In this document: piece by piece, positions 1 to 64,000 of the stretch
Layout: each line of letters opens with the position of its first letter
How positions within the stretch are numbered: the first letter of the stretch is position 1
Assembly (NCBI RefSeq): GCF_029478095.1
Contig: NZ_JAKOAV010000004.1
Span: 1-64,000 of the forward strand
DNA length: 64,000 bases
DNA from: Pelotomaculum isophthalicicum JI
GTDB taxonomy: Bacteria > Bacillota > Desulfotomaculia > Desulfotomaculales > Pelotomaculaceae
Direction: 5' to 3'
The notes under the pieces: model-generated
Databases searched by the model: none
What the model was told of the DNA's origin: nothing
What the model saw: the letters and a program-made list of their open reading frames with translations, nothing else
Translations under genes and position numbers: made by a program

Positions 1-548
1 AAGCTTATGGGTCTCCATTCATCGTTTTTATCAAGACCACCCTCAGTCATTAAGGCATGTATATGCGGATTGAATTTTAAATTTCTCCCAAAGGTATGGA
101 CTACGATTACTATTCCAGGGGTTAAGTCTTTATTCTTCTTTTTCTCGCTTATGATGCTTTTCATAACTTGAGCTGCACTTTCTATTAATATCGGCAGCAT
201 CTCTCTATGCCAATAAAAATATGGCCGTAGTTCTTCGGCAATTGTCATAACAACATGCCGGTGGGGAACATCGACCATCTCTTTTGACATCTTCTCTACC
301 CATTTATCAGTGTATACCTTGCCGCATGAGGGGCAAAAACGGCTCTTGCAAGTGAATGGAACGATTTTCTTTTCTTTGCCTCCGCAATCTAAACACCAAT
401 ATTCTGCAAACCCGTTTTTGGGGTCTCCACATCCGAGGACTTTAGTGACAGCTTCTCTCTCACATTCACGGATTGCCGTTGAATACTTCTCTTCAAACTC
501 TGGCCAATTTATTTTAAGTATTTCTTTTATTTTCGACGAATATCTCAT
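1..548 (-). CDS. IS91-family transposase, 5' part (runs off the window)
   Basis: The minus strand is open from the ATG at 546-548 to the window edge (182 codons seen). The N-terminal part has paired CxxC motifs (CLDC near residue 56, CKSRFCPSC near 70-78), a zinc-binding domain. Further on come PHRHVVMT and FNPHIHALMTEGG, the HUH motif region of IS91/IS801-type transposases that move by single-strand rolling-circle transfer. The catalytic tyrosine and the C-terminus lie outside the window, so I cannot say whether the gene is intact. No terminal inverted repeats are expected for this family, and I could not place the upstream end of the element between the start codon and the spoIVA terminator. 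Confidence 0.85.
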   Translation of the reverse strand, partial: MRYSSKIKEILKINWPEFEEKYSTAIRECEREAVTKVLGCGDPKNGFAEYWCLDCGGKEKKIVPFTCKSRFCPSCGKVYTDKWVEKMSKEMVDVPHRHVVMTIAEELRPYFYWHREMLPILIESAAQVMKSIISEKKKNKDLTPGIVIVVHTFGRNLKFNPHIHALMTEGGLDKNDEWRPIS

Positions 549-618
549 GTTTAAATGTTACCATATTATGGTCTCACCGGGTACCCTCAAAAATGTATAC
601 TTTCCTAAACAAAAATAA

Positions 619-638
619 AACCGGCCTGGTGACCGGTT
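619..638 (-). terminator. Intrinsic terminator of spoIVA
   Basis: AACCGG and CCGGTT form a 6-bp stem with an 8-nt loop. On the minus strand it is followed by a T-rich tract (TTATTTTTG). It lies just past the spoIVA stop codon and separates this gene from the transposase. Confidence 0.75.
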
Positions 639-645
639 AATTTTC

Positions 646-2124
646 CTAAATTATTATACAAATCAGTCCGCCCGAGCCGTCGTTGACAATGCGCTGGAGT
701 GTTTCCTGCAGCTTTAGCTGGGCATTTTCCGGCATGCGCTGAATCTTGTTCTGAATCCCTTCCCTTACCAGGTCATGCACGGATTTGCCGAAGATTTCCG
801 ACTTCCAAATTTTCTGCGGGTTTTCCTCAAATTCATTCAACATATACCTGACTAATTCCTCGCATTGTTTCTCCGTGCCGATGATTGGGGTGATTTCAGT
901 AGTGATGTCTGCCTTGATCATGTGCAAAGACGGGGCGCTTGCCTTTAATCTCACCCCGAAGCGGTTGCCCTGGCGGATTAGTTCCGGTTCATCCAGGATG
1001 AGCTCATCCAGGGTCGGTGTTACCACGCCGTATCCCGCGCCTCTGACTTCACTCAGGGCGCTCGCCACCTTATCATACTCCCGCTTCGCCACACTCAGGT
1101 CCGTGACCAGGCGGAACAGGTCTTTCTCCCCTTCAACGTTAAACCCGGACTGCTCGCTCAGCACCTGATAGAACAGTTCCGCTGCTGATGTGACGTTAAT
1201 TGAAGCAGAGCCGGTGCCCATGTCCAAACTGCGCAGGGTGGCTTGATCGACGAAGTCATAATCTGCCAGAAATTCCACCGCCCCGTTGATATCCCTCAAC
1301 CTGCGGATGTTTTTGACAGTCTCCCGTACCGATTCCTCAAACTTCTGGCGAAGCCAGTGTTTGAAATCCAATACTTCAACCCAGGGAGGCAGGCTGATAT
1401 TAACTTCGTTGACCGGAAATTCATATAAGAGCTTTTCCAGTACATATAATATATCCGCCTGGGACATTTGGGAACAGTCGATGGGAATAACCGGCACATC
1501 GTATTTTTCACTTAATTCCGCGGCCATTTGCCTGGTTTCATCCGCATCCGGCGTTGTGGAATTAAAGAGAATAAGGAAAGGGCGGTTTATATCCTTCATT
1601 TCCTCAATTACTTTTTCTTCGGCTTCGATATAGCTTTCCCTGGGAATATCAGTGATTGACCCGTCAGTGGTAACAACCAGCCCCATTGTCGAATGCTCGG
1701 AAATTACTTTTCTGGTACCCACTTCAGCGGCTTCCTGAAAGGGGATCGGCTCTTCAAACCAAGGTGTCGACACCATCCGCGGCTCGTTTTCCTCTTCATA
1801 ACCAAGTGCGCCCTCGACACGGTAGCCTACACAATCAACCATTCTCATCTTGATATTCAAATTAGGAGTAATTTGGATTTCCACCGCCTCATTTGGAATA
1901 AACTTCGGCTCAGTGGTCATCACTGTTCGTCCGGCCCCGCTTTGGGGCAGTTCATCCTTGGCCCGCTCCCGGTCATAAATATTTTTCATGTTGGGTAAAA
2001 CCATCAATTCCATAAATCTCTTAATAAATGTGGATTTGCCGGTGCGGACGCCTCCAACCACACCGAGATAAAGATCCCCCCCGGTGCGTTCCGCAATATC
2101 GCGGAAAATATCGGTTTTTTCCAT
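646..2124 (-). CDS. spoIVA: Stage IV sporulation protein A (SpoIVA), spore-coat ATPase
   Basis: SpoIVA polymerises on the forespore surface using ATP and anchors the coat basement layer. The reading begins MEKTDIFRDIAERTGGD, followed by a Walker A motif GGVRTGKST near residue 22. From this ATG the protein is 492 aa, the length of the B. subtilis protein, and it ends in the family's GSGG-rich tail (DGSGGLICIII). An in-frame GTG two codons upstream sits too close to the GGAGGG ribosome site, so the ATG is preferred. The gene is the last of a block (gpsA, plsY, der) with the same neighbourhood as in Bacillus. Expression in the mother cell under sigma E is expected from the family; I saw no convincing sigma E promoter in the 300-bp upstream spacer. 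Confidence 0.97.
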   Translation of the reverse strand: MEKTDIFRDIAERTGGDLYLGVVGGVRTGKSTFIKRFMELMVLPNMKNIYDRERAKDELPQSGAGRTVMTTEPKFIPNEAVEIQITPNLNIKMRMVDCVGYRVEGALGYEEENEPRMVSTPWFEEPIPFQEAAEVGTRKVISEHSTMGLVVTTDGSITDIPRESYIEAEEKVIEEMKDINRPFLILFNSTTPDADETRQMAAELSEKYDVPVIPIDCSQMSQADILYVLEKLLYEFPVNEVNISLPPWVEVLDFKHWLRQKFEESVRETVKNIRRLRDINGAVEFLADYDFVDQATLRSLDMGTGSASINVTSAAELFYQVLSEQSGFNVEGEKDLFRLVTDLSVAKREYDKVASALSEVRGAGYGVVTPTLDELILDEPELIRQGNRFGVRLKASAPSLHMIKADITTEITPIIGTEKQCEELVRYMLNEFEENPQKIWKSEIFGKSVHDLVREGIQNKIQRMPENAQLKLQETLQRIVNDGSGGLICIII

Positions 2125-2430
2125 GTTCACACTCCCTCCCGGAAAGATTTAATAAAGATTTTCTCAAAAGGTGAATCCGTATGAAGCGCACGCATCCCTC
2201 CTCCACAAGAGAAAAAGTCATAATATTAAACTCATTCGTGAAACCTAGTCCACGGTTATTTTTTTCCAGTGGCATACAATAACAATATATATATATGGAG
2301 TGTTCTAAGTGAATATAACCTGGTAAATGAAAAAACCGAAAATATTTTTCCATTTTTATCCTATGATAATCCGATAAAAAACCCCCGTTTTGGCTTTATT
2401 GGGCCGACGGGGGTTCCTTCCGTTTTTGAT
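2125..2430. other. Spacer between gpsA and spoIVA
   Basis: This 306-bp stretch holds the spoIVA ribosome site, the gpsA terminator and an AT-rich run with a TATATATATA tract near 2286-2296. No gene is apparent. A spoIVA promoter should lie here, but no clear match to a sigma E consensus was found. Confidence 0.6.
2382..2413 (-). terminator. Intrinsic terminator of gpsA
   Basis: CCCCCGT (2382-2388) pairs with ACGGGGG (2407-2413). On the minus strand the stem is followed by a T tract (plus-strand A run at 2376-2381). It ends the der-plsY-gpsA transcript before spoIVA. Confidence 0.8.
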
Positions 2431-3477
2431 CTAATTATTATTCAGCAGTTTGACAGTCATCTTGGCCACTTCTTCCATTTCCCTGGTACGTCCCCTGCTC
2501 ATCAGGTTGTTAACAGCGGTACCTGGGGCAAGTCCCTCGAAGAGTACCTTGTAGATTTGATCAGTTATAGGCATTTCAACAGCATACCGCGCGGAAAGCT
2601 GGTGGGCGGCACGAGTTGTGCGGACACCTTCTACTACCATATCAACCAACTCTAAAGCTTCTTCAACCGAACTTCCTTTACCGATGGCAATACCTGCCCG
2701 CCGGTTGCGGCTGTGCATGCTGGTGCAAGTAACAATCAAGTCGCCCACGCCGGCCAAGCCGGCAAAAGTAAGCGGGTTGGCGCCCATGATTACGCCTAGA
2801 CGGGTGATTTCCGCCAAACCACGTGTCATCAAAGCTGCTTTAGTATTGTCGCCAAAGCTTAAGCCTTCAGCAATGCCCGTACCCAAAGCGATAATATTTT
2901 TCAGCGCGCCGCCCAGCTCCACTCCGAGCACATCTGGATTGGTATAAACTCTAAATCTATCACTCATAAATAATTCCTGTACATACTCGGCGGTTTCCAA
3001 CCGGTATGACGCCGCCACTACCGCTGTTGGAAGCTCCCGGCCGACTTCTTCAGCATGGCTGGGGCCGGACAGGCCAGCATATTTTTGCAGTAGTTCCGTA
3101 CCGGCTTCCTGAGCAAAAACTGCCGACATACTGCTAAGGCTCGTTTCTTCAATGCCTTTAGCAGTATTAACATATATCGTGTCATTTTTAAGAAAAGGAC
3201 GGCTTTGGCGTACGACCTCGCGAAAAGCATGTGACGGCACACCAAAAACAACTACCCTGGCTTTCCGGAATGCTCGCTCCAGATCAACAGTAACTTCAAT
3301 ATTCGGATGAATCGCCACGCCGGGCAGATAACGACTGTTTTCCCTGGTTATGTTTATTTCTTCAGCCAACTCCGGCCGGCGGGCATACATTATAACCCGG
3401 CGCCCCTTCTTGGCAAGAAGCGCCGCCAAGGCTGTAGCCCAACTCCCGGCGCCGATAACTCCGACATGTTCCTTCAC
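2431..3477 (-). CDS. gpsA: NAD(P)H-dependent glycerol-3-phosphate dehydrogenase
   Basis: GpsA reduces dihydroxyacetone phosphate to sn-glycerol-3-phosphate, the backbone for phospholipids. The N-terminus carries the Rossmann motif [13 protein letters not shown]. Further on are NTAKGIE, the GPSHAEEV substrate-site block and [13 protein letters not shown], all typical of the family. The GTG start ([11 protein letters not shown]) is preferred because AGGAGG lies 8 nt upstream; it gives 348 aa, the usual size. The next gene upstream, plsY, uses the product, so both early phospholipid steps are adjacent. Confidence 0.97.
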
Positions 3478-3521
3478 CCGTTTTACCTCCTGTTGCTTCA
3501 ATCTAATAATATGTCAGTATT

Positions 3522-4109
3522 TTAAAATAACTTCCTCACTCTGGACTCTGTCCCTGCAAGCAACCGCTTCATGTTTGGAATATGTTTATACACCGCGATA
3601 ATGGCAATAAAAACACCCAAAGCCAGATAAGGCCGCTCCAGGTGAAAAGCAAGCATAAGGAAGGGTATTGAAGACACTGCGAGAACAGAGCCTACCGATA
3701 CATATCTAGTGACAACCACGGTAAAAACCCAGATTGCCGCGGCTATAGCGCCGACAGGAAGGGAGATGGCGGCAATCACGCCCACCCCGGTGGCAACCAG
3801 CTTACCACCTTTAAAGCCCAGGAAAATAGGCCAACTGTGTCCGGTCAGCACCGCCATGGCTGAAAGGGCCACGAGTACAGGTCCGCCAAAGTGCTTAGCC
3901 AAAATGACCGCCAGCACCCCTTTACCGAGGTCCCCCGCCAGGGCTACGACCCCAGCCACCGGACCGGCGTTGCGCCACACATTGGTAGTGCCGACATTGC
4001 CGCTTCCCAGGTTACGTATATCAATCCCTTTCCAGTAACGGGCTGTCAGATAACTGGCGGGAATAGAGCCAATTAAGTAGCTAGCCAATACAACCCAGAA
4101 ATATTGCAC
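3522..4109 (-). CDS. plsY: Glycerol-3-phosphate acyltransferase PlsY
   Basis: PlsY is a membrane enzyme that transfers the acyl group of acyl-phosphate to glycerol-3-phosphate, giving lysophosphatidic acid. The 195-aa protein has several hydrophobic helices and the family motifs GSIPASYL, the GSGNVGTTNVWR loop near residue 36, and GFKGGKLVATGVG near 102. It starts at GTG with AAAGGAAG 8 nt upstream. Its neighbour gpsA supplies the acceptor, and plsC at 13.6 kb catalyses the next acylation. Confidence 0.97.
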   Translation of the reverse strand: MQYFWVVLASYLIGSIPASYLTARYWKGIDIRNLGSGNVGTTNVWRNAGPVAGVVALAGDLGKGVLAVILAKHFGGPVLVALSAMAVLTGHSWPIFLGFKGGKLVATGVGVIAAISLPVGAIAAAIWVFTVVVTRYVSVGSVLAVSSIPFLMLAFHLERPYLALGVFIAIIAVYKHIPNMKRLLAGTESRVRKLF

Positions 4110-4151
4110 GATATTAACTTCCTTTCAATTTAGCAAACCGGTTATCATTCT

Positions 4152-5477
4152 CTACTGTTCTTCTTTAGAGCGCCTGCGCAAGCCGAACCAAATCGGTGTT
4201 CCTTCAAATCCATAAGCGTTTCTAAACTGGTTTTCCAGGTAACGGCGGTAGGAAAAATGCATCAACTCCGGGTCATTGACAAACAAGATGAACTTAGGCG
4301 GTTTAACCCCGCCCTGTGTGGCATACATAATTTTCAACCGCCTGGTCTTGTCTCCCGGCGGGGGATTTTGCATGACAGCTTCCTTGATCAGGCTGTTGAT
4401 GTTAGGAGTGCTTAACCTCATGGAGTGCTGCCCTGCGACAAAATCAACCTGTTCCAATACTCTGGGCACGCGCTGTCCGGTTAGCGCTGAGGTAAAAACG
4501 ACCGGGGCATATTGCATAAAACTTAACTCATCACGTATTTTTTTAGTAAAGCGGTTCATCGTGCGGTCATCTTTTTTAATCAGATCCCATTTATTTACCA
4601 CTATTACCAATGCTTTTCCCGCTTCATGGGCATATCCGGCGATGCGCTTGTCCTGGTCTGTAACACCTTCAACGGCATCCAGCACAATTAATACGACATC
4701 GCTCCGGTCAACAGCTCTTAACGCTCTAATCGCGCTGTATTTTTCCGCAAGTCCGCCGACCTTGTTTTTACGCCGCATGCCAGCTGTGTCGATGATGACA
4801 TAAAGCCTGCCGTCCCGCTCAAAAGGAGTATCGATAGCGTCGCGGGTAGTACCGGATATTTTGCTGACAATTACCCGCTCCTCGCCTAAAATGGTATTGA
4901 CTAAAGAAGACTTGCCCACATTGGGGCGGCCGATCACCGCGATCTTGATTGTGTCTGCCGGGTACTCATCCTCACCTTCCGGAGGAAGCAGTTCAACCAG
5001 CCTGTCCAGCAAGTCACCAGTGTTGAGACCTTCCGCCGCCGACACTGGAACCGGCTCCCCCAGACCCAGACGATAGAACTCATATAGCTGGGTTTGGGAA
5101 TTAAAATTTTCAATCTTGTTAGCAACAAGTATAGCCTGCTTTTCCGAACGGCGAATGAGCGTGGCCGCTTCTTCATCATCAGGATTCAACCCTGCCCTGG
5201 CGTCAACAACAAACAGTATTACATTGGCCTCCTGTATGGCGAGCTCAATCTGTCGACGGACCCCCCGGTTGATTTCCCCGTTTTCCTGAAAATCCAGCCC
5301 TCCTGTATCCACCAGGGTAAAACTGCGGCCTGCCCATTCGGCATCCAGATAAAGACGGTCTCTGGTTACTCCAGGCTCATCTTCAACTATAGCCACCCGG
5401 CTGCCGACAATGCGGTTAAAAAGGGTTGACTTGCCCACATTGGGCCGCCCCACTATTGCTACTACCGGTTTGGGCAC
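4152..5477 (-). CDS. der: Ribosome assembly GTPase Der (EngA)
   Basis: Der binds the 50S subunit during late assembly. It has two consecutive G domains, each with a P-loop GRPNVGKS (near residues 8 and 183), DTGG/DTAG switch motifs and NKxE / NKWD guanine-specificity motifs. A C-terminal KH-like domain ends near residue 436. The length of 441 aa is typical. The GTG start has GGGAGG 9 nt upstream. It lies in the conserved der-plsY-gpsA-spoIVA order. Confidence 0.97.
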
Positions 5478-5507
5478 CGGCCTTCACCTCCCAAATAACT
5501 TGGCCAT

Positions 5508-6824
5508 TCACAGGTTGGCGTATGGCAGCAAGACTTCAATCAATTGCCGTGGACCGTCAGCCACTGCAATCGGTTTTTTCAAGCGCCGGGAAAGCTCCGG
5601 CAAAGTCATTCCATCTAAGAATACTTCTTCATCTTTTTTAAACATTACCGCCGGAAGCACAAGGAGATCCCCGATCTTGCCGGGATCAAGCTGGGTGCTC
5701 AAATCCTGACCGGTAATCAAACCGGCTACAGTAATTTGCTTGCCAAAAAAATGATTATTGATAACTGAGATTGAAACATCCAGTCCTTTGATGTCATTAA
5801 GCACGTCCGCCACTGGCTTAAGCGCCTTTTCACCGAGAATGCCGGTAGCTAAAGTAGCCTTGAGTTGGGGTGCTCTTTGGGGCAATCTTGTTTTAATAAC
5901 CTCCCACTCATCCTGAAAAAGACGGGTTAAACCAACCCCGTTTTCCACCTGGGGAAATCCGGCATATCTTTCCGCGTTGGGAATTTGTTCACCGGACAAC
6001 AGGTAAAATTCATCCGAAGCGAAAACGAACGGGTTTTTCAGCCGTTCAATACAATCGTCCTGCTTACGGGTAACCCATTGTACCAATCGCGCCGCTTCAT
6101 CGATATTGAAAACCCGCAGTGGAAAACAACCCTGTCTGAACCTGGTCAGTCCAACCGGCACCAAAGCCATGGAACTGACTGCCGGCCATAGGCTAACCAG
6201 GTCGTCTAAAGTCCTTTCAAGCTCTTTTTTATCATTTATTCCGGGACAAAGCACTACCTGGGTATGCATTTCTATTCCTGCCCCGGCCAGGTATTTAAGC
6301 TGTTCTAAAATCAACCCGGCTTTTTTGTTTCCAAGCATCCGCTCTCTTAATTCCGGGTTAGTCGTATGAACCGATATGTACAAAGGACTTAGCCTTTGTC
6401 TGGCAATCCTTCGCAATTGATCATCCCGCAGGTTGGTAAGAGTAATAAAATTACCGCTTAAAAAAGAAAGCCGGTAGTCGTCATCCTTTAAATAAAGCGT
6501 CCTCCGCATGTTGGGAGGCATTTGGTCAACAAAACAAAAAAGGCATCTATTAGCGCATTGGACTGTGGGTCCGAAGTTACCCGGGCCGAAATCAATGCCC
6601 AGAGGCTCGTCATAATCTTTTTCAACATCCAGATCCCAACGGGTGCCGTCTCGCTTCGCTATAATGATATCCAAACTTTCGTCAGTTTCTAAAAAACGGA
6701 GGTCTATTAAATCCCGCACTTGTTCACCGTTTATCCGTACTATCCGGTCACCCGGTTCCAGCCCAAGTTCACCGGCAATACTGCCCGGTTCCACCCTGAA
6801 TACTTCCAACCCCAGTTGCCTCAT
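5508..6824 (-). CDS. DUF512 family radical-SAM-like iron-sulfur protein with PDZ-like N-terminus
   Basis: The protein begins with a PDZ-like segment (LEPGDRIVRINGEQV). Near residue 95 comes the cysteine motif CANRCLFCF (Cx3Cx2C) followed by VDQMP, the signature of the DUF512/TIGR03279 family. The cysteine spacing matches a radical-SAM [4Fe-4S] site, but no substrate is known to me. The ATG start (MRQLGLEVFRV) is preferred because a GGGAGGGG site lies upstream; a longer reading of 455 codons is possible. The gene sits directly upstream of der in transcription order, a frequent arrangement in Clostridia. Confidence 0.85.
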   Translation of the reverse strand: MRQLGLEVFRVEPGSIAGELGLEPGDRIVRINGEQVRDLIDLRFLETDESLDIIIAKRDGTRWDLDVEKDYDEPLGIDFGPGNFGPTVQCANRCLFCFVDQMPPNMRRTLYLKDDDYRLSFLSGNFITLTNLRDDQLRRIARQRLSPLYISVHTTNPELRERMLGNKKAGLILEQLKYLAGAGIEMHTQVVLCPGINDKKELERTLDDLVSLWPAVSSMALVPVGLTRFRQGCFPLRVFNIDEAARLVQWVTRKQDDCIERLKNPFVFASDEFYLLSGEQIPNAERYAGFPQVENGVGLTRLFQDEWEVIKTRLPQRAPQLKATLATGILGEKALKPVADVLNDIKGLDVSISVINNHFFGKQITVAGLITGQDLSTQLDPGKIGDLLVLPAVMFKKDEEVFLDGMTLPELSRRLKKPIAVADGPRQLIEVLLPYANL

Positions 6825-6882
6825 GGGGCAACCCCTCCCAGCCGCTGTTCTCAAACCATTATCTATAAATTCCATAATATAG

Positions 6883-7347
6883 TCAAGTGAGTTTTCCTGT
6901 CACTTCTTTTTGATCACTTACTAATTGGCTTAGAGAAACATATATCTTTTTGAAACAGGCAATAATAATTGCTCTTCCCAGCGGGGCTAACAAGGCGGAA
7001 TGGCATAAACGCCAGCCTGTTCGAACAAAGCTGTTCTCCTTGAATTTAATATTCACTAGATATAGCTCATCCGGCGCTCGTTTAAAAATACTAATAATAC
7101 TTTCGATCAAACGGTTGATCAATTCACGATCACCTTTAACGGAGAGGGCAAATATCTTATTTCCTTGTTTGTCTTCTCCCAGGGATATTATAACGCCTTC
7201 ACTATTTTGGTTTGAATTCATGAAAGGAAGATTCCACAATACGCTTACTGCAGACTCTTTCCCCTCCGGCAGCATGCCTGAATGAATCGCGCCGGCCAAA
7301 CCGGCGATAGGGAATTTACTGCTGCTGAAGTATAGTATTTTTTTCAA
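6883..7347 (-). CDS. DUF3189 family protein, diverged copy
   Basis: This is the second of two tandem paralogues. It aligns with its neighbour over the start (KKILYFSSS against MKIIYHCYGG), the IHSGMLPEG/IHLGLLPVD block and the tail. The YHCYGGAHSS motif of the first copy is replaced by YFSSSKFPIAG, so the cysteine and histidine are lost. A TTG start with GGTGG 5 nt upstream gives about 154 aa and overlaps the end of the first copy by about 30 nt, which suggests translational coupling. Function is unknown; the family is common in spore-forming Firmicutes. Confidence 0.75.
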   Translation of the reverse strand: MKKILYFSSSKFPIAGLAGAIHSGMLPEGKESAVSVLWNLPFMNSNQNSEGVIISLGEDKQGNKIFALSVKGDRELINRLIESIISIFKRAPDELYLVNIKFKENSFVRTGWRLCHSALLAPLGRAIIIACFKKIYVSLSQLVSDQKEVTGKLT

Positions 7348-7807
7348 CGTTACCACCGATTGTTTTTTTAACTTTCCGGACCAAATTAATAACCTGTAAA
7401 TAAGCCGCCTGGGTGCCCAGGGTGACTATCGGACGCCCGATCTTTGTATAACCGCACCGTCTGGAAAGATAACCGCCTAATTTCATTGTCCAATTCACAT
7501 TTTTCATTACGTCAACCAGTAAATATTCTTCCTGCGGTATATCAAAAATGCCGGCCAAACCTTTGAAAACGCTTTGAAACACAAGCGGCCTGCCGCGACA
7601 CGCTGAAAAATATATCTCATTCCCGGATTCATCCAGACCCATAAAAAAAATATGCCCGTGCTCATCGTTTTCCTGCCGGTCATAAAATGGTATTTCCCAG
7701 AATTCTTTTAGGACAGGCACACGGTCCACGGGTAATAAACCCAAATGGATTGAAGCGGCTGTGACCGAGGAATGCGCGCCGCCGTAACAATGGTAGATTA
7801 TTTTCAT
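7316..7807 (-). CDS. DUF3189 family protein
   Basis: The 163-aa protein begins MKIIYHCYGGAHSS, the family's N-terminal motif, and has a GRPIVTLGTQAAY block near residue 122. The ATG has GAGGAG 9 nt upstream. It is followed by a diverged paralogue and preceded by the two YIEGIA-linked genes, so the four probably share a transcript. DUF3189 proteins have no established biochemical role that I can name; context suggests a function in sporulation or the cell envelope. Confidence 0.85.
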   Translation of the reverse strand: MKIIYHCYGGAHSSVTAASIHLGLLPVDRVPVLKEFWEIPFYDRQENDEHGHIFFMGLDESGNEIYFSACRGRPLVFQSVFKGLAGIFDIPQEEYLLVDVMKNVNWTMKLGGYLSRRCGYTKIGRPIVTLGTQAAYLQVINLVRKVKKTIGGNVEKNTILQQQ

Positions 7808-7821
7808 CGATTTATGCTCCT

Positions 7822-8013
7822 CTAATGCCGGATAATTATAAGGGTTCCGTTCTCCAAATCATGCACCGTCGCGTCCAGCATTCTTGACAAATAAAGGGCT
7901 ATCTTTTCTTGTTTTTCTTCGTCTCTGGCAAAAAAAATGGGGGCGCCCCCGCCGACTTCCTCCATATTAAGGGTGATTACAGCTAAGATTGTTCCCGAAG
8001 GCGCGTTAAGCAA
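7822..8013 (-). CDS. Small YIEGIA-associated (capping-complex subunit) protein
   Basis: This is a 63-aa protein with a glycine-rich GGGAPIF segment near residue 21 and an alternating hydrophobic pattern. Proteins of this kind are found beside YIEGIA genes and have been named capping-complex subunits. The TTG start has AAGGTGAG a few bases upstream. It begins 6 nt after the YIEGIA stop codon. The assignment rests on size, motif and neighbour, not on known function. Confidence 0.65.
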   Translation of the reverse strand: MLNAPSGTILAVITLNMEEVGGGAPIFFARDEEKQEKIALYLSRMLDATVHDLENGTLIIIRH

Positions 8014-8019
8014 TTCATC

Positions 8020-8946
8020 TCACCTTCTTCTCAACTGACTTGACGCTTGGTTCGCATTTAGCGGCTTGCTCCTGGCGCTCTCCAGCACCGGCGTGAGTTT
8101 TATAGCGGCAATTAACTTTTCGATGTCCTTATGTACAGGTACAATATAAAGCCCAACATCACCGGTATCCGGGTTCTTCCTGGCTAGAGGGGTAAATTCA
8201 GGCAAGTCCACATCTTTCTTTGTTCCCAAGAAAACCGCCGCGGTAAAGGCAATCGCCGTCCGCTGTCCGATATCGTGAATAGTGGCACGCGCGTTGCTAT
8301 CTCTGGGTTTGATCCTCACAGCTAATCCGTCTCGCAATATTTTATCCCGCATTGACTTTAGGCCAATATTAACCAAGCCAATCTCGTCAACTTTTAAGAT
8401 GCCCTCCTCAAAGCTCAATCTTGCAGGTACAACATCACATATATCACCGATTAACTCGCCCGACATAAAATAATAGCTGGCGTAGAGCATGAGGAAGGCT
8501 GCGAATACCGCGGCCGGGATGCCGCCAAACTGGGCGGCAAAAGCGGTAATGAGGGATGTCCCCATCACCAGATAGTTCCTTGCTTCAAAAGTCCTCGCTA
8601 TTCCTTCGATGTAGTCCAGACCTCTTTTTACCAATTCTGTTTTCTCCAGGCTTTCCAATGTTTGCCGCTCCACATTGCGAATTTCCCGGAATTGCTGCGC
8701 GGCCAATGATAAAAAAGTCACTGCCACAAAATCGGGTTTCAATAGAGCGGGAACAGCGACCGCCCCCAAAGCGGAAGCAATTAAGCCAAGTGCCGTATGG
8801 GTCAGATAGCCGTGCGGGTACCCGGGATATTGACGGTAGTCAATCCGCAGCAAAATGATTCGGGACGCAGTGCCGGCTAGGACACCGATCAATATCACAG
8901 CCAGGTAATCAGGATAATAATGTGACAGTCCCGTCACCCCCTGCAA
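8020..8946 (-). CDS. YIEGIA family membrane protein
   Basis: The name motif is visible as GLDYIEGIARTFEARNY near residue 110-125. The protein has hydrophobic segments near residues 15-32 (DYLAVILIGVLAG), 50-70 and 130-160, so it is probably a membrane protein. The C-terminal part is soluble and includes a VGLYIVPVHKD segment. Two TTG starts are possible; the one at 8946 has GGAG 5 nt upstream, while the one at 8979 has no clear ribosome site. The family is known mainly from spore-forming Firmicutes and has no firm function. Confidence 0.8.
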   Translation of the reverse strand: MQGVTGLSHYYPDYLAVILIGVLAGTASRIILLRIDYRQYPGYPHGYLTHTALGLIASALGAVAVPALLKPDFVAVTFLSLAAQQFREIRNVERQTLESLEKTELVKRGLDYIEGIARTFEARNYLVMGTSLITAFAAQFGGIPAAVFAAFLMLYASYYFMSGELIGDICDVVPARLSFEEGILKVDEIGLVNIGLKSMRDKILRDGLAVRIKPRDSNARATIHDIGQRTAIAFTAAVFLGTKKDVDLPEFTPLARKNPDTGDVGLYIVPVHKDIEKLIAAIKLTPVLESARSKPLNANQASSQLRRR

Positions 8947-9007
8947 ATAATCTCCACTCCATGGCGAACGGCCGAACAATTACGCCGTTGGCGCCCTTTG
9001 GGTATAC

Positions 9008-9026
9008 AACGCGGCTCATGTTCGGC
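9008..9026. repeat. 19-bp direct repeat, copy 1
   Basis: AACGCGGCTCATGTTCGGC occurs here and again at 11335-11353 in the same orientation. Both copies are preceded by CCTTTGG and followed by (G/T)CCATA. The two copies bracket the spoIIP-like and DUF1614 genes. No family is recognised. Confidence 0.7.
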
Positions 9027-9045
9027 GCCATAATTGTTTGAGCTC

Positions 9046-9082
9046 TGAGACCGGACTGCGGCGCGCCGCTAGTCCGGTCTCA
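9046..9082. terminator. Long GC-rich hairpin, possible terminator
   Basis: TGAGACCGGACT (9046-9057) is perfectly complementary to AGTCCGGTCTCA (9071-9082), and the middle GCGGCGCGCCGC is itself a palindrome. A TTTTT run follows on the plus strand, yet all nearby genes are on the minus strand, where only a weak T-run follows. It could end the spoIIP transcript in part or be a mobile palindrome. Confidence 0.5.
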
Positions 9083-9136
9083 TTTTTCGAGTGGTTCTGA
9101 TATCGGCGCGTTAGTAAACATGGTAGGCAGACAACA

Positions 9137-10423
9137 TTAGTCCTTTGTCAGGTCATCTTTCCGTTCTCTCAATACTTCGTTCACAGTGGAATCGTTACTC
9201 GAATCATTAATTTTTGCTTTTGGGTTTTGCTTGCCAATTTTACGCGCAGCCACGCGCGGACCCAGGAAGCTGTTAAATTCCCTGCCGAAGCCTGTCAGTC
9301 TTTTTTTTGCGTTTTCCATGCCGCCGGAACTGATTAATAAGAATGCCAACCCTCCAACTATCGTCAAGCCAAGGATCCACCCCAACGCCTTCCATGCTCC
9401 GGCCGTCGTCCCGGACGGCCTATTTGTGATAGGCGCTCCAGGCGCGCCTGGTGTGGGTGCGGTTGGTGAAACACCGAGCACCACGGGAATAGCTTCAGCA
9501 AACATCGACATGCCCGCTTCTGCTTCTTCTTTGGTATTTGTGTGTGTACCGGCTTCGATCAACAGCGCTGTCGGCGTTAGATCCTGATTATAGTCGCCTT
9601 TTCCGACAAAAATCTCCTTTACTACCTTAGGGTGCAGTTCGTTGGCAGAAGCCATCATCTGTTTTGCAAAATCCATATTAGCGGACATTCTCGGGTTTTC
9701 CCGGCCAAGCACCAGACGAAGCTTAGCAACATTTTTGCCATCTATTTTTGACCGGTAGTAATTTGGGTCAGGAACCCCGTCCCGGTGCACGTCAAATATA
9801 GCCGACGGGTTTGTCTTCAATAAATTAGTGGCCGTCCTGCGGGAACGTGTATAGGCGTTGTTATCATGCGGATCATGGGGCGTCTGATCATAGTTGACTT
9901 GAAATCCTTCCCCTTGAAGCTTATCTACCATCGTTTTGCCAACCTGATATATGCCACCTTTAAAGGGAATCGCCTCAGTACCGTCCGAAGGGACATAAGA
10001 TTCATCCGTATGAGAGTGGTATACCGCAAAAGTGCCCTTGTTCTTCTCTGCCAGGTTTTTAACTACCGCCGCACTTAGACCGGCGTAAAATTCATTATAA
10101 GCTAATATTTGTGAATCCATGCCCAGGAATTTCGCTTCAGCCTTGTCCCCTTGGACACGTTCCACCCGGTAATGCTTGCCCTCCGATGTGTATAATTCAT
10201 CTCCCGTTGAAGCTATTCTGGCCATTTCGCTGATAGTGGTTCCCTCTTCATCAACGATAGTGGTATATCGGCCGATTAGATGATCCGGTGTTTCTTTATT
10301 AAAAAAACCTGCGGCTGTAAAAGCCGGCCTTAGTAAAAGACTATTAAAGTGATAATATAATAAAGCGCCGGCCAGCAGCACCATGACGCCTAGCCCAATG
10401 ATGATTTTATTCTTTTCCTTCAT
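9137..10423 (-). CDS. spoIIP: SpoIIP-like stage II sporulation protein with an extra C-terminal membrane segment
   Basis: SpoIIP is an amidase/endopeptidase of the DMP complex that degrades septal peptidoglycan during engulfment. An N-terminal membrane helix (IIIGLGVMVLLAGALLYY) is followed by the SpoIIP domain with VYHSHTDESY near residue 135, FDVHRDGVPD near 210 and LLIEAGTHTN near 290. Those His and Glu residues fit the zinc amidase fold. A second hydrophobic helix (ALGWILGLTIVGGLAFLLI) near residue 350 and a basic tail are unusual for the family. The ATG at 10423 has GGAGG 12 nt upstream; an ATG four codons earlier is too close to that site. It overlaps the DUF1614 stop. Confidence 0.85.
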   Translation of the reverse strand: MKEKNKIIIGLGVMVLLAGALLYYHFNSLLLRPAFTAAGFFNKETPDHLIGRYTTIVDEEGTTISEMARIASTGDELYTSEGKHYRVERVQGDKAEAKFLGMDSQILAYNEFYAGLSAAVVKNLAEKNKGTFAVYHSHTDESYVPSDGTEAIPFKGGIYQVGKTMVDKLQGEGFQVNYDQTPHDPHDNNAYTRSRRTATNLLKTNPSAIFDVHRDGVPDPNYYRSKIDGKNVAKLRLVLGRENPRMSANMDFAKQMMASANELHPKVVKEIFVGKGDYNQDLTPTALLIEAGTHTNTKEEAEAGMSMFAEAIPVVLGVSPTAPTPGAPGAPITNRPSGTTAGAWKALGWILGLTIVGGLAFLLISSGGMENAKKRLTGFGREFNSFLGPRVAARKIGKQNPKAKINDSSNDSTVNEVLRERKDDLTKD

Positions 10424-11210
10424 GTTTATCGACATCCTCCTTTCTCTTTTTATCGCTAAAAGCGCTACTTTCAGCTTCCCTGTGCATGTTTTGGCTGCTT
10501 TCATCCGAAACGCCGAGTTCCGGTTTTTGCAGTCCTTGCACCAGTCCGTGCGGTCTTCCTTCGGCACTCGGTCCACCGGACAATCTTTCAAACGATTCAC
10601 CAATAACTTCAGCCAAAAGAATCGCCACAATACCGGCTAGAATAATTGTGTCGAAAGCGCCGCCGCCACCTATGGCAACATTATAATTACCCGGCGCGCC
10701 ATTTCTTAATAGCCAGACATAGTGAAATATATCAACTAATAGTACGCCCAGAGTTGCGGAGATAAATGCCGCCCGCCGGGATCTGCCGAAAATGTAAGCG
10801 ACAATCCCGCCTACCAGCGGGTAGAGATAAATCGCATCCAATATTGCATAACGTCCAGCCGGCTCAACGGTGGAACCGGAATTTACCAGCGAGCCGATTA
10901 TGTATACGGCTATCGCCGTTACTACCGCGCCGATGACAGCCCTGCTCCATTCCTTTGCGGTGCCAGCCTTAGCCAAAAGGTATATTGCCAACCCTATCGG
11001 CACCAGCGCGCCCCCAACGTTAATTGAAGTGTTAAAAGGAGCAAAAGGTATGGGAATATTAATATAACTGCCGATAATGATTGCGGCAATGACGAGCAGC
11101 GCGCCACGATCGGACAGTCTCATCCGGTCAAGAGCGCGTTGGGCCAACCCAAGATAAATAACTATCGATCCAATCAGCAAAAGGGTGATACCTACCGGGA
11201 ATCGCTCCAA
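10407..11210 (-). CDS. DUF1614 family membrane protein
   Basis: This is a polytopic membrane protein with hydrophobic helices across most of its first 210 residues, and the family-type segment GALLVIAAIIIGSYINIPIP. Two glycine-rich loops (GGALVPIG and GGGGAFDTI) are conserved in DUF1614 proteins. The tail is hydrophilic. The TTG start (LERFPVGITLLLIG) is preferred because GAGGAGG lies 9 nt upstream. It overlaps the spoIIP-like gene by 17 nt, so the two are co-translated. Function is unknown. Confidence 0.8.
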   Translation of the reverse strand: MERFPVGITLLLIGSIVIYLGLAQRALDRMRLSDRGALLVIAAIIIGSYINIPIPFAPFNTSINVGGALVPIGLAIYLLAKAGTAKEWSRAVIGAVVTAIAVYIIGSLVNSGSTVEPAGRYAILDAIYLYPLVGGIVAYIFGRSRRAAFISATLGVLLVDIFHYVWLLRNGAPGNYNVAIGGGGAFDTIILAGIVAILLAEVIGESFERLSGGPSAEGRPHGLVQGLQKPELGVSDESSQNMHREAESSAFSDKKRKEDVDKHEGKE

Positions 11211-11334
11211 AGTAATCAGCCTCCTCATATTTAGGAATAACATTGTTATACTGTCCATTCAATTTAAAAATATTCAAATTGAATCGTTATCAAGGAATAA
11301 ATTTGCTTTTGATGACCTTTGGCATATAACGCGT

Positions 11335-11353
11335 AACGCGGCTCATGTTCGGC
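11335..11353. repeat. 19-bp direct repeat, copy 2
   Basis: This is an exact copy of the 19-mer at 9008-9026, same orientation. Here it follows an extra TAACGCG, so TAACGCG occurs twice in tandem (11328-11341). It lies between the ispH-rpsA terminator and the DUF1614 gene. Confidence 0.7.
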
Positions 11354-11382
11354 TCCATATAAAACTGTTCGCAGCTAAAAAA

Positions 11383-11414
11383 AACCTGTGATAGTCTTGC
11401 ACATATCACAGGTT
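11383..11414 (-). terminator. Intrinsic terminator of ispH-rpsA
   Basis: AACCTGTGATA (11383-11393) pairs perfectly with TATCACAGGTT (11404-11414), an 11-bp stem. A run of eight T follows on the minus strand. It lies about 50 nt past the stop codon. Confidence 0.9.
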
Positions 11415-11465
11415 TTCTTCTTAATTTCAGTATTCTATTTATCTTAATTTCTTACTTAAAAAGAA

Positions 11466-13469
11466 CTAATCTTTTTTCTCAAACACGTTGCCGACCATGT
11501 CACCTATGGTAATAACTTCATTGTCGGTTTCTTGTCCCATGGCACTGGAATAATCACGTGATTCCCGCTCCTGTTTTTCCTTGGTGACTTCTCTGATTGA
11601 TAAGCGTATACGCTTATCAGCCTTATCTACACTTAATACTTTGACGTTTACCTCTTCACCTTCGGTTACTACTTCTTCAGGTTTGGCCACGTGCCGGTCA
11701 GCCAGGTGAGATATGTGTACGAGTCCTTCCACACCAGGTTCAAGCTGAACAAATGCGCCAAAAGGTGCAAGACGTACAACTTTTGCTATAATGATACTAC
11801 CGACGGGATATTTCTCATCTACACTGTCCCATGGATTTGGCAGCACTTGCTTTAAGCCTAATGATATTTTCTCATTTTCCCGGTCGACTTTTAGAACCAT
11901 CACTTCCAGTTCATCGCCGACTTTTACTACTTCGGAAGGATGGTTAATCCGGTACCAGGACATTTCGGAAATGTGCAGGAGGCCGTCTACACCGCCGATA
12001 TCAACAAAAGCTCCAAATTGAGTCAAGCGGCGCACAGTACCTTTGACAATTTGCCCTTCTTGCAAGTTTTCAAGCATTTCCTGACGAATGCGGGCATAAT
12101 CTTCCTCAAGCACTGCTTTACGCGATAAAATTACTTTTTTCCTGCCACGGTTTATTTCTATCACACGGGCAGTAATTTCCTGCCCCAGGTATTTAGAAAG
12201 GTCTTCAACATAACCACGTTCAACCAGGGAAGCGGGTAAAAACGCCCTCGCTCCAACATCCACCAACAGACCGCCTTTAACTACTTCACGGACTGTTCCA
12301 TTTATAGGTTCTTGGGTGTTTAACGCTTCTTCCAGTTTAGCCCAAGCTTTTTCAGCATCAGCTTTCTCTTTGGATAGAATTAGCTTCCCTTCGTTGTCCT
12401 CTGCCTTCAAAACGCATACCTCTATTTCATCCCCTACCTTGACAACGTCTTGGGGGGAAGTAACTTCACAGCAGGACAGTTCCCTGATGGGAATAACTCC
12501 TTCCGATTTCGCGCCCACGTCGACCATTACTTCATCCTGTCCAACGTGAACCACTACTCCTTTGACAATTTCGCCATGCCGTAGCGCCTTTACCTCTACA
12601 GCATCCTTCATGCCTTCTTCAGCACTGACCATCTCTTCATTGTCACTCATTCGTCTTTTAACCTCCTCTATAATCCAGTCAGGCGTGGATGCACCCGCTG
12701 TTAACCCCGCAACTTTCGCTCCCCGAAACCAAGACTGCTTCAGATCAGCCGCTGTTTCGACATGATATGTTGTTTTACCCGATTTCCGGCAGATATCAAC
12801 CAGTTTCCTGGTATTTGCGCTGTTTATTCCTCCGGCTACAACCATCACGTCAACTTGACGGGCTAGTTCCAGGGCAGCTTGTTGCCGCTCTGCTGTAGCA
12901 CTGCAAATTGTATTGAATACTTTTATTTCAGCTGCTGTCTTACTAATAGCCTCAACGGTTGATTTAAAATTATCCAGAGATTGCGTGGTTTGAGCGATTA
13001 TTCCTATCTTGCCGGTCAATGACAAAAGACTTGATTCGTCGGCGTTCTCTATAACCAAGCCCTGCTCACCGGTCCAACCTATTATGCCGCGTACTTCCGG
13101 GTGGTTTTTGTCTCCAACTACCACCACTTGATAACCTTTCGCGGTGAGGTCACGTGCAAGAACATGTGCTCTGTGCACAAAGGGGCAAGTGGCATCCACA
13201 ATATTCAAACCCCGGGCTCTAGCTGTTTGCAAAACGGCAGGCTCGACACCATGAGACCTGATTATAAGCGTACCGGTATCTGCTTCCACCGGATCCGAGA
13301 TTTCTTTAATACCCATTTCAGCCAGTCGAGCCTGTACTTGCGGATTGTGAATTAAAGGACCCAGGGAATAAACCGGGCCGGCTCTCTCAAACACTGTTGC
13401 TCGCGCCATTTCAATAGCTCTATTCACACCGAAACAAAACCCGGCTTTTCCGGCTATACGCACTTCCAT
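11466..13469 (-). CDS. ispH-rpsA: Fusion of HMBPP reductase (IspH) and ribosomal protein S1
   Basis: Residues 1-285 are IspH, the [4Fe-4S] enzyme that makes IPP and DMAPP in the last MEP-pathway step. Its three cluster cysteines are seen in GFCFGVNRA, DATCPFVHRA and NTICSATAERQ, and the catalytic THS/SHG-type block is RSHGVEPA. After a short linker come four S1 RNA-binding repeats, starting near residues 300, 385, 470 and 555 (for example GAFVDIGGVDGLLHISEMSW). This fusion is well known in Clostridia and should be read as a real gene. The ATG (MEVRIAGKAGFCFG) is favoured over an upstream TTG by homology; its ribosome site is weak. Confidence 0.95.
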   Translation of the reverse strand: MEVRIAGKAGFCFGVNRAIEMARATVFERAGPVYSLGPLIHNPQVQARLAEMGIKEISDPVEADTGTLIIRSHGVEPAVLQTARARGLNIVDATCPFVHRAHVLARDLTAKGYQVVVVGDKNHPEVRGIIGWTGEQGLVIENADESSLLSLTGKIGIIAQTTQSLDNFKSTVEAISKTAAEIKVFNTICSATAERQQAALELARQVDVMVVAGGINSANTRKLVDICRKSGKTTYHVETAADLKQSWFRGAKVAGLTAGASTPDWIIEEVKRRMSDNEEMVSAEEGMKDAVEVKALRHGEIVKGVVVHVGQDEVMVDVGAKSEGVIPIRELSCCEVTSPQDVVKVGDEIEVCVLKAEDNEGKLILSKEKADAEKAWAKLEEALNTQEPINGTVREVVKGGLLVDVGARAFLPASLVERGYVEDLSKYLGQEITARVIEINRGRKKVILSRKAVLEEDYARIRQEMLENLQEGQIVKGTVRRLTQFGAFVDIGGVDGLLHISEMSWYRINHPSEVVKVGDELEVMVLKVDRENEKISLGLKQVLPNPWDSVDEKYPVGSIIIAKVVRLAPFGAFVQLEPGVEGLVHISHLADRHVAKPEEVVTEGEEVNVKVLSVDKADKRIRLSIREVTKEKQERESRDYSSAMGQETDNEVITIGDMVGNVFEKKD

Positions 13470-13555
13470 ACTAACACCGCTTTTATCACAAGAACATTCG
13501 CTACGCAACCTTAAATTTCCTTCAAACTATTTTTACAATTTTTAAGTAATTTTTA

Positions 13556-14134
13556 TTAAAGTTTATCTAATAGTTCAGCTATTTGGTCCATTATACTATT
13601 ACTGACCTTTTCCATATCCGCTCGTGAAGTTTTTGCGTCTGTTTTATAAAACACCGGTTTGCCGATATTTACCCTTACTTTGCCAAAAAACCCCCTTGAA
13701 CCTTTAATGGCAACCGGCAAAAATGGCACACCTGCTTTCAAAGCCAACATAGCCGCACCTGGATGCGGCTTTAACAATTCGCCGGTGCGACTTCTTGTAC
13801 CTTCAGGGAAAACGCCTACAATTTGACCTTCCTCCAACAGTTTCATCGCCGTACGGATTGCTGTCCGGTCTAACTGATCCCGTCTAACCGGAAAAGTGCC
13901 TACAGCACGGATGAACGTGCTAAGCAAAGGGATATCAAACAACTCTGATTTGGCCATGTAATTAATTCTCCGGTTGATGGCGCAACCAACTATAACCGGA
14001 TCCCAGTAGCTAGTATGGTTTGAAACCAGCACCAGTCCGCCTTCCGCCGGAAGGTTGGACAACCCGTGGATTTCCCAGCGTCTTAACACTGCTAGAACAA
14101 TCCGGCAAACAAACCGGGCCAAAATATAGACCAT
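13556..14134 (-). CDS. plsC: 1-acyl-sn-glycerol-3-phosphate acyltransferase
   Basis: PlsC adds the second acyl chain to lysophosphatidic acid, giving phosphatidic acid. The 192-aa membrane-associated protein has the catalytic HX4D motif NHTSYWD near residue 38 and the acceptor-binding FPEGTRSR motif near 110. It starts 7 nt after the cmk stop codon and lies upstream of ispH-rpsA, an order common in Clostridia. The ATG has AAAGG about 10 nt upstream. Confidence 0.95.
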   Translation of the reverse strand: MVYILARFVCRIVLAVLRRWEIHGLSNLPAEGGLVLVSNHTSYWDPVIVGCAINRRINYMAKSELFDIPLLSTFIRAVGTFPVRRDQLDRTAIRTAMKLLEEGQIVGVFPEGTRSRTGELLKPHPGAAMLALKAGVPFLPVAIKGSRGFFGKVRVNIGKPVFYKTDAKTSRADMEKVSNSIMDQIAELLDKL

Positions 14135-14141
14135 ATATTCT

Positions 14142-14816
14142 TTACCTTTCCGTTAAAACCCGATCTTTAATCATCTTAACAACCTTCTCGGCAGTAAAGG
14201 AAGAACAGTCAATAATCTCTGCGTCTGGAGCCGGAGTCAAGGGATCAGCCTCCCTGGAAGTGTCTATTCTATCTCTTTCTAGTATTTCCGCCTCCATCTG
14301 CTCCTGATCAACATGGTAGCCTTTTGCGAAAAGCTCCTCCCTGCGTCTTCTCGCTCTTTCTTCAGTAGACGCGGTAAGATAAATCTTGATCCGGGCGTCC
14401 GGGAGAACCACCGTTCCTATATCCCGCCCTTCCATAACCACACCGCCTTGTTTGGCCATTTCCTTTTGCAGCTTTACCAAATGCTTTCTCACTGCGGGAA
14501 TACTGGCAGTTAAAGAAACATTCCTAGAAATGTGCGGACTCCTAATTTGTTCAGTAACATCCTCACCGTCCAGCAATACTTTCAAGTTATGATCATCCCC
14601 GGCTATGAGTTCGACGGAGACGGCTGCCGCCATTTCACCGACGGAAACCGGCTCATTCAGGTCCAGTCCTTCTCGAAGAGCCTTTAACGTGACTGCCCGG
14701 TACATTGCGCCCGTATCTATATATAAATATCCAAGTTCTTTTGCGACCATTTTAGCTACTGTACTTTTGCCGGCCCCGGCGGGTCCGTCTATAGCGATAT
14801 TAGGCTTTGGATCCAT
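14142..14816 (-). CDS. cmk: Cytidylate kinase
   Basis: Cmk phosphorylates CMP and dCMP. The P-loop DGPAGAGKSTVAK lies near residue 9; GAMYRAVTL near 37 and EGRDIGTVV near 129 are family motifs. The start at ATG GAT CCA has GGAGG 5 nt upstream and gives 224 aa, the usual length; an in-frame ATG six codons upstream overlaps the ribosome site. The next gene is plsC. Confidence 0.96.
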   Translation of the reverse strand: MDPKPNIAIDGPAGAGKSTVAKMVAKELGYLYIDTGAMYRAVTLKALREGLDLNEPVSVGEMAAAVSVELIAGDDHNLKVLLDGEDVTEQIRSPHISRNVSLTASIPAVRKHLVKLQKEMAKQGGVVMEGRDIGTVVLPDARIKIYLTASTEERARRRREELFAKGYHVDQEQMEAEILERDRIDTSREADPLTPAPDAEIIDCSSFTAEKVVKMIKDRVLTER

Positions 14817-15034
14817 AGCCCCTCCAGGAAACATACTTAATTTTACAACATAGTTACTTCGACATATTTGAGTTTTCCCCTTTTTTTTAAAAAAATAGAC
14901 ACGCCGTTACCTTGGTTTAAAAGAATAATTAGTTGTTACCCGTTATTACATCAAATAGTATCTTAGGTAAATTATTCCCAGAATATATTATTCTACATGT
15001 ATAATTTTTAATACCTGTAAAAGAAGACGCTTTT

Positions 15035-15601
15035 TTACTGTGTGCTTTGTCGCTTTATATCTGTCGCTCTTTTTATCAATTCAGCTACTACAGTCTCCTC
15101 TTTCTTAATATGTTCGCCGAGCATTTGTACGATTTGATAACCATACTTCAGGATCGCTTCTTTATCAATATTCCCCTCCAGTGGTTGAACCGGCCATGAT
15201 CTATTAAAATTCTTCGGGGTCTCTTCGATATTAATATTCTTTGAAGTAGAAATAATTTGTGCCGTAATGTGTTTTAAATTTTTTTCCTTGTCAGGCATAT
15301 CTCCTATTGATTTAATGAAGCCATCAAAGGCTTCGTAAAGAATTTTATGCTCATCGTACATACCGCTAATAAATATTTTACCGTTCTCATCAACACTAGC
15401 GGCCTTTGGGTAAACAATCAAATCTTCTTCTTTAAAATGAGGTATTAAAACATTTTTTATCACCGTGGCAAACTCTATTAACTCCCAGATAACATTTTGG
15501 CCTGCTCCACCGTACTCTATATCCTTTAAGTTTCCTTCCAATTTTGGTAATATCCTTATTATTGCCATGTGTTCTTCGTGAAACTTATCTAACCAAAGCA
15601 T
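15035..15601 (-). CDS. Hemerythrin-like (HHE) domain protein
   Basis: The 188-aa protein has the helical HHE pattern: FHEEHMAI near residue 8, IPHFKEEDLIVYP near 56, YDEHKILYEAF near 85, and LGEHIKKEETVV near 163. Such His and Glu/Asp residues usually bind a di-iron centre that senses or handles oxygen or nitric oxide. The ATG (MLWLDKFHEEH) has GGAGG 8 nt upstream. The gene is AT-rich and follows a ferredoxin gene, probably in the same transcript. Confidence 0.85.
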   Translation of the reverse strand: MLWLDKFHEEHMAIIRILPKLEGNLKDIEYGGAGQNVIWELIEFATVIKNVLIPHFKEEDLIVYPKAASVDENGKIFISGMYDEHKILYEAFDGFIKSIGDMPDKEKNLKHITAQIISTSKNINIEETPKNFNRSWPVQPLEGNIDKEAILKYGYQIVQMLGEHIKKEETVVAELIKRATDIKRQSTQ

Positions 15602-15685
15602 TTGAAAGTCCTCCATTAATTTCTCAATAAATTAAGCATTAACCGCGTGATCTGTTATGTCTATTTTTCGTTCTTTGTTATTTAA

Positions 15686-15868
15686 TTACTCTGTTAATGT
15701 AATTGAACTAGTTGGGCAACTATCTTCACAAGCTCCACATCCGAGACAGGCTTCCGGGTGAACAACTGTGGAAAAGTCGTTTACTTCAAATACCTTTGGA
15801 TCTGCCGGACATACCTCATAACAGGTGGCGCAAGCAATACACGTTTCGCTGTTTACTATTGGATGCAT
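15686..15868 (-). CDS. 2[4Fe-4S] ferredoxin
   Basis: The 60-aa protein has two complete cluster motifs: CIACATCYEVCP near residue 10 and CLGCGACEDSCP near 41. It is a low-potential electron carrier of the bacterial type. The ATG has GGAGG 10 nt upstream. It lies between the TM1266-type gene and the hemerythrin-like gene in the AT-rich insert. Confidence 0.95.
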   Translation of the reverse strand: MHPIVNSETCIACATCYEVCPADPKVFEVNDFSTVVHPEACLGCGACEDSCPTSSITLTE

Positions 15869-16059
15869 TATTGTTTGACCTCCAATGAAATACAGTTATT
15901 TTGAAATCAAAGAATTTTGTCTTATAACACAGAATTAATTGTTTATCATGTAAATGGTTGTGAATATTCTGTTAATTGCTATCACGCTTCTTTAAACACT
16001 TTACAACTAAGCAAGCTCACCTTAGGAAATACTTAAAGCGGAGAATAAGTTAATGTCCT

Positions 16060-16338
16060 TTATAAACTACATATTTGTAATTGATTAGCATCATTAGCTA
16101 ATATCATTGATTTAGATATAATGTCCGTGATACTACTAAGTTCTTTAGTCATACAATCCAATTCATCAGGAGTAGCTTCGACCGTTAAGTTTATAATACC
16201 ACGATCACATTTAGAATAAGGAATTCCACTGCGAAGTAAAATTAATGAACCATATTTCGTTAATATTTGCTGTACTTTGGGTGCATTTTCTGATTTCTGA
16301 TTAACTAAAATACCAATAATACAAACATGTTTTTCCAT
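16060..16338 (-). CDS. TM1266-family (iron-only hydrogenase system) regulator
   Basis: The 92-aa protein begins EKHVCIIGILVNQK and has an ACT-like beta-alpha-beta pattern with GIINLTVEATPDELDCMT in the second half. This matches the TM1266/NikR-C-like proteins found near [FeFe]-hydrogenase maturation genes. No hydrogenase gene is present in this window. The ATG has GGAGGG 6 nt upstream. It follows a cupin gene by about 50 nt and is probably in one operon with it. Confidence 0.8.
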   Translation of the reverse strand: MEKHVCIIGILVNQKSENAPKVQQILTKYGSLILLRSGIPYSKCDRGIINLTVEATPDELDCMTKELSSITDIISKSMILANDANQLQICSL

Positions 16339-16391
16339 TATTTTCCCTCCAATTAGATTTCCTTTTTATTTAATATGACCATTGGTGTTAA

Positions 16392-16712
16392 CTAGCCTGA
16401 AATAGGGTTCTTAACTACCAGTACTTGAAGCTCTTCGCCTGGCAACGTTTTAAGGCCATGTGGCGTACCTTTTGGGCTAAAAACTATATCTGTCGCTCCA
16501 ATATATTCTTCTTCATTCCCAATTTGGATAATGCCTTTACCCTTCATCACATAAAAGAAAATATCGACAGAGGCTTCGTGTTTTTCCAGGACTTCACCTG
16601 ATTTAAGAAGAATGTTCATAATGACAAATGATTTATTCTCTAAAATTTTTTTAGCTGTGATACCTTTTGGTGTTATGAATGTGGCGATATTTTCCAATCT
16701 AACCAGTTTCAT
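16392..16712 (-). CDS. Cupin-domain protein
   Basis: The 106-aa protein is a small beta-barrel cupin. The first metal motif region reads GEVLEKHEASVDIFFYVMKGKG and the second GATDIVFSPKGTPHGLK, supplying the usual His and Glu ligands. The ATG (MKLVRLENIATF) has GGGGG 9 nt upstream, so a longer reading from 16751 is less likely. It is the first gene after the promoter at 16835-16864. Substrate is unknown. Confidence 0.85.
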   Translation of the reverse strand: MKLVRLENIATFITPKGITAKKILENKSFVIMNILLKSGEVLEKHEASVDIFFYVMKGKGIIQIGNEEEYIGATDIVFSPKGTPHGLKTLPGEELQVLVVKNPISG

Positions 16713-16834
16713 GGAAACCCACCCCCTCTTAACGATAGATAATTTTGTCATTGTTACGGTATTAATAATTATTAATCATAATTGTCCAAGTCTCAATACT
16801 TTTAATAAATGGTATTTGATAACGTATATATTAG

Positions 16835-16864
16835 ATTATAACAAACACCATAAATTCTTAGCAA
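16835..16864 (-). promoter_or_regulatory. Sigma-A-type promoter of the cupin/TM1266/ferredoxin/hemerythrin genes
   Basis: On the minus strand TTGCTA (16859-16864) and TATAAT (16835-16840) are 18 nt apart. A perfect AT palindrome ATTAATAATTATTAAT (16761-16776) lies between this promoter and the cupin ribosome site and could be an operator. Confidence 0.65.
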
Positions 16865-16940
16865 GATAGACTAGTGACGCTCTCCAAATCGAAGCTTTTT
16901 AATTAAGTCACGAAATTATTATTATAATACAGTTCAATAA

Positions 16941-18230
16941 TCATTTAAGGATACTTTTTATAATTGTTTCAAACCCTGGGAATGACACATCAATACATTC
17001 CGCTCCGCGCACCACGGTTTCCCCTTCCGCCGCCAGTCCGGTTACAGCCGCAGCCATAGCGATGCGGTGATCGCCATGACTCTCACATACTGCGCCTTTA
17101 AGCTGACGTCCGCCTCGAACTAAGAGGCCGTCCGGCAGTTGTTCCACATCGGCCCCAAACATGCCCAGCATTGCCGCGACGGTGGCAATCCGGTCGCTTT
17201 CCTTAACTTTTAACTCAGCAGCGTCCTTAATTATGGTAACTCCCCCGGCCAGCGCCGCGGCTACCGCCAAAACAGGCACTTCATCAATCAGGCGGGGAAT
17301 GGTTTCACCTCCGACAGTCACACCGGATAACTTTCCTGTATAGCGTGCCCTGATGTCCGCAACCGGCTCTCCGCCTTCATCCCGCCGGTCAAGCAACTCA
17401 ATGTCGGCGCCCATCTCCCACAGTACATCCAGTATTCCGCTCCTGGTAGGGTTTACCCCAACCCCCGGCAGGATGATGTCCGATCCGGGAACCACAGAAG
17501 CTGCAACAATGAGAAAGGCTGCTGAAGAAATATCTCCTGGAACAACTACCTTTTGTCCTTTGAGACAAGGGCGGCCGCTTAACCAAACATGATTGCCGTT
17601 AACCTCAACATCGGCGCCAAAGTATTCCAGCATTCTCTCCGTATGATCCCTGGAGCGGTACGGCTCAGTCACTGTCGTCGCTCCCTTCGCATACAGGCCG
17701 GCCAGAAGCACTGCTGACTTGACCTGGGCACTGGCCACGGCGCTATTCAAAAAAAAGGGGGTTAGATTACCGCCTCTTACTGCCAGGGGAGCCAGGTTCG
17801 AGCCCTGTCTTCCCTCAATTTGCGCGCCCATCTGACCCAGCGGTTCGGTGACCCGGGCCATCGGACGGCGCCGCAGGGAAGCGTCACCGGTAATTACGCT
17901 GAAAAACGGCTGACCCGCCAGAATCCCCAGGAGTAACCGCATAGTTGTGCCTGAATTGCCGGCGTCCAGGATATCTTCCGGTTCAGCAAGACCATCCAGA
18001 CCCCGGCCGTGTACCTTTACCACAGCGTTATCCGGACCTTCTATTTCAATGCCCAGCTTTCTCATGCAGTCAATCGTTGACAAACAATCTTCTCCCGGAA
18101 GAAAATTCTCGATCAACGTGTCACCTTCAGCTATTGCTCCGAGCATTACCGCCCTGTGTGAGATCGACTTGTCTCCCGGCACCGAATATTTTCCCTTTAA
18201 AGCACCTGCCGGTTCGATACGCAGGTCCAT
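16941..18230 (-). CDS. aroA: 3-phosphoshikimate 1-carboxyvinyltransferase (EPSP synthase)
   Basis: AroA joins shikimate-3-phosphate with phosphoenolpyruvate in the shikimate pathway. Seen are PGDKSISHRAVMLGA near residue 18, DAGNSGTTMRLLLG near 87 (the GNSGT motif), RRRPMARV near 123 and the C-terminal GDHRIAMA near 381. The length of 429 aa is normal. It is the last gene of the aroF-tyrA-aroA group. Confidence 0.97.
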   Translation of the reverse strand: MDLRIEPAGALKGKYSVPGDKSISHRAVMLGAIAEGDTLIENFLPGEDCLSTIDCMRKLGIEIEGPDNAVVKVHGRGLDGLAEPEDILDAGNSGTTMRLLLGILAGQPFFSVITGDASLRRRPMARVTEPLGQMGAQIEGRQGSNLAPLAVRGGNLTPFFLNSAVASAQVKSAVLLAGLYAKGATTVTEPYRSRDHTERMLEYFGADVEVNGNHVWLSGRPCLKGQKVVVPGDISSAAFLIVAASVVPGSDIILPGVGVNPTRSGILDVLWEMGADIELLDRRDEGGEPVADIRARYTGKLSGVTVGGETIPRLIDEVPVLAVAAALAGGVTIIKDAAELKVKESDRIATVAAMLGMFGADVEQLPDGLLVRGGRQLKGAVCESHGDHRIAMAAAVTGLAAEGETVVRGAECIDVSFPGFETIIKSILK

Positions 18231-18285
18231 TTAAATTCACCTTCCCCAAAAAAATATTATTAATTCAAACTATCAAGGCCAGCAT

Positions 18286-19389
18286 CTATTTCTTTCTGAC
18301 AGTATATCCTTTTTCCTTAAGCACATTGAAGGCATTATCCTGCTCTTCCTGAGTAGCGAAACCCACTCTGATTGTTCCGCCTTCACCCTCACGCACCCGC
18401 AAAATTTCAATATCACTAATATTTATATCCGCATTGGCCAGGGGCGCGGCAAATGCAACGATAGCGCCAGGCTGATCGGGTACAGTGACTACAATTTCAT
18501 AAAGGTTCGATAGATACCTGCTTGTCTTTGCCGGCAGGCCGGATCGGACATCTCTGGCGCTAATAAGCTTTTTCAGTATTTCCGCCCCTTCACCAGTTTC
18601 GATGATCTTTTCGTATTTGTTAAGTTCTACCTGGAAACTCCGGATCATGTTAATAACTTGCTCACGGTTGGCCAGCAAAATGTCCCGCCACATCGTCGTA
18701 TTACTTGAAGCAATCCTGGTGGTGTCCCTGAATCCGCCTGCGGCAAGGGGCAAAATACTCTCGCCGCCGGGCATCCGGGCAACGGTATTAACCAGCGACG
18801 AAGCAATTATATAGGGCAAGTGACTGACCGCCGCTACTGCCTGGTCATGTTGTTCCGGGTCCATCTCGATTAATTTAGCTCCTACCCCGGCAACCAGCTT
18901 ACCAACTTTGGTTACAGCGGCCGGAGGTGTTTCAGAAGTTGGAGTAAGAATGTATACCGCGTTTTCAAACAGATACGGGTCGGCTTCCCGCACTCCCGCC
19001 CGTTCGGTGCCTGCCATCGGATGACCGCCGACAAAGCATGCGCCGGACGGTAAAAGCTGCGCGGCGTCCCGCACAATGGCAGCCTTGGTGCTCCCGACAT
19101 CAGTTACTACCGCAGCCGGGGAAAGGTATGGAATAATTTCTTTCAACACCTTTATCGTCACACTCACTGGAGTGGCGATAATGATCAGGTCAGCTCCATG
19201 CACACTATTTGTAATTGAATCGGTATAACGGTGAATGGCGCCGAGTTCACGGGCCAGGTACAGATTTTCGGCGGACGATCCTGAGCCAACCACTTCTCCA
19301 GCCAGTCCCCGCGCGCACAGCGCCATACCCAGGGAGCCGCCGATCAGGCCGACACCAATGATCGCAACCCGGTTAAAGTCGGGGTTCAA
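18286..19389 (-). CDS. tyrA: Prephenate dehydrogenase with C-terminal ACT domain
   Basis: TyrA oxidatively decarboxylates prephenate to 4-hydroxyphenylpyruvate for tyrosine. The N-terminal dinucleotide motif is GVGLIGGSLGMAL, followed by DVGSTKAAI near residue 97 and GGHPMAGTERAG near 120. From about residue 295 an ACT domain (EIVVTVPDQPGAI) follows, which in this family usually gives tyrosine feedback control. The TTG start overlaps the aroF stop by 4 nt, so the two are translationally coupled. Confidence 0.95.
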   Translation of the reverse strand: MNPDFNRVAIIGVGLIGGSLGMALCARGLAGEVVGSGSSAENLYLARELGAIHRYTDSITNSVHGADLIIIATPVSVTIKVLKEIIPYLSPAAVVTDVGSTKAAIVRDAAQLLPSGACFVGGHPMAGTERAGVREADPYLFENAVYILTPTSETPPAAVTKVGKLVAGVGAKLIEMDPEQHDQAVAAVSHLPYIIASSLVNTVARMPGGESILPLAAGGFRDTTRIASSNTTMWRDILLANREQVINMIRSFQVELNKYEKIIETGEGAEILKKLISARDVRSGLPAKTSRYLSNLYEIVVTVPDQPGAIVAFAAPLANADINISDIEILRVREGEGGTIRVGFATQEEQDNAFNVLKEKGYTVRKK

Positions 19390-20402
19390 GGCATCTTCCT
19401 CCCAACTGCCGCTACAACTTGGTTTAACTCTGACATCATTTTGTTAAAATTCACCGGGGTAAGTGACTGGGGTCCGTCGCATAAAGCCTCGGGCGGGTTC
19501 GGATGTACCTCTACCAGCAACCCGTCGGCACCGGCGGCAATAGCCGCTTTGGCCATTGACGGGACGAAGCGCCATTTGCCGATGGCATGGCTGGGATCTA
19601 CAATTACCGGCAAGTGAGAAAGATGTTTTACAACTGGGATGGCGGTCAGGTCCAGCGTATTCCTGGTATAATTCTCAAAGCTCTTGATGCCTCGCTCACA
19701 CAGGATAATATTGTAATTGCCGCCGGACATTATATATTCAGCGGCCATCAGCCACTCCTCGATGGTAGCTGACGGGCCCCTTTTCAGCAACACAGGTTTA
19801 TCTACTTTAGCCACTTCCCGCAACAGTGAAAAATTCTGCATATTGCGGGCGCCTATTTGCAAGATATCAGCGTAATCAGCGATCATCGGCACGGTGCGCA
19901 CATCCATCACTTCCGTCACAATCAGGAGACCGGTGAGTTCCCGGGCCTCGGCCAGGAATTTCAGCCCTTCCTCCTCCAGCCCTTGAAAGGAATAAGGAGA
20001 TGAACGGGGCTTATAAGCGCCCCCTCTGAGTATGGTGGCGCCAGCCTTTTTCACAATTTCCGCCGTTTCCAGGACTTGTTCACGGCTTTCCACGGCGCAA
20101 GGACCGGCTGCCACATGAACAGTATCACCGCCGATTTCCAGACCGCCTACCCTGATGACAGTTCCTTCTTCGTGAAAAGTCCTGCTGGCCAGTTTATACG
20201 GTTGTAAAATGGGTACAACCTTTTCCACACCGGACATAGCCTCCAAGCCAACGTCTCCAAGATGGGTCTTATCCCCGATTGCGCCAATAATAGTTCGTTC
20301 CACACCCTGGGAAAGATGAATCTGAAACCCCGCCTTTTCCAGCCTGGTTATTACCGCTTCTATTTTATCATCACCGGCGCGATGATCCATAACGATAATC
20401 AA
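19386..20402 (-). CDS. aroF: 3-deoxy-7-phosphoheptulonate synthase (DAHP synthase, type I-beta)
   Basis: The enzyme condenses phosphoenolpyruvate and erythrose-4-phosphate, the first shikimate step. A ferredoxin-like N-terminal domain (about residues 1-70) is followed by a TIM barrel with AAGPCAVES near residue 97, GGAYKPRSSPYSFQG near 125, KRGPSATIEEW near 200 and VDPSHAIGKW near 256. The TTG start at 20402 is chosen because GGAGG lies 9 nt upstream and because the protein then begins (M)IIVM, as relatives do. The gene has its own promoter and a terminator-bearing leader. Confidence 0.95.
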   Translation of the reverse strand: MIIVMDHRAGDDKIEAVITRLEKAGFQIHLSQGVERTIIGAIGDKTHLGDVGLEAMSGVEKVVPILQPYKLASRTFHEEGTVIRVGGLEIGGDTVHVAAGPCAVESREQVLETAEIVKKAGATILRGGAYKPRSSPYSFQGLEEEGLKFLAEARELTGLLIVTEVMDVRTVPMIADYADILQIGARNMQNFSLLREVAKVDKPVLLKRGPSATIEEWLMAAEYIMSGGNYNIILCERGIKSFENYTRNTLDLTAIPVVKHLSHLPVIVDPSHAIGKWRFVPSMAKAAIAAGADGLLVEVHPNPPEALCDGPQSLTPVNFNKMMSELNQVVAAVGRKMP

Positions 20403-20436
20403 AATAAACAACCTCCTCAAACTTTTAAAAATATAA

Positions 20437-20459
20437 AAGCATTCCACGGAGGAATGCTT
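20437..20459 (-). terminator. Attenuator-type terminator in the aroF leader
   Basis: AAGCATTCC and GGAATGCTT form a perfect 9-bp stem with a 5-nt loop, followed on the minus strand by TTATATTTTT. It sits between the aroF promoter and the aroF ribosome site, so it must be read through for expression. An upstream segment, GGAGGAACGCT (minus strand, about 20532-20542), can pair with its 5' arm. Confidence 0.75.
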
Positions 20460-20481
20460 AACCAGACCATAAGAACATCAC
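20458..20481 (-). CDS. Putative leader peptide of the aroF attenuator
   Basis: A mini-ORF GTG-ATG-TTC-TTA-TGG-TCT-GGT-TAA encodes MMFLWSG. GGGGAGG lies 6 nt upstream of the GTG. The stop codon overlaps the first bases of the terminator stem. It contains one Phe and one Trp codon, the end products of the pathway. Whether it is translated is an inference. Confidence 0.45.
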   Translation of the reverse strand: MMFLWSG

Positions 20482-20596
20482 TTATCGCCTCCCCGCCGTA
20501 CTACCGTGCTTCTTTGTTTTTTGAGCGCCTGCGAGCGTTCCTCCAGGCGAAATATACCTGCCGTGACAACCATTCTACAAAATAAATATTTTTATA

Positions 20597-20626
20597 ATAC
20601 TAGCACACAGAACCCAATTATTGCAA
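20597..20626 (-). promoter_or_regulatory. Sigma-A-type promoter of aroF-tyrA-aroA
   Basis: On the minus strand TTGCAA (20621-20626) and TAGTAT (20597-20602) are 18 nt apart, between the trpA stop and the aroF leader. A start near 20590 would give a leader of about 190 nt. Confidence 0.55.
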
Positions 20627-20645
20627 CTGGATTTTCTGAATCTAT

Positions 20646-21461
20646 TTATGAAGCGCTGTCAAGCAACGCGGTTTTAAATTCCCTTGTCAGGTTCTCCACC
20701 GCCGTTCCGGCGGCTTGAGAACTGCCGCTATCGGCTATTAATTTAACAATGGCGCTTCCCACCACGACAGCGTCGCAATACCTGGACATCCGCGCCCCTT
20801 GTTCCGGGTCCGCGATACCGAATCCTATGGCCAGGGGCAATGAGGTATGGCTGCGCACCCTGCCGGTAAAGCTTTCTATGTCAGTCCCGATTTCCTTCCT
20901 GGCGCCGGTTACTCCGGTTACCGAGACACAATAAACAAATCCCATCGCCTTTGAAGCTATCCGGCTTAATCTGCGATCAGTAGTGACAGGCGAAACAAGA
21001 GGAATAAGGTCTAATCCTTCCTTTATCGCCAGTTCCATCAACGGACCCGACTCTTCCAGCGGCAAATCAGGCACTATTAAGCCGCTTACACCCGCGGAAG
21101 CGGCTTCAGCTATGAACCTATCCAACCCAAATCTGTAAAAGGGGTTGCAGTAGCCCATTAATACTAGAGGAGCCCGGCAATTACTCTTAATCTTTTTTAC
21201 CGTATCCAGGATTTTAGCTAACGTTGTCCCGGCGGCCAGAGCCCGGCTGGATGCCTGCTGGATCACCGGACCATCAGCCAAAGGATCGGAAAACGGCACT
21301 CCCAGTTCAATAATATCCGCTCCCGCCGCATCCATGCGCAGCGCCAAATCTACCGTACTGGACAGGTCAGGGTCACCGGCTGTGATAAAAGTAATCAAGC
21401 CTTTTTTTCCTTCTAACCGCAGCTTGTCAAGACATACTTCAATGATGCTGTTGCTGTTCAT
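20646..21461 (-). CDS. trpA: Tryptophan synthase alpha chain
   Basis: TrpA cleaves indole-3-glycerol phosphate to indole. Motifs are [10 protein letters not shown] near residue 24, [18 protein letters not shown] near 50 with the catalytic Glu and Asp, [10 protein letters not shown] near 131 and VVVGSAIVK near 233. The length of 271 aa is normal. It overlaps trpB by 4 nt, which couples translation of the two subunits of the alpha2-beta2 enzyme. Confidence 0.97.
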
Positions 21462-22684
21462 ATGTTCACCCCCGGTTCCCCCGCTACGGCGGGTATATCC
21501 TTGTCTCCACGCCCGGAGAGGTTTATCACTATAATCTTTTCAGGTGGAAGTGACGGAGCCAGTTTGACGGCCTCGGCTATCGCGTGCGAGCTTTCAAGCG
21601 CCGGGATGATCCCGTCAGTGCGGCAAAGCAATTGAAAAGCCGCCAGCGCTTCCGTGTCGGTGGCCGTCGTGTAATTCACCCGCCCGGTATCTTTCAGATA
21701 AGCGTGCTCCGGCCCGACACCCGGGTAATCAAGCCCGGCGGCGATAGAATGAGGTATTGTTATTTGACCGTCATCATTTTGTAAAATGTAACTGTATGAG
21801 CCGTGCAGCACTCCGGGGCATCCCCGGTTGAGCGTGGCGGAGTGCTCTGCAGTGGCCAGCCCGTGCCCCGCGGCTTCAATCCCGATCAGTTTAACTTCTT
21901 GATCAGCAAGGAAAGAGTAAAAAATACCCATAGCGTTGCTGCCACCGCCGACACAGGCCAGGACATAATCAGGCAGCCGGCCGGCAGTTTCCAGCACCTG
22001 CCGCCTGGTCTCCTCCCCTATTACTGACTGGAAATCCCTGACCATTTGCGGATATGGATGCGGGCCGGCGACCGAGCCAATCAGGTAGTAAGTATCCCTA
22101 ACATTGGTAACCCAGTCCCTGATGGTTTCATTCATCGCATCCTTCAGAGTCCTGCTGCCGCTTGTCACCGGAACAACCTCCGCGCCAAGCAGGCGCATCC
22201 GGAAAACATTGGGACTTTGCCGCCTGATATCTTCCTCTCCCATATAAATAGCACACTTTAAACCAAACAGGGCGGCAGCCGTAGCTGTAGCCACTCCGTG
22301 CTGGCCGGCGCCCGTTTCCGCGATTATCCTGTTCTTGCGCATCCGGCGGGCCAGGAGAATTTGACCGATCGCGTTATTGATCTTGTGCGCGCCGGTATGG
22401 TTCAGGTCTTCTCTCTTGAGGTATATTCTCGCGCCGCCACAGTGTCTGGTCAGTCCTTCCGCAAAATAGAGGGGGGAAGGCCGGCCCACATAATGTTTCA
22501 GGTATCCCTCCAGTTCCTTATGAAACTGAGGGTCCTCAATGGCATCCGCATAAGCTTTTTCCAGCTCTTCCAGAGCCGGCATCAATACCTCGGGAATAAA
22601 ACGGCCGCCGTAAGCGCCGAAGTATCCACGTGTATCCGGTAAAGTAATGCAATTGTCTGCTAAGTCAGACGAATTCTTCATCAT
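21458..22684 (-). CDS. trpB: Tryptophan synthase beta chain
   Basis: TrpB is the PLP enzyme that joins indole with serine. The PLP lysine lies in [15 protein letters not shown] near residue 95, and the phosphate-binding loop is [10 protein letters not shown] near 240. [10 protein letters not shown] near 119 holds the catalytic Glu. The protein is 408 aa, a standard TrpB1 type. The ATG has GGAGG 7 nt upstream, and only 16 nt separate it from the trpC stop, so no trpF lies between. Confidence 0.97.
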
Positions 22685-22700
22685 TCTGACGCCTCCTTAA

Positions 22701-23498
22701 TTACAAACCCTCCCGGACTCGCCCGCCTTTCAGTTGATTTAAGCCGGCGCCGGGATCCGGGCTGCGCACCAGGGCCTCGCCTACCAGCGCGGCGTGCACC
22801 CCTTTTTCCCGCAGTTTTAGGATGTCCTGATAACTTTTAATGCCGCTTTCAGAAACAACTGTGATCTGGTTATTCGTTATCAGGCTTCTCAGTTTAAAAG
22901 TCACACTGAGGTCGGTTTCAAAGGTCTTAAGATTGCGGTTGTTGATGCCGATAATAGATGCGCCGGTCGACAAGACATTAATCAGTTCTAGTTCCGTATG
23001 CACCTCCACCAGGCAAGATAGTCCCAGTCCGGCGGCTATTTCCTGAAACTCTTCCAATTGATCCTGTTTGAGCGCCGCAGCAATCAAAAGTATGGCGTCA
23101 GCGCCAAGAACACGTGATTCATAAATCTGAAAGGGGTCAATGATAAAATCTTTTCGCAAAACCGGTATGCTCGTTACCTTTTTAACCAAAGTTAAATGAG
23201 ACGGGTGACCGAGGAAAAATTTTTCCTCGGTTAACACAGATATAGCGGACGCACCCTCGCGTTCATACGACCGCGCCAACTGTTCGGGTTCGTACTGATG
23301 CCGGATAATGCCCTTTGATGGTGAAGCTTTTTTGGCTTCGGCGATTATCGCCACCTGCCCGGGCAGTCGCAAGGCGGGGCCAAAAGGGCGCGGCGCAGGC
23401 AACGTCGGAATTACCGTTTGTAATGCTTCTATTGGTGTTTTTTCTTTAAGCGCAGCCAGTTCCAGTTCCTTGCTGGCAATAATTTTTGATAAGATCAC
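22701..23498 (-). CDS. trpC: Indole-3-glycerol-phosphate synthase
   Basis: TrpC closes the indole ring from CdRP. It is a TIM barrel of 265 aa with IAEAKKASPSKG near residue 52, SVLTEEKFFLG near 85, VLRKDFIIDPFQIYE near 113 and GINNRNLKTF near 184. The GTG start has GGTGG 7 nt upstream. It is a stand-alone TrpC, not fused to TrpF. The gap on its 5' side, where trpD would be expected, holds repeats. Confidence 0.97.
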   Translation of the reverse strand: MILSKIIASKELELAALKEKTPIEALQTVIPTLPAPRPFGPALRLPGQVAIIAEAKKASPSKGIIRHQYEPEQLARSYEREGASAISVLTEEKFFLGHPSHLTLVKKVTSIPVLRKDFIIDPFQIYESRVLGADAILLIAAALKQDQLEEFQEIAAGLGLSCLVEVHTELELINVLSTGASIIGINNRNLKTFETDLSVTFKLRSLITNNQITVVSESGIKSYQDILKLREKGVHAALVGEALVRSPDPGAGLNQLKGGRVREGL

Positions 23499-23534
23499 TG
23501 AAAGTCCACCTTTATAATTCAGGTATTCAGAATC

Positions 23535-23976
<442 letters not shown>

Positions 23977-23986
23977 TAATATCGCT

Positions 23987-24556
23987 TCAGTTGCGAGTTA
24001 AAAAGTTCTGCAAAATTTTATGGCCATGCTCAGTTAAAATTGATTCCGGGTGAAACTGGACACCTTCCACAGCGTACTTGCGGTGGCGAATACCCATAAC
24101 CTCGCCTTCCTCGGTCCACGCGGTAATTTCAAAGCATTCAGGCAAGCTTTCCCTTTCAACGATTAGAGAATGGTACCTGGTTGCGGTAAAAGGTGAAGGT
24201 ATTTCGTGAAAAAGCGAACCGCCGTCATGATGGTGAATAGGCGATGTCTTTCCATGCATCAGCCGGCTCGCCCGCACCACTTTACCGCCGAAAGCCTGCC
24301 CGATAGCCTGGTGCCCGAGACAAACTCCTAAAATTGGGATAACGCCGGCGAAGCGTTCAATGACTGCTAGTGATATACCGGCTTCGTCAGGGGAACAGGG
24401 ACCGGGAGAGATAATAATGTGTTCCGGGTCCATTTTCACAATTTCATCACAGGTGATCTGGTCGTTGCGGTAAACCCGGACGTCTTCACCAAGTTCACCC
24501 AAATACTGCACAAGATTATAAGTGAACGAATCATAATTATCAATCATTAAAACCAT
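23987..24556 (-). CDS. trpG: Anthranilate synthase glutamine amidotransferase subunit
   Basis: TrpG supplies ammonia from glutamine to TrpE. The nucleophile cysteine lies in [15 protein letters not shown] near residue 78, with the catalytic His and Glu in [14 protein letters not shown] near 168. [15 protein letters not shown] near 49 is also typical. It starts directly after the trpE stop. It could also serve folate synthesis (PabA) if pabB is elsewhere. Confidence 0.95.
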
Positions 24557-26014
24557 TTACCCAACCTCCCTGAGGGTATTTAACAGCGCGCCGGCCTTGT
24601 TTATTGTTTCCTCGTATTCTTTTTCCGGGTCTGAATCAGCTACTATCCCGGCGCCGGCCTGGACATAAGCGCAGCCGTCATGGATGACCATAGTCCTGAT
24701 AGCGATTGCCGCGTCCAGGTTCCCGGTGAATCCCAGATATCCTACCGCGCCGGCGTAAATTCCCCTACCGTCGGGCTCCAACTCATCAATTATCTCCATA
24801 GCCCGCACCTTGGGCGCCCCTGTTACCGTGCCCGCCGGAAAACAAGCCCGCAATGCGTCATAACAATTATTGCCGGATGACATCCGCCCTTTCACATTTG
24901 ATACTATGTGCATGACATGAGAGAATTTTTCGATTTCCATAAAACGCGGCAATTCTATGCTGCCCGGCTTGCATACCTTGCCCAAATCGTTGCGTCCGAG
25001 GTCTACCAGCATCAGGTGCTCGGCTTTCTCCTTCTCATCGCCCAGCAATTCCGCCGCAAGCGCCCCGTCAGTGTCCTTATCTTTGCCGCGGGGCCGGGTT
25101 CCGGCGATAGGGCATGTTTCGACAATACCGTCTTCCACTCTAACCAGCATTTCGGGTGAAGAACCAATCACCTGGTATGCGCCGAAGTCAAGATAATAAA
25201 GATATGGCGAGGGGTTAAGCGCCCTTAATTTCCGGTAAACATCAAACGGCTCCCCTTGAAAAGGGATCCGGAAACGCTGTGACAAAACCACCTGAATGAT
25301 ATCCCCCGCCTTGATGTATTCCTTCGCCCGCGCCACTCGTTCAATAAATTTTTCCCGGGTCATATTTTTTTCAAACGAAGATGTAGTAATGTTTTTGATT
25401 TGTTTGTTCTCAATCGAAACGTTGCTTTTAACCGCATTGATCACGCTCTGCAGTTGGTATTCAACATTATCATATGTTTTATCGGGTTTTTCTCCCGGTA
25501 TGCTGTTTACGATGATTTTCAAGGTATGCTTGACATGATCGAAAATTAACACTGTACTGGCAAAGATAAAGCTGCTCTCCGGAAGATCGGGGATGTTTTC
25601 CCGGGTGATATTTATCTTTTCAAAATGCCGGACTATTCCGTAGCCCAGGTACCCCACCGCGCCGCCGAAAAAACGCGGCAGACCTCCCCCTTTATAGACG
25701 CGATAGCTGGAAACAAGCTGTTCCAGGCTTGTCAGGGGCGATCCAGTTACCTTTTTAACGTCGCAACCACTGGTTATCCGTGACTCGTCTCCACTGGAGG
25801 TAAAGCTGATGAAAGGATCGATACCGATAAATGAGTATCGGGCCAGGTTTTCACCGCCTTCCACGCTTTCCAGCAAATAAGCCGGGCCTTTCGGTGATAT
25901 TTTCTTGAAAATGCTGATTGGTGTGTCCATATCAGCATTTATTTCATAACAAACCGGAATCAGGTCATAATTTTGGCTCAATAACAAGTATTCATGCCTG
26001 TTCGGGATGTTCAA
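24557..26014 (-). CDS. trpE: Anthranilate synthase component I
   Basis: TrpE makes anthranilate from chorismate with TrpG. The N-terminal part has LLESVEGGENLARYS near residue 47, the tryptophan-binding LLES motif that implies feedback inhibition. The chorismate domain shows IAGTRPRGKDKDTD near 305, GRNDLGKV near 341 and GTVTGAPKVRAMEII near 400. The TTG start at 26014 is chosen because GGGGG lies 8 nt upstream and because a longer reading would begin inside the leader terminator; it gives 485 aa. It is the first gene after the TRAP-type leader. Confidence 0.95.
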   Translation of the reverse strand: MNIPNRHEYLLLSQNYDLIPVCYEINADMDTPISIFKKISPKGPAYLLESVEGGENLARYSFIGIDPFISFTSSGDESRITSGCDVKKVTGSPLTSLEQLVSSYRVYKGGGLPRFFGGAVGYLGYGIVRHFEKINITRENIPDLPESSFIFASTVLIFDHVKHTLKIIVNSIPGEKPDKTYDNVEYQLQSVINAVKSNVSIENKQIKNITTSSFEKNMTREKFIERVARAKEYIKAGDIIQVVLSQRFRIPFQGEPFDVYRKLRALNPSPYLYYLDFGAYQVIGSSPEMLVRVEDGIVETCPIAGTRPRGKDKDTDGALAAELLGDEKEKAEHLMLVDLGRNDLGKVCKPGSIELPRFMEIEKFSHVMHIVSNVKGRMSSGNNCYDALRACFPAGTVTGAPKVRAMEIIDELEPDGRGIYAGAVGYLGFTGNLDAAIAIRTMVIHDGCAYVQAGAGIVADSDPEKEYEETINKAGALLNTLREVG

Positions 26015-26041
26015 ATTATCTACCCCCTTGGAAAAAGCAAA

Positions 26042-26067
26042 AACCGGCACTCAAATGAGCACCGGTT
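26042..26067 (-). terminator. Attenuator terminator upstream of trpE
   Basis: On the minus strand AACCGGUGCUC and GAGUGCCGGUU form an 11-bp stem (two G-U wobbles) with loop AUUU, then UUUGCUUUUU. It lies 27 nt before the trpE start codon. The 5' arm can alternatively pair with AUGAG...CGG at the end of the triplet tract. Confidence 0.85.
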
Positions 26068-26092
26068 AACTTTTCAAATTAAATACCCGCGA

Positions 26093-26141
26093 CTCATCTC
26101 AGCTCAACTTGTCTTATTCTCAACTCATCTAAACTTAACTA
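26093..26141 (-). promoter_or_regulatory. TRAP-type binding site: ten NAG triplets in the trpE leader
   Basis: Read on the minus strand the leader has UAG, AAG, UAG, GAG, GAG, AAG, AAG, GAG, GAG, GAG, each separated by 2 nt apart from one 3-nt spacer. This 5-nt period over 49 nt is the known pattern bound by the 11-subunit TRAP (MtrB) protein with tryptophan. The last triplet overlaps a possible antiterminator. MtrB itself is not in this window. Confidence 0.75.
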
Positions 26142-26147
26142 TAAGTA

Positions 26148-26176
26148 AAATTAGCACAGCGGAAACCTTGTGTCAA
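26148..26176 (-). promoter_or_regulatory. Sigma-A promoter of the trp operon
   Basis: TTGACA (26171-26176) and TAATTT (26148-26153) are separated by 17 nt on the minus strand. The expected start is near 26141, at the first triplet of the TRAP-type site. Confidence 0.8.
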
Positions 26177-26251
26177 GCATTTTTTTACAACCGTTATTTA
26201 GGGTTTGATTTTGGTGCATGAGCCAAGTAGTTCATAATATAAATGCCTAAC

Positions 26252-26731
26252 TTACTCAAGATACTTGACAATCGATTCACCCAGCTTGGCGATAAGAAAA
26301 CCATATCCAAAAAATCTCAAGGTTTTACCAATAGTCAAGTAAGAGAAAACCTTTGCTGGCTTTTGCCGCAAAAAGCCGGAAACAATCACCAATATTCTGT
26401 AAGGGAAAACTGGAAACATTGAAGCTACCACGAGAGCTAGTGGCCCATATTTAGAGAAAATATCCATTCCCTTAACTATATTATTTCGAGGCACATATTT
26501 TTCAATCACTGCCTGCCCCAAATAATATGACACATAATATGTCACTCCCAGACCAAGAACACTACCCAATACGCAATAGGACGCATACGGCAATAATTTG
26601 TTATGACTTACAAGCAATATTGGGACAAAAGCAATCTCCGGCCCAACAGGCAATATGATTGCGTTACCAAAAGAAAGTACAAACAGAAATAAACCCTGGT
26701 CATGGTTTTGCAGCCATTCCAAAATACCCAC
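26252..26731 (-). CDS. VTT-domain (DedA/SNARE-associated type) membrane protein
   Basis: The protein of about 160 aa is mostly hydrophobic. GNAIILPVGPEIAFVPILL and MFPVFPYRILVIVSGFLR match the two conserved re-entrant segments of VTT-domain proteins, which handle membrane lipids. A GTG at 26731 with AAAGGTG upstream is the best start; a TTG at 26779 has no clear ribosome site. The gene stands between hutP and the trp promoter and is not obviously linked to tryptophan. Confidence 0.7.
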   Translation of the reverse strand: MGILEWLQNHDQGLFLFVLSFGNAIILPVGPEIAFVPILLVSHNKLLPYASYCVLGSVLGLGVTYYVSYYLGQAVIEKYVPRNNIVKGMDIFSKYGPLALVVASMFPVFPYRILVIVSGFLRQKPAKVFSYLTIGKTLRFFGYGFLIAKLGESIVKYLE

Positions 26732-26788
26732 AAAATTCACCTTTATGCATATTACGTTATCACCATATACACGCCCCAAATGCTTTTC

Positions 26789-27214
26789 TCACTTAACACT
26801 CGGAACGGCCCTGTGCCCAAGTCCGATAGCCACCTCGTCCAGGTGCAGCAAACCTACCCCGAAAAACACCGCCACACTAATATGATCATCTTTTCGTGCA
26901 ATTCCGATTTTTCCGCCGACATTTAGCCCCATTGCCTTGGGTATCAGCTGCGACAGCGCTTCCCTGGCCGCGCCTGCCACCGCTCCCTCGTCAGCATGCA
27001 GCTCTTTGATCAAACCCTCACGTTTTGAAGCTACCACGGCCCGTTCAATCATTTTGTTAACAGATAAAACAAAATCCCCCCCGCAATCAACAGCCGCTGT
27101 TTTAATCCCTTCGTTTGAAAAGCGTGCCTTATACTCCTTTTCCTGTTCCCTGCTCTCGGTCATTGCCATTTCAATAGCTATTCGCGCTATTTTCCGGCTT
27201 CCGTGAAGGGTCAT
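26789..27214 (-). CDS. hutP: HutP-family RNA-binding regulator
   Basis: The 141-aa protein begins MTLHGSRKIARIAI, as HutP does, and shows ELHADEGAVAGAAREAL near residue 71 and LLHLDEVAIGLGHRAV at the C-terminus, in line with the HutP histidine and metal-binding regions. B. subtilis HutP is an antiterminator that binds UAG-containing RNA with histidine and Mg2+. One metal-site histidine (His77 in B. subtilis) does not appear to be kept. The ATG has AGGAGG 8 nt upstream. No hut genes are nearby, so its target is unknown. Confidence 0.8.
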   Translation of the reverse strand: MTLHGSRKIARIAIEMAMTESREQEKEYKARFSNEGIKTAAVDCGGDFVLSVNKMIERAVVASKREGLIKELHADEGAVAGAAREALSQLIPKAMGLNVGGKIGIARKDDHISVAVFFGVGLLHLDEVAIGLGHRAVPSVK

Positions 27215-27249
27215 GGCAGGTACCTCCTGTTCTTAAAAAATACCTATCG

Positions 27250-27717
27250 TTATTTTAAGTTATATTTCCTTTCCATCCACAAACGGAATTCCTTCATTTC
27301 CTCATAAATCCTATAGAGAATTCTTTCAATATCATTGTGACTCAGTGACAACGAAGCAGGATCGAGAACTTCAATTTTTCTAAAATCTTCCCTGGCGATA
27401 AAACGAATGATATTTTCCAAACTATCAGCTTTTATTGTCAGCACCAGAGGGGCGTAAGCTATTTCCGCGTTGGCAATATCATCATAAACTGTGTAAACCT
27501 CCGTACTAACATCAATATCAATAATTTGAATTCCTTGCATAGGCACGTTGCGAAAAACGGCAAGCTGCTGCTCCCTGGACTCCTCCGCCGCTTTATCCGT
27601 GGCTTTTCCTCCGAATAAAAAGCGTCCGGTTTTTCCTGTGCCTTTAAAATCAAGGCGAACCTTGACAAGAATTCCATTTCTATCAACGATGCCATCCCCG
27701 CTTTGGACTTTTGACAA
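27250..27717 (-). CDS. Hypothetical protein
   Basis: I do not recognise this protein of about 155 aa. It has mixed alpha/beta composition, a glycine/charge-rich segment (DFKGTGKTGRFLFGG) near residue 21, and a charged C-terminal helix (YRIYEEMKEFRLWMERKYN). No signal peptide or membrane helix is visible. The TTG start at 27717 has GGAGG 8 nt upstream; a longer frame begins at 27801. It lies between rluB and hutP. Confidence 0.6.
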   Translation of the reverse strand: MSKVQSGDGIVDRNGILVKVRLDFKGTGKTGRFLFGGKATDKAAEESREQQLAVFRNVPMQGIQIIDIDVSTEVYTVYDDIANAEIAYAPLVLTIKADSLENIIRFIAREDFRKIEVLDPASLSLSHNDIERILYRIYEEMKEFRLWMERKYNLK

Positions 27718-27836
27718 GGAAATCTCCTCCTGTTTCTTTGGGTGCGCGCATGGATTAGGTAATTCTACTCCAATAACTAAAATCCTTCTTAACAAAGGCA
27801 ATCTTTGTAACTATAATCCATTTGCGGCAGCCATAT

Positions 27837-28592
27837 CTATATATGAACATCCAGATTCTCTTTGTCAAGTCCAGCCAATTTTTTTAGTAATTCCAATTCT
27901 TTATCACTCAGGTTGCGGTATTGTCCCGGGTGCAGGCCATCCAGTTTGACATTGCCCACGCGTGTGCGCAGAAGCCTTAAGACAGGATGGCCGATGTGTT
28001 CACACATCCGCCTGACCTGGCGATTGCGGCCTTCGAAGAGGGTTATTTCCAGAAGCGCTTTTTCGTCCTTAACTCCAGCCAGGTTAACCCGTGCCGGCGC
28101 TGTAAGCCCGTCTTCAAGGAAAAGTCCCTTGGCCATTTGTTCCAACTTTTTTTGGGGGGGTACACCATCCACACGGACTAAGTAAGTTTTTTGCACATGG
28201 TGCTTGGGGTGAGTCAAAGCGTAGGTCAAGTCGCCGTCATTCGTAAGCAAGAGCAAACCTTCACTATTATAATCCAGTCTTCCGACCGGATAAACACGCC
28301 CATTAAAGCCATCAAGCAAATCGGTCACTTTTTTTCTGCCTTTTTCGTCATCTACAGTGCTGACATATCCCCTGGGTTTATACAACGCTAAATAGTATTT
28401 TTTTTCTGCAAGTAATAGTTTCTCGCCGGAAACTTCAATCCTGTCTTTTGCTGGGTCTATCCTGGTACCCAGTTCGGTGACAACTTTTCCGTTTACTTTA
28501 ACCATGCCGGCGGCGATCATTCCTTCGCAACTTCTGCGGGATGCGACCCCGGCCCGCGCCATAACTTTTTGAAGACGCTCCAATAGATTCAC
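27837..28592 (-). CDS. rluB: Pseudouridine synthase RsuA/RluB family
   Basis: The N-terminal S4 RNA-binding domain (LQKVMARAGVASRRSCEGMI) is followed by the catalytic domain with GRLDYNSEGLLLLTNDG near residue 102; its Asp is the catalytic residue. FEGRNRQVRRMCEHIGHPV near 186 is the second conserved block. It modifies a uridine in rRNA, probably of the 23S. The start is GTG with a weak ribosome site. Confidence 0.93.
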   Translation of the reverse strand: MNLLERLQKVMARAGVASRRSCEGMIAAGMVKVNGKVVTELGTRIDPAKDRIEVSGEKLLLAEKKYYLALYKPRGYVSTVDDEKGRKKVTDLLDGFNGRVYPVGRLDYNSEGLLLLTNDGDLTYALTHPKHHVQKTYLVRVDGVPPQKKLEQMAKGLFLEDGLTAPARVNLAGVKDEKALLEITLFEGRNRQVRRMCEHIGHPVLRLLRTRVGNVKLDGLHPGQYRNLSDKELELLKKLAGLDKENLDVHI

Positions 28593-28698
28593 CGTCCCGG
28601 CGGCAAAAAAATAAGAACACCTTAGATGTCCTTAAAAAAGTTTATATAATAAACTAAATTTTGTCAAATGATTAAATCTCCGATTATATAACCCGGTT

Positions 28699-30126
28699 TC
28701 ACAGATTTTTTCCAACTAAGCTGGTACCGCTTAGATTCAACAAAATAGAAGAAGGCATGCTGTCTATACATATGACTTCCCCACCGGTAAGGTTTACCCA
28801 GTCCTTAAATGGCAGCCAGAAATTACAGTTGCAGTTCGACAAACAAAAGGGAGCCTCATTTAATTGGCATTCGGTATTATTTATCATAACCGTTTTATTC
28901 CCTTCTGTAAAACTAATTAACTGATTATTTATCTCAACTGTGGCAGTGCTTGTTCCCCCCTGCACCAACTTTATTTCAGGGGAGAGGTGTAGCAAATCAC
29001 CTATTTGTTCCATTGAAATAAAAGAAGTACCATCTTTTTCTAATGCAACCAAATGTGTTTTTTCAATATTACTCTTCCAACATGAGCCTGGTTCTTTGAT
29101 TAATACTGCCACGTCGATCTTTTTCAATATTTTTCTTTCACAAAGTTCGGCCCAAAGCCGGCGGCCATTCTCCTCTTCGTTTAAACCGGAATATATGATT
29201 ATTGGATTTGGAAGATTATTGACAAACCTTAAATCCATCGTGCCATAACTCACGCTGGCGTCGGTACCCAAAGGAGTGTAGTGCACGGGAAGGTAGTGCG
29301 GGTGTCTTTCAAGTATCGTAAGGCCGGCATCTGTTGCCACCTGGTAAAGAACTGTGGAAGTACGGCAAACACCGCCGCCAACTGTTAAATTATCTAGAAT
29401 ATCGTAACCGGTGATAAAACCTTTTTGTGTTGTCCTTTCTCCGACAACTTCGTTAAATGAAAATTCTTGTTCAGGATTCAACACATAACCGTTGACATAA
29501 TTTGCCGCCACACCGGCATTATAGACATTTGCATACTCACCATAAAACAATATCGAACTGAAAGATATCTTTTGGTTTAAGCATAAATCAGATTCAGAAA
29601 GCTCGCAGGGTCTAATATTTAAAGGAATGATCTTTAACGGGATTGATTTTGGATCAGGTAAATTCTCCGGCGCGCCAATCAGCAATGCTTGCATTCTTTC
29701 GTCCCAGCCAATCGAATAGCCTAATTCTTCCGCCACCCACTTGGCGGGGAGAAAGACCTGGTTGTCTTTAAGGACCGGGGCGACATCCATCTTATAGCTT
29801 TTTTCATTGACAAGAAGAGTATAGCTATTCACAACAAGTTTAATCTTTTTGTCAGCTGTGCGCAGTTCAACACTTTTACCGTAAGGATCCCAAATAACGT
29901 TTTTTTCGTCCAACTCCAAGGCATATGCAAGGTAACGCAAAGGTACTAAAACTCTATCCTGCACAGTAAACGGCGCCGCATCCATCTGAAAAACAGACCC
30001 GTTTAACATATAACCCTGACTGTTAGCCACAAAAACAGCTTGGTTTTTTGGCGCGGCGGATGCCATACCTATTGAAATAAACAGCAATGAAAGGCACATT
30101 AAAATAATTAGGCCACATCTTTTCAT
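28699..30126 (-). CDS. Secreted protein with stalk (copper amine oxidase N-type) and VanW domains
   Basis: A signal peptide (CGLIILMCLSLLFISIGMASAA) opens the protein. Residues about 30-150 form a stalk domain with the repeats DRVLVPLRYLAYALE and NQVFLPAKWVAEELG. Residues about 170-330 are VanW-like, with FSFNEVVGERTTQKGF and GGGVCRTSTVLYQVA. The C-terminal part has a second stalk-like segment. It is exported and probably binds the cell wall. The start two codons downstream of the first ATG fits AAGGGG spacing better. Confidence 0.8.
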   Translation of the reverse strand: MKRCGLIILMCLSLLFISIGMASAAPKNQAVFVANSQGYMLNGSVFQMDAAPFTVQDRVLVPLRYLAYALELDEKNVIWDPYGKSVELRTADKKIKLVVNSYTLLVNEKSYKMDVAPVLKDNQVFLPAKWVAEELGYSIGWDERMQALLIGAPENLPDPKSIPLKIIPLNIRPCELSESDLCLNQKISFSSILFYGEYANVYNAGVAANYVNGYVLNPEQEFSFNEVVGERTTQKGFITGYDILDNLTVGGGVCRTSTVLYQVATDAGLTILERHPHYLPVHYTPLGTDASVSYGTMDLRFVNNLPNPIIIYSGLNEEENGRRLWAELCERKILKKIDVAVLIKEPGSCWKSNIEKTHLVALEKDGTSFISMEQIGDLLHLSPEIKLVQGGTSTATVEINNQLISFTEGNKTVMINNTECQLNEAPFCLSNCNCNFWLPFKDWVNLTGGEVICIDSMPSSILLNLSGTSLVGKNL

Positions 30127-30217
30127 CAACATAATCCCCTTTTTGCGTCCTAGAGAACATTGGTCCCGCCACTATATTAATGACATGTTTCAAAGCTACA
30201 TTTAATGGCCAAAACAG

Positions 30218-30246
30218 ATTATATAACAAATGGTAAATACTGTAAA
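30218..30246 (-). promoter_or_regulatory. Sigma-A promoter of the VanW-domain gene
   Basis: TTTACA (30241-30246) and TATAAT (30218-30223) are 17 nt apart on the minus strand, about 90 nt upstream of the start codon. Confidence 0.65.
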
Positions 30247-30316
30247 TTAATTTTTTCTACCGGCTTTTTAAATTATTAATATATGGCGTTACTTATTACA
30301 GGAAAAAAGAGGATTA

Positions 30317-30847
30317 TTAAAAAAATGTACGCACGATAAACACTGAAGCAACTAGTGTAGTCAGGTCGGAAATCAAGCCCAGAATAACCGAATACCGGTA
30401 CTTTCTCACACCGACTGATCCGAAATATAGTGTTAGCACATAAAAAGTTGTGTCACAGCTGCCCTGCATGGTAGATACCAGTCTTCCCAGGAAACTGTCG
30501 GGACCGTATGTCTTAATAATATCCGATGCGATACCAAGCGCCGCTCCACCCGAAAGAGGGCGCATTATGGCATGTGGCAGAACCTCAGTCGGCAAACCGA
30601 CAATGTTAAGCACGGGGGACAGCGTCTTAACCAGCACCTCCATCGCTCCCGACGCGCGAAAAATGCCTATCGCCACAAGCATTGCCACGAGATAGGGAAT
30701 TGTTTTGATCGCTGTGGTAAAACCTGCTTCCGCTCCGTCCACGAAAGTTTCGTACACTTTAACCCGGCGCAAGGCGGCAACCAGGGGCACTACCAGCAAG
30801 ACCACGGGTATGGCCCAGCGGGACAACTCGGAAATAATATCCAACAT
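30317..30847 (-). CDS. spmB: Spore maturation protein B
   Basis: SpmB acts with SpmA in spore core dehydration. The 176-aa protein is very hydrophobic and has the nucleoside-recognition (Gate) domain, with GGAALGIASDIIKTYGPDSF and SCDTTFYVLTLYFGSVG as conserved parts. The ATG (MLDIISELSRWAIP) starts 4 nt after the spmA stop. Confidence 0.93.
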   Translation of the reverse strand: MLDIISELSRWAIPVVLLVVPLVAALRRVKVYETFVDGAEAGFTTAIKTIPYLVAMLVAIGIFRASGAMEVLVKTLSPVLNIVGLPTEVLPHAIMRPLSGGAALGIASDIIKTYGPDSFLGRLVSTMQGSCDTTFYVLTLYFGSVGVRKYRYSVILGLISDLTTLVASVFIVRTFF

Positions 30848-30851
30848 CCCA

Positions 30852-31445
30852 CTATCCCCTTCTGTCCGTGTAAATGAACCGCAGCAGACGGTCAACAAAA
30901 ACCGCCACTACCATACTGAATGCCGTTGCCATAATTGTCGGCCCGACAATATCTGTCGGGTCCGCCGAACCATACAAAAGACGAATGCCAATGATTGTGG
31001 TGGGAATGAGCGTGACACAGGAAGTATTCAGGGCCAGAAAAGTGCACATCGCTTCGGAAGCGGTGTCTTCCCGGCCGCGGTTTAGTTTTTGAAGCTCCCG
31101 CATGGCAATTAAACCCATAGGTGTCGCCGCATTGCCAAGACCAAGGATATTGGCGCTCAGATTCATGACGATGGCGCCCATGGCCGGATGGTCTTTCGGC
31201 ACGCTGGGAAATAGAAACCGCATTACCGGCCGTACCAGCCGGGCCAGCATACGGATTAGCCCGGCCTCTTCGGCCAGCTTCATAATCCCCAGCCAAAATG
31301 TCATTATAGCGATAAGACTGATCGATATTTTAACAGCATCGTTGGCGCTGTCCAAGGCGGCCTTGGTTACTATTTCAATATTGCCATTTATTCCGGCCAC
31401 TAAAATCCCCAAGATTATCATACCAAGCCAGACAAGATTTACCAC
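30852..31445 (-). CDS. spmA: Spore maturation protein A
   Basis: SpmA is the membrane partner of SpmB. The 197-aa protein has several helices and the Gate-domain segments MNLSANILGLGNAATPMGL near residue 93 and MCTFLALNTSCVTLIPTTI near 132. The GTG start has GGAGG 7 nt upstream. Both genes are expected in sporulating cells. Confidence 0.93.
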   Translation of the reverse strand: MVNLVWLGMIILGILVAGINGNIEIVTKAALDSANDAVKISISLIAIMTFWLGIMKLAEEAGLIRMLARLVRPVMRFLFPSVPKDHPAMGAIVMNLSANILGLGNAATPMGLIAMRELQKLNRGREDTASEAMCTFLALNTSCVTLIPTTIIGIRLLYGSADPTDIVGPTIMATAFSMVVAVFVDRLLRFIYTDRRG

Positions 31446-31549
31446 GCCGCCACCTCCGCGCGAAAATGATATCTACAGTTACTTTATGACACGGAGTGGA
31501 CAAATAGTACAAATAATGGAAGCCGGAATATCACATGCAGTAACCAGCC

Positions 31550-32842
31550 CTAAATAATTATACCGTTAATTATTTTGTTCATGTTTTTAACGGCGCACAT
31601 CTTGCCGCACATGGTGCAAGTGTCCTTTTCCTCCGGCTGCGATTCAACCCGGTAAAGCCTGGCCTTTTCAGGGTCAATGGCAAGTTCAAACATCCGCTCC
31701 CAGTCAAGGTTGCGCCTGGCCGTGCTCATAGCGTCATCCCACATTCGCGCCCCTGGAATTCCTTTGGCTATATCGGCTGCATGAGCGGCAATCCGGGAGG
31801 CGATTATACCTTCCTTCATATCATCAAGTGTGGGCAGTCGCAGGTGCTCCGCCGGGGTCACATAACAAAGGAAGTCCGCGCCGGCGGCGGCGGCGATGGC
31901 CCCGCCAATGGCGCTGGTAATGTGGTCGTAGCCTGGAGCTATGTCTGTTACCAGCGGCCCCAGCACATAAAACGGCGCGCCGTGGCACAATTTCTTTTCC
32001 AGAAGCATATTCGGCAGAATTTCGTTTAACGCCATATGCCCCGGACCTTCGATCATTACCTGGACATCTTTTTCCCAGGCCGCTTTGGTCAGTTCACCAA
32101 GCACAATTAATTCCTGAACCTGGGCAGCGTCGGTCGCGTCCATCAGACTGCCCGGCCGGCAAGCGTCGCCCAGACTGAGCGTCACATCATAACTCCGGCA
32201 TATATCCAGCAAGCCATCGTAATACTCATAAAAGGGGTTTTCACGATTGTTCAATTTCATCCAGGCGTAGAGAAGCGAGCCCCCCCGGGAGACAATATTG
32301 GTTAGTCTTTTGTTTTTCTCGAATCTCGCGGCGGCTTCCATGTTTAGCCCGGCGTGGATGGTCATAAAATCCACGCCGTCTTTGGCGTGCTGTTCAACCA
32401 CGGCCAGGAATTCTTCGGCAGAGATCTCTTCCAATTCTTTGTCAAATAAATTTACAGCGTCGTATACCGGCACCGTACCGACGGCGGCCGGCGAAACATC
32501 AATAAGCCTGCGCCTGAATTCCGCCGTTTTTCCATAGCAGCTAAGGTCCATAATAGCATCGGCGCGTAGTTCTATTGCCCGCCTCACTTTTTCCAGTTCG
32601 GCTTCCATATCGCAGCAATCATTTGATACGCCGAGATTCACGTTAATCTTGGTCTTAAGGCCCTGGCCGATACCGCACGGGTCAAGGGAAGCATGGTTTT
32701 TATTGGCCGGTATGACTACTTTGCCCGCGGCAACCAGATCGCGCAAGGTTGAAACCTCCACGTGCTCTTTGTGGGCAACCGCCGCCATTTCATTTGTAAT
32801 GATTCCTTTCCGGGCGGCATCCATTTGAGTTGCATAATCCAT
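31550..32842 (-). CDS. thiC: Phosphomethylpyrimidine synthase ThiC
   Basis: ThiC is a radical-SAM enzyme that rearranges AIR to HMP phosphate. Seen are [12 protein letters not shown] near residue 68, MTIHAGLN near 160, [10 protein letters not shown] near 220, [13 protein letters not shown] near 265 and the C-terminal cluster motif [11 protein letters not shown] near 411. The length of 430 aa is normal. It follows thiE by 4 nt and ends the thiS-G-H-E-C operon under the TPP riboswitch. Confidence 0.97.
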
Positions 32843-32846
32843 CGAT

Positions 32847-33503
32847 TTAAACCTCCTTCTGTTTGAGGACTGCCCTGAGAGCGCGTACTTTTTCGGATAT
32901 ATTTTCAGCTCCCACGATCTCTGTAACCATAGCGATACATTTAGCGCCCCGGTGGTTCACTTCAGCCGCGTTATGCTCCTTTATCCCGCCGATGGCTACA
33001 AAAGGCAGCTTGACGTTCTTTACCACGTAATCCAGGTATGCCAAGCCTACCGGCGCACAGACATCCTTTTTAGTTCTGGTGGCGTAAATCGGGCCCACAC
33101 CGATATAGTCAACCCGTGAATTTACCGCGGCCTCGGCCTGGGCCGGCGAATGGGTGGACAGTCCGATGATTATTCTCCCGCCAGTCAGTTCATGAACTTT
33201 ATCAGGAGGTAAATCATCTTGCCCCAAATGCACGCCGTCCGCACCCACCATCATGGCCAGATCAACATGATCGTTTACAATAAAGGTTACCCCGGCATCT
33301 TCAGTCATCTTTCTGATAGCCAGGCACTCCTCGTATTTCTGACGCATGGTCTTTTCTTTCTCCCGGTACTGGATTACTTTAATCCCGGACTCAATCATCA
33401 AGCCGGCTACCTGGATATTGCTCCTGCCCAGGGAATATTCCTCAGCCGTTATCCCGTAAATATCCGCTTCCAAAAGGTTGTCCAAGCCGCGCTTGACAAT
33501 CAT
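32847..33503 (-). CDS. thiE: Thiamine-phosphate synthase
   Basis: ThiE joins HMP-PP and thiazole phosphate to thiamine phosphate. Motifs are [13 protein letters not shown] near residue 38, [26 protein letters not shown] near 75-100 and [14 protein letters not shown] near 135. The ATG at 33503 ([10 protein letters not shown]) has GAGG 8 nt upstream, giving 218 aa; the frame stays open further upstream, but that part overlaps thiH. Confidence 0.95.
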
Positions 33504-33540
33504 CTCTTTCGCCTCTTTCAGGGATTTATTCACCGCCACG

Positions 33541-34641
33541 TTAAACCACCTGCCAGTCTTTGTACACCGGCTGATAGCCTTGAGCATACAACATGCCTGC
33601 CATCTCGGCGACACTGCGCCTGTCCGATATTTCAAACTGACCGGTGGATTGGGTGTTGGAACGGCCGCCCACCGCCGTACAGGAACCGGCGGACATTTTC
33701 GTGGCGCCCAGTTTGACCAGATGTTCGCGCAATTCCGCGCGTTCTCTTGTGGATATGGTAACTCCGCCTCTAGGCATAAATAATCTGTAAGCCAGCACAT
33801 ACTGGACCAAGTTTTTGTCGTTTACCGTGACGAAAGTCTGGAACTCACCAGGGTATGGCCTGATGCGCGGCGGCGAGATGCTTACTTCCACGGCAGGATA
33901 CAGTCTTTGCAAATAGTTGGCGTGCAGGCCGGCAAAAAAAGCCTCCGAACGCCATTCGTGCAGCCCTAAAAGCGCCCCGACATTAACCGTTCTGATCCCG
34001 GCCCGGCAGGCCCGCTCAGGAGCTTCCAGCCTGTAGCGGTAGTTCCGTTTTGGCCCGGCCGGGTGGATTTCCGCGTAAACTTTCTCATTATATGCTTCCT
34101 GGTAAATGGTTAGCCCATCCACCCCGGCGGAAATCAGCTCAGCATATTCTTGTTCCTCCAGCGGATATATTTCTATGCTGATAGAGGTAAAGTATTTCTT
34201 CAGGACTTCAATGCATTCCCGGATATACTTAACCGGCGACTTTTTCCTCGATTCACCGGTGAGGATGAGGATGTGCTTCAGTCCGGTCGCGGCAATCATT
34301 TCAGCTTCCGCCTCTACTTCGTCGAGGGAGAGCTTTTTTCTTTCCAGCCCGCTGTGCACCCGGAAACCACAGTAAATACAATGGTTGACACAATAGTTGG
34401 CCAGGTATAGCGGAGTATAGAGCAGCATCACCTTCCCGAAATGCTGCACTGTTAGTCTGTGGGCCTTTTGGGCCATTTTTTCCAAATGACCCTCAGCCCT
34501 GGGGGATAACAATGTAAGGTAATCTATTTCAGTCAGACGGTTCTTCTCTAGTACTCTTTCCACGTCCTCATCACTGACACACTTGAAAAATCCATTAAAA
34601 TCAAACTCTTCATAATTCTTGCGCGCGATATAAAAACTCAT
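33541..34641 (-). CDS. thiH: 2-iminoacetate synthase ThiH
   Basis: ThiH is a radical-SAM enzyme that cleaves tyrosine to dehydroglycine for thiazole formation, the route used by anaerobes. The cluster motif is [10 protein letters not shown] near residue 84 (Cx3Cx2C), after PLYLANYC. The C-terminal part has [17 protein letters not shown] and [10 protein letters not shown]. The ATG ([13 protein letters not shown]) is preferred over an upstream GTG. It follows thiG by 16 nt. Confidence 0.96.
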
Positions 34642-34657
34642 AAAATCATCTCTCTTC

Positions 34658-35428
34658 TTAATCACTCAAAAAGCCGGTAAGGGGCGAAGAAGCACTGGCG
34701 TACTGCCGCGTTGCGCCAAGCCCGGCCAGGTATGCCGTACGCCCAGCTTCAACAGCCAGGCCAAAAGCGCGGGCCATTGCCACCGGGTCGCCTGCCGTGG
34801 CAACAGCCGTGTTAACCAGCACCGCAGCCGCCCCCATCTCCATAGCTTCCGACGCTTCCGACGGGCGGCCAATCCCCGCGTCAACAATAACGGGCAACTG
34901 TATCTCTTCAATTAGGATCCGCACCAGTTCTCTTGTTTTTAAACCGCGATTGCTGCCGATGGGAGCGCCCAGAGGCATGACCGCCGCCGCGCCGGCTTCA
35001 ACCAATTTCTTTGCCGCAACCAGATCCGGGCTCATGTATGGAAGAACCACAAACCCTTCGGCTGCCAGGATTTCTGTCGCCTTTATCGTTTCGAAGTTGT
35101 CCGGCAGCAAATACCTGTTGTCAGTGATCACTTCAATCTTTACCCAGTTGCCGTACCCCGCCGCCCGGGCCAGCCTGGCGATACGCACCGCTTCTCCGGC
35201 ATTTCTCGCTCCGGATGTGTTAGGCATCATGATACAGTCGCCGGGAACAAACGAGGCGATGTTTTCCTCTTCACTACCTTGATCGACCCGCCTGAGCGCC
35301 ACGGTGATCACTTGCGCGCCTGATGAACGTACGGCCTCGGGGATCAAGCTATTTGGAGAAAACTTGCCGGTTCCTAGAAATAACCGGCTGGTTAATTCCT
35401 GTCCTCCGATCCTTAAAACGTCTTCCAC
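34658..35428 (-). CDS. thiG: Thiazole synthase ThiG
   Basis: ThiG builds the thiazole ring from DXP, dehydroglycine and ThiS-thiocarboxylate. The 256-aa TIM barrel has RLFLGTGKF near residue 15, [15 protein letters not shown] near 97, [14 protein letters not shown] near 153 and [19 protein letters not shown] near 182. The GTG start has GGGGAGG upstream. It follows thiS by 4 nt. Confidence 0.97.
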
Positions 35429-35432
35429 TATG

Positions 35433-35633
35433 TCAACCTCCCCCCACTAATCTCAAAATTTCCAACCGGTCATTTTCTTTTAAAAAGATATCCGGCCATA
35501 ATTCACTTTTCACCAATTCATAATTGTATTCCACAATAATGGTGTCCGGGTTAATTTTTTTAAGAGAAATCAATCCTGCCACGGTAATACCCTCAGGTAA
35601 AATATCTTCTTTCCCGTTCAAAATTATCTTCAC
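35433..35633 (-). CDS. thiS: Sulfur carrier protein ThiS
   Basis: The 66-aa ubiquitin-like protein ends in LRLVGGG; its C-terminal Gly-Gly is the site for thiocarboxylate formation. It starts with GTG after GGGGGTG. It is the first gene after the TPP riboswitch terminator. The activating enzyme ThiF is not in this window. Confidence 0.95.
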
Positions 35634-35658
35634 AACTTAACACCCCCATATAACAATA

Positions 35659-35687
35659 AAACTACTTACTCCGCAGGTAAGTAGTTT
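35659..35687 (-). terminator. Terminator of the TPP riboswitch
   Basis: AAACTACTTAC (35659-35669) pairs perfectly with GTAAGTAGTTT (35677-35687). On the minus strand a TTATTGTTAT tract follows. It lies between the aptamer and thiS, as in riboswitches that act by transcription termination. Confidence 0.88.
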
Positions 35688-35714
35688 ATTACTGTGCTAA
35701 TCGAATACATACAC

Positions 35715-35803
35715 AGCTTACGCTTCCCTACGACGGCATTACCCGCATCAGGTTCAAAGGGTTGAGAATACTCTCTCTCAGCCTTGCGGCACCCCTAGCA
35801 GCT
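35715..35803 (-). promoter_or_regulatory. TPP riboswitch (THI element)
   Basis: The minus strand reads GGGGTGCC, GGCTGAGA, ACCCTTTGAACCTGAT, GGGTAATGCC and CGTAGGGAA in the order of the THI box. TPP binding should favour the downstream terminator and shut off thiS-G-H-E-C. Confidence 0.96.
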
Positions 35804-35827
35804 ATATTTAATTTTAGGATTTAGCAA

Positions 35828-35856
35828 ATTATAGATTAAAGAATTACTTTTGTCAA
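35828..35856 (-). promoter_or_regulatory. Consensus sigma-A promoter of the thi operon
   Basis: TTGACA (35851-35856) and TATAAT (35828-35833) are both perfect and 17 nt apart on the minus strand. They lie just before the TPP riboswitch and after the thiL stop. Confidence 0.9.
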
Positions 35857-35873
35857 CCAATGAAAAGCAGGTG

Positions 35874-36875
35874 TTATTTAGAAAAATGATCATAACCGCC
35901 ACGCCGCAGTGGAACAACCGCACCGTCGTCTTTTTCCAGAACGACTTCAGATAATCTGGTTATTACACCTACATGGTATACTTCAATTCCCGCCGCACTT
36001 GCAGCACTTTTCATTTTCTCCTGAGCATCCGGGCTAATTGTAAAAACCAGCTCAAAATCTTCACCGCCGAAAAGAGCCCAATTAACCGGGTCAAGCCCTG
36101 CGCAAGCGGCTACTTCCCTAACACGTGGGTCAACCGGCAGGCAAGTTTCCCTGATTAAACAACCAACACCACTGGATTTACATATTTCATGCATTTCACT
36201 GGCAAGACCGTCACTGATGTCGTTCATCGCAGTGACACCATAAGAGGCCAGAAAACTGCCCGCGTCCAACCTGGGCTTGGGAACGGCGTGCGCCAGCCGA
36301 CAATAATCAACTGATCGCGGCGAACACTGCGAATCAGGGTTTTGATACAGGTAAAGGCCTGCCGCGGAGGCACCCAGTGTGCCGGTAACATAGATAGAAT
36401 CCCCAGGACGCGCGCCGTCGCGATACACCGCCTTTCCCACCTCAACTTCGCCAAGCAAGGCTAAATTAAGCACCAGGCGCTCACGGTTGCTCACCGTATC
36501 TCCCCCAACGAGGTTGACCCCGTATTCCTGGGCAGCCTCCTTTAGACCCTGGTATAGTTCATTCATTACTGACGTATTCAATTGGGGAGGTATAGCCGCA
36601 GATATCAGCGCATGAGTTGGGCGGCCCCCCATAGCGGCGATATCGCTGACATTCACCGCCAGCAACTTCCCGCCTACTTGTCCTGGTGTACAGTAATCCA
36701 AAGAAAAATGTATTCCTTCCACCATCATATCTGTAGTAAACAGGAGCCATTTATCCCCGTTCACTGCAAGCACGGCGGTGTCGTCGCCCACTCCTTTGAT
36801 AACTCCCGTTCCATAAGTGAAACCGCGAGTTAATATATCAATTAATCCGAATTCACCCAAATCAGATATACTCAT
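35874..36875 (-). CDS. thiL: Thiamine-monophosphate kinase
   Basis: ThiL phosphorylates thiamine phosphate to TPP. Motifs are GDDTAVLAV near residue 26, LLFTTDMMVEGIHF near 40, LAVNVSDIAAMGG near 72, GGDTVSNRE near 122 and NDISDGLASEMHEI near 210. The length of 333 aa is normal. It is upstream of the riboswitch, so it is not under its control, and follows the ThiD2-like gene by about 10 nt. Confidence 0.96.
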   Translation of the reverse strand: MSISDLGEFGLIDILTRGFTYGTGVIKGVGDDTAVLAVNGDKWLLFTTDMMVEGIHFSLDYCTPGQVGGKLLAVNVSDIAAMGGRPTHALISAAIPPQLNTSVMNELYQGLKEAAQEYGVNLVGGDTVSNRERLVLNLALLGEVEVGKAVYRDGARPGDSIYVTGTLGASAAGLYLYQNPDSQCSPRSVDYCRLAHAVPKPRLDAGSFLASYGVTAMNDISDGLASEMHEICKSSGVGCLIRETCLPVDPRVREVAACAGLDPVNWALFGGEDFELVFTISPDAQEKMKSAASAAGIEVYHVGVITRLSEVVLEKDDGAVVPLRRGGYDHFSK

Positions 36876-36884
36876 GCGGATCCC

Positions 36885-37298
36885 TCAAGACATTTTTTTA
36901 AGCATGTCCAGTTCGATTTCGTAAATTTCAAAACGTATTTTCTTGAATTCTCTTGCCGCTTGCGTCGCGATGAGTTTGCAAAATTCCTCAAGCACGCGCG
37001 CAGCCTCTTGAGCGCGTTTAAAATTCGCCGCGGTAAGAGATATTAAATCACCCCTGGTATTTTCACCAGGCGTCCAGGAAATTGCTCCAACATCGCCCGC
37101 CGCGTCCCTCGCCTGAATCAACTCAAGCATTCCCCCGGGCAATTCTCCAATAACGGCAGTAACCCTATGACGTGTGTCCTTTATTTTAGCCGTCATTTCC
37201 GCATCTTCAAGGATGAAGCGGGCTATCTCCTCCAGAACTCGTAAGCCTTCTCTGAGCCGGTTTAAATTAGCGTCTATCACCCGGTAGACATCCCGCAT
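36885..37298 (-). CDS. ThiD2-like HMP-phosphate kinase domain protein
   Basis: The protein of 137 aa begins VYRVIDANLNRLREGLRVLEE, the ThiD2 signature (DANLNRxREgLRVxEd), with a second helix-rich part ANFKRAQEAARVLEEF. ThiD2 is a proposed alternative HMP-P kinase, often fused to ThiE; here it stands alone. It is often annotated as thiamine-phosphate pyrophosphorylase. The ATG at 37298 has GGAGG 9 nt upstream. No canonical thiD is in the cluster, so it may fill that step. The role is inferred from family and context. Confidence 0.75.
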   Translation of the reverse strand: MRDVYRVIDANLNRLREGLRVLEEIARFILEDAEMTAKIKDTRHRVTAVIGELPGGMLELIQARDAAGDVGAISWTPGENTRGDLISLTAANFKRAQEAARVLEEFCKLIATQAAREFKKIRFEIYEIELDMLKKMS

Positions 37299-37408
37299 TA
37301 TATTAAACCTCCGGAGAGCTAATACTAACATGGCCCCTACCCTGGTACAAGTGCTTACCCATGTTATTTATTATTTTAGTACATCTTCTTGTCTTTAAAC
37401 AGTACCGT

Positions 37409-38758
37409 TTATTTTTTAATGAAAACCATGTAGATTCCGCTATAAAGAAATACCAATACAATGCCGGTGATCATGCTTGGCAATTGCTGTGTCACCAAAG
37501 GAATAGACGCCACAGTGAGAAACAATAAGAACAATGATAAATAAGGGAGAAAAGGGTAACCCCATAATACAAACGGCTGTTTGATTTTAGGGGAATGTCT
37601 CTTAAAGCGCAGATAGGTTAAAGTGGTAATCGTCCAGTTGAACAAGGCAATAAACCCGCTTGCGCTCGCTACGTAAATGAACACTTTATGAGGCAAAACA
37701 TAAGCCAGTAAAATCGCTAACCCTAAGAATGAACTGGTTATGGTTATAGCAGGAATAGACCTGCCTTTATTGTCAATTTTTAATAGAAAATGGGGCGCTT
37801 CATTACGTGCGGCTAAAGATTGCAGCATTCTGGACACTCCGAACATGGATGTGTTCATGCAGGACAGGACGGCGATAAGGACAATAGCATTTAACAAGCT
37901 GCCGGCAAAAGTGACCCCCAGTTTTTGCAATACCGCCACCACCGGACTGGAGTCGGTGGGTACCGTTTGCCATGGCATGATTCCGGTTATCACCAGAATG
38001 GTTCCGGCATATAAAATCATGGCGGTCAGCCCGCTTGCCATTACCGCCCGCCATAAAGTTTTGCCGGGATTACGGACCTGGGTGGAAATCATACCGATAA
38101 CAGCCATCCCCGCGTAGGAAAATATCACCAGCAGCATGGAAGAATAGACTCCAATCCAGCCCCCGGGTAAAAAACCGCCCCATTGAAAATAGTTGACTGT
38201 ACCGGTTGCAAGAACTCCGGGCCACCACCCCTTTATAAATAACAACCCCAGAACAATGAACAGGAGCAACGCAATTACTTTGATTTGGGCAAGCAAACCT
38301 TCTACCTTGCTAAAACCTCGTATGTCCATGAAATTGAGGATTGTTATTAACAAGGAATAAATTAGGCTAAAAATCCATAAAGGCCAGGAGGGAAACCACC
38401 AGTGAGTGACCAGGGCGGCCGCCGTTACTTCGGTAGCCATGCTTAATATTCCAGAGGACCAGTACATCCACCCGGTAACAAATCCCATCATAGGACCCAG
38501 GTATTCATGAGCGTAAACGCTAAAGCCACCGCTGGAGGGTTTCGCGGCAGCCATCTCAGAAGTATATAACATGATCGGGATTACTACCAAAGCACCGGCG
38601 ATATACGCCAGAACTGCTCCGGGACCGGCTATATTAATGGGGATTCCGCTGGCTACGAAAATCCCTGCGCCAATGACACCTCCTAAGGCGATCATAATAA
38701 CGTTTACCAAACTTAGTTCGTTTTTATTGACATTTAACAAATAAATAACTCTGTGCAT
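37409..38758 (-). CDS. APC-family amino acid permease
   Basis: The 449-aa protein has about twelve membrane helices. The first begins LVNVIMIALGGVIGAGIFVASG, with the GxxxGAGIF substrate-binding loop of the APC superfamily. The segments YTSEMAAAKPSSGGFSVYAHEYLG and SYAGMAVIGMISTQVRNP are typical of this group. The substrate cannot be told from sequence. It starts at ATG with GGAG 6 nt upstream. It stands alone between the thiamine genes and the glucan synthase gene. Confidence 0.9.
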   Translation of the reverse strand: MHRVIYLLNVNKNELSLVNVIMIALGGVIGAGIFVASGIPINIAGPGAVLAYIAGALVVIPIMLYTSEMAAAKPSSGGFSVYAHEYLGPMMGFVTGWMYWSSGILSMATEVTAAALVTHWWFPSWPLWIFSLIYSLLITILNFMDIRGFSKVEGLLAQIKVIALLLFIVLGLLFIKGWWPGVLATGTVNYFQWGGFLPGGWIGVYSSMLLVIFSYAGMAVIGMISTQVRNPGKTLWRAVMASGLTAMILYAGTILVITGIMPWQTVPTDSSPVVAVLQKLGVTFAGSLLNAIVLIAVLSCMNTSMFGVSRMLQSLAARNEAPHFLLKIDNKGRSIPAITITSSFLGLAILLAYVLPHKVFIYVASASGFIALFNWTITTLTYLRFKRHSPKIKQPFVLWGYPFLPYLSLFLLFLTVASIPLVTQQLPSMITGIVLVFLYSGIYMVFIKK

Positions 38759-38905
38759 AAATATCTCCGCAAAGTTTTATTTCACGATCCCGGTATTATA
38801 ACCTAGTTAGCAAGAGTGATATAAATGTAGTTTTCTTATATTATGAAACACTGAACTAGAACGCCACTTTTGGACAATATACGTCCCTGTTCAATGCCGT
38901 ACAGC

Positions 38906-41900
38906 CTATAACACCAGAACGACATGATGGACCTGTCCGTCATCGTTCAATTCTAATGAAGGACCCTCCTTCACAGCTTGCCCGGCGAGAGGAACTTCCC
39001 GTCCATTTATGGTCAGAGTTGTTGCTCCGACCGACTTGCGCGAAGGATTTTCGACGGTAATAAAGTAGTTTGCGCTACCAAAACGGTATTCGACGGAAAA
39101 CCCCGGCCACTCTTCCGGTATGCACGGGCAAATGTATAACCGTTTGCCACGGCGGCGAAGACCCAGAATCCACTCAATTCCGGCTTGATACATCCAACCG
39201 GCGGCGCCGGTGTACCATGTCCAGCCGGCGCGTCTCTTAAGCGGATCCGCCGTGTAAACGTCCGCCGCCATAACATACGGTTCGCCGGCATAATGCCGCG
39301 CTTCATTAGGCGTACTTGTGTGATTCAATGGATTTAACATCTGAAACAATTCGATAGCTTTGTCTCCTCTGCCGAGTTTGCACCAGGCAATGACGCTCCA
39401 GATGATGGCGTGGTTATATTGAGCCCCATTCTCCCTAATTCCGGGCGGATAGCCCTGTATGTAGCCGGGGTTGGGATCCGTCCGGTCAAACGGCGGGGTT
39501 AAGAGACGCGCGACTGAACTATCCCTGTCCACGAGCTCGCGGTCGAATGAGCACATGGCCTGCAGTTCCCGATCATGTGGCGCTGCTCCTGAGATGACCG
39601 ACCACGACTGGGCGATGGCATCGATCCGGCATTCCTCATTGTAAATTGAACCTAACCACTGCCCGGCATCTGTGAAAGCCCGCCGGTACCACTGCCCGTC
39701 CCAAGCGTGCTCATTAAGTGACAAAGCAAGTTGTTCACGTACCTTTTTATAGTGTTCCGCCTGCTCAGCATCACCGCGCTGCCGGCACAAATCCGTAAAC
39801 ATATCCAGTACTTCACAAAGAAACCAGCCTAACCACACGCTCTCCCCGCGGCCTTCAGCGCCTACACGGTTCAGACTGTCATTCCAGTCACCGGTTCCAA
39901 TCAGCGGCAGCCCGTGCTCGCCAAGGCGCCGCAAAACCCTGTCGATGGCACACAGACAATGTTCGAAAATGCTGCCGTTACGGTTAGAAATTTGGGCTGG
40001 CTCGTATCGCTCATGTTCACCTTCCCGCAAAGGTTCACCATGAAGAAACGGCACCATCTCGTCAAACAAACTGTTGTCCCCCGTATGCTCCGCATAGCGT
40101 CCGGCGGCATAGGGCAGCCACAGCAAATCGTCGGAGAAATTTGTGCGGATGCCGCTCCGCGTCTCCTCATGCCACCAGTGCTGAACATCGCCTTCCTCAT
40201 ATTGACGCGCCGCGTGCATCAAAATCTGCGCCCGTGTAAGATCGGGGCGGGTGTGCAAGAGGGCAAGCGAATCCTGCAGTTGATCGCGAAAACCATACGC
40301 GCCTCCCGCTTGGTAAAAAGCAGCTCTTGCCCACATCCTGCAGCTAAGAGTCTGGTAAATCAACCAACCGTTCAAAAGGACATCCATTTCCGGGCAGGGT
40401 GTAGAAACCGAAACCTGATTCAAAACACCATCCCAAAATTCCCGTACTTGCGCCAAAGCCTGGTCGCAGGCATGGGTCCGGCTGTATTTCTGCGCCAACT
40501 TTCTGGCATCGTCACGGGAATGTTCACATCCGAGGAGGATATAGACTGTCCGTTCAGCGCCAGGCTCTAAAATAAGCTTTGTCCGTACCGCGCCGCAAGG
40601 GTTATAAAGAGGTCCTGTCTTACCGGAAAGGCTCTCTTTGGCAAAGGCAGCGGGGCTTTCCAATGTACCGTTGCGGCCAAGAAATTCTTCGCGGTCCGCT
40701 GTCCAGGATAGATTTTCCGCTGCGGCGGAATTACACTGCGCTGCTGATTCCAGCGCGTCCGGAGTCGCCACTACAGATGAATCCGGTTGCGTATACATAC
40801 CCAAAAAGGCTGTGGCATCGCGGAAAACTTCCTGATACGCGTTACGGGCTAACATGATCCGCGCCGACTTATCCCATTCCGTGATGATATAGGGAGCGTT
40901 CACTTGCCGCTGTACACCCAGCACCCATTCAGCGTAATAAGTGACGGACAGGCATCGCCGCGCTGCGCCCTTGTTCTGTAAATGCAATTTGACCACTTTG
41001 ATTGGATCATTGAGCGGGACAAAAACGGTCATTTCCTGCATGATACCGTTTTTCTCCTGTTGAAAACATGTAAACCCGCGACCGTGGGTAACGGTACAAC
41101 TCTGATTTGCTTGCGCGGCGGACCATGCGGCATACCAAAGTTCGCCGCTCTCTTCGTCCCGCAGATAACACACTTCGCCTGGCGGGTCAAGTACGGGATC
41201 GTTTGACCACGGAGTTAGCTTGCATTCACGGCTGTTGCGCCACCAAGTATAACCCGTGCCAAGTTCGGAGACAATGCAGCCGAACAGTGGATTAGCGATA
41301 ACATTAATCCATGGCGCCGGTAGATTATTGCCGTTTTTAAGGATAATCCGATACTCCCGGCCATCCTTTGAGAATCCTCCCCAACCGTTGAAGAACATTA
41401 ATTGTCGACCGTCATCCACCGGAGGATTAGAAAATATTTTTAAAGGCGTTACCGGCGTTGGAGGCGAGAAGACAGTATCCCGCCGGGGCGGTTTAATTTG
41501 CGCTCTAATACTGGGGCCGTTTGCCCGCAGCACCACCCTGGCTACGGCTAACAGCATTATCCTGTCCACATCAGGCAGCCGATTGGCATTGATTATGAAA
41601 ACGCTGCCAATACCACCACCTTGCCGGTGAATGACTTGTTCCACCGCCCTCCTCAGCGCATCCTGCAAATCCTCTTGATATCCTCCGCCTGACTCGTTAA
41701 GAATAACCAAATCAAAAAGCAATCCCAGGCGGTGTAAATATTCATGCCCGTTGAGGAGTTCAATGATAAACGGAATACTAACCCGGTTCTCGATCCGTAC
41801 GAGAATTACAGGCACATCTCCAGAAAGACCATACGCCCATAGACCGGACTGCCCTTTTACCATGGCGGCAATGCTCTGCTGCCGTTCTTGCCGCAACGGC

Positions 41901-44900
41901 GGATTATACAGCACCCGGCCCGCTAAAGTTTGGATGGTCGTCGCCTTGGGCATAGTCAAGTGCAGATGTCGAAGTTCGATTTGACTGCGATTCCATGCCA
42001 TTTGAAATGTCCGTTCCACCACCAAGTCACCCGAGAAACGGCCGATGATGTCGATCGCCTCTTCCCTCGTTCCAGCCACGGCAGTGACAGCGAACAATTG
42101 TACCTTTTCACCAGGATTGACGTTTAAACACCTCCGCATGATAAACGCGGGGTCAGTTATAGAACCCAATGTGCCACGCAGGCGTGAACGTATTCCCTGC
42201 GGTTGGGAAAGTGTATGTCCGCGGCCGATAAAGCAAGACCGGTCGGTCTCATATTCCACAGGTCCGATGGTCTGGCATTCGGCCATCAGCGCGTGCGCCG
42301 CCCACAGCGATTTTTCACCTTCCTGGCGAGGCCTGCGCCAGGCCAGCAGGCAGTGAGCATCCTCCGCATATTCTGTTTTAATGAACAGTTTGCTGAAAAC
42401 AGGGTGCGCGTCGTCAGCCATGGGAGGAGCCAGAGCCAATTCAAGAAACGTTGTTACTTCCATAATCCGCGCTTCAATCCCGGCATTGGTAATCGTCAAC
42501 CTGCGGACTTCCGCGTTCCATTCCGGAGACACGCATATTTCCAGGCTCGTACGCACGTCTCCGTCAACGCGCATAAAGGTGGCCCGGTCAAGGGAAAATT
42601 GCACCCGTTGTTCGGAAGAAGGGATACGACAAGGCTGAAACGACGGCGACCAAACCACATCTTTGTTTACATCACGGATATAGATGTAGCTCCCCCAATC
42701 GTCCAGCACCGGATCTTCACGCCAACGGGAGACAGCCAGGCCTTCGCACCTGCAGAGTCCGCTGCCGCTGTTAGTGACTATGGTCATAAAACTCCCGTTG
42801 GAAAGTATGCACACCTCCGGAGCAGGTGTGTTCGCGTTAAGGTATTCGCGCAGCGCACCTGTCATCACCGACGGCTTGGCGTGAGGCACACGCGCGCGCG
42901 CGAACGCGGGATGTTTGATGATCTTAGGGCGTGCGGGAATTCGTTCCTGCAATAACAGTTCTGTTGACCGCACACGCTTGTCACGGTGAAAACGCTCATT
43001 TATTTTTTTCGGCGCCAGCAAGTTGGCGAGAGCTAGCAGGCTCATTCCCTGGTGGTGGGCCATAAAACTCCGGATGATTATGTTGCTATGATCCTTCGGC
43101 AGGCGCTCGGACGTAAAATCAATAGCTTCGTAAAAACCGTATTTTCCACAGGCGCCCATTTTCTTCATTTTACGCAGGTCCGCCAACCCCTGACGCCTGG
43201 CAAAAGGTAAAGCCAGGATTGTGGCGTAAGGCGCCACAACCAAATCTTGTTCGAGGCCGCGCTTAAAGCCAAGACCGGGAACACCAAACGCCCTGTATTG
43301 GTAGTTCATTTTATAATCAAAAGCGTAGTAGCCGGATTCGGAAATGCCAAAAGGAACTCCCCGCCGGTGCGCGTACTCAATTTGCCGTTTAACGACCGCC
43401 CGGTAAGTGCTGTCCCAGACGGTGTTCCAGTACGTGCGCATAAAGATCCACGGCATTAAATATTCAAACATTGTTCCGGACCATGACAGCAGCGCGATCC
43501 GCCGCCCGATCCTGGTCATTGTCCGCCCGAGCGCATGCCAGTGAGACACGGACACTTGACCGAGGGCAATGGCAATAAAACTTGATAATCTCGCTTCAGA
43601 CGCCATCAAGTCATACAAGACCTGATCTGGTTCACCCAGCGCGGTTTGGTATCCTATGTTGAATAATTTATTCTTATGATCGTAAAGTGAGTGAAAATCC
43701 GTCTTATTAATCAGCGCCTCCAGGCGTGCAATCAGGTTCCACCCGCGAGCCAGCCATTTCTCCCGGACAATTTTAGGTGATGTTATGCGATGAACTGCAT
43801 TTTCACCATCCAGTATAGGTGTTAACTCCTCGACGAAAGCTACATTCATTATCTCCCTTGTCTTTCCGCGCACCTGTCCGGAACCCGGCTGTTCATCCCC
43901 TTCGGTAATCGACTTGAGCCACTCCGCCAGTCCTTCTTTAACCGTCATCAAACAGCCCACGAAATTGCCGGAATCCACTGTTGACACATACAGAGGAGGC
44001 AGTGGTTCGAGTGTGACTGTGTCGTACCAGTTATAAAGATGGCCGTTCCATCTTTCCATTCGCTCAACTGTACTGATCGTGCGTTCCAATCGCTCGATTA
44101 ACCCGGGTGTGTCAATGAACCCGAAATCCCTCGCCGCCAGCACGCTGGCAAGATATAGACCGGTGTTGGTAGGCGACGTGCGGTGGACAGCCCCGGTGGG
44201 CGGGTCGATTTGAATATTATCAGGCGGCAGCCAGTTATCTTCCTTAGTAACGTAATCTTCAAAAAACATCCAAATCTGTTCCGCCAACTTGCGCAATTCC
44301 GCCTCTTCAGACCCCGAAAACCGGTGCTCACGCAATCGCATGGGACGGTCCAACCAGCGGACCACGAGCGGAGCAAGCGCCCACATACCGCAAAAAACCA
44401 AACCTGTCCGCCACAGAGCCGGAATGGAACTGCTCCCCAATGCCAGCGCAAAGAGCAATATCAGCGCGTAGCCCCCGTAAATACCCGGGAGCGCATGGCG
44501 GCGGCCGCCCTTGTCGCGGCGCTCAATTTCAGCCGCGCTGACCCATTCCAGCAAATGGCGTTTTGACACTGACAGGCGGTATAAAGTTCTGATAATTGCG
44601 TCAAGCAAAAGCACACTTTGGAACGGCAATGTAATAACAGTTACAAGTATTTGTCCGGCTGTGGCCAACAAGCTTTTTGGACGCCAGAAAGTCCACCTGA
44701 GCGCCGTCAATTGACGGAACAACGGCAAAAACAATGTCGCCAGCACAAAAGCAAGCCAGCGCCCGTGAGAGCCGGGTAAAACGGTCAGGCCGAGCAGCAA
44801 TGTCGCATACAGCGCCGGCGTCAGCAAACTGCGGCGCATATTGTCGATGATCTGCCAGCGAGTGAGGAGAGATAAGCCAACCGGCAAATATTTTCCCCGC

Positions 44901-47254
44901 CGGTCGCGGACACGGTGGAACAGCCATATGAGCAATTGCCAGTCGCCGCGCACCCAACGGTGCATTCTCTTCTGATAAGCGCTAAAAGTAGACGGATGTT
45001 CATCTATTAATTCGATGTCCGACAACAGGCCGGCCCGCAAAAATCCACCTTCCAATAAATCGTGGCTGAGCACCCGGTTTTCTGGTATGCGTTCACACAA
45101 TACTTTCGCAAATGTATCAACGTCGAAAATCCCCTTCCCCGTAAAAATACCTTGTCCCAATCCATCCTGGTAAGGGTCCGAGGCGGCAAAGGAGTATGGA
45201 TCAATCCCCGGATTGGAGGACCACAGATAAGCGAATCGCGAACGTAAAGCCGCTCTGTGGCTGATGCCGATACGCGGCTGCAATACGCCGTATCCTTCAA
45301 TAACACGGGTCTGCTCATAATTTAAACGTGGCCGGTTATAAGGAAGATGCAAGGTGCCAATCATCCGCTGCGCGCTCCCCACCGGCAGTTGCGTATCCGC
45401 GTCGAGCGTGATGATATATCGAATCCGCTTCAGGATAGACATGTCACCGTCGACACAGTCGTAAGTCGTATCAGTACTTCCTTTAAGCAATTCTACGAAC
45501 TCAACCAATTTGCCCCGCTTGCGCTCCCAACCCATCCATACCCCTTCTGACGGGTTCCACAGCCTGCGGCGCTGAAAAAGGTGAAATGTACTCCCGCCCG
45601 GCTGGGAATACATGTGATTCAATTCCTCAATGCTTGTGCGCGCGGCTGCCAGGATGTCGGCGTCCGCCGGCACTTTTTCCGCGCCCGTGTCAACAAAATC
45701 CCCCAGGAGCGCAAAGTGAATATTCGAGTCGCGATTAGCCAAGTAATGCAACTCCAGCCGCTCCGCCAATTCCCGGACTTCTTTGACGCTGGACCAGATT
45801 ACCGGGATGACGACCATAGTAGCCGCTTCAGGCGGAACACCGCGCGAAAAATCATATCTCAAAAGCGGCTGCGGCCGCCTGGCGCATTCAATAAGCCAGT
45901 GCGCCGCAGTGACTACCCACTCGCTGGCTGGCAAGATCAACGCAAGCAAAATCGCCGCCCACTGGGCAAATGTTAAGCTGGCGCTGCCTTTTATCCACAT
46001 GGCGAATCCAAACAGGGCAACCGCGTACAAACCTGCAAGAACGCTGAAATACACTCCAGTCGCACGGCGCAAAATACCTATTTCCGGTATATAGCGGGGT
46101 GTGCTGCACATTTTTAACGCACGGCGCAATTCCTTGATACCGTCCGGTTCGAGCAGGTAGTATGCGACAAATGCTTTGCGTGGCATTTTCTCTAAGTCTG
46201 CCGGACTGACAGCATCTTTTTCCACCTTCGCTTTTTCCGTGTGCACCTGCCCGTATTCCTTTGCCGCAAGCTCAACAGCCTGTTTCGCTACCAGACTTTC
46301 CGGCAAACGCAAGCGGCGGGCTAATTTTTCAACACGATCCCGCAAAACATCACGACTTGAAAAATCAAGTAGCGGATAGACTCCCGTACTTTCTTCGCGA
46401 AGGTCTTTTTCAACAATGGAAATTCGTTCGAACGAGTCGCGCCAGTCCCAGCGCGATATATTACGCAAACCGCTGATGAGGTTGCCTGCAGTCAATTGAT
46501 AGGCGGCCTGCAATTGGTATTCGTAAGAAACAATACGATCGAGGCTATCGGGTCCGTTTTCCAGCTTGCACATCAGCCATTCACGCACTGTCGCCAAATC
46601 GTCCGCCCTCTCGCGCAAGTGCCTGACCAAGTGGACAATCAGCGGTCCGGATAATGGTATGTCCTGACCCGCCTCTTCAAGGGCAGTTTGCAGAACTTCC
46701 GGATTCAACTTTGACGATTCTATTCGTTCCAACAACTTTTCGACTAGCGTGCACACCTCTCGCCGTTCACGAACCATTTCCATGACCTCGGCAAGACGCC
46801 TGATTATAGCAATGCGCAGGATAAGCGGCAACGCCCATACCTCAGCGATGGTCAAAACCGATACTTCCTGGTAATAATTGATATATGAAACAAGCGAGTT
46901 TTCGTCCAGATTCCCATCAACCTGCTCAAGATAATCGGAACAGACAGAAAACACCCTTGTCTTGCAGGTCTTGCGCAAATGCGGCAAATCCCGTAAAAGC
47001 TTTTTGGAAAGCTGATGCCGGATGACCAGCACTTGTTCTTCGATAAATTCCGCGTGATCAAGCAGCCATTCTTCAGCGGGTTGGGAACAACTCACACAAC
47101 CGTCCTTAAGAGACTGTATGAACGCGCGCAAATTATTAACGTCTGCATAAAACTCCCGCCACAATCGCTTTGATGGTCTGCGTCTCATGTAAGGATCGTG
47201 CGCTAGCGCCAGTTCATGAGCTTTCTGCTGGATCTGTTCAGTGTTTATTATCAT
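38906..47254 (-). CDS. Cyclic beta-1,2-glucan synthase-like protein (GT84-GH94)
   Basis: At 2782 aa the protein is close to the length of ChvB/NdvB/Cgs enzymes. The N-terminal part is soluble, then membrane helices lie near residues 395-445. GT84 follows, with TLDADTQLPVGSA near 615 and KRMHRWVRGDWQLL near 766. More helices lie near 800-870 and 940-990. A glycoamylase-like domain and two GT36-type segments come next, and a C-terminal GH94 phosphorylase-like domain has GTGDWNDSL near 2456 with the catalytic Asp. It probably makes or trims beta-1,2-glucan. The ATG has AGGAGG 4 nt upstream. No exporter gene is adjacent. Confidence 0.9.
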   Translation of the reverse strand: MIINTEQIQQKAHELALAHDPYMRRRPSKRLWREFYADVNNLRAFIQSLKDGCVSCSQPAEEWLLDHAEFIEEQVLVIRHQLSKKLLRDLPHLRKTCKTRVFSVCSDYLEQVDGNLDENSLVSYINYYQEVSVLTIAEVWALPLILRIAIIRRLAEVMEMVRERREVCTLVEKLLERIESSKLNPEVLQTALEEAGQDIPLSGPLIVHLVRHLRERADDLATVREWLMCKLENGPDSLDRIVSYEYQLQAAYQLTAGNLISGLRNISRWDWRDSFERISIVEKDLREESTGVYPLLDFSSRDVLRDRVEKLARRLRLPESLVAKQAVELAAKEYGQVHTEKAKVEKDAVSPADLEKMPRKAFVAYYLLEPDGIKELRRALKMCSTPRYIPEIGILRRATGVYFSVLAGLYAVALFGFAMWIKGSASLTFAQWAAILLALILPASEWVVTAAHWLIECARRPQPLLRYDFSRGVPPEAATMVVIPVIWSSVKEVRELAERLELHYLANRDSNIHFALLGDFVDTGAEKVPADADILAAARTSIEELNHMYSQPGGSTFHLFQRRRLWNPSEGVWMGWERKRGKLVEFVELLKGSTDTTYDCVDGDMSILKRIRYIITLDADTQLPVGSAQRMIGTLHLPYNRPRLNYEQTRVIEGYGVLQPRIGISHRAALRSRFAYLWSSNPGIDPYSFAASDPYQDGLGQGIFTGKGIFDVDTFAKVLCERIPENRVLSHDLLEGGFLRAGLLSDIELIDEHPSTFSAYQKRMHRWVRGDWQLLIWLFHRVRDRRGKYLPVGLSLLTRWQIIDNMRRSLLTPALYATLLLGLTVLPGSHGRWLAFVLATLFLPLFRQLTALRWTFWRPKSLLATAGQILVTVITLPFQSVLLLDAIIRTLYRLSVSKRHLLEWVSAAEIERRDKGGRRHALPGIYGGYALILLFALALGSSSIPALWRTGLVFCGMWALAPLVVRWLDRPMRLREHRFSGSEEAELRKLAEQIWMFFEDYVTKEDNWLPPDNIQIDPPTGAVHRTSPTNTGLYLASVLAARDFGFIDTPGLIERLERTISTVERMERWNGHLYNWYDTVTLEPLPPLYVSTVDSGNFVGCLMTVKEGLAEWLKSITEGDEQPGSGQVRGKTREIMNVAFVEELTPILDGENAVHRITSPKIVREKWLARGWNLIARLEALINKTDFHSLYDHKNKLFNIGYQTALGEPDQVLYDLMASEARLSSFIAIALGQVSVSHWHALGRTMTRIGRRIALLSWSGTMFEYLMPWIFMRTYWNTVWDSTYRAVVKRQIEYAHRRGVPFGISESGYYAFDYKMNYQYRAFGVPGLGFKRGLEQDLVVAPYATILALPFARRQGLADLRKMKKMGACGKYGFYEAIDFTSERLPKDHSNIIIRSFMAHHQGMSLLALANLLAPKKINERFHRDKRVRSTELLLQERIPARPKIIKHPAFARARVPHAKPSVMTGALREYLNANTPAPEVCILSNGSFMTIVTNSGSGLCRCEGLAVSRWREDPVLDDWGSYIYIRDVNKDVVWSPSFQPCRIPSSEQRVQFSLDRATFMRVDGDVRTSLEICVSPEWNAEVRRLTITNAGIEARIMEVTTFLELALAPPMADDAHPVFSKLFIKTEYAEDAHCLLAWRRPRQEGEKSLWAAHALMAECQTIGPVEYETDRSCFIGRGHTLSQPQGIRSRLRGTLGSITDPAFIMRRCLNVNPGEKVQLFAVTAVAGTREEAIDIIGRFSGDLVVERTFQMAWNRSQIELRHLHLTMPKATTIQTLAGRVLYNPPLRQERQQSIAAMVKGQSGLWAYGLSGDVPVILVRIENRVSIPFIIELLNGHEYLHRLGLLFDLVILNESGGGYQEDLQDALRRAVEQVIHRQGGGIGSVFIINANRLPDVDRIMLLAVARVVLRANGPSIRAQIKPPRRDTVFSPPTPVTPLKIFSNPPVDDGRQLMFFNGWGGFSKDGREYRIILKNGNNLPAPWINVIANPLFGCIVSELGTGYTWWRNSRECKLTPWSNDPVLDPPGEVCYLRDEESGELWYAAWSAAQANQSCTVTHGRGFTCFQQEKNGIMQEMTVFVPLNDPIKVVKLHLQNKGAARRCLSVTYYAEWVLGVQRQVNAPYIITEWDKSARIMLARNAYQEVFRDATAFLGMYTQPDSSVVATPDALESAAQCNSAAAENLSWTADREEFLGRNGTLESPAAFAKESLSGKTGPLYNPCGAVRTKLILEPGAERTVYILLGCEHSRDDARKLAQKYSRTHACDQALAQVREFWDGVLNQVSVSTPCPEMDVLLNGWLIYQTLSCRMWARAAFYQAGGAYGFRDQLQDSLALLHTRPDLTRAQILMHAARQYEEGDVQHWWHEETRSGIRTNFSDDLLWLPYAAGRYAEHTGDNSLFDEMVPFLHGEPLREGEHERYEPAQISNRNGSIFEHCLCAIDRVLRRLGEHGLPLIGTGDWNDSLNRVGAEGRGESVWLGWFLCEVLDMFTDLCRQRGDAEQAEHYKKVREQLALSLNEHAWDGQWYRRAFTDAGQWLGSIYNEECRIDAIAQSWSVISGAAPHDRELQAMCSFDRELVDRDSSVARLLTPPFDRTDPNPGYIQGYPPGIRENGAQYNHAIIWSVIAWCKLGRGDKAIELFQMLNPLNHTSTPNEARHYAGEPYVMAADVYTADPLKRRAGWTWYTGAAGWMYQAGIEWILGLRRRGKRLYICPCIPEEWPGFSVEYRFGSANYFITVENPSRKSVGATTLTINGREVPLAGQAVKEGPSLELNDDGQVHHVVLVL

Positions 47255-47384
47255 TAGACCTCCTGAAATAATCAGAAGTTGGGAACGTGATTCAGGATGA
47301 TTTACAATGCTGCATAACAGAATCGGGAACAGTTAAAATATTCCCCTTTTGGGTTCAAATTATTAATTTTGTGTATAAAAAAAA

Positions 47385-47410
47385 GAGCCCCCCAAAAACG
47401 CCGTTGGCTC
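47385..47410 (-). terminator. Intrinsic terminator
   Basis: GAGCC (47385-47389) and GGCTC (47406-47410) form a short stem, and a run of eight T follows on the minus strand. It lies between the acyl-CoA ligase and the glucan synthase gene and could end the ligase transcript as a second terminator. Confidence 0.6.
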
Positions 47411-47439
47411 CTTGAATAACAACCAGGGATAAATAAATA

Positions 47440-47472
47440 CTCCAGAAGCAAGAATCATTACCGCTTCTGGAG
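47440..47472 (-). terminator. Intrinsic terminator of the acyl-CoA ligase gene
   Basis: CTCCAGAAGC (47440-47449) pairs perfectly with GCTTCTGGAG (47463-47472), with a T-rich TATTTATTTAT tract after it on the minus strand. It begins about 20 nt past the ligase stop. Confidence 0.75.
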
Positions 47473-47490
47473 CATTCTACTTAGTAAGTT

Positions 47491-49083
47491 CTAAAGTTTT
47501 ATTTTACCGTTTATTGTTACTTCCCTCTTTCCAATATATTTCTCACGAAGTTTCGGCTTGTCAATTTTCCCTGTCGGGTTTCGCAAAACCACATCAAAGA
47601 CAATTCTTTCAGGCCACTTAAATTTAGCCAAGCCAGCGTTCTTGCAATGTTCTATAACCTCTCCCTCGGTCATGGTTTCTCCATCTTTTAGGGTTACGAT
47701 AGCCATAGCGATTTCCACCAACCGTTCATGCGGGTAACCAATAATCGCCACATCCTGAATTTTTGGGTGACTAAACAACACCGCTTCAATTTCTACCGGA
47801 AAAATATTCTCGCCACCCCTGATGATAAGGTCTTTCTTCCTGTCGACAATGTAAAAATAGCCTTCCTCATCAATCTTTACCAAATCGCCGGTATAGAGCC
47901 AACCGTCTTTAATAGTTTTTGCAGTCATCTCGGGGTTGGAGTAATACTCCTTCATTATTCTGGACCCTTTTAAGATTAGCTCTCCTACTCCGCCGGCTGG
48001 AACATCATTTCCATTATCGTCAACCGCGCGGGCTTCCATATAAAAAGTGGGTTTTCCAATCGAGCCCGGTTTTCTCAAAACGTCTTCGTCGTATAAATTA
48101 ATGCTCCCGCCTCCACCGCCTTCAGTAATGCCATAAATATTGCCTGTTTTGAATGGGAATATCCTTTTTATATCCTGCAGCAAAGAAGGAGGAACCGGTT
48201 GCGCGCCAATTACCAAAGAACCGGTAAAGTGCGAAAAATCGTACTCTTTAATATTGATTTCACCTTTTTTTATCGCATTTACCGCGTCTGACATGGTTGG
48301 TACCGTGATCCAACTGTTATTAACCTTTTCTTCCACTATACAATCGAGCAGCCATTTCGGTTGCAATCCATTCAAAATAACAATTTTACCGCCAGCGAGG
48401 TAGCATGGAAAGGAAAGAAAGAAACTGCCGCTATGATAAAAAGGCTGGGGCGCCAGATATACTGTTTCTTTGCCTTCATCATAAGTTAGGGCATTGCCGA
48501 CACCTATTTCGTACAAAGTTTTGTGAGACTGGCAAACAGGTTTTGGCGGTCCGGTCGTTCCAGAGGTAAACATCAACTCCGCCGGGTCATCGTCATCTAC
48601 ATCAACAAGAATATCCTCAACACTGGCGTTTTGAATAATACTTTCGTATGCGATCATACCGCCGGGAATTTGCTCGCCAATACAGATATAATGTTTTATG
48701 GTTTTCATTTCTTCCTGTATCGGTTGAACCTTCGATAGAAAACCGTCGCTCAGAATAAAAGCAACCGGTCCACAAGCCTTGGCCGCATGCATGATATCCT
48801 GACTGGCAAAGCGAAAACTAAGGGGAACAGCAGTGGCGCCTACTCTCAAAATAGCGTGAAACGTGACATACCACTCTATGCTGTTCATTTGCAGGTGAAG
48901 AACGAAATCACCTTTTTTTACGCCTAAATTATGCTTCAGATAATTGGCCACTTTATTTGTTTGTTCGTTAAATTCCTTCCAGGTGAGGACTCTCCTCTCG
49001 CTTCGCTCTGGATTACGTTCAATAAGAAAATCCTGGCCAGGATATTTTTTGGCATTAATCATGCCGAAATATGCAAAGTTCAT
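47491..49083 (-). CDS. Acyl-CoA ligase (class I adenylate-forming enzyme)
   Basis: The enzyme activates a carboxylic acid with ATP and CoA. The P-loop is MFTSGTTGPPKP near residue 175-186, the A5 motif NIYGITEGGG near 300, the A7 motif DGWLYTGDLVKID near 400 and the hinge DRKKDLIIRGGENIFPVEIE near 420. The A10 lysine lies in NPTGKIDKPKLREKY. The substrate cannot be deduced from sequence; it could be a medium, branched or aromatic acid. The ATG (MNFAYFGMINAKKY) has GGGGTGG upstream. It stands behind a T-box leader, which is unusual for this enzyme class. Confidence 0.9.
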   Translation of the reverse strand: MNFAYFGMINAKKYPGQDFLIERNPERSERRVLTWKEFNEQTNKVANYLKHNLGVKKGDFVLHLQMNSIEWYVTFHAILRVGATAVPLSFRFASQDIMHAAKACGPVAFILSDGFLSKVQPIQEEMKTIKHYICIGEQIPGGMIAYESIIQNASVEDILVDVDDDDPAELMFTSGTTGPPKPVCQSHKTLYEIGVGNALTYDEGKETVYLAPQPFYHSGSFFLSFPCYLAGGKIVILNGLQPKWLLDCIVEEKVNNSWITVPTMSDAVNAIKKGEINIKEYDFSHFTGSLVIGAQPVPPSLLQDIKRIFPFKTGNIYGITEGGGGGSINLYDEDVLRKPGSIGKPTFYMEARAVDDNGNDVPAGGVGELILKGSRIMKEYYSNPEMTAKTIKDGWLYTGDLVKIDEEGYFYIVDRKKDLIIRGGENIFPVEIEAVLFSHPKIQDVAIIGYPHERLVEIAMAIVTLKDGETMTEGEVIEHCKNAGLAKFKWPERIVFDVVLRNPTGKIDKPKLREKYIGKREVTINGKIKL

Positions 49084-49141
49084 TTTTCCACCCCGGTTAT
49101 TTTGATATATGTTCATGATGTTAATTAATTGCCCGCAATGC

Positions 49142-49177
49142 TTAATTTGCCATTTCCACCCCGTTCATTTGATTTAT
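49142..49177 (-). repeat. Second copy of the ligase ribosome-site region, with a 3-codon mini-ORF
   Basis: The minus strand here reads ATAAATCAAATGAACGGGGT, then GGAAATGGCAAATTAA. It resembles the real ligase start region at 49081-49115 (CAAAATAACCGGGGTGGAAA then ATG). This copy starts a mini-ORF Met-Ala-Asn-stop (49142-49153). It looks like a local duplication. Confidence 0.5.
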
Positions 49178-49224
49178 GGTCATAATTAACAGCAAATTAG
49201 TCAATTAGCTATTTGAAAATAAAA

Positions 49225-49520
49225 AAGCCCCTCGCCCTATAGGGACGAGAAGCTTAATACTTTCGTGTACCACCCTGGTTGGCCTACAAACAACATAGTA
49301 CCCTTAATCAAGAGTACGGGAATTAATCCGATACCCCCTCCCTTGTAACGTTGGGATTACGTCCTAACCTACTGGCCGTGCGAAACGGTTTCAGCCGGCG
49401 TCTCCAGAGAGAACTTCGGCGGGCCTTTTCCTAAGAGCGCTTTCAGTCAACGACACTCTCTCCCTGAAGGAACTTAACCAGCTTACTTTTCTCCTTCATT
49501 GACTTTTACAATACATACTT
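49225..49520 (-). promoter_or_regulatory. T-box leader upstream of the acyl-CoA ligase gene
   Basis: On the minus strand the conserved T-box AGGGTGGTAC lies at about 49267-49276, followed by a terminator stem (AAGC...CTCGTCCC / GGGCGAG...GCTT, 49225-49255) and TTTTTT. A stem I with an AGUA motif lies 5' of this. The element should sense uncharged tRNA and allow read-through. The specifier could be GUU/GUC (Val) or UUC (Phe) after GAA near 49410; I cannot decide. Confidence 0.85.
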
Positions 49521-49526
49521 AAATGT

Positions 49527-49555
49527 AATATAGCACCTTTCATTTCCAAACGCAA
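49527..49555 (-). promoter_or_regulatory. Sigma-A-type promoter of the T-box leader
   Basis: TTGCGT (49550-49555) and TATATT (49527-49532) are 17 nt apart on the minus strand, just before the T-box stem I. Confidence 0.6.
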
Positions 49556-49648
49556 GACTTTTTTAACTAATTACACTAACCATTTAGCCCATAGAGCAAG
49601 GATTTTATCACTTTGACCTTATGGTTAAATTTATTTTAGTAAAACGAG

Positions 49649-49676
49649 TTGACAAAAAAAAGAAAGCATGTAATAA
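49649..49676 (+). promoter_or_regulatory. Sigma-A-type promoter of the PBP1A gene
   Basis: TTGACA (49649-49654) and TAATAA (49671-49676) are 16 nt apart on the plus strand, about 95 nt upstream of the chosen start codon. It diverges from the T-box promoter. Confidence 0.6.
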
Positions 49677-49770
49677 TTCCATATTTAAGAGGTTATTCTG
49701 AACAATATTTTAAGGAACCAAAGCATACATGCCCCCCCTAAATATCGGACGGCAAGGAGGCTTGGGTATT

Positions 49771-52041
49771 TTGGCCAAAAGAAGAGCTAGAAGAAAACTA
49801 AATCGCCGCCGCTTTTTTCTCCTCGTAATTTGTCTCGCCATATTATGCGTGGGTTGCGTTGGATGCGGGTTGGTATATTCAAGTATCAGGGACGTGCCGA
49901 AGCTAAGTCCGTCATCTCTGGAATCAGCGGCATCCACCATGGTTTACGATGAAGACGGGAAGCTGATTACTCAGATTGGAATAAAAAACAGTGTTCCCAT
50001 AGAGTTAAAAGATGTCCCAGACAACGTTAAGAACGCTTTTTTAGCTGTTGAAGACCCGCGGTTTTACCAGCACCACGGGGTCGACTTGCGCGGAATTGCA
50101 CGTGCTGCTTGGTCCGACATAAGCTCCGGCTCAATTCGTGAAGGTGGCAGCACAATTACCCAGCAACTTGTTAAAGTATCATTCCTGAGCAACGAAAGAA
50201 CTTTTAAAAGAAAGATCCAAGAGCTTATTTTAGCTTTGCAGGTTGAACGGCAATATACAAAAGATGAAATACTAGAGATGTACCTAAATAATATTTACCT
50301 AGGCGAAGGCGCTTACGGAATTCAAGCGGCGGCTCAAACTTACTTTGGCAAAGACATAAAACACGGTTTAAACCTGGAAGAGGCAGCCTTACTTGGCGGC
50401 CTGCCCCAAGCTCCCAGCGCCTACTCTCCCTACCTGGATCCCCAGGCTGCGCTGTCCAGGCGGAATACTGTGCTGGACGCAATGGCCAAGAATAACTACA
50501 TTAGTGAAAGCGAAGCTGAAAAAGCCAAGGCAAAAGAGCTGAAAATTGAAACCAAGGAACCGGCTGAAAGACAATACCCTTATCCTTATTTTCTTGACTA
50601 TATTACGGACAAACTGATTGAAAAATACGGGGAGACCGAAGTATTCAAAGGAGGTCTTAGAGTCTACACTTCTCTGGATCAAAATATCCAGCAAATTGCC
50701 GAAGCGGCAATGTCAAGAAACAGCAATTTCCCGTCTTCCAGGACCGACGCGAATAATGTGCTGCAACCCCAGGGCGCGGTAGTGCTGCTGGATCCCCATA
50801 CAGGCCAGATAAAAGCGATGGTGGGAGGACGCGAGCACACCCAAATGAGGCAGTGGAACAGGGTCAGCCAAACCACCCGGCAACCAGGTTCCGCTTTCAA
50901 ACCTATCGCCGCTTACGGGCCGGCAATTGAATATGAAGGTATGGGACCGGCATCGGTGGTTGACGATATTCCTGTCAATTACGGTTCGTACGAACCACGA
51001 AATGTTGACGGTAGATACCGTGGTCTGATAACTTTACGCACAGCGCTGACACACTCTGTTAATGTCGTCGCGGTAAAATTACTGATGGATAAAGTTGGTA
51101 TTAGCGACGCGATCAAATTCGCTTCCGGATTGGGAATACAGCTAGACCCCCAAAAACACGGCGCCAGCATGGCGTTAGGGGGTTTATACAACGGGGTAAC
51201 CCCCCTGCAAATGGCAAGCGCATACGGGGCATTTGCAAATCAAGGAATTTACATTGAGCCGACTGCCATTACCAGGGTTGAAAAAGCAGACGGCGTCATC
51301 CTGGAACAAAGTGTTCCTAAGCAGCGCCAGGCCATGAAGGCCACCACAGCTTACCTTATTACCGATATGCTTAAATCCGTGGTACAAAACGGAACCGGAA
51401 CAGGCGCCCAGATAGGGCGGCCGGCAGCTGGGAAAACCGGTACAACTGACGACGGCAAAGATATTTGGTTTGTTGGATATACCCCTGAGCTTGTAGCGGC
51501 AGTATGGATCGGTTACGACAACCCGACTGCCATGCCGCAGGCTTTTGGCAGCACCTATCCGGCAGGGATCTGGCGGGAAATTATGAGCAAAGCCCTAAGC
51601 AACGTCACTGTGAAAGAATTCCCCCGTCCAACCGGGCTGGTTACAGCCACTGTGGATGGCAAATCGGGACTTCTGCCAGGTCCGAATACCCCTGGTGACA
51701 GCCTTGTCACTGATCTTTTTACGGAAGGGACAGTCCCGTCAGAGAGCGATAACATTCACGTATTTGTTGAAGTATGTGCAACCAGCGGGCAGCTTCCAAC
51801 AGAAAGATGTCCAGACCGGGTTATTAAACCTTTAATTAAGCTCCCGTATTCTGTCCCCTCCTCTGTTGAAGATTATAACTTACGTGTACCTACACAGCCT
51901 TGTACCGTGCATGAACCTGGCGCCTCTGCCAGTACAAGCGGTGGTAGTAAACCATTAAACCCGGCAATACCCGGTGAAGTAAAATCACAACCGGGAAAAC
52001 AAAACAGCCAGACTGCACGTCCCGATCGTGGTAATAATTGA
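49771..52041 (+). CDS. Class A penicillin-binding protein (PBP1A type)
   Basis: The protein polymerises and crosslinks peptidoglycan. After a basic cytoplasmic tail and one membrane helix (FFLLVICLAILCVGCVGCGL) comes the GT51 domain with EDPRFYQHHGVD near residue 92, GGSTITQQLVK near 127 and LNNIYLGEGAYGIQAAA near 175. The transpeptidase domain has the serine motif RQPGSAFKP near 370, SxN as HSVNVVAVK near 420 and KTGTT near 552. The C-terminus is Pro/Ser-rich. The TTG start has AAGGAGG 10 nt upstream; an ATG at 49729 has a weaker site. Confidence 0.93.
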   Translation: MAKRRARRKLNRRRFFLLVICLAILCVGCVGCGLVYSSIRDVPKLSPSSLESAASTMVYDEDGKLITQIGIKNSVPIELKDVPDNVKNAFLAVEDPRFYQHHGVDLRGIARAAWSDISSGSIREGGSTITQQLVKVSFLSNERTFKRKIQELILALQVERQYTKDEILEMYLNNIYLGEGAYGIQAAAQTYFGKDIKHGLNLEEAALLGGLPQAPSAYSPYLDPQAALSRRNTVLDAMAKNNYISESEAEKAKAKELKIETKEPAERQYPYPYFLDYITDKLIEKYGETEVFKGGLRVYTSLDQNIQQIAEAAMSRNSNFPSSRTDANNVLQPQGAVVLLDPHTGQIKAMVGGREHTQMRQWNRVSQTTRQPGSAFKPIAAYGPAIEYEGMGPASVVDDIPVNYGSYEPRNVDGRYRGLITLRTALTHSVNVVAVKLLMDKVGISDAIKFASGLGIQLDPQKHGASMALGGLYNGVTPLQMASAYGAFANQGIYIEPTAITRVEKADGVILEQSVPKQRQAMKATTAYLITDMLKSVVQNGTGTGAQIGRPAAGKTGTTDDGKDIWFVGYTPELVAAVWIGYDNPTAMPQAFGSTYPAGIWREIMSKALSNVTVKEFPRPTGLVTATVDGKSGLLPGPNTPGDSLVTDLFTEGTVPSESDNIHVFVEVCATSGQLPTERCPDRVIKPLIKLPYSVPSSVEDYNLRVPTQPCTVHEPGASASTSGGSKPLNPAIPGEVKSQPGKQNSQTARPDRGNN

Positions 52042-52068
52042 CCTTATCGTTATGAAAGGAGCACTAAT

Positions 52069-52488
52069 ATGTTTCCAGACCGTTACATTTACCCCGCTAT
52101 TTTTAGCTACAAAGATGACAGTATATCGATTGAATTTCCGGATCTGCCTGGCTGTTTACTTAGTGCTGAAACAAACGAAGAAGCATTTAGAAATGCAAAA
52201 GAAGCTCTTGGCCTCTACTTATTGGATATGGAAAATGACGGTGAGCGAATTCCCGAGCCAACGGTCATAAACAATTTAAACTTGGAGCCAAACCAAATGG
52301 CAGTGCCTGTTGAGGTTTGGATGCCTGCTTACCGTGAAGATATTGACAATAAAGCAGTAAAGAAAACCGTAATACTACCTAAATGGCTAAACGACATGGC
52401 TGAAAATGAAAAAATTAATTTATCTCATCTTCTTCAATCCGCGTTAAAAAATCATTTCGGTATTAGTGATTATAAAAAGCAGCCCTAA
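52069..52488 (+). CDS. HicB-like antitoxin-fold protein
   Basis: The 139-aa protein begins with the HicB partial RNase-H fold (YPAIFSYKDDSISIEFPDLPGCLLSAETNEEA), and the C-terminal half has a short ribbon-helix-helix-like part (VILPKWLNDMAENEKINLSHLLQSALK). HicB normally neutralises a HicA toxin encoded just upstream, but only 27 nt separate this gene from the PBP gene and no HicA frame is present. It may be an orphan regulator. The GAAAGGAG site lies upstream of the ATG. Confidence 0.8.
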   Translation: MFPDRYIYPAIFSYKDDSISIEFPDLPGCLLSAETNEEAFRNAKEALGLYLLDMENDGERIPEPTVINNLNLEPNQMAVPVEVWMPAYREDIDNKAVKKTVILPKWLNDMAENEKINLSHLLQSALKNHFGISDYKKQP

Positions 52489-52502
52489 ACGGACTGCTTT
52501 TT
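52474..52502. terminator. Bidirectional terminator
   Basis: AAAAAGCAG (52474-52482) pairs with CTGCTTTTT (52494-52502). The T tracts on both strands fit the convergent genes on each side. Confidence 0.85.
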
Positions 52503-52534
52503 GCTACAAAATCATGGACTAATGTTGTTCTCCA

Positions 52535-53803
52535 TTAACGGCTCAATAAGTCTTGAGCGATTTTTTCTATCTCATTTATCTTGTCCTCGTATATCTTTTT
52601 CCTTTCGCTGGCAAATTCCTCGTATGTTTTTCCGTCCGCTCTCTTTAGCTGGATCGGGTAAGTCCACTTTTCGCAGACCGGGCAACACCAGGAATTTTCA
52701 ATCCACCAGTGCATTACCGTATTGCCACAATTCGAACAAGTCATAACTCTATCTTCCCTTGGAATAGCGAGACACTCGTCCCTGTTCTTTAAACGCTCCG
52801 GATCTTCTTCCATCTCTTTGTTGAGGAGAGCGATACAGTCATCTTTCCACTTGATAATGTTTTGTTTGTCGGCTTCCGTTATAGTATCCCCGGTTTTGGG
52901 TATTTCAGGCAGGTTAAAATCAACCTGGGAATCAGCAGGCTTCTCTTGCGGTTTCTGTTGCTGCGCTTGCTGTATGGCCACGTCAATACCGTTTTTAAGG
53001 ATCTCTTTCATTTGTTTCAAACCTAAAGCTTCATCTAAACTATCCGTCTGATAGGGGTTGGTATACCCCTTAAATGTTACAATACCGCGAGTAGACAACT
53101 GATCTAACACTTTATCTAATTCGTAACCCTTATTTATGCCTAAAATAGTCGCCCACATATATTCTTTTTTATATGCCAGACCTTCACCTGAGTTTTCGCC
53201 ATTTATATAGCTATTGTCAAAAAACCACACCTTCCTTAAAACATTCTGGTTGGTGTGCGCAAATTCGTGCAGTAAAACTAATTCCTGCTCTGCCTGATAA
53301 TCTGCCTGACTTGACGAACGGGTCATTTTCCAGAAATCCGGGTGGAGGTTGATTGTGTCATTGTCCAATAGTCCTACGGAGGCTGAAGCGCTATCCGCGC
53401 CAGTTATGCTGCTAAGAGGATCGTTCTCGGGACAATAATTCATAAATTTTTTATTTTCCAGGGCGTTAACCTCCCCAAGAAGCTGAGACGCGAACCTGTC
53501 AAACCCTTTATTAGGATACAAAGTATTAAGCGTGTTCAATTTTTCAGCTTTATTCTTAAGATCCGAAATAAGTTGACGTACGTAAGCAGACTCTTCACTT
53601 GTCAGCTCCTTGTAAATAGGATTCGCATTTTCGGCAGGGTCAGGATCGGGCAACTCAACAAAACCGTCAAAAGTTACCTTCGCTCCAGGTATGCCAACAT
53701 CCGGCGCGACAGCAGCCGCATAACCGGCATTTAAAGAAAAAGCTAAAATAACGCTCATGAAAAAACTGCTTATTATTATAAATATAAGTGTAAGCTTCTT
53801 CAT
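52535..53803 (-). CDS. Secreted protein with HEFAH zinc-protease-like motif and zinc-ribbon tail
   Basis: A signal peptide (KKLTLIFIIISSFFMSVILAFSLNAGYA) opens the 422-aa protein. Near residue 175 LVLLHEFAHTNQ looks like a HExxH zinc site, with a downstream GENSGEGLAYKKE. A Pro/Gln-rich linker precedes the C-terminal part, where CSNCGNT and CCPVC form a zinc-ribbon. I do not recognise a family. The ATG (MKKLTL) has GGGGAGG 7 nt upstream. It lies 4 nt after the stop of the stalk-domain gene, so both are probably co-transcribed. Confidence 0.65.
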   Translation of the reverse strand: MKKLTLIFIIISSFFMSVILAFSLNAGYAAAVAPDVGIPGAKVTFDGFVELPDPDPAENANPIYKELTSEESAYVRQLISDLKNKAEKLNTLNTLYPNKGFDRFASQLLGEVNALENKKFMNYCPENDPLSSITGADSASASVGLLDNDTINLHPDFWKMTRSSSQADYQAEQELVLLHEFAHTNQNVLRKVWFFDNSYINGENSGEGLAYKKEYMWATILGINKGYELDKVLDQLSTRGIVTFKGYTNPYQTDSLDEALGLKQMKEILKNGIDVAIQQAQQQKPQEKPADSQVDFNLPEIPKTGDTITEADKQNIIKWKDDCIALLNKEMEEDPERLKNRDECLAIPREDRVMTCSNCGNTVMHWWIENSWCCPVCEKWTYPIQLKRADGKTYEEFASERKKIYEDKINEIEKIAQDLLSR

Positions 53804-53807
53804 ATCT

Positions 53808-55331
53808 TTACCTCCCCACCAGATTATCAATTTTGCCATTTTTAAAAATTAAGTGAACAGCAATAGCTCTACCATTAGTAAATTTTAGAACACCAATTGT
53901 TTCTACAATTCCCCCCCCTTTATCGACGCGAGCTTTGGATACAATTTGGCCTTCTCCATTAATAGTAATAAAACCACGAAATTCTGTAAGTTCTGTTATA
54001 CCGGTATTGTTCTTGAAATCATCAGTTGTCATTTCAAGCGCTTTGCTGAAATCACCACTGATAAGACTTTGCAAAAAGATATATGATTTTTGAAAATACT
54101 CATCGACATTACTGCTGTTGTTCACCGGTGAAATAACTATAGCTGTCTGAGTCTGGTCATCCCATAAAACTTGCCCGCCAAAAGATTCACTAATAAAACG
54201 CAGTGGAACCATTGTCCGGTTGTTTATAAGTTTAGCAGGCACATCCAAAACAACAGGTGTGCCATTTTTATAAGCACCTCCGCCGATAACAAGCTTAATT
54301 TCTGTGCCGGGTTTCACCGCAGTCACGGTTTGGGTAACTTCATCCCAGTCGACACGGGCATCAAGCGCTTCAAAGATGACTCGCACCGGTACAAGGGTCC
54401 GGTCGTTTTCAATTACCGGCTGTACATCAAAGGTTAACTTTTTCCCGTTCACCACAACACTAATAAAATTATTTGTATTCGGCTGTTCTATATTTCCGTT
54501 GTTTATATTTTGGATATTGTTGTTCTGATAAGGTTCAAGATTTTCAGTTGTATCAGAAACGTTTTCCATGGACGTTATTTTAAGATTGCGAATTTCAATG
54601 ACCTGGGGCACACCATCGTCGTACAGGCGGGCACCGAAACTAAAATGTCTCTTGCCACCTGGCTCAAAGGCCTGTGCCAAATTGCCTGTCAAGACACCAC
54701 AATCCGGAGAATCATAAAATACTTTACCATCTTTAACTGTTATCACATGCCTGGCAAATTCCCGCTGGTTCAACCCCGAGAAAACCGCATCTGGATAGTC
54801 CTGATTATTGCCTCCCAGGTATAACACAAGTCCACTAGTGCCTGAATTTTCCCAACGGTAACATGCCTGTGCCCCAATTAAACCAGGGCCGTTAATAACA
54901 CCCGTTGCACCTACACGGTTACCTGCGTCCGGCGCCCAGAACGCCGTAGGTCCTACGTACCCTTTGTTGGTATTTGCTCTCGCACGAATTTCAAATTCAA
55001 CTTTCGTGTTGTTTACCGGAAATTCTTCGGTGGTCTGTATAAAGTCTTCAATGTAACTGTTGTGTCCCATGGCTTCGAAATAAAGAGTATTACCCCTGAT
55101 ACACCATTGTGTGTCTCCAGCCCGGGGAAGCGCGCCTCCCTGTTGAACCCCCTGCACGGTATATTCTTGCCATTGAGGTCCGGGTGATGGTGAGTCTTCC
55201 CTCTGAAAGCTATCCTGGAACAGGACTGTTTCAGCCATAACTGGATTAACATTGCCAGTTAAAATAATGAAAGCCGTTAAAACAATTCCCAGTAGTAATG
55301 TTCTTTTTCTAACAGCAACGCCCTTAAACAT
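53808..55331 (-). CDS. Secreted stalk-domain (copper amine oxidase N-type) protein
   Basis: A signal peptide (TLLLGIVLTAFIILTGNVNPVMA) is followed by a lectin-like region (about residues 35-255, with FQDSFQRED near 38), then a stalk domain with NDRTLVPVRVIFEALDARVDW and NNRTMVPLRFISESFGGQVLW (about 310-400). The C-terminal 100 residues resemble a SnoaL/DUF3887-like fold. Stalk domains are common in surface proteins of Peptococcaceae. The ATG has GGGGAGG 8 nt upstream. Its divergent neighbour is the CBM gene. Confidence 0.75.
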   Translation of the reverse strand: MFKGVAVRKRTLLLGIVLTAFIILTGNVNPVMAETVLFQDSFQREDSPSPGPQWQEYTVQGVQQGGALPRAGDTQWCIRGNTLYFEAMGHNSYIEDFIQTTEEFPVNNTKVEFEIRARANTNKGYVGPTAFWAPDAGNRVGATGVINGPGLIGAQACYRWENSGTSGLVLYLGGNNQDYPDAVFSGLNQREFARHVITVKDGKVFYDSPDCGVLTGNLAQAFEPGGKRHFSFGARLYDDGVPQVIEIRNLKITSMENVSDTTENLEPYQNNNIQNINNGNIEQPNTNNFISVVVNGKKLTFDVQPVIENDRTLVPVRVIFEALDARVDWDEVTQTVTAVKPGTEIKLVIGGGAYKNGTPVVLDVPAKLINNRTMVPLRFISESFGGQVLWDDQTQTAIVISPVNNSSNVDEYFQKSYIFLQSLISGDFSKALEMTTDDFKNNTGITELTEFRGFITINGEGQIVSKARVDKGGGIVETIGVLKFTNGRAIAVHLIFKNGKIDNLVGR

Positions 55332-55428
55332 TTTTCCAACCTCCCCGCATTGTAATCAGAATGCAATGAAAAACTATCCTCCTTTGGAATATCTCATCAT
55401 CTTGATAACATAACACTCAGATATATAA

Positions 55429-55488
55429 ACGTAAATCACCCGATCAGGTGATTTGCGTAAACTTTCAGACACCATTGTTTATATAAAC
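55429..55488. promoter_or_regulatory. Two palindromes between divergent genes
   Basis: ACGTAAATCACC (55429-55440) and GGTGATTTGCGT (55447-55458) are inverted copies (11 of 12). GTTTATATAAAC (55477-55488) is a perfect 12-bp palindrome. They lie in the spacer between the divergent stalk-domain and CBM genes and may be operators. Confidence 0.4.
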
Positions 55489-55575
55489 TTACAGCCAATT
55501 TTAGGCACTCATAGTAATATGCATTTTGCTAAAAATAATTGTTGAACGTAAATCTAAATAAAGGAGGTGTGGATA

Positions 55576-55887
55576 TTGCATTACCACGACTGGTCAGACG
55601 TTTCACGCGGCGTTCATGTTAAATCGCTTACACCGGACGGTAGCGATGTTACAATTATCTACAACGGGCTTCTAAATAAAAGTGGGGCTAGTGAAGTTTA
55701 TCTACACGCGGGTTTTGGTGATCCGATGCATTGGAGAATCGTTGACGATTACCGGATGCAGCGTACAGCGGAAGGCTGGAAGAAAACGCTTAACATGGAG
55801 GACAGGCAGCTTACTTTCTGCTTCCGCGATAGCGCAAATAACTGGGACAACAATAATGGCTATAACTGGTCCTATAATATCGGTTAA
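55576..55887 (+). CDS. Small starch-binding-type CBM (CBM25/53-like) protein
   Basis: The 103-aa protein consists of one carbohydrate-binding module, with VTIIYNGLLNKSGASEVYLHAGFGD near residue 25 and the WDNNNGYNWSYNI end typical of CBM25/53 domains. No signal peptide or catalytic domain is present. The TTG start has AAGGAGG 8 nt upstream. It could act inside the cell on glycogen or starch-like polymer. This is an inference from the domain alone. Confidence 0.8.
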   Translation: MHYHDWSDVSRGVHVKSLTPDGSDVTIIYNGLLNKSGASEVYLHAGFGDPMHWRIVDDYRMQRTAEGWKKTLNMEDRQLTFCFRDSANNWDNNNGYNWSYNIG

Positions 55888-55890
55888 AAA

Positions 55891-55913
55891 GAAACCGGGG
55901 TTAACCCGGTTTC
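55891..55913 (+). terminator. Intrinsic terminator of the CBM gene
   Basis: GAAACCGGG (55891-55899) pairs with CCCGGTTTC (55905-55913), followed by TTTT on the plus strand. An A run on the other side makes it usable for mutS2 as well. Confidence 0.85.
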
Positions 55914-55977
55914 TTTTGTCTCTATGGTGGAAATTAAACTATGCCATTAAATACTCTGTTATTGCACAATATTTTAA

Positions 55978-58332
55978 TTACGCCAAATCTACTACAGTTA
56001 CACCAAACCCTCCCTCGCCCTGTTCGCCCAGACGGAATGATTTCACCCGGCGGTGCCCGCTTAGATGCTTATGGACAGCCATTCGTAACGCACCGGTACC
56101 CTTACCGTGAATCAGTCGTACTTTGGCAAGCCCGGCTAAAAAAGCGTCGTCCAAGTACTTTTCCACCTCAAGCAGGGCGTCTTCAGCATAGAGTCCTCGC
56201 AAATCAAGTTCAAATGAAATCTCCTGCGCTTTATTCAGCGCCACTTTAGCCGTTTCGCTCTGCCCGCCTGGCCTGGTTTTTTCAACCCGGCGCAATTCTT
56301 TTAATGGGACGTTTATTTTAATAATACCGACTTGCACCTGGACTTCGCCTTCAGGACCAGACGGCGCCAAAACAACGCCGTGCTGGTTGAACTTTGGTAA
56401 ATATACTTCTTCCCCGCTGCGTAAAATACCTGGAACTTTGCCGGCGATAGCTTTTTCGGGAACGGCTTTGTTAACTTTTTTTTGTAGTGTCGTTAACTTT
56501 TCCCTGGCCTCTTGTATAGCGTTTTCTCTAACTTGAGCCGCTTCTTTAGCCAGTTTTACCCTAAGTTCTTTTATTGTTGACTCAGCTTCCAATCTGGCTG
56601 TCTTAACCAGCACTCTTGCTTCATCACCCGCTTTAGCCAGAATGGACTCCCGTTTCTGGGCAAGCTCAAATTCCATTTTCTCATATTTTTCTTTCAACAG
56701 CCGGGCATCTTCAGCCAATTCAACAGCCTCAGCGCGATTGGCATCAGCTTCCTGTTGTGCCTTCTCTAAATTATGCATTAATTCTTCAACATTTATTTGT
56801 TCTACAGTTAAGAATTCCCTCGCCCGCAACACCAATTCCTCCGGCAACCCCAGCTTTGATGCGGTTTCAAAAGCGTTGCTGCGGCCCGGCCGCCCTATTA
56901 AAAGACGGTAAGTGGGCCTTAAAGTGACAGCGTCAAATTCTACGCTGGCATTTTCCACCCGCTCTCTGGTATAGGCAAAATTCTTTAACTCGCTATAGTG
57001 GGTGGTTGCAATGGTTTTAGCTCCAACAGAGTGCAATTTCTCTAAAATTGACTGGGCCAGAGCCGCCCCTTCCGTCGGATCCGTTCCGGCCCCTAATTCA
57101 TCAAGAAGGACCAGACTTTCACGGCCGGCCTTACCGATGATCTCGACAATGTTAACCATGTGAGAGGAGAATGTGCTAAGAGACTGCTCTATGCTTTGCT
57201 CGTCACCGATATCCGTGAAGACCTGCCGGAACATCCCGATTTTTGAACCTTCATCAGCGGGCAGGTGCAGTCCTGATTGAGCCATTAATACCATAATACC
57301 GGCGGTTTTTAAAGCGACAGTCTTACCGCCAGTGTTGGGTCCGGTCACAACCAGCGTATCAAATTCTTCACCGAGCCGCAGGTTTACCGGCACTGCCGCC
57401 TTTTGCAAAAGTGGATGCCTGCCTTGCCGGATATTCATGCACGCCTTGCCTTCAAAAACCGGAGCCCAGGCGTTCAACTTCTCACTATACCTCGCTTTGG
57501 CCATAATAAAATCAAGCTTCCCTAAGGCGTCCAGGGAAATGAGCATGTCGTCGGCGTTTCCGGCCACTTCCGCCGACAGCCCGGTAAGGATTTTTAACAC
57601 TTCTTGTTTTTCCAATACCGTCAAACGCCTGATCTCGTTATTCTTATCGACCACCGCCATTGGTTCGACAAACAAAGTGGCGCCACTGGCGGACTGATCA
57701 TGCACGATCCCGGGCACCTGCCCGCGGTGTTCGATTTTAACGGGCACCACATAACGGCCTTCTCTGACGGTGACAATCGGGTCCTGCAAATACTTCTGGT
57801 ATTCCGGCGACCGGATTACATGCTCCAGATGTTCCTTAATCTGTACTTGAGCGTTTAATAGTTTACGGCGCACTTGCGCCAACGCGGAGGAAGCACGGTC
57901 TGCAACCTCACCGCCAGGCAAGATGGCTTGTTTTATTTTTTTTTCAAGATCCGGCAGAGAAACCAAAGCAATACCCAGTTCACTGAGAATGGGATAACGC
58001 TCCTGTTTTTCCTCTAGAAATTTTTTAATCAACCGGCCGGCCGCGAGTGTGTCGGCTATAGCTATAAGCTCCTCCGGCTCAAGCAATGCTCCCCGGCCGG
58101 CTCTTTGCAGTTGTGGCCTTATATCGCGCCAACCGTTAAGCTCAGCTGTTGGGTCCAGCCTGAGCAGTTCGCGTCCCTCGCTTGTTTCAGCCTGCCACCT
58201 GAGAATAGCGTCCAGGTCGTCAACAGGTTCCAATTCCCATACCCGTTCTTTTCCAAGTGGCGATCCAGCGTAAACAGCCAGTTGTTCTTTGATCTTATTA
58301 TATTCAAGTCTTGACAACGTTTTAATATCCAT
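55978..58332 (-). CDS. mutS2: MutS2 (recombination suppressor / ribosome-rescue ATPase)
   Basis: MutS2 has an ATPase with Walker A TGPNTGGKTVALK near residue 325 and Walker B LVLLDELGAGTDPTEG near 405, a long coiled-coil region rich in Ala/Glu/Lys, and a C-terminal Smr domain (LDLRGLYAEDAL and HGKGTGALR near 760). In Bacillus it acts on collided ribosomes. The ATG at 58332 (MDIKTLSRLEYNK) has AGGAAGG 8 nt upstream and gives 784 aa, the usual size; an open extension upstream is not needed. Confidence 0.95.
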   Translation of the reverse strand: MDIKTLSRLEYNKIKEQLAVYAGSPLGKERVWELEPVDDLDAILRWQAETSEGRELLRLDPTAELNGWRDIRPQLQRAGRGALLEPEELIAIADTLAAGRLIKKFLEEKQERYPILSELGIALVSLPDLEKKIKQAILPGGEVADRASSALAQVRRKLLNAQVQIKEHLEHVIRSPEYQKYLQDPIVTVREGRYVVPVKIEHRGQVPGIVHDQSASGATLFVEPMAVVDKNNEIRRLTVLEKQEVLKILTGLSAEVAGNADDMLISLDALGKLDFIMAKARYSEKLNAWAPVFEGKACMNIRQGRHPLLQKAAVPVNLRLGEEFDTLVVTGPNTGGKTVALKTAGIMVLMAQSGLHLPADEGSKIGMFRQVFTDIGDEQSIEQSLSTFSSHMVNIVEIIGKAGRESLVLLDELGAGTDPTEGAALAQSILEKLHSVGAKTIATTHYSELKNFAYTRERVENASVEFDAVTLRPTYRLLIGRPGRSNAFETASKLGLPEELVLRAREFLTVEQINVEELMHNLEKAQQEADANRAEAVELAEDARLLKEKYEKMEFELAQKRESILAKAGDEARVLVKTARLEAESTIKELRVKLAKEAAQVRENAIQEAREKLTTLQKKVNKAVPEKAIAGKVPGILRSGEEVYLPKFNQHGVVLAPSGPEGEVQVQVGIIKINVPLKELRRVEKTRPGGQSETAKVALNKAQEISFELDLRGLYAEDALLEVEKYLDDAFLAGLAKVRLIHGKGTGALRMAVHKHLSGHRRVKSFRLGEQGEGGFGVTVVDLA

Positions 58333-58433
58333 AAGCCCGGCCTTCCTGCTTATTAATATTAAATAAATTATAACATATAATTTTTGTGGCACGGGACGGC
58401 GGTTAGCCTTGCGTGTATTATCCAAATGCTGAA

Positions 58434-60965
58434 CTACAGAACACCCCGGTAATAATGCCCCCTGGTAAATCCACCGGGGCTATATCTTGCTAAAGCTTCT
58501 TTTGCACGCGATATTTTTTCATCTTCCAGCGCTTCAGGCAACTTGTTCAATGCTAAACGATAAACCTGTACAACGTCGCGCACATAGTCGGCTCCTTCGC
58601 GTTTTGCTTCGATACGTAGCGCCGCCACGCCTGTCCCGGCCAGTAACCTGACATCTTCTATAATGCACAGGTCCCTGGAATTGAATAGTTGCATCCGGCA
58701 GAACTGATCCAGTTCAAATGGAAATACAACCCCCTTGCGGTCCCTTAGCCCCCAGTGCCGGCCTGCACATGGTCCGGCGCAATTATTGCCGCAGCCAAGA
58801 AGACTTCCCGCGGCGCAATGTTCAGAGATCATCAGGGGCACCGCCCCGTGCACAATCACTTCAGCAGGAACTGGTAAGGAAGCCGCCAGGCGGCGGACCT
58901 GCTCCATGGTTAACTCCGGTGAAAGGGTAACCTGCGCTGCTCCTGCTTCCATTAAAAAAATAGCCGTTTGGCGGTTGAACACATTCAGGGAAAAATCAGT
59001 GTATACCGGTTTGCCGGTAATCTCCCTTATCTTTCTAATTAAGCCAAGGTTGCCTGCCTGAACCCCATCCAGAAAATTTTGGTCTAATTTTTCCAAAAGC
59101 CGGCAAAACCAGCCAAGCTCTTTATCATGCATAATGCGCGGCGACGATAATATGAAACGAACGCCGGCTTTCCTGCATATTTCTCCGGCGGATAGAATAA
59201 TCTGCGGAGTAACAGGTTCTTTGGAACGGTACTGTTCGCCCCCGAAATATACTATTTCCGCTCCCGACTCTACCGCTGTCATCAGGGAATCCAAATCGGT
59301 AACAGCAACTGCCAGTTCCGGTGTCCCGGCATTTTCCGGCTTAATCTCTTTCTCATAAGAAAAAACGGCTGACAAACGGCCACGGAAATCTTCATCAGAT
59401 ATAGGGCTATGCCTGGCAGCGGCCAAACGGCGCTTTTCCAGTACGGCAAGCGCCCCGCGCCGCGCCTCATTGATTTCAGCAACCGGCACAATCAACGGTC
59501 CGGCCAGTTCGCAACGCAAGTCCCTCATGGCAAACGGGGTATTCCCCAACCTCTCAAGCTGGTTTAATAAGTATTCATAGGTTAGAGGACGCTTCAGGGC
59601 TTTCTGACACGGAGACTTTGTTTCCGCCTCCCCGGTCAGCCCGCCCGGATCAGTCACTCTGATTAGCAAAGGCTCGTTATGACGGGCAAAGACTTCAAAT
59701 GACAGCGGTATTTTCTTGTTTTCTTTGGAAGAGGTAAATGTCACTCTCGCACGTTCAATAAGATCCGCGTCATGCGTCTTAAAGACACGGTCGCCGGGGA
59801 AAACCCGGCCCGGTATATCCAGATATACAATATCTCCGGCGGCTGCCCGCTCAACATTTACTCCGTCCCTGATAATCCGGTGTACTTCCCCGGCCGCGCG
59901 TCCTCCTTCAGTAACCCATACTTCAATACCATCGCCCACCCGCAGCGGTCTCTCCAATGACAATTCGGCCATCTTTCTGTTCCTGTCGAAACCTTTTACT
60001 CTTCCCAACCGGACCCCGCGGTTGTTCGGACGCTTGTAGCTCATCAACTCCCGGCCGGGACGACCGTAAAAGTAACCGGTAGTAAAATCACGGTTAAATA
60101 TCTGGGCCAGGTCTCCAGCCTCTTCTGGAGTGACCTCATAATCCCCGCCATCAGCCGCCCGGTCCAGCAAATTACGGTAAATCCTTACTACAGTCGCAAC
60201 ATATTCCGGTCTCTTCATCCTGCCTTCGATTTTTAAAGAAGTTATCCCGGCTTTTATTAAATCGGGCAGGTGTTGGCTCATGTTGAGGTCGCGCGGACTC
60301 AAAAGGTGCTCACCAACCACTCCCGGCTCACCCACCGGGCGGTTTTTTTCGTCAACCAGCACATATTGAAGGCGGCAAGGCTGGGCACAGCGGCCCCGGT
60401 TGCCGCTCCGCCCGCCGATTAGACTTGACAGCAAGCACTGGCCGGAGTAGCAAATACATAAAGCGCCGTGTACAAATGATTCCACCTCAACCCCGCCCCA
60501 CCCGGTTATTTCCTTAATGGCTTCCAGTGAAAGCTCCCGGGCCAGCACGATTCTTCCGATACCTTTTTCTTTCAATAACTGCGCTGCCGGCAGGTTATGA
60601 ACAGTCATTTGCGTGCTGGCATGCAGGGGCAATTCAGGAATAACCTGCCGGGCAAGCCCGATTAAGCCCGCGTCCTGCACAATTGCCGCGTCGGCGCCGG
60701 CACGCTGCAAAAAGTGCAAAAACTTCACCGCGCCGGTTAATTCATGATCCGCCAGAAGAGTATTAACCGTAACATATACTTTGACCCCGCGCACATGAGC
60801 AAATTCCACCGCTTTAATTAACTCATGATCATCGAAGTTACCGGCTGATTCTCTGGCGTTATATAATTTACCACCCAGGTAAACGGCGTCCGCCCCGTTC
60901 TGCACCGCCGCCACCAATGCTTCCCAGGCGCCGGCGGGAGCAAGCAGTTCCGGTTTAACCGGCAT
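58434..60965 (-). CDS. U32-family peptidase, two-domain (DUF3656) protein
   Basis: The 843-aa protein has a U32 peptidase domain at the N-terminus, with LLAPAGAWEALVAAVQNGADAV near residue 6 and the cysteine motif block CYSGQCLLSSLIGGRSGNRGRCAQPCR near 172-200. A middle DUF3656 region and a second half with related structure (HCAAGSLLGCGNNCAGPCAGR near 718) follow. Related proteins act in tRNA or ubiquinone hydroxylation and are often clustered with Nif3-like and MutS2 genes. The substrate is not known here. Only 6 nt separate it from the Nif3-like gene. Confidence 0.88.
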   Translation of the reverse strand: MPVKPELLAPAGAWEALVAAVQNGADAVYLGGKLYNARESAGNFDDHELIKAVEFAHVRGVKVYVTVNTLLADHELTGAVKFLHFLQRAGADAAIVQDAGLIGLARQVIPELPLHASTQMTVHNLPAAQLLKEKGIGRIVLARELSLEAIKEITGWGGVEVESFVHGALCICYSGQCLLSSLIGGRSGNRGRCAQPCRLQYVLVDEKNRPVGEPGVVGEHLLSPRDLNMSQHLPDLIKAGITSLKIEGRMKRPEYVATVVRIYRNLLDRAADGGDYEVTPEEAGDLAQIFNRDFTTGYFYGRPGRELMSYKRPNNRGVRLGRVKGFDRNRKMAELSLERPLRVGDGIEVWVTEGGRAAGEVHRIIRDGVNVERAAAGDIVYLDIPGRVFPGDRVFKTHDADLIERARVTFTSSKENKKIPLSFEVFARHNEPLLIRVTDPGGLTGEAETKSPCQKALKRPLTYEYLLNQLERLGNTPFAMRDLRCELAGPLIVPVAEINEARRGALAVLEKRRLAAARHSPISDEDFRGRLSAVFSYEKEIKPENAGTPELAVAVTDLDSLMTAVESGAEIVYFGGEQYRSKEPVTPQIILSAGEICRKAGVRFILSSPRIMHDKELGWFCRLLEKLDQNFLDGVQAGNLGLIRKIREITGKPVYTDFSLNVFNRQTAIFLMEAGAAQVTLSPELTMEQVRRLAASLPVPAEVIVHGAVPLMISEHCAAGSLLGCGNNCAGPCAGRHWGLRDRKGVVFPFELDQFCRMQLFNSRDLCIIEDVRLLAGTGVAALRIEAKREGADYVRDVVQVYRLALNKLPEALEDEKISRAKEALARYSPGGFTRGHYYRGVL

Positions 60966-60971
60966 TAACAG

Positions 60972-61949
60972 TTACTCCTTCCGCTCAAATCTTAAAAGTC
61001 CGGAACAGGGGATGACTTCAACACCCCGCTGCGTTAATTCATCCAGAAAAAGGTTCATGCCGAGCGAGTCGCTGGCCATGTGTCCTGCTATGATTACATT
61101 GATATGGTTTTTTTCCGCTTCCTTGCGGTGTTTTTCACCGATATGCATCACAACCAAGGTGCCGACGCCGGCCACGGCCAGCTTGGCGTATGCATCCTCA
61201 GAACCGCTGGTGCCTCCGGTCATATCCACCATAACCCTGCCGGCCCTTTTTTCTTTGCTGCCGACAACAATAACCGGACCTGCGTTATACTTTACAGCCT
61301 CGGCATATTCAGGGATATTTTTAATGACCTTGACCAGTTCGTCTAGAGTTTCCGGTTTTTCTTCATTTATCATATTTTGCAAATAATTCTGCACCAGATT
61401 GTCGGCGGCGGTATGTACGCATATCAAAGGAATATCCAATAGCCTTGCGGCATCAACCGCCCTGTTGTGGTTCAAAGGCAACAACCCGCGTTTAACTTCA
61501 TTAATACGCGAGGCCATAATACCCTCAGCCACATTGATTGGCACCCCGAAACTGGCGAGCACGTCTTCCTGCAATTTCATCACCTGGTATAGAGCCGCCA
61601 TCGCTTTTCCTTCCGGGTGGTGGGCGATAACCAGATCCACCGGTTGCCCCCGGGCGGCAAGCCGGTCGGCTAGAAGCACCTCGGTTGCCTCCATGTCGAT
61701 ACCGGTCAGCACACACTTAACCTCTTGTTCCGGTTCCCCGAAAAGAACTCTGGTGTCACCGTACGGGTTAAACAACCGGTCCTGATCGTATTCTTTCTTT
61801 TCATCTTCTTTCAAATCATTAAAATTTTTCTTTTCCTTTTCCAGCAACTTTAGTACTACTTCCTTTGACCGCGGGTCGTTTTCAATACCTTTTTGCACGG
61901 CCAATTCATAAATTTCTTTGATTTTCAGCTTACCTTCCCCCTGTCCCAA
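60972..61949 (-). CDS. Nif3-like dinuclear metal centre protein
   Basis: This 325-aa member of the NIF3/DUF34 family has the conserved histidine motif IAHHPEGKAM near residue 108 and the C-terminal VVMHIGEKHRKEAEK and IAGHMASDS with metal ligands. The first 65 residues are basic/acidic and helical, unlike the shorter YqfO. The start is uncertain: a TTG at 61949 has no good ribosome site, and a CTG eight codons in has AAGG upstream. Function is unclear. Confidence 0.8.
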   Translation of the reverse strand: MGQGEGKLKIKEIYELAVQKGIENDPRSKEVVLKLLEKEKKNFNDLKEDEKKEYDQDRLFNPYGDTRVLFGEPEQEVKCVLTGIDMEATEVLLADRLAARGQPVDLVIAHHPEGKAMAALYQVMKLQEDVLASFGVPINVAEGIMASRINEVKRGLLPLNHNRAVDAARLLDIPLICVHTAADNLVQNYLQNMINEEKPETLDELVKVIKNIPEYAEAVKYNAGPVIVVGSKEKRAGRVMVDMTGGTSGSEDAYAKLAVAGVGTLVVMHIGEKHRKEAEKNHINVIIAGHMASDSLGMNLFLDELTQRGVEVIPCSGLLRFERKE

Positions 61950-61965
61950 AATTACAGTAGTAGTC

Positions 61966-62151
61966 AGTAGTCAGTATTCAGTAGTCAGTATATTTCAAAA
62001 CAATAAACCATTCATTCTACCGCTGAATTCTTAATCCTGACCTTAAACTACTTACCACTAGCTACTATCCCCTTACTCCCGCATACTGACTTCTTGCACC
62101 TGTCTTGTTGCTCCCGACTTCTTTCTACTGAATACTGAATACTGACTACTG
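61966..62151. mobile_element. 186-bp element with 27-bp terminal inverted stutter repeats
   Basis: The left arm (61966-61992) and right arm (62125-62151) match in inverted orientation at 25 of 27 bases. Each arm is made of CAGTAGT/CAGTATT-type heptamers. No gene lies between. It resembles the repeats in the trpG-trpC gap. Confidence 0.6.
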
Positions 62152-62155
62152 TCTT

Positions 62156-62758
62156 CTATTTTTTTGATACAAACCGGTTGCCTTTCAGGTAAAATCTCAG
62201 CGGCATGTCTGCTCCTTCGCGAATACCGACACGGGTTGTCATAACGATTGGCTCGTTTGTCTCTTGAGCTTTATGAATAAAAAGCGTTCCTCCGGTCAGA
62301 TCCATGCCGTTATGGCTGCGTGTTATCCCCATGGCCTGCACTAGTTTTGCCGGGCCTCCGCATAGTTCCTCCAGCCTCTCCCGCTTTCTTCTTAAACGCA
62401 TCAACTGCAGCCCTTCGACCGGCTCCAGCGCCCGGATCAAAACAGCCTCCCCTACACCTTCCGGTGCCGAAACCACATTAAAACAGTAATACATACCGTA
62501 AATAAAATATACATAAGCATAACCCGGCGCCCCGAACATCACCCGGTTGCGGCGAGTAATGCCGCGTGAGGCGTGACAGGCAGGATCACCTTGAAGATAA
62601 GCCTCTGTTTCAACAATTTTGCCGGCGGTGATTCCTTCCGGGGACATATGAACAAGCAGGCTACCTAGCAGTTCTCTGGCTACTGTAACAGTATCACGGT
62701 CGTAAAAAGCGCGGGGAAGGCTCTCTTTTTTTGCGACTGTCTCAGAAGTATCTAACAT
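62156..62758 (-). CDS. DNA-3-methyladenine glycosylase (MPG/AAG type)
   Basis: The enzyme removes alkylated and deaminated purines. After an N-terminal strand ([20 protein letters not shown]) come [18 protein letters not shown] near residue 49 with the catalytic Glu, [25 protein letters not shown] near 68-92 and [12 protein letters not shown] near 133. The ATG at 62758 (MLDTSET) is a better start than an upstream TTG; neither has a strong ribosome site. The length of 200 aa is normal. Confidence 0.93.
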
Positions 62759-62817
62759 TTTTAGGCACCAAATTTTTGTTTCATTAAAACATTTCAAGGC
62801 CGATAAAAAATCTGTTA

Positions 62818-62847
62818 TTCTGACTCCTGAATTCTGACTCCTGAGTC
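62818..62847. repeat. Stutter repeat, third locus
   Basis: TTCTGACTCCTGA occurs twice in tandem (62818-62830 and 62832-62844). It belongs to the same family as the arms at 23535-23973. It lies between polX and the glycosylase gene. Confidence 0.7.
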
Positions 62848-62856
62848 TTTAATCAG

Positions 62857-64000
62857 CTACTTATTTTTTTCATCCAGGTACAGGAGCAGTTTTTCCAACG
62901 GCATCGTGTTGACAATATCGCCGGCTTCCAGCCAAGCCCGGCGCGCCACCGCCACTCCATAAGGCATTTCGTCCATCCTTTTCAGGTCATGAGCATCTGT
63001 GTTTACGGCTATTTTAATACCTTTATCTTTGGCTAAGCGGGCGTTTATATCATTCAAATCCAGACGGTCCGGAGATGAGTTAATCTCTAATATCGTACCA
63101 CAAGCGGCGGCGGCATCCAATACTCTTTCAAGATTAAGAGCGTATTCATCCCGCCTCCCCAGCAAACGTCCGGTCACATGACCGATGATGTCGACATTTT
63201 TATTATTTATCGCCGAAATAATCCTGCCGGTCATCGTTTCGCGGTCCTGTCTAAAAGCGCTATGGACCGACGCCACTACTATGTCGGTTTCTTCAAGTAT
63301 TTCATCGGGACAATCCAAATCCCCCTTGGGAAGGATATCCACTTCCATACCCGTAAGAATTCTAAAATCCTCATTATTTTCACTAAATTTCTCATTCATC
63401 ATTCTTATCTCTCGGTGCTGTTTTTTTAGCTTTTCCAGAGAAAGCCCTTTTGCGATTTTAAGAGACTGCGAGTGGTCGGTAATAGCCAAATACTTATAGC
63501 CTTTTTCTTTGGCCCTTTTCACAACTTGCTCAATGGTAGCGACGCCGTCGCTCCAAGTAGTATGAATATGCAAGTCGCCTATTATATCACTCTGTTCCAC
63601 TAACTGCGGAAGTCTGTCATTAATAGCGGATTCAATTTCGCCCCGGTCTTCCCGGATTTCAGGAGGTATATAGGACATGCCCAGGGCAGCGTATATATCC
63701 CCTTCATCATGGACCGCATCGGTTCGCTCTATCACTGAATGAGCAAAATCCACACCTTTTGCGCCTAATATTTCTTGCAATCGAGACAGATGCTTTTTAC
63801 TTCCGGTGCTTTTATGCAGCGCCAGAAAGAACATCTCCTCCGGCACAATTTCCAATTCGACGTCAATACCCCACCAGGTATGAAATCTGGCACGGTTTTC
63901 AACTATTTTCGCCGCCTCTTTTATGCGTGGATGGCTTTTAACTGCATCAAAAACCATGCTTGCGTCTTCAGCCTCAACCACCAGGTCAATATCTCCCACT
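62857..64000 (-). CDS. polX: DNA polymerase X / PHP-domain protein, 3' part (5' end outside)
   Basis: The frame is open to the window edge. It starts within the polymerase palm domain (GDIDLVVEAED; two Asp ligands as DID) and continues to the PHP domain with DLHIHTTWSDG near residue 142 of the visible part, LAITDHSQS near 172, GMEVDILP near 217 and NTDAHDL near 340. The PHP part is a 3'-5' exonuclease with a metal site. About a third of the protein should lie outside. Confidence 0.93.
   Translation of the reverse strand, partial: VGDIDLVVEAEDASMVFDAVKSHPRIKEAAKIVENRARFHTWWGIDVELEIVPEEMFFLALHKSTGSKKHLSRLQEILGAKGVDFAHSVIERTDAVHDEGDIYAALGMSYIPPEIREDRGEIESAINDRLPQLVEQSDIIGDLHIHTTWSDGVATIEQVVKRAKEKGYKYLAITDHSQSLKIAKGLSLEKLKKQHREIRMMNEKFSENNEDFRILTGMEVDILPKGDLDCPDEILEETDIVVASVHSAFRQDRETMTGRIISAINNKNVDIIGHVTGRLLGRRDEYALNLERVLDAAAACGTILEINSSPDRLDLNDINARLAKDKGIKIAVNTDAHDLKRMDEMPYGVAVARRAWLEAGDIVNTMPLEKLLLYLDEKNK

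Follow-up and report, generated by a model that had tools for sequence, protein, structure and literature searches.

How is the operon that begins with trpE controlled by the short leader that precedes it? A sequence-only reading of the window, meaning the whole 64-kb stretch of DNA that was analysed, had placed a TRAP-type attenuator at positions 26042–26176. Pairing, folding and genome comparison indicate that the leader very probably controls the trpE-trpG-trpC-trpB-trpA operon by TRAP-dependent transcription attenuation, with the following layout:

26148–26176, minus strand: promoter, with -35 TTGACA, a 17-nt spacer and a TGC-TAATTT -10 region (read from the sequence)
26093–26141, minus strand: predicted TRAP-binding tract of ten NAG triplets (sequence, chain score and pattern search)
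26092–26099, minus strand: antiterminator 5′ arm AGAUGAGU, overlapping the last two triplets (pairing and folding)
26053–26060, minus strand: antiterminator 3′ arm GCUCAUUU, shared with the terminator 5′ arm and loop (pairing and folding)
26042–26067, minus strand: terminator hairpin of 11 bp with a U-rich tail 3′ of it (hairpin prediction and leader comparison)
24557–26014, minus strand: trpE, with a TTG start and the Shine-Dalgarno sequence AAGGGGG at 26023–26029 (TIGR00564, 575.8 bits, over the cut-off, and Pfam)
23987–24556, minus strand: trpG (Pfam and NCBIfam family models)
22701–23498, minus strand: trpC, indole-glycerol-phosphate synthase (recognised from its translation)
21458–22684, minus strand: trpB (recognised from its translation)
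20646–21461, minus strand: trpA (recognised from its translation)

The promoter had been described as near-consensus, which holds for the -35 element (TTGACA, 26176–26171, minus strand) but not for the -10 element (TAATTT, 26153–26148, minus strand), where only three of six positions match and the preceding TGC forms an extended -10 (TGn). A consensus promoter scanner did not detect this promoter (26148–26176). The leader is about 128 nt long, and its tract reads, 5′ to 3′ on the minus strand, UAG AAG UAG GAG GAG (aau) AAG AAG GAG GAG GAG. The composition (five GAG, two UAG and three AAG, 26141–26093) and the spacing (2 nt throughout apart from the 3-nt aau) are as originally described. The first UAG coincides with the predicted +1, so that this triplet may be incompletely transcribed, and the eleventh register is occupied by GCG (26090–26088, minus strand). 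AAG and GCG make weaker contacts with TRAP than GAG or UAG. The earlier suspicion that the AAG triplets are less than ideal and make the site weaker or differently tuned is of mild concern: seven of the ten triplets are GAG or UAG, and relatives carry other letters where the trpE tract has AAG. Overall, the tract has the form of a TRAP site (about 11 NAG triplets with N mostly G or U, separated by 2–3 nt).

Downstream of the tract, the terminator stem (26067–26042) contains six G-C pairs out of 11, and 27 nt separate it from the trpE start codon, TTG at 26014, in agreement with the sequence-only reading. The proposed antiterminator, AUGAG pairing with CUCAU, is real and extends further, to AGAUGAGU with GCUCAUUU plus an inner helix. 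The tract thus overlaps an antiterminator that excludes the terminator before trpE. When the two alternative folds were compared along a growing RNA, the antiterminator stood at 0.99–1.00 until the terminator 3′ arm emerged, and with the tract blocked the terminator formed at once, as had been proposed. For the full-length leader at equilibrium, folding favoured the terminator even without TRAP, and read-through must therefore be kinetic or aided by other factors. The six core antiterminator pairs are possible in 13 of 13 leaders compared and the seventh in 12 of 13, while terminator pairing is kept across leaders through G-C, A-U and G-U changes. Both GAG and CUC are under constraints unrelated to this pairing, so the antiterminator pairs hardly vary; their conservation alone is weak evidence, and the case for the switch relies on folding.

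The regulator is encoded outside the window, as the sequence-only reading implied. A single mtrB gene was found elsewhere in the genome (G000:C21:27663-27860), recognised by Pfam (PF02081, E 1.1e-38) and by the NCBIfam equivalog model for MtrB (135.9 bits, cut-off 117). It is flanked by dnaE and pfkA, both recognised from translations, and comparison of its product with the PDB returned TRAPs alone. The residues through which TRAP contacts RNA, F32, E36, K37, D39, K56 and R58 (PMC3184956), are all identical to those in solved TRAPs, and are the same in MtrB of B. subtilis and G. stearothermophilus. Lys15 and Thr72 have been linked to 12-subunit TRAP rings (PMC3184956); the protein has Leu and Ser, respectively, in their place, which favours an 11-subunit ring, and a ring of 11 is accordingly predicted here from sequence. 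The gene is present in 24 of 25 family genomes and in 200 of the 398 genomes sampled from the phylum, and no NAG tract of its own was found before mtrB in the relatives inspected. Homologues of mtrB in some clostridial genomes were already remarked on in the 2000s.

We searched the relatives for the triplet period before trpE and found it conserved in several genera. With mtrB present and the period kept, neither ground for refutation named in the sequence-only reading was borne out. Eleven family trpE genes of at least 62% identity for which a leader sequence was available, our own included, were compared. Eight of their leaders carry 9–14 chained triplets; in the other three (L031, L032 and L033) the run is interrupted and the best chain has four. 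The terminator hairpin is kept in all 11. Among the matches listed, the same layout is shared by the trpE leaders of Desulfotruncus alcoholivorax (L084) and UBA4049 (L083), and NAG runs also precede trpE at some Paenibacillus, Gorillibacterium and Cohnella loci. Divergent trpE copies in two family genomes (G009 and G020) have T-boxes instead of the NAG tract. Our search of the open-access literature turned up no survey covering this group's TRAP sites; such surveys may exist in subscription journals.

Three other explanations of the leader were weighed. That the triplets are a chance run beside an ordinary terminator has a practically negligible probability. Runs of a few triplets do arise by chance, and our chain score, whose weights we chose ourselves, reaches 9 for the best unrelated NAG chain of the 64-kb window. 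Yet the trpE tract scores 23, which none of 1000 dinucleotide shuffles attained (mean 4.6, maximum 12), and in a background control covering the regions upstream of 79 trpE genes in diverse bacteria, mostly of distant phyla, most regions (among the matches listed) score 9 or less. A seven-triplet pattern matched nothing but the trpE leader in the 3.6-Mb genome, and its reversed control gave no match across 25 family genomes. A six-triplet pattern with strict 2-nt spacing returned no match, because the 3-nt spacer divides the trpE tract. With the tract conserved across genera and mtrB present, the chance reading was ruled out by conservation.

The remaining two explanations accept regulation of another kind. 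A different attenuator, either a tRNA-sensing T-box or a leader peptide with tryptophan codons, might be suspected since T-boxes do control further trp genes, both in this genome and among relatives. It is nevertheless extremely unlikely here: neither Rfam nor a genome-wide T-box covariance search gave a match at the trpE leader (26042–26176), the short leader reading frames hold no Trp codon, and the NAG tract would be left unexplained. It is also very unlikely that the tract serves translational repression, or termination by bound TRAP without a hairpin switch. There are precedents for both in B. subtilis, where TRAP keeps trpG, trpP and ycbK from being translated (PMC11255114) and is able to terminate transcription in vivo without the attenuator hairpin (PMC3913778). 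However, about 65 nt separate the end of the tract from the trpE ribosome-binding site downstream, and this interval holds a strong, conserved terminator that competes with the tract-containing antiterminator.

Under the TRAP-dependent attenuation favoured here, an MtrB ring would, when tryptophan is plentiful, bind tryptophan and wrap the NAG triplets of the emerging leader RNA. This would remove the antiterminator 5′ arm, the terminator would form, and transcription would end short of trpE. Under tryptophan shortage, the tract would stay free, its last triplets would pair with the terminator 5′ arm and polymerase would read through. We infer from these features both tryptophan-dependent binding of MtrB and actual termination at the trpE leader.

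The order of elements is that of the B. subtilis trp leader, as had been noted: NAG tract and antiterminator, then terminator, then trpE. The trp leaders of B. subtilis and Geobacillus stearothermophilus likewise have NAG triplets spaced by 2–3 nt that overlap the antiterminator. In B. subtilis the leader measures 203 nt and has 11 G/UAG repeats (PMC3913778), compared with about 128 nt and ten NAG triplets, three of them AAG, in the present case. Moreover, the tract described here starts at the predicted 5′ end, so that a 5′ stem-loop would not fit, and, unlike in B. subtilis, trpG lies inside the operon and anti-TRAP was not found. TRAP of B. subtilis also has a more direct role in termination (PMC3913778). 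Another close counterpart is found in Desulfotruncus alcoholivorax DSM 16058, whose trpE leader shares the NAG triplets, the antiterminator and a near-identical ACTCATTTGAGTG hairpin; there, however, the tract is interrupted, with a best chain of five triplets, and trpE is about 54% identical. The attenuator itself is of a familiar kind, and it is the layout of the surrounding regulon that is less ordinary.

In this genus trpD is absent from the trpE operon. The trpG-trpC gap, 488 nt of non-coding DNA (window 23499–23986), is where relatives carry trpD; it contains an element delimited by 15-bp perfect inverted repeats (23583–23597 and 23823–23837) flanked by GGAGTCA repeats, which is missing at the sister species' locus. 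Relocated trpD genes of the same species (L171 2480-2700, minus strand) and of the sister species (L173 1280-1490, plus strand) have their own promoter, a nine-triplet chain (scores of 16 and 15, respectively, against a shuffle maximum of 11) and, after the tract, an antiterminator-like fold and a terminator. In the assembly of our own genome, the relocated-trpD leader ends at the contig end, just before the terminator. The sister species (G002) further has a trpDCF operon with a NAG tract (chain score 14) and a hairpin or terminator in front of it (L185, about 8440-8770, minus strand), whereas in our genome the operon trpB-trpA-trpD-trpC-trpF (L182 1375-6124, contig C31) lies behind a T-box of 112 bits with the tryptophan specifier UGG. 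The genes of this second operon were recognised from their translations, and trpD and trpF also through family searches.

Several relatives (L062–L069) carry a tract followed by a terminator-like hairpin before trpP, a gene for a TrpP-family tryptophan transporter (PF17099) that was searched for and not found in our own genome. TRAP triplets also precede trpP in B. subtilis, where TRAP blocks the ribosome and control is translational (PMC11255114). The hairpin after the relatives' tract is a difference from that system and suggests transcription attenuation rather than a translational block of the B. subtilis type. A NAG tract and hairpin also stand before an orphan trpB (L052 and L053, around position 1500) in two genomes without a trpE match. 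Seven family genomes (G003–G006, G017, G019 and G021) have mtrB and no trpE match, and in most of them the trpP or trpB leaders may be the remaining MtrB targets. In one genome only (G015), a NAG tract and hairpin were seen before an iron-type alcohol dehydrogenase gene (L049, around position 1500), which is possibly a new TRAP target.

Anti-TRAP (PF15777) was found neither in our own genome nor, above the cut-off, in the 25 family genomes, and the positive controls of the model, which include B. subtilis, were detected; a TRAP site is not defined by the presence of anti-TRAP. With the second trp operon lying behind a tryptophan T-box and anti-TRAP not found, the layout indicates that free tryptophan (through TRAP) and uncharged tRNA-Trp (through the T-box) are probably sensed by separate operons. 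More broadly, the chances seem evenly balanced that the TRAP attenuation regulon followed the moving trp genes (trpEGCBA, trpD and trpDCF, with trpP and the orphan trpB in relatives) and that the T-box operon, not inhibition of TRAP, senses uncharged tRNA-Trp. The textbook TRAP switch, mainly a Bacillus subject, is now placed in a phylum in which half of the sampled genomes have mtrB, and the alternation of TRAP and T-box control of one pathway among close relatives opens free-tryptophan and uncharged-tRNA sensing to comparison.

Two other RNA elements were seen in the window. An acyl-CoA ligase-like gene (47491–49116) is preceded by a T-box-like leader (49238–49508, minus strand; 81.6 bits, below the gathering score) in which UUC may act as a phenylalanine specifier, and a TPP riboswitch (35708–35806, minus strand; 75.8 bits) lies upstream of thiamine-synthesis-like genes.
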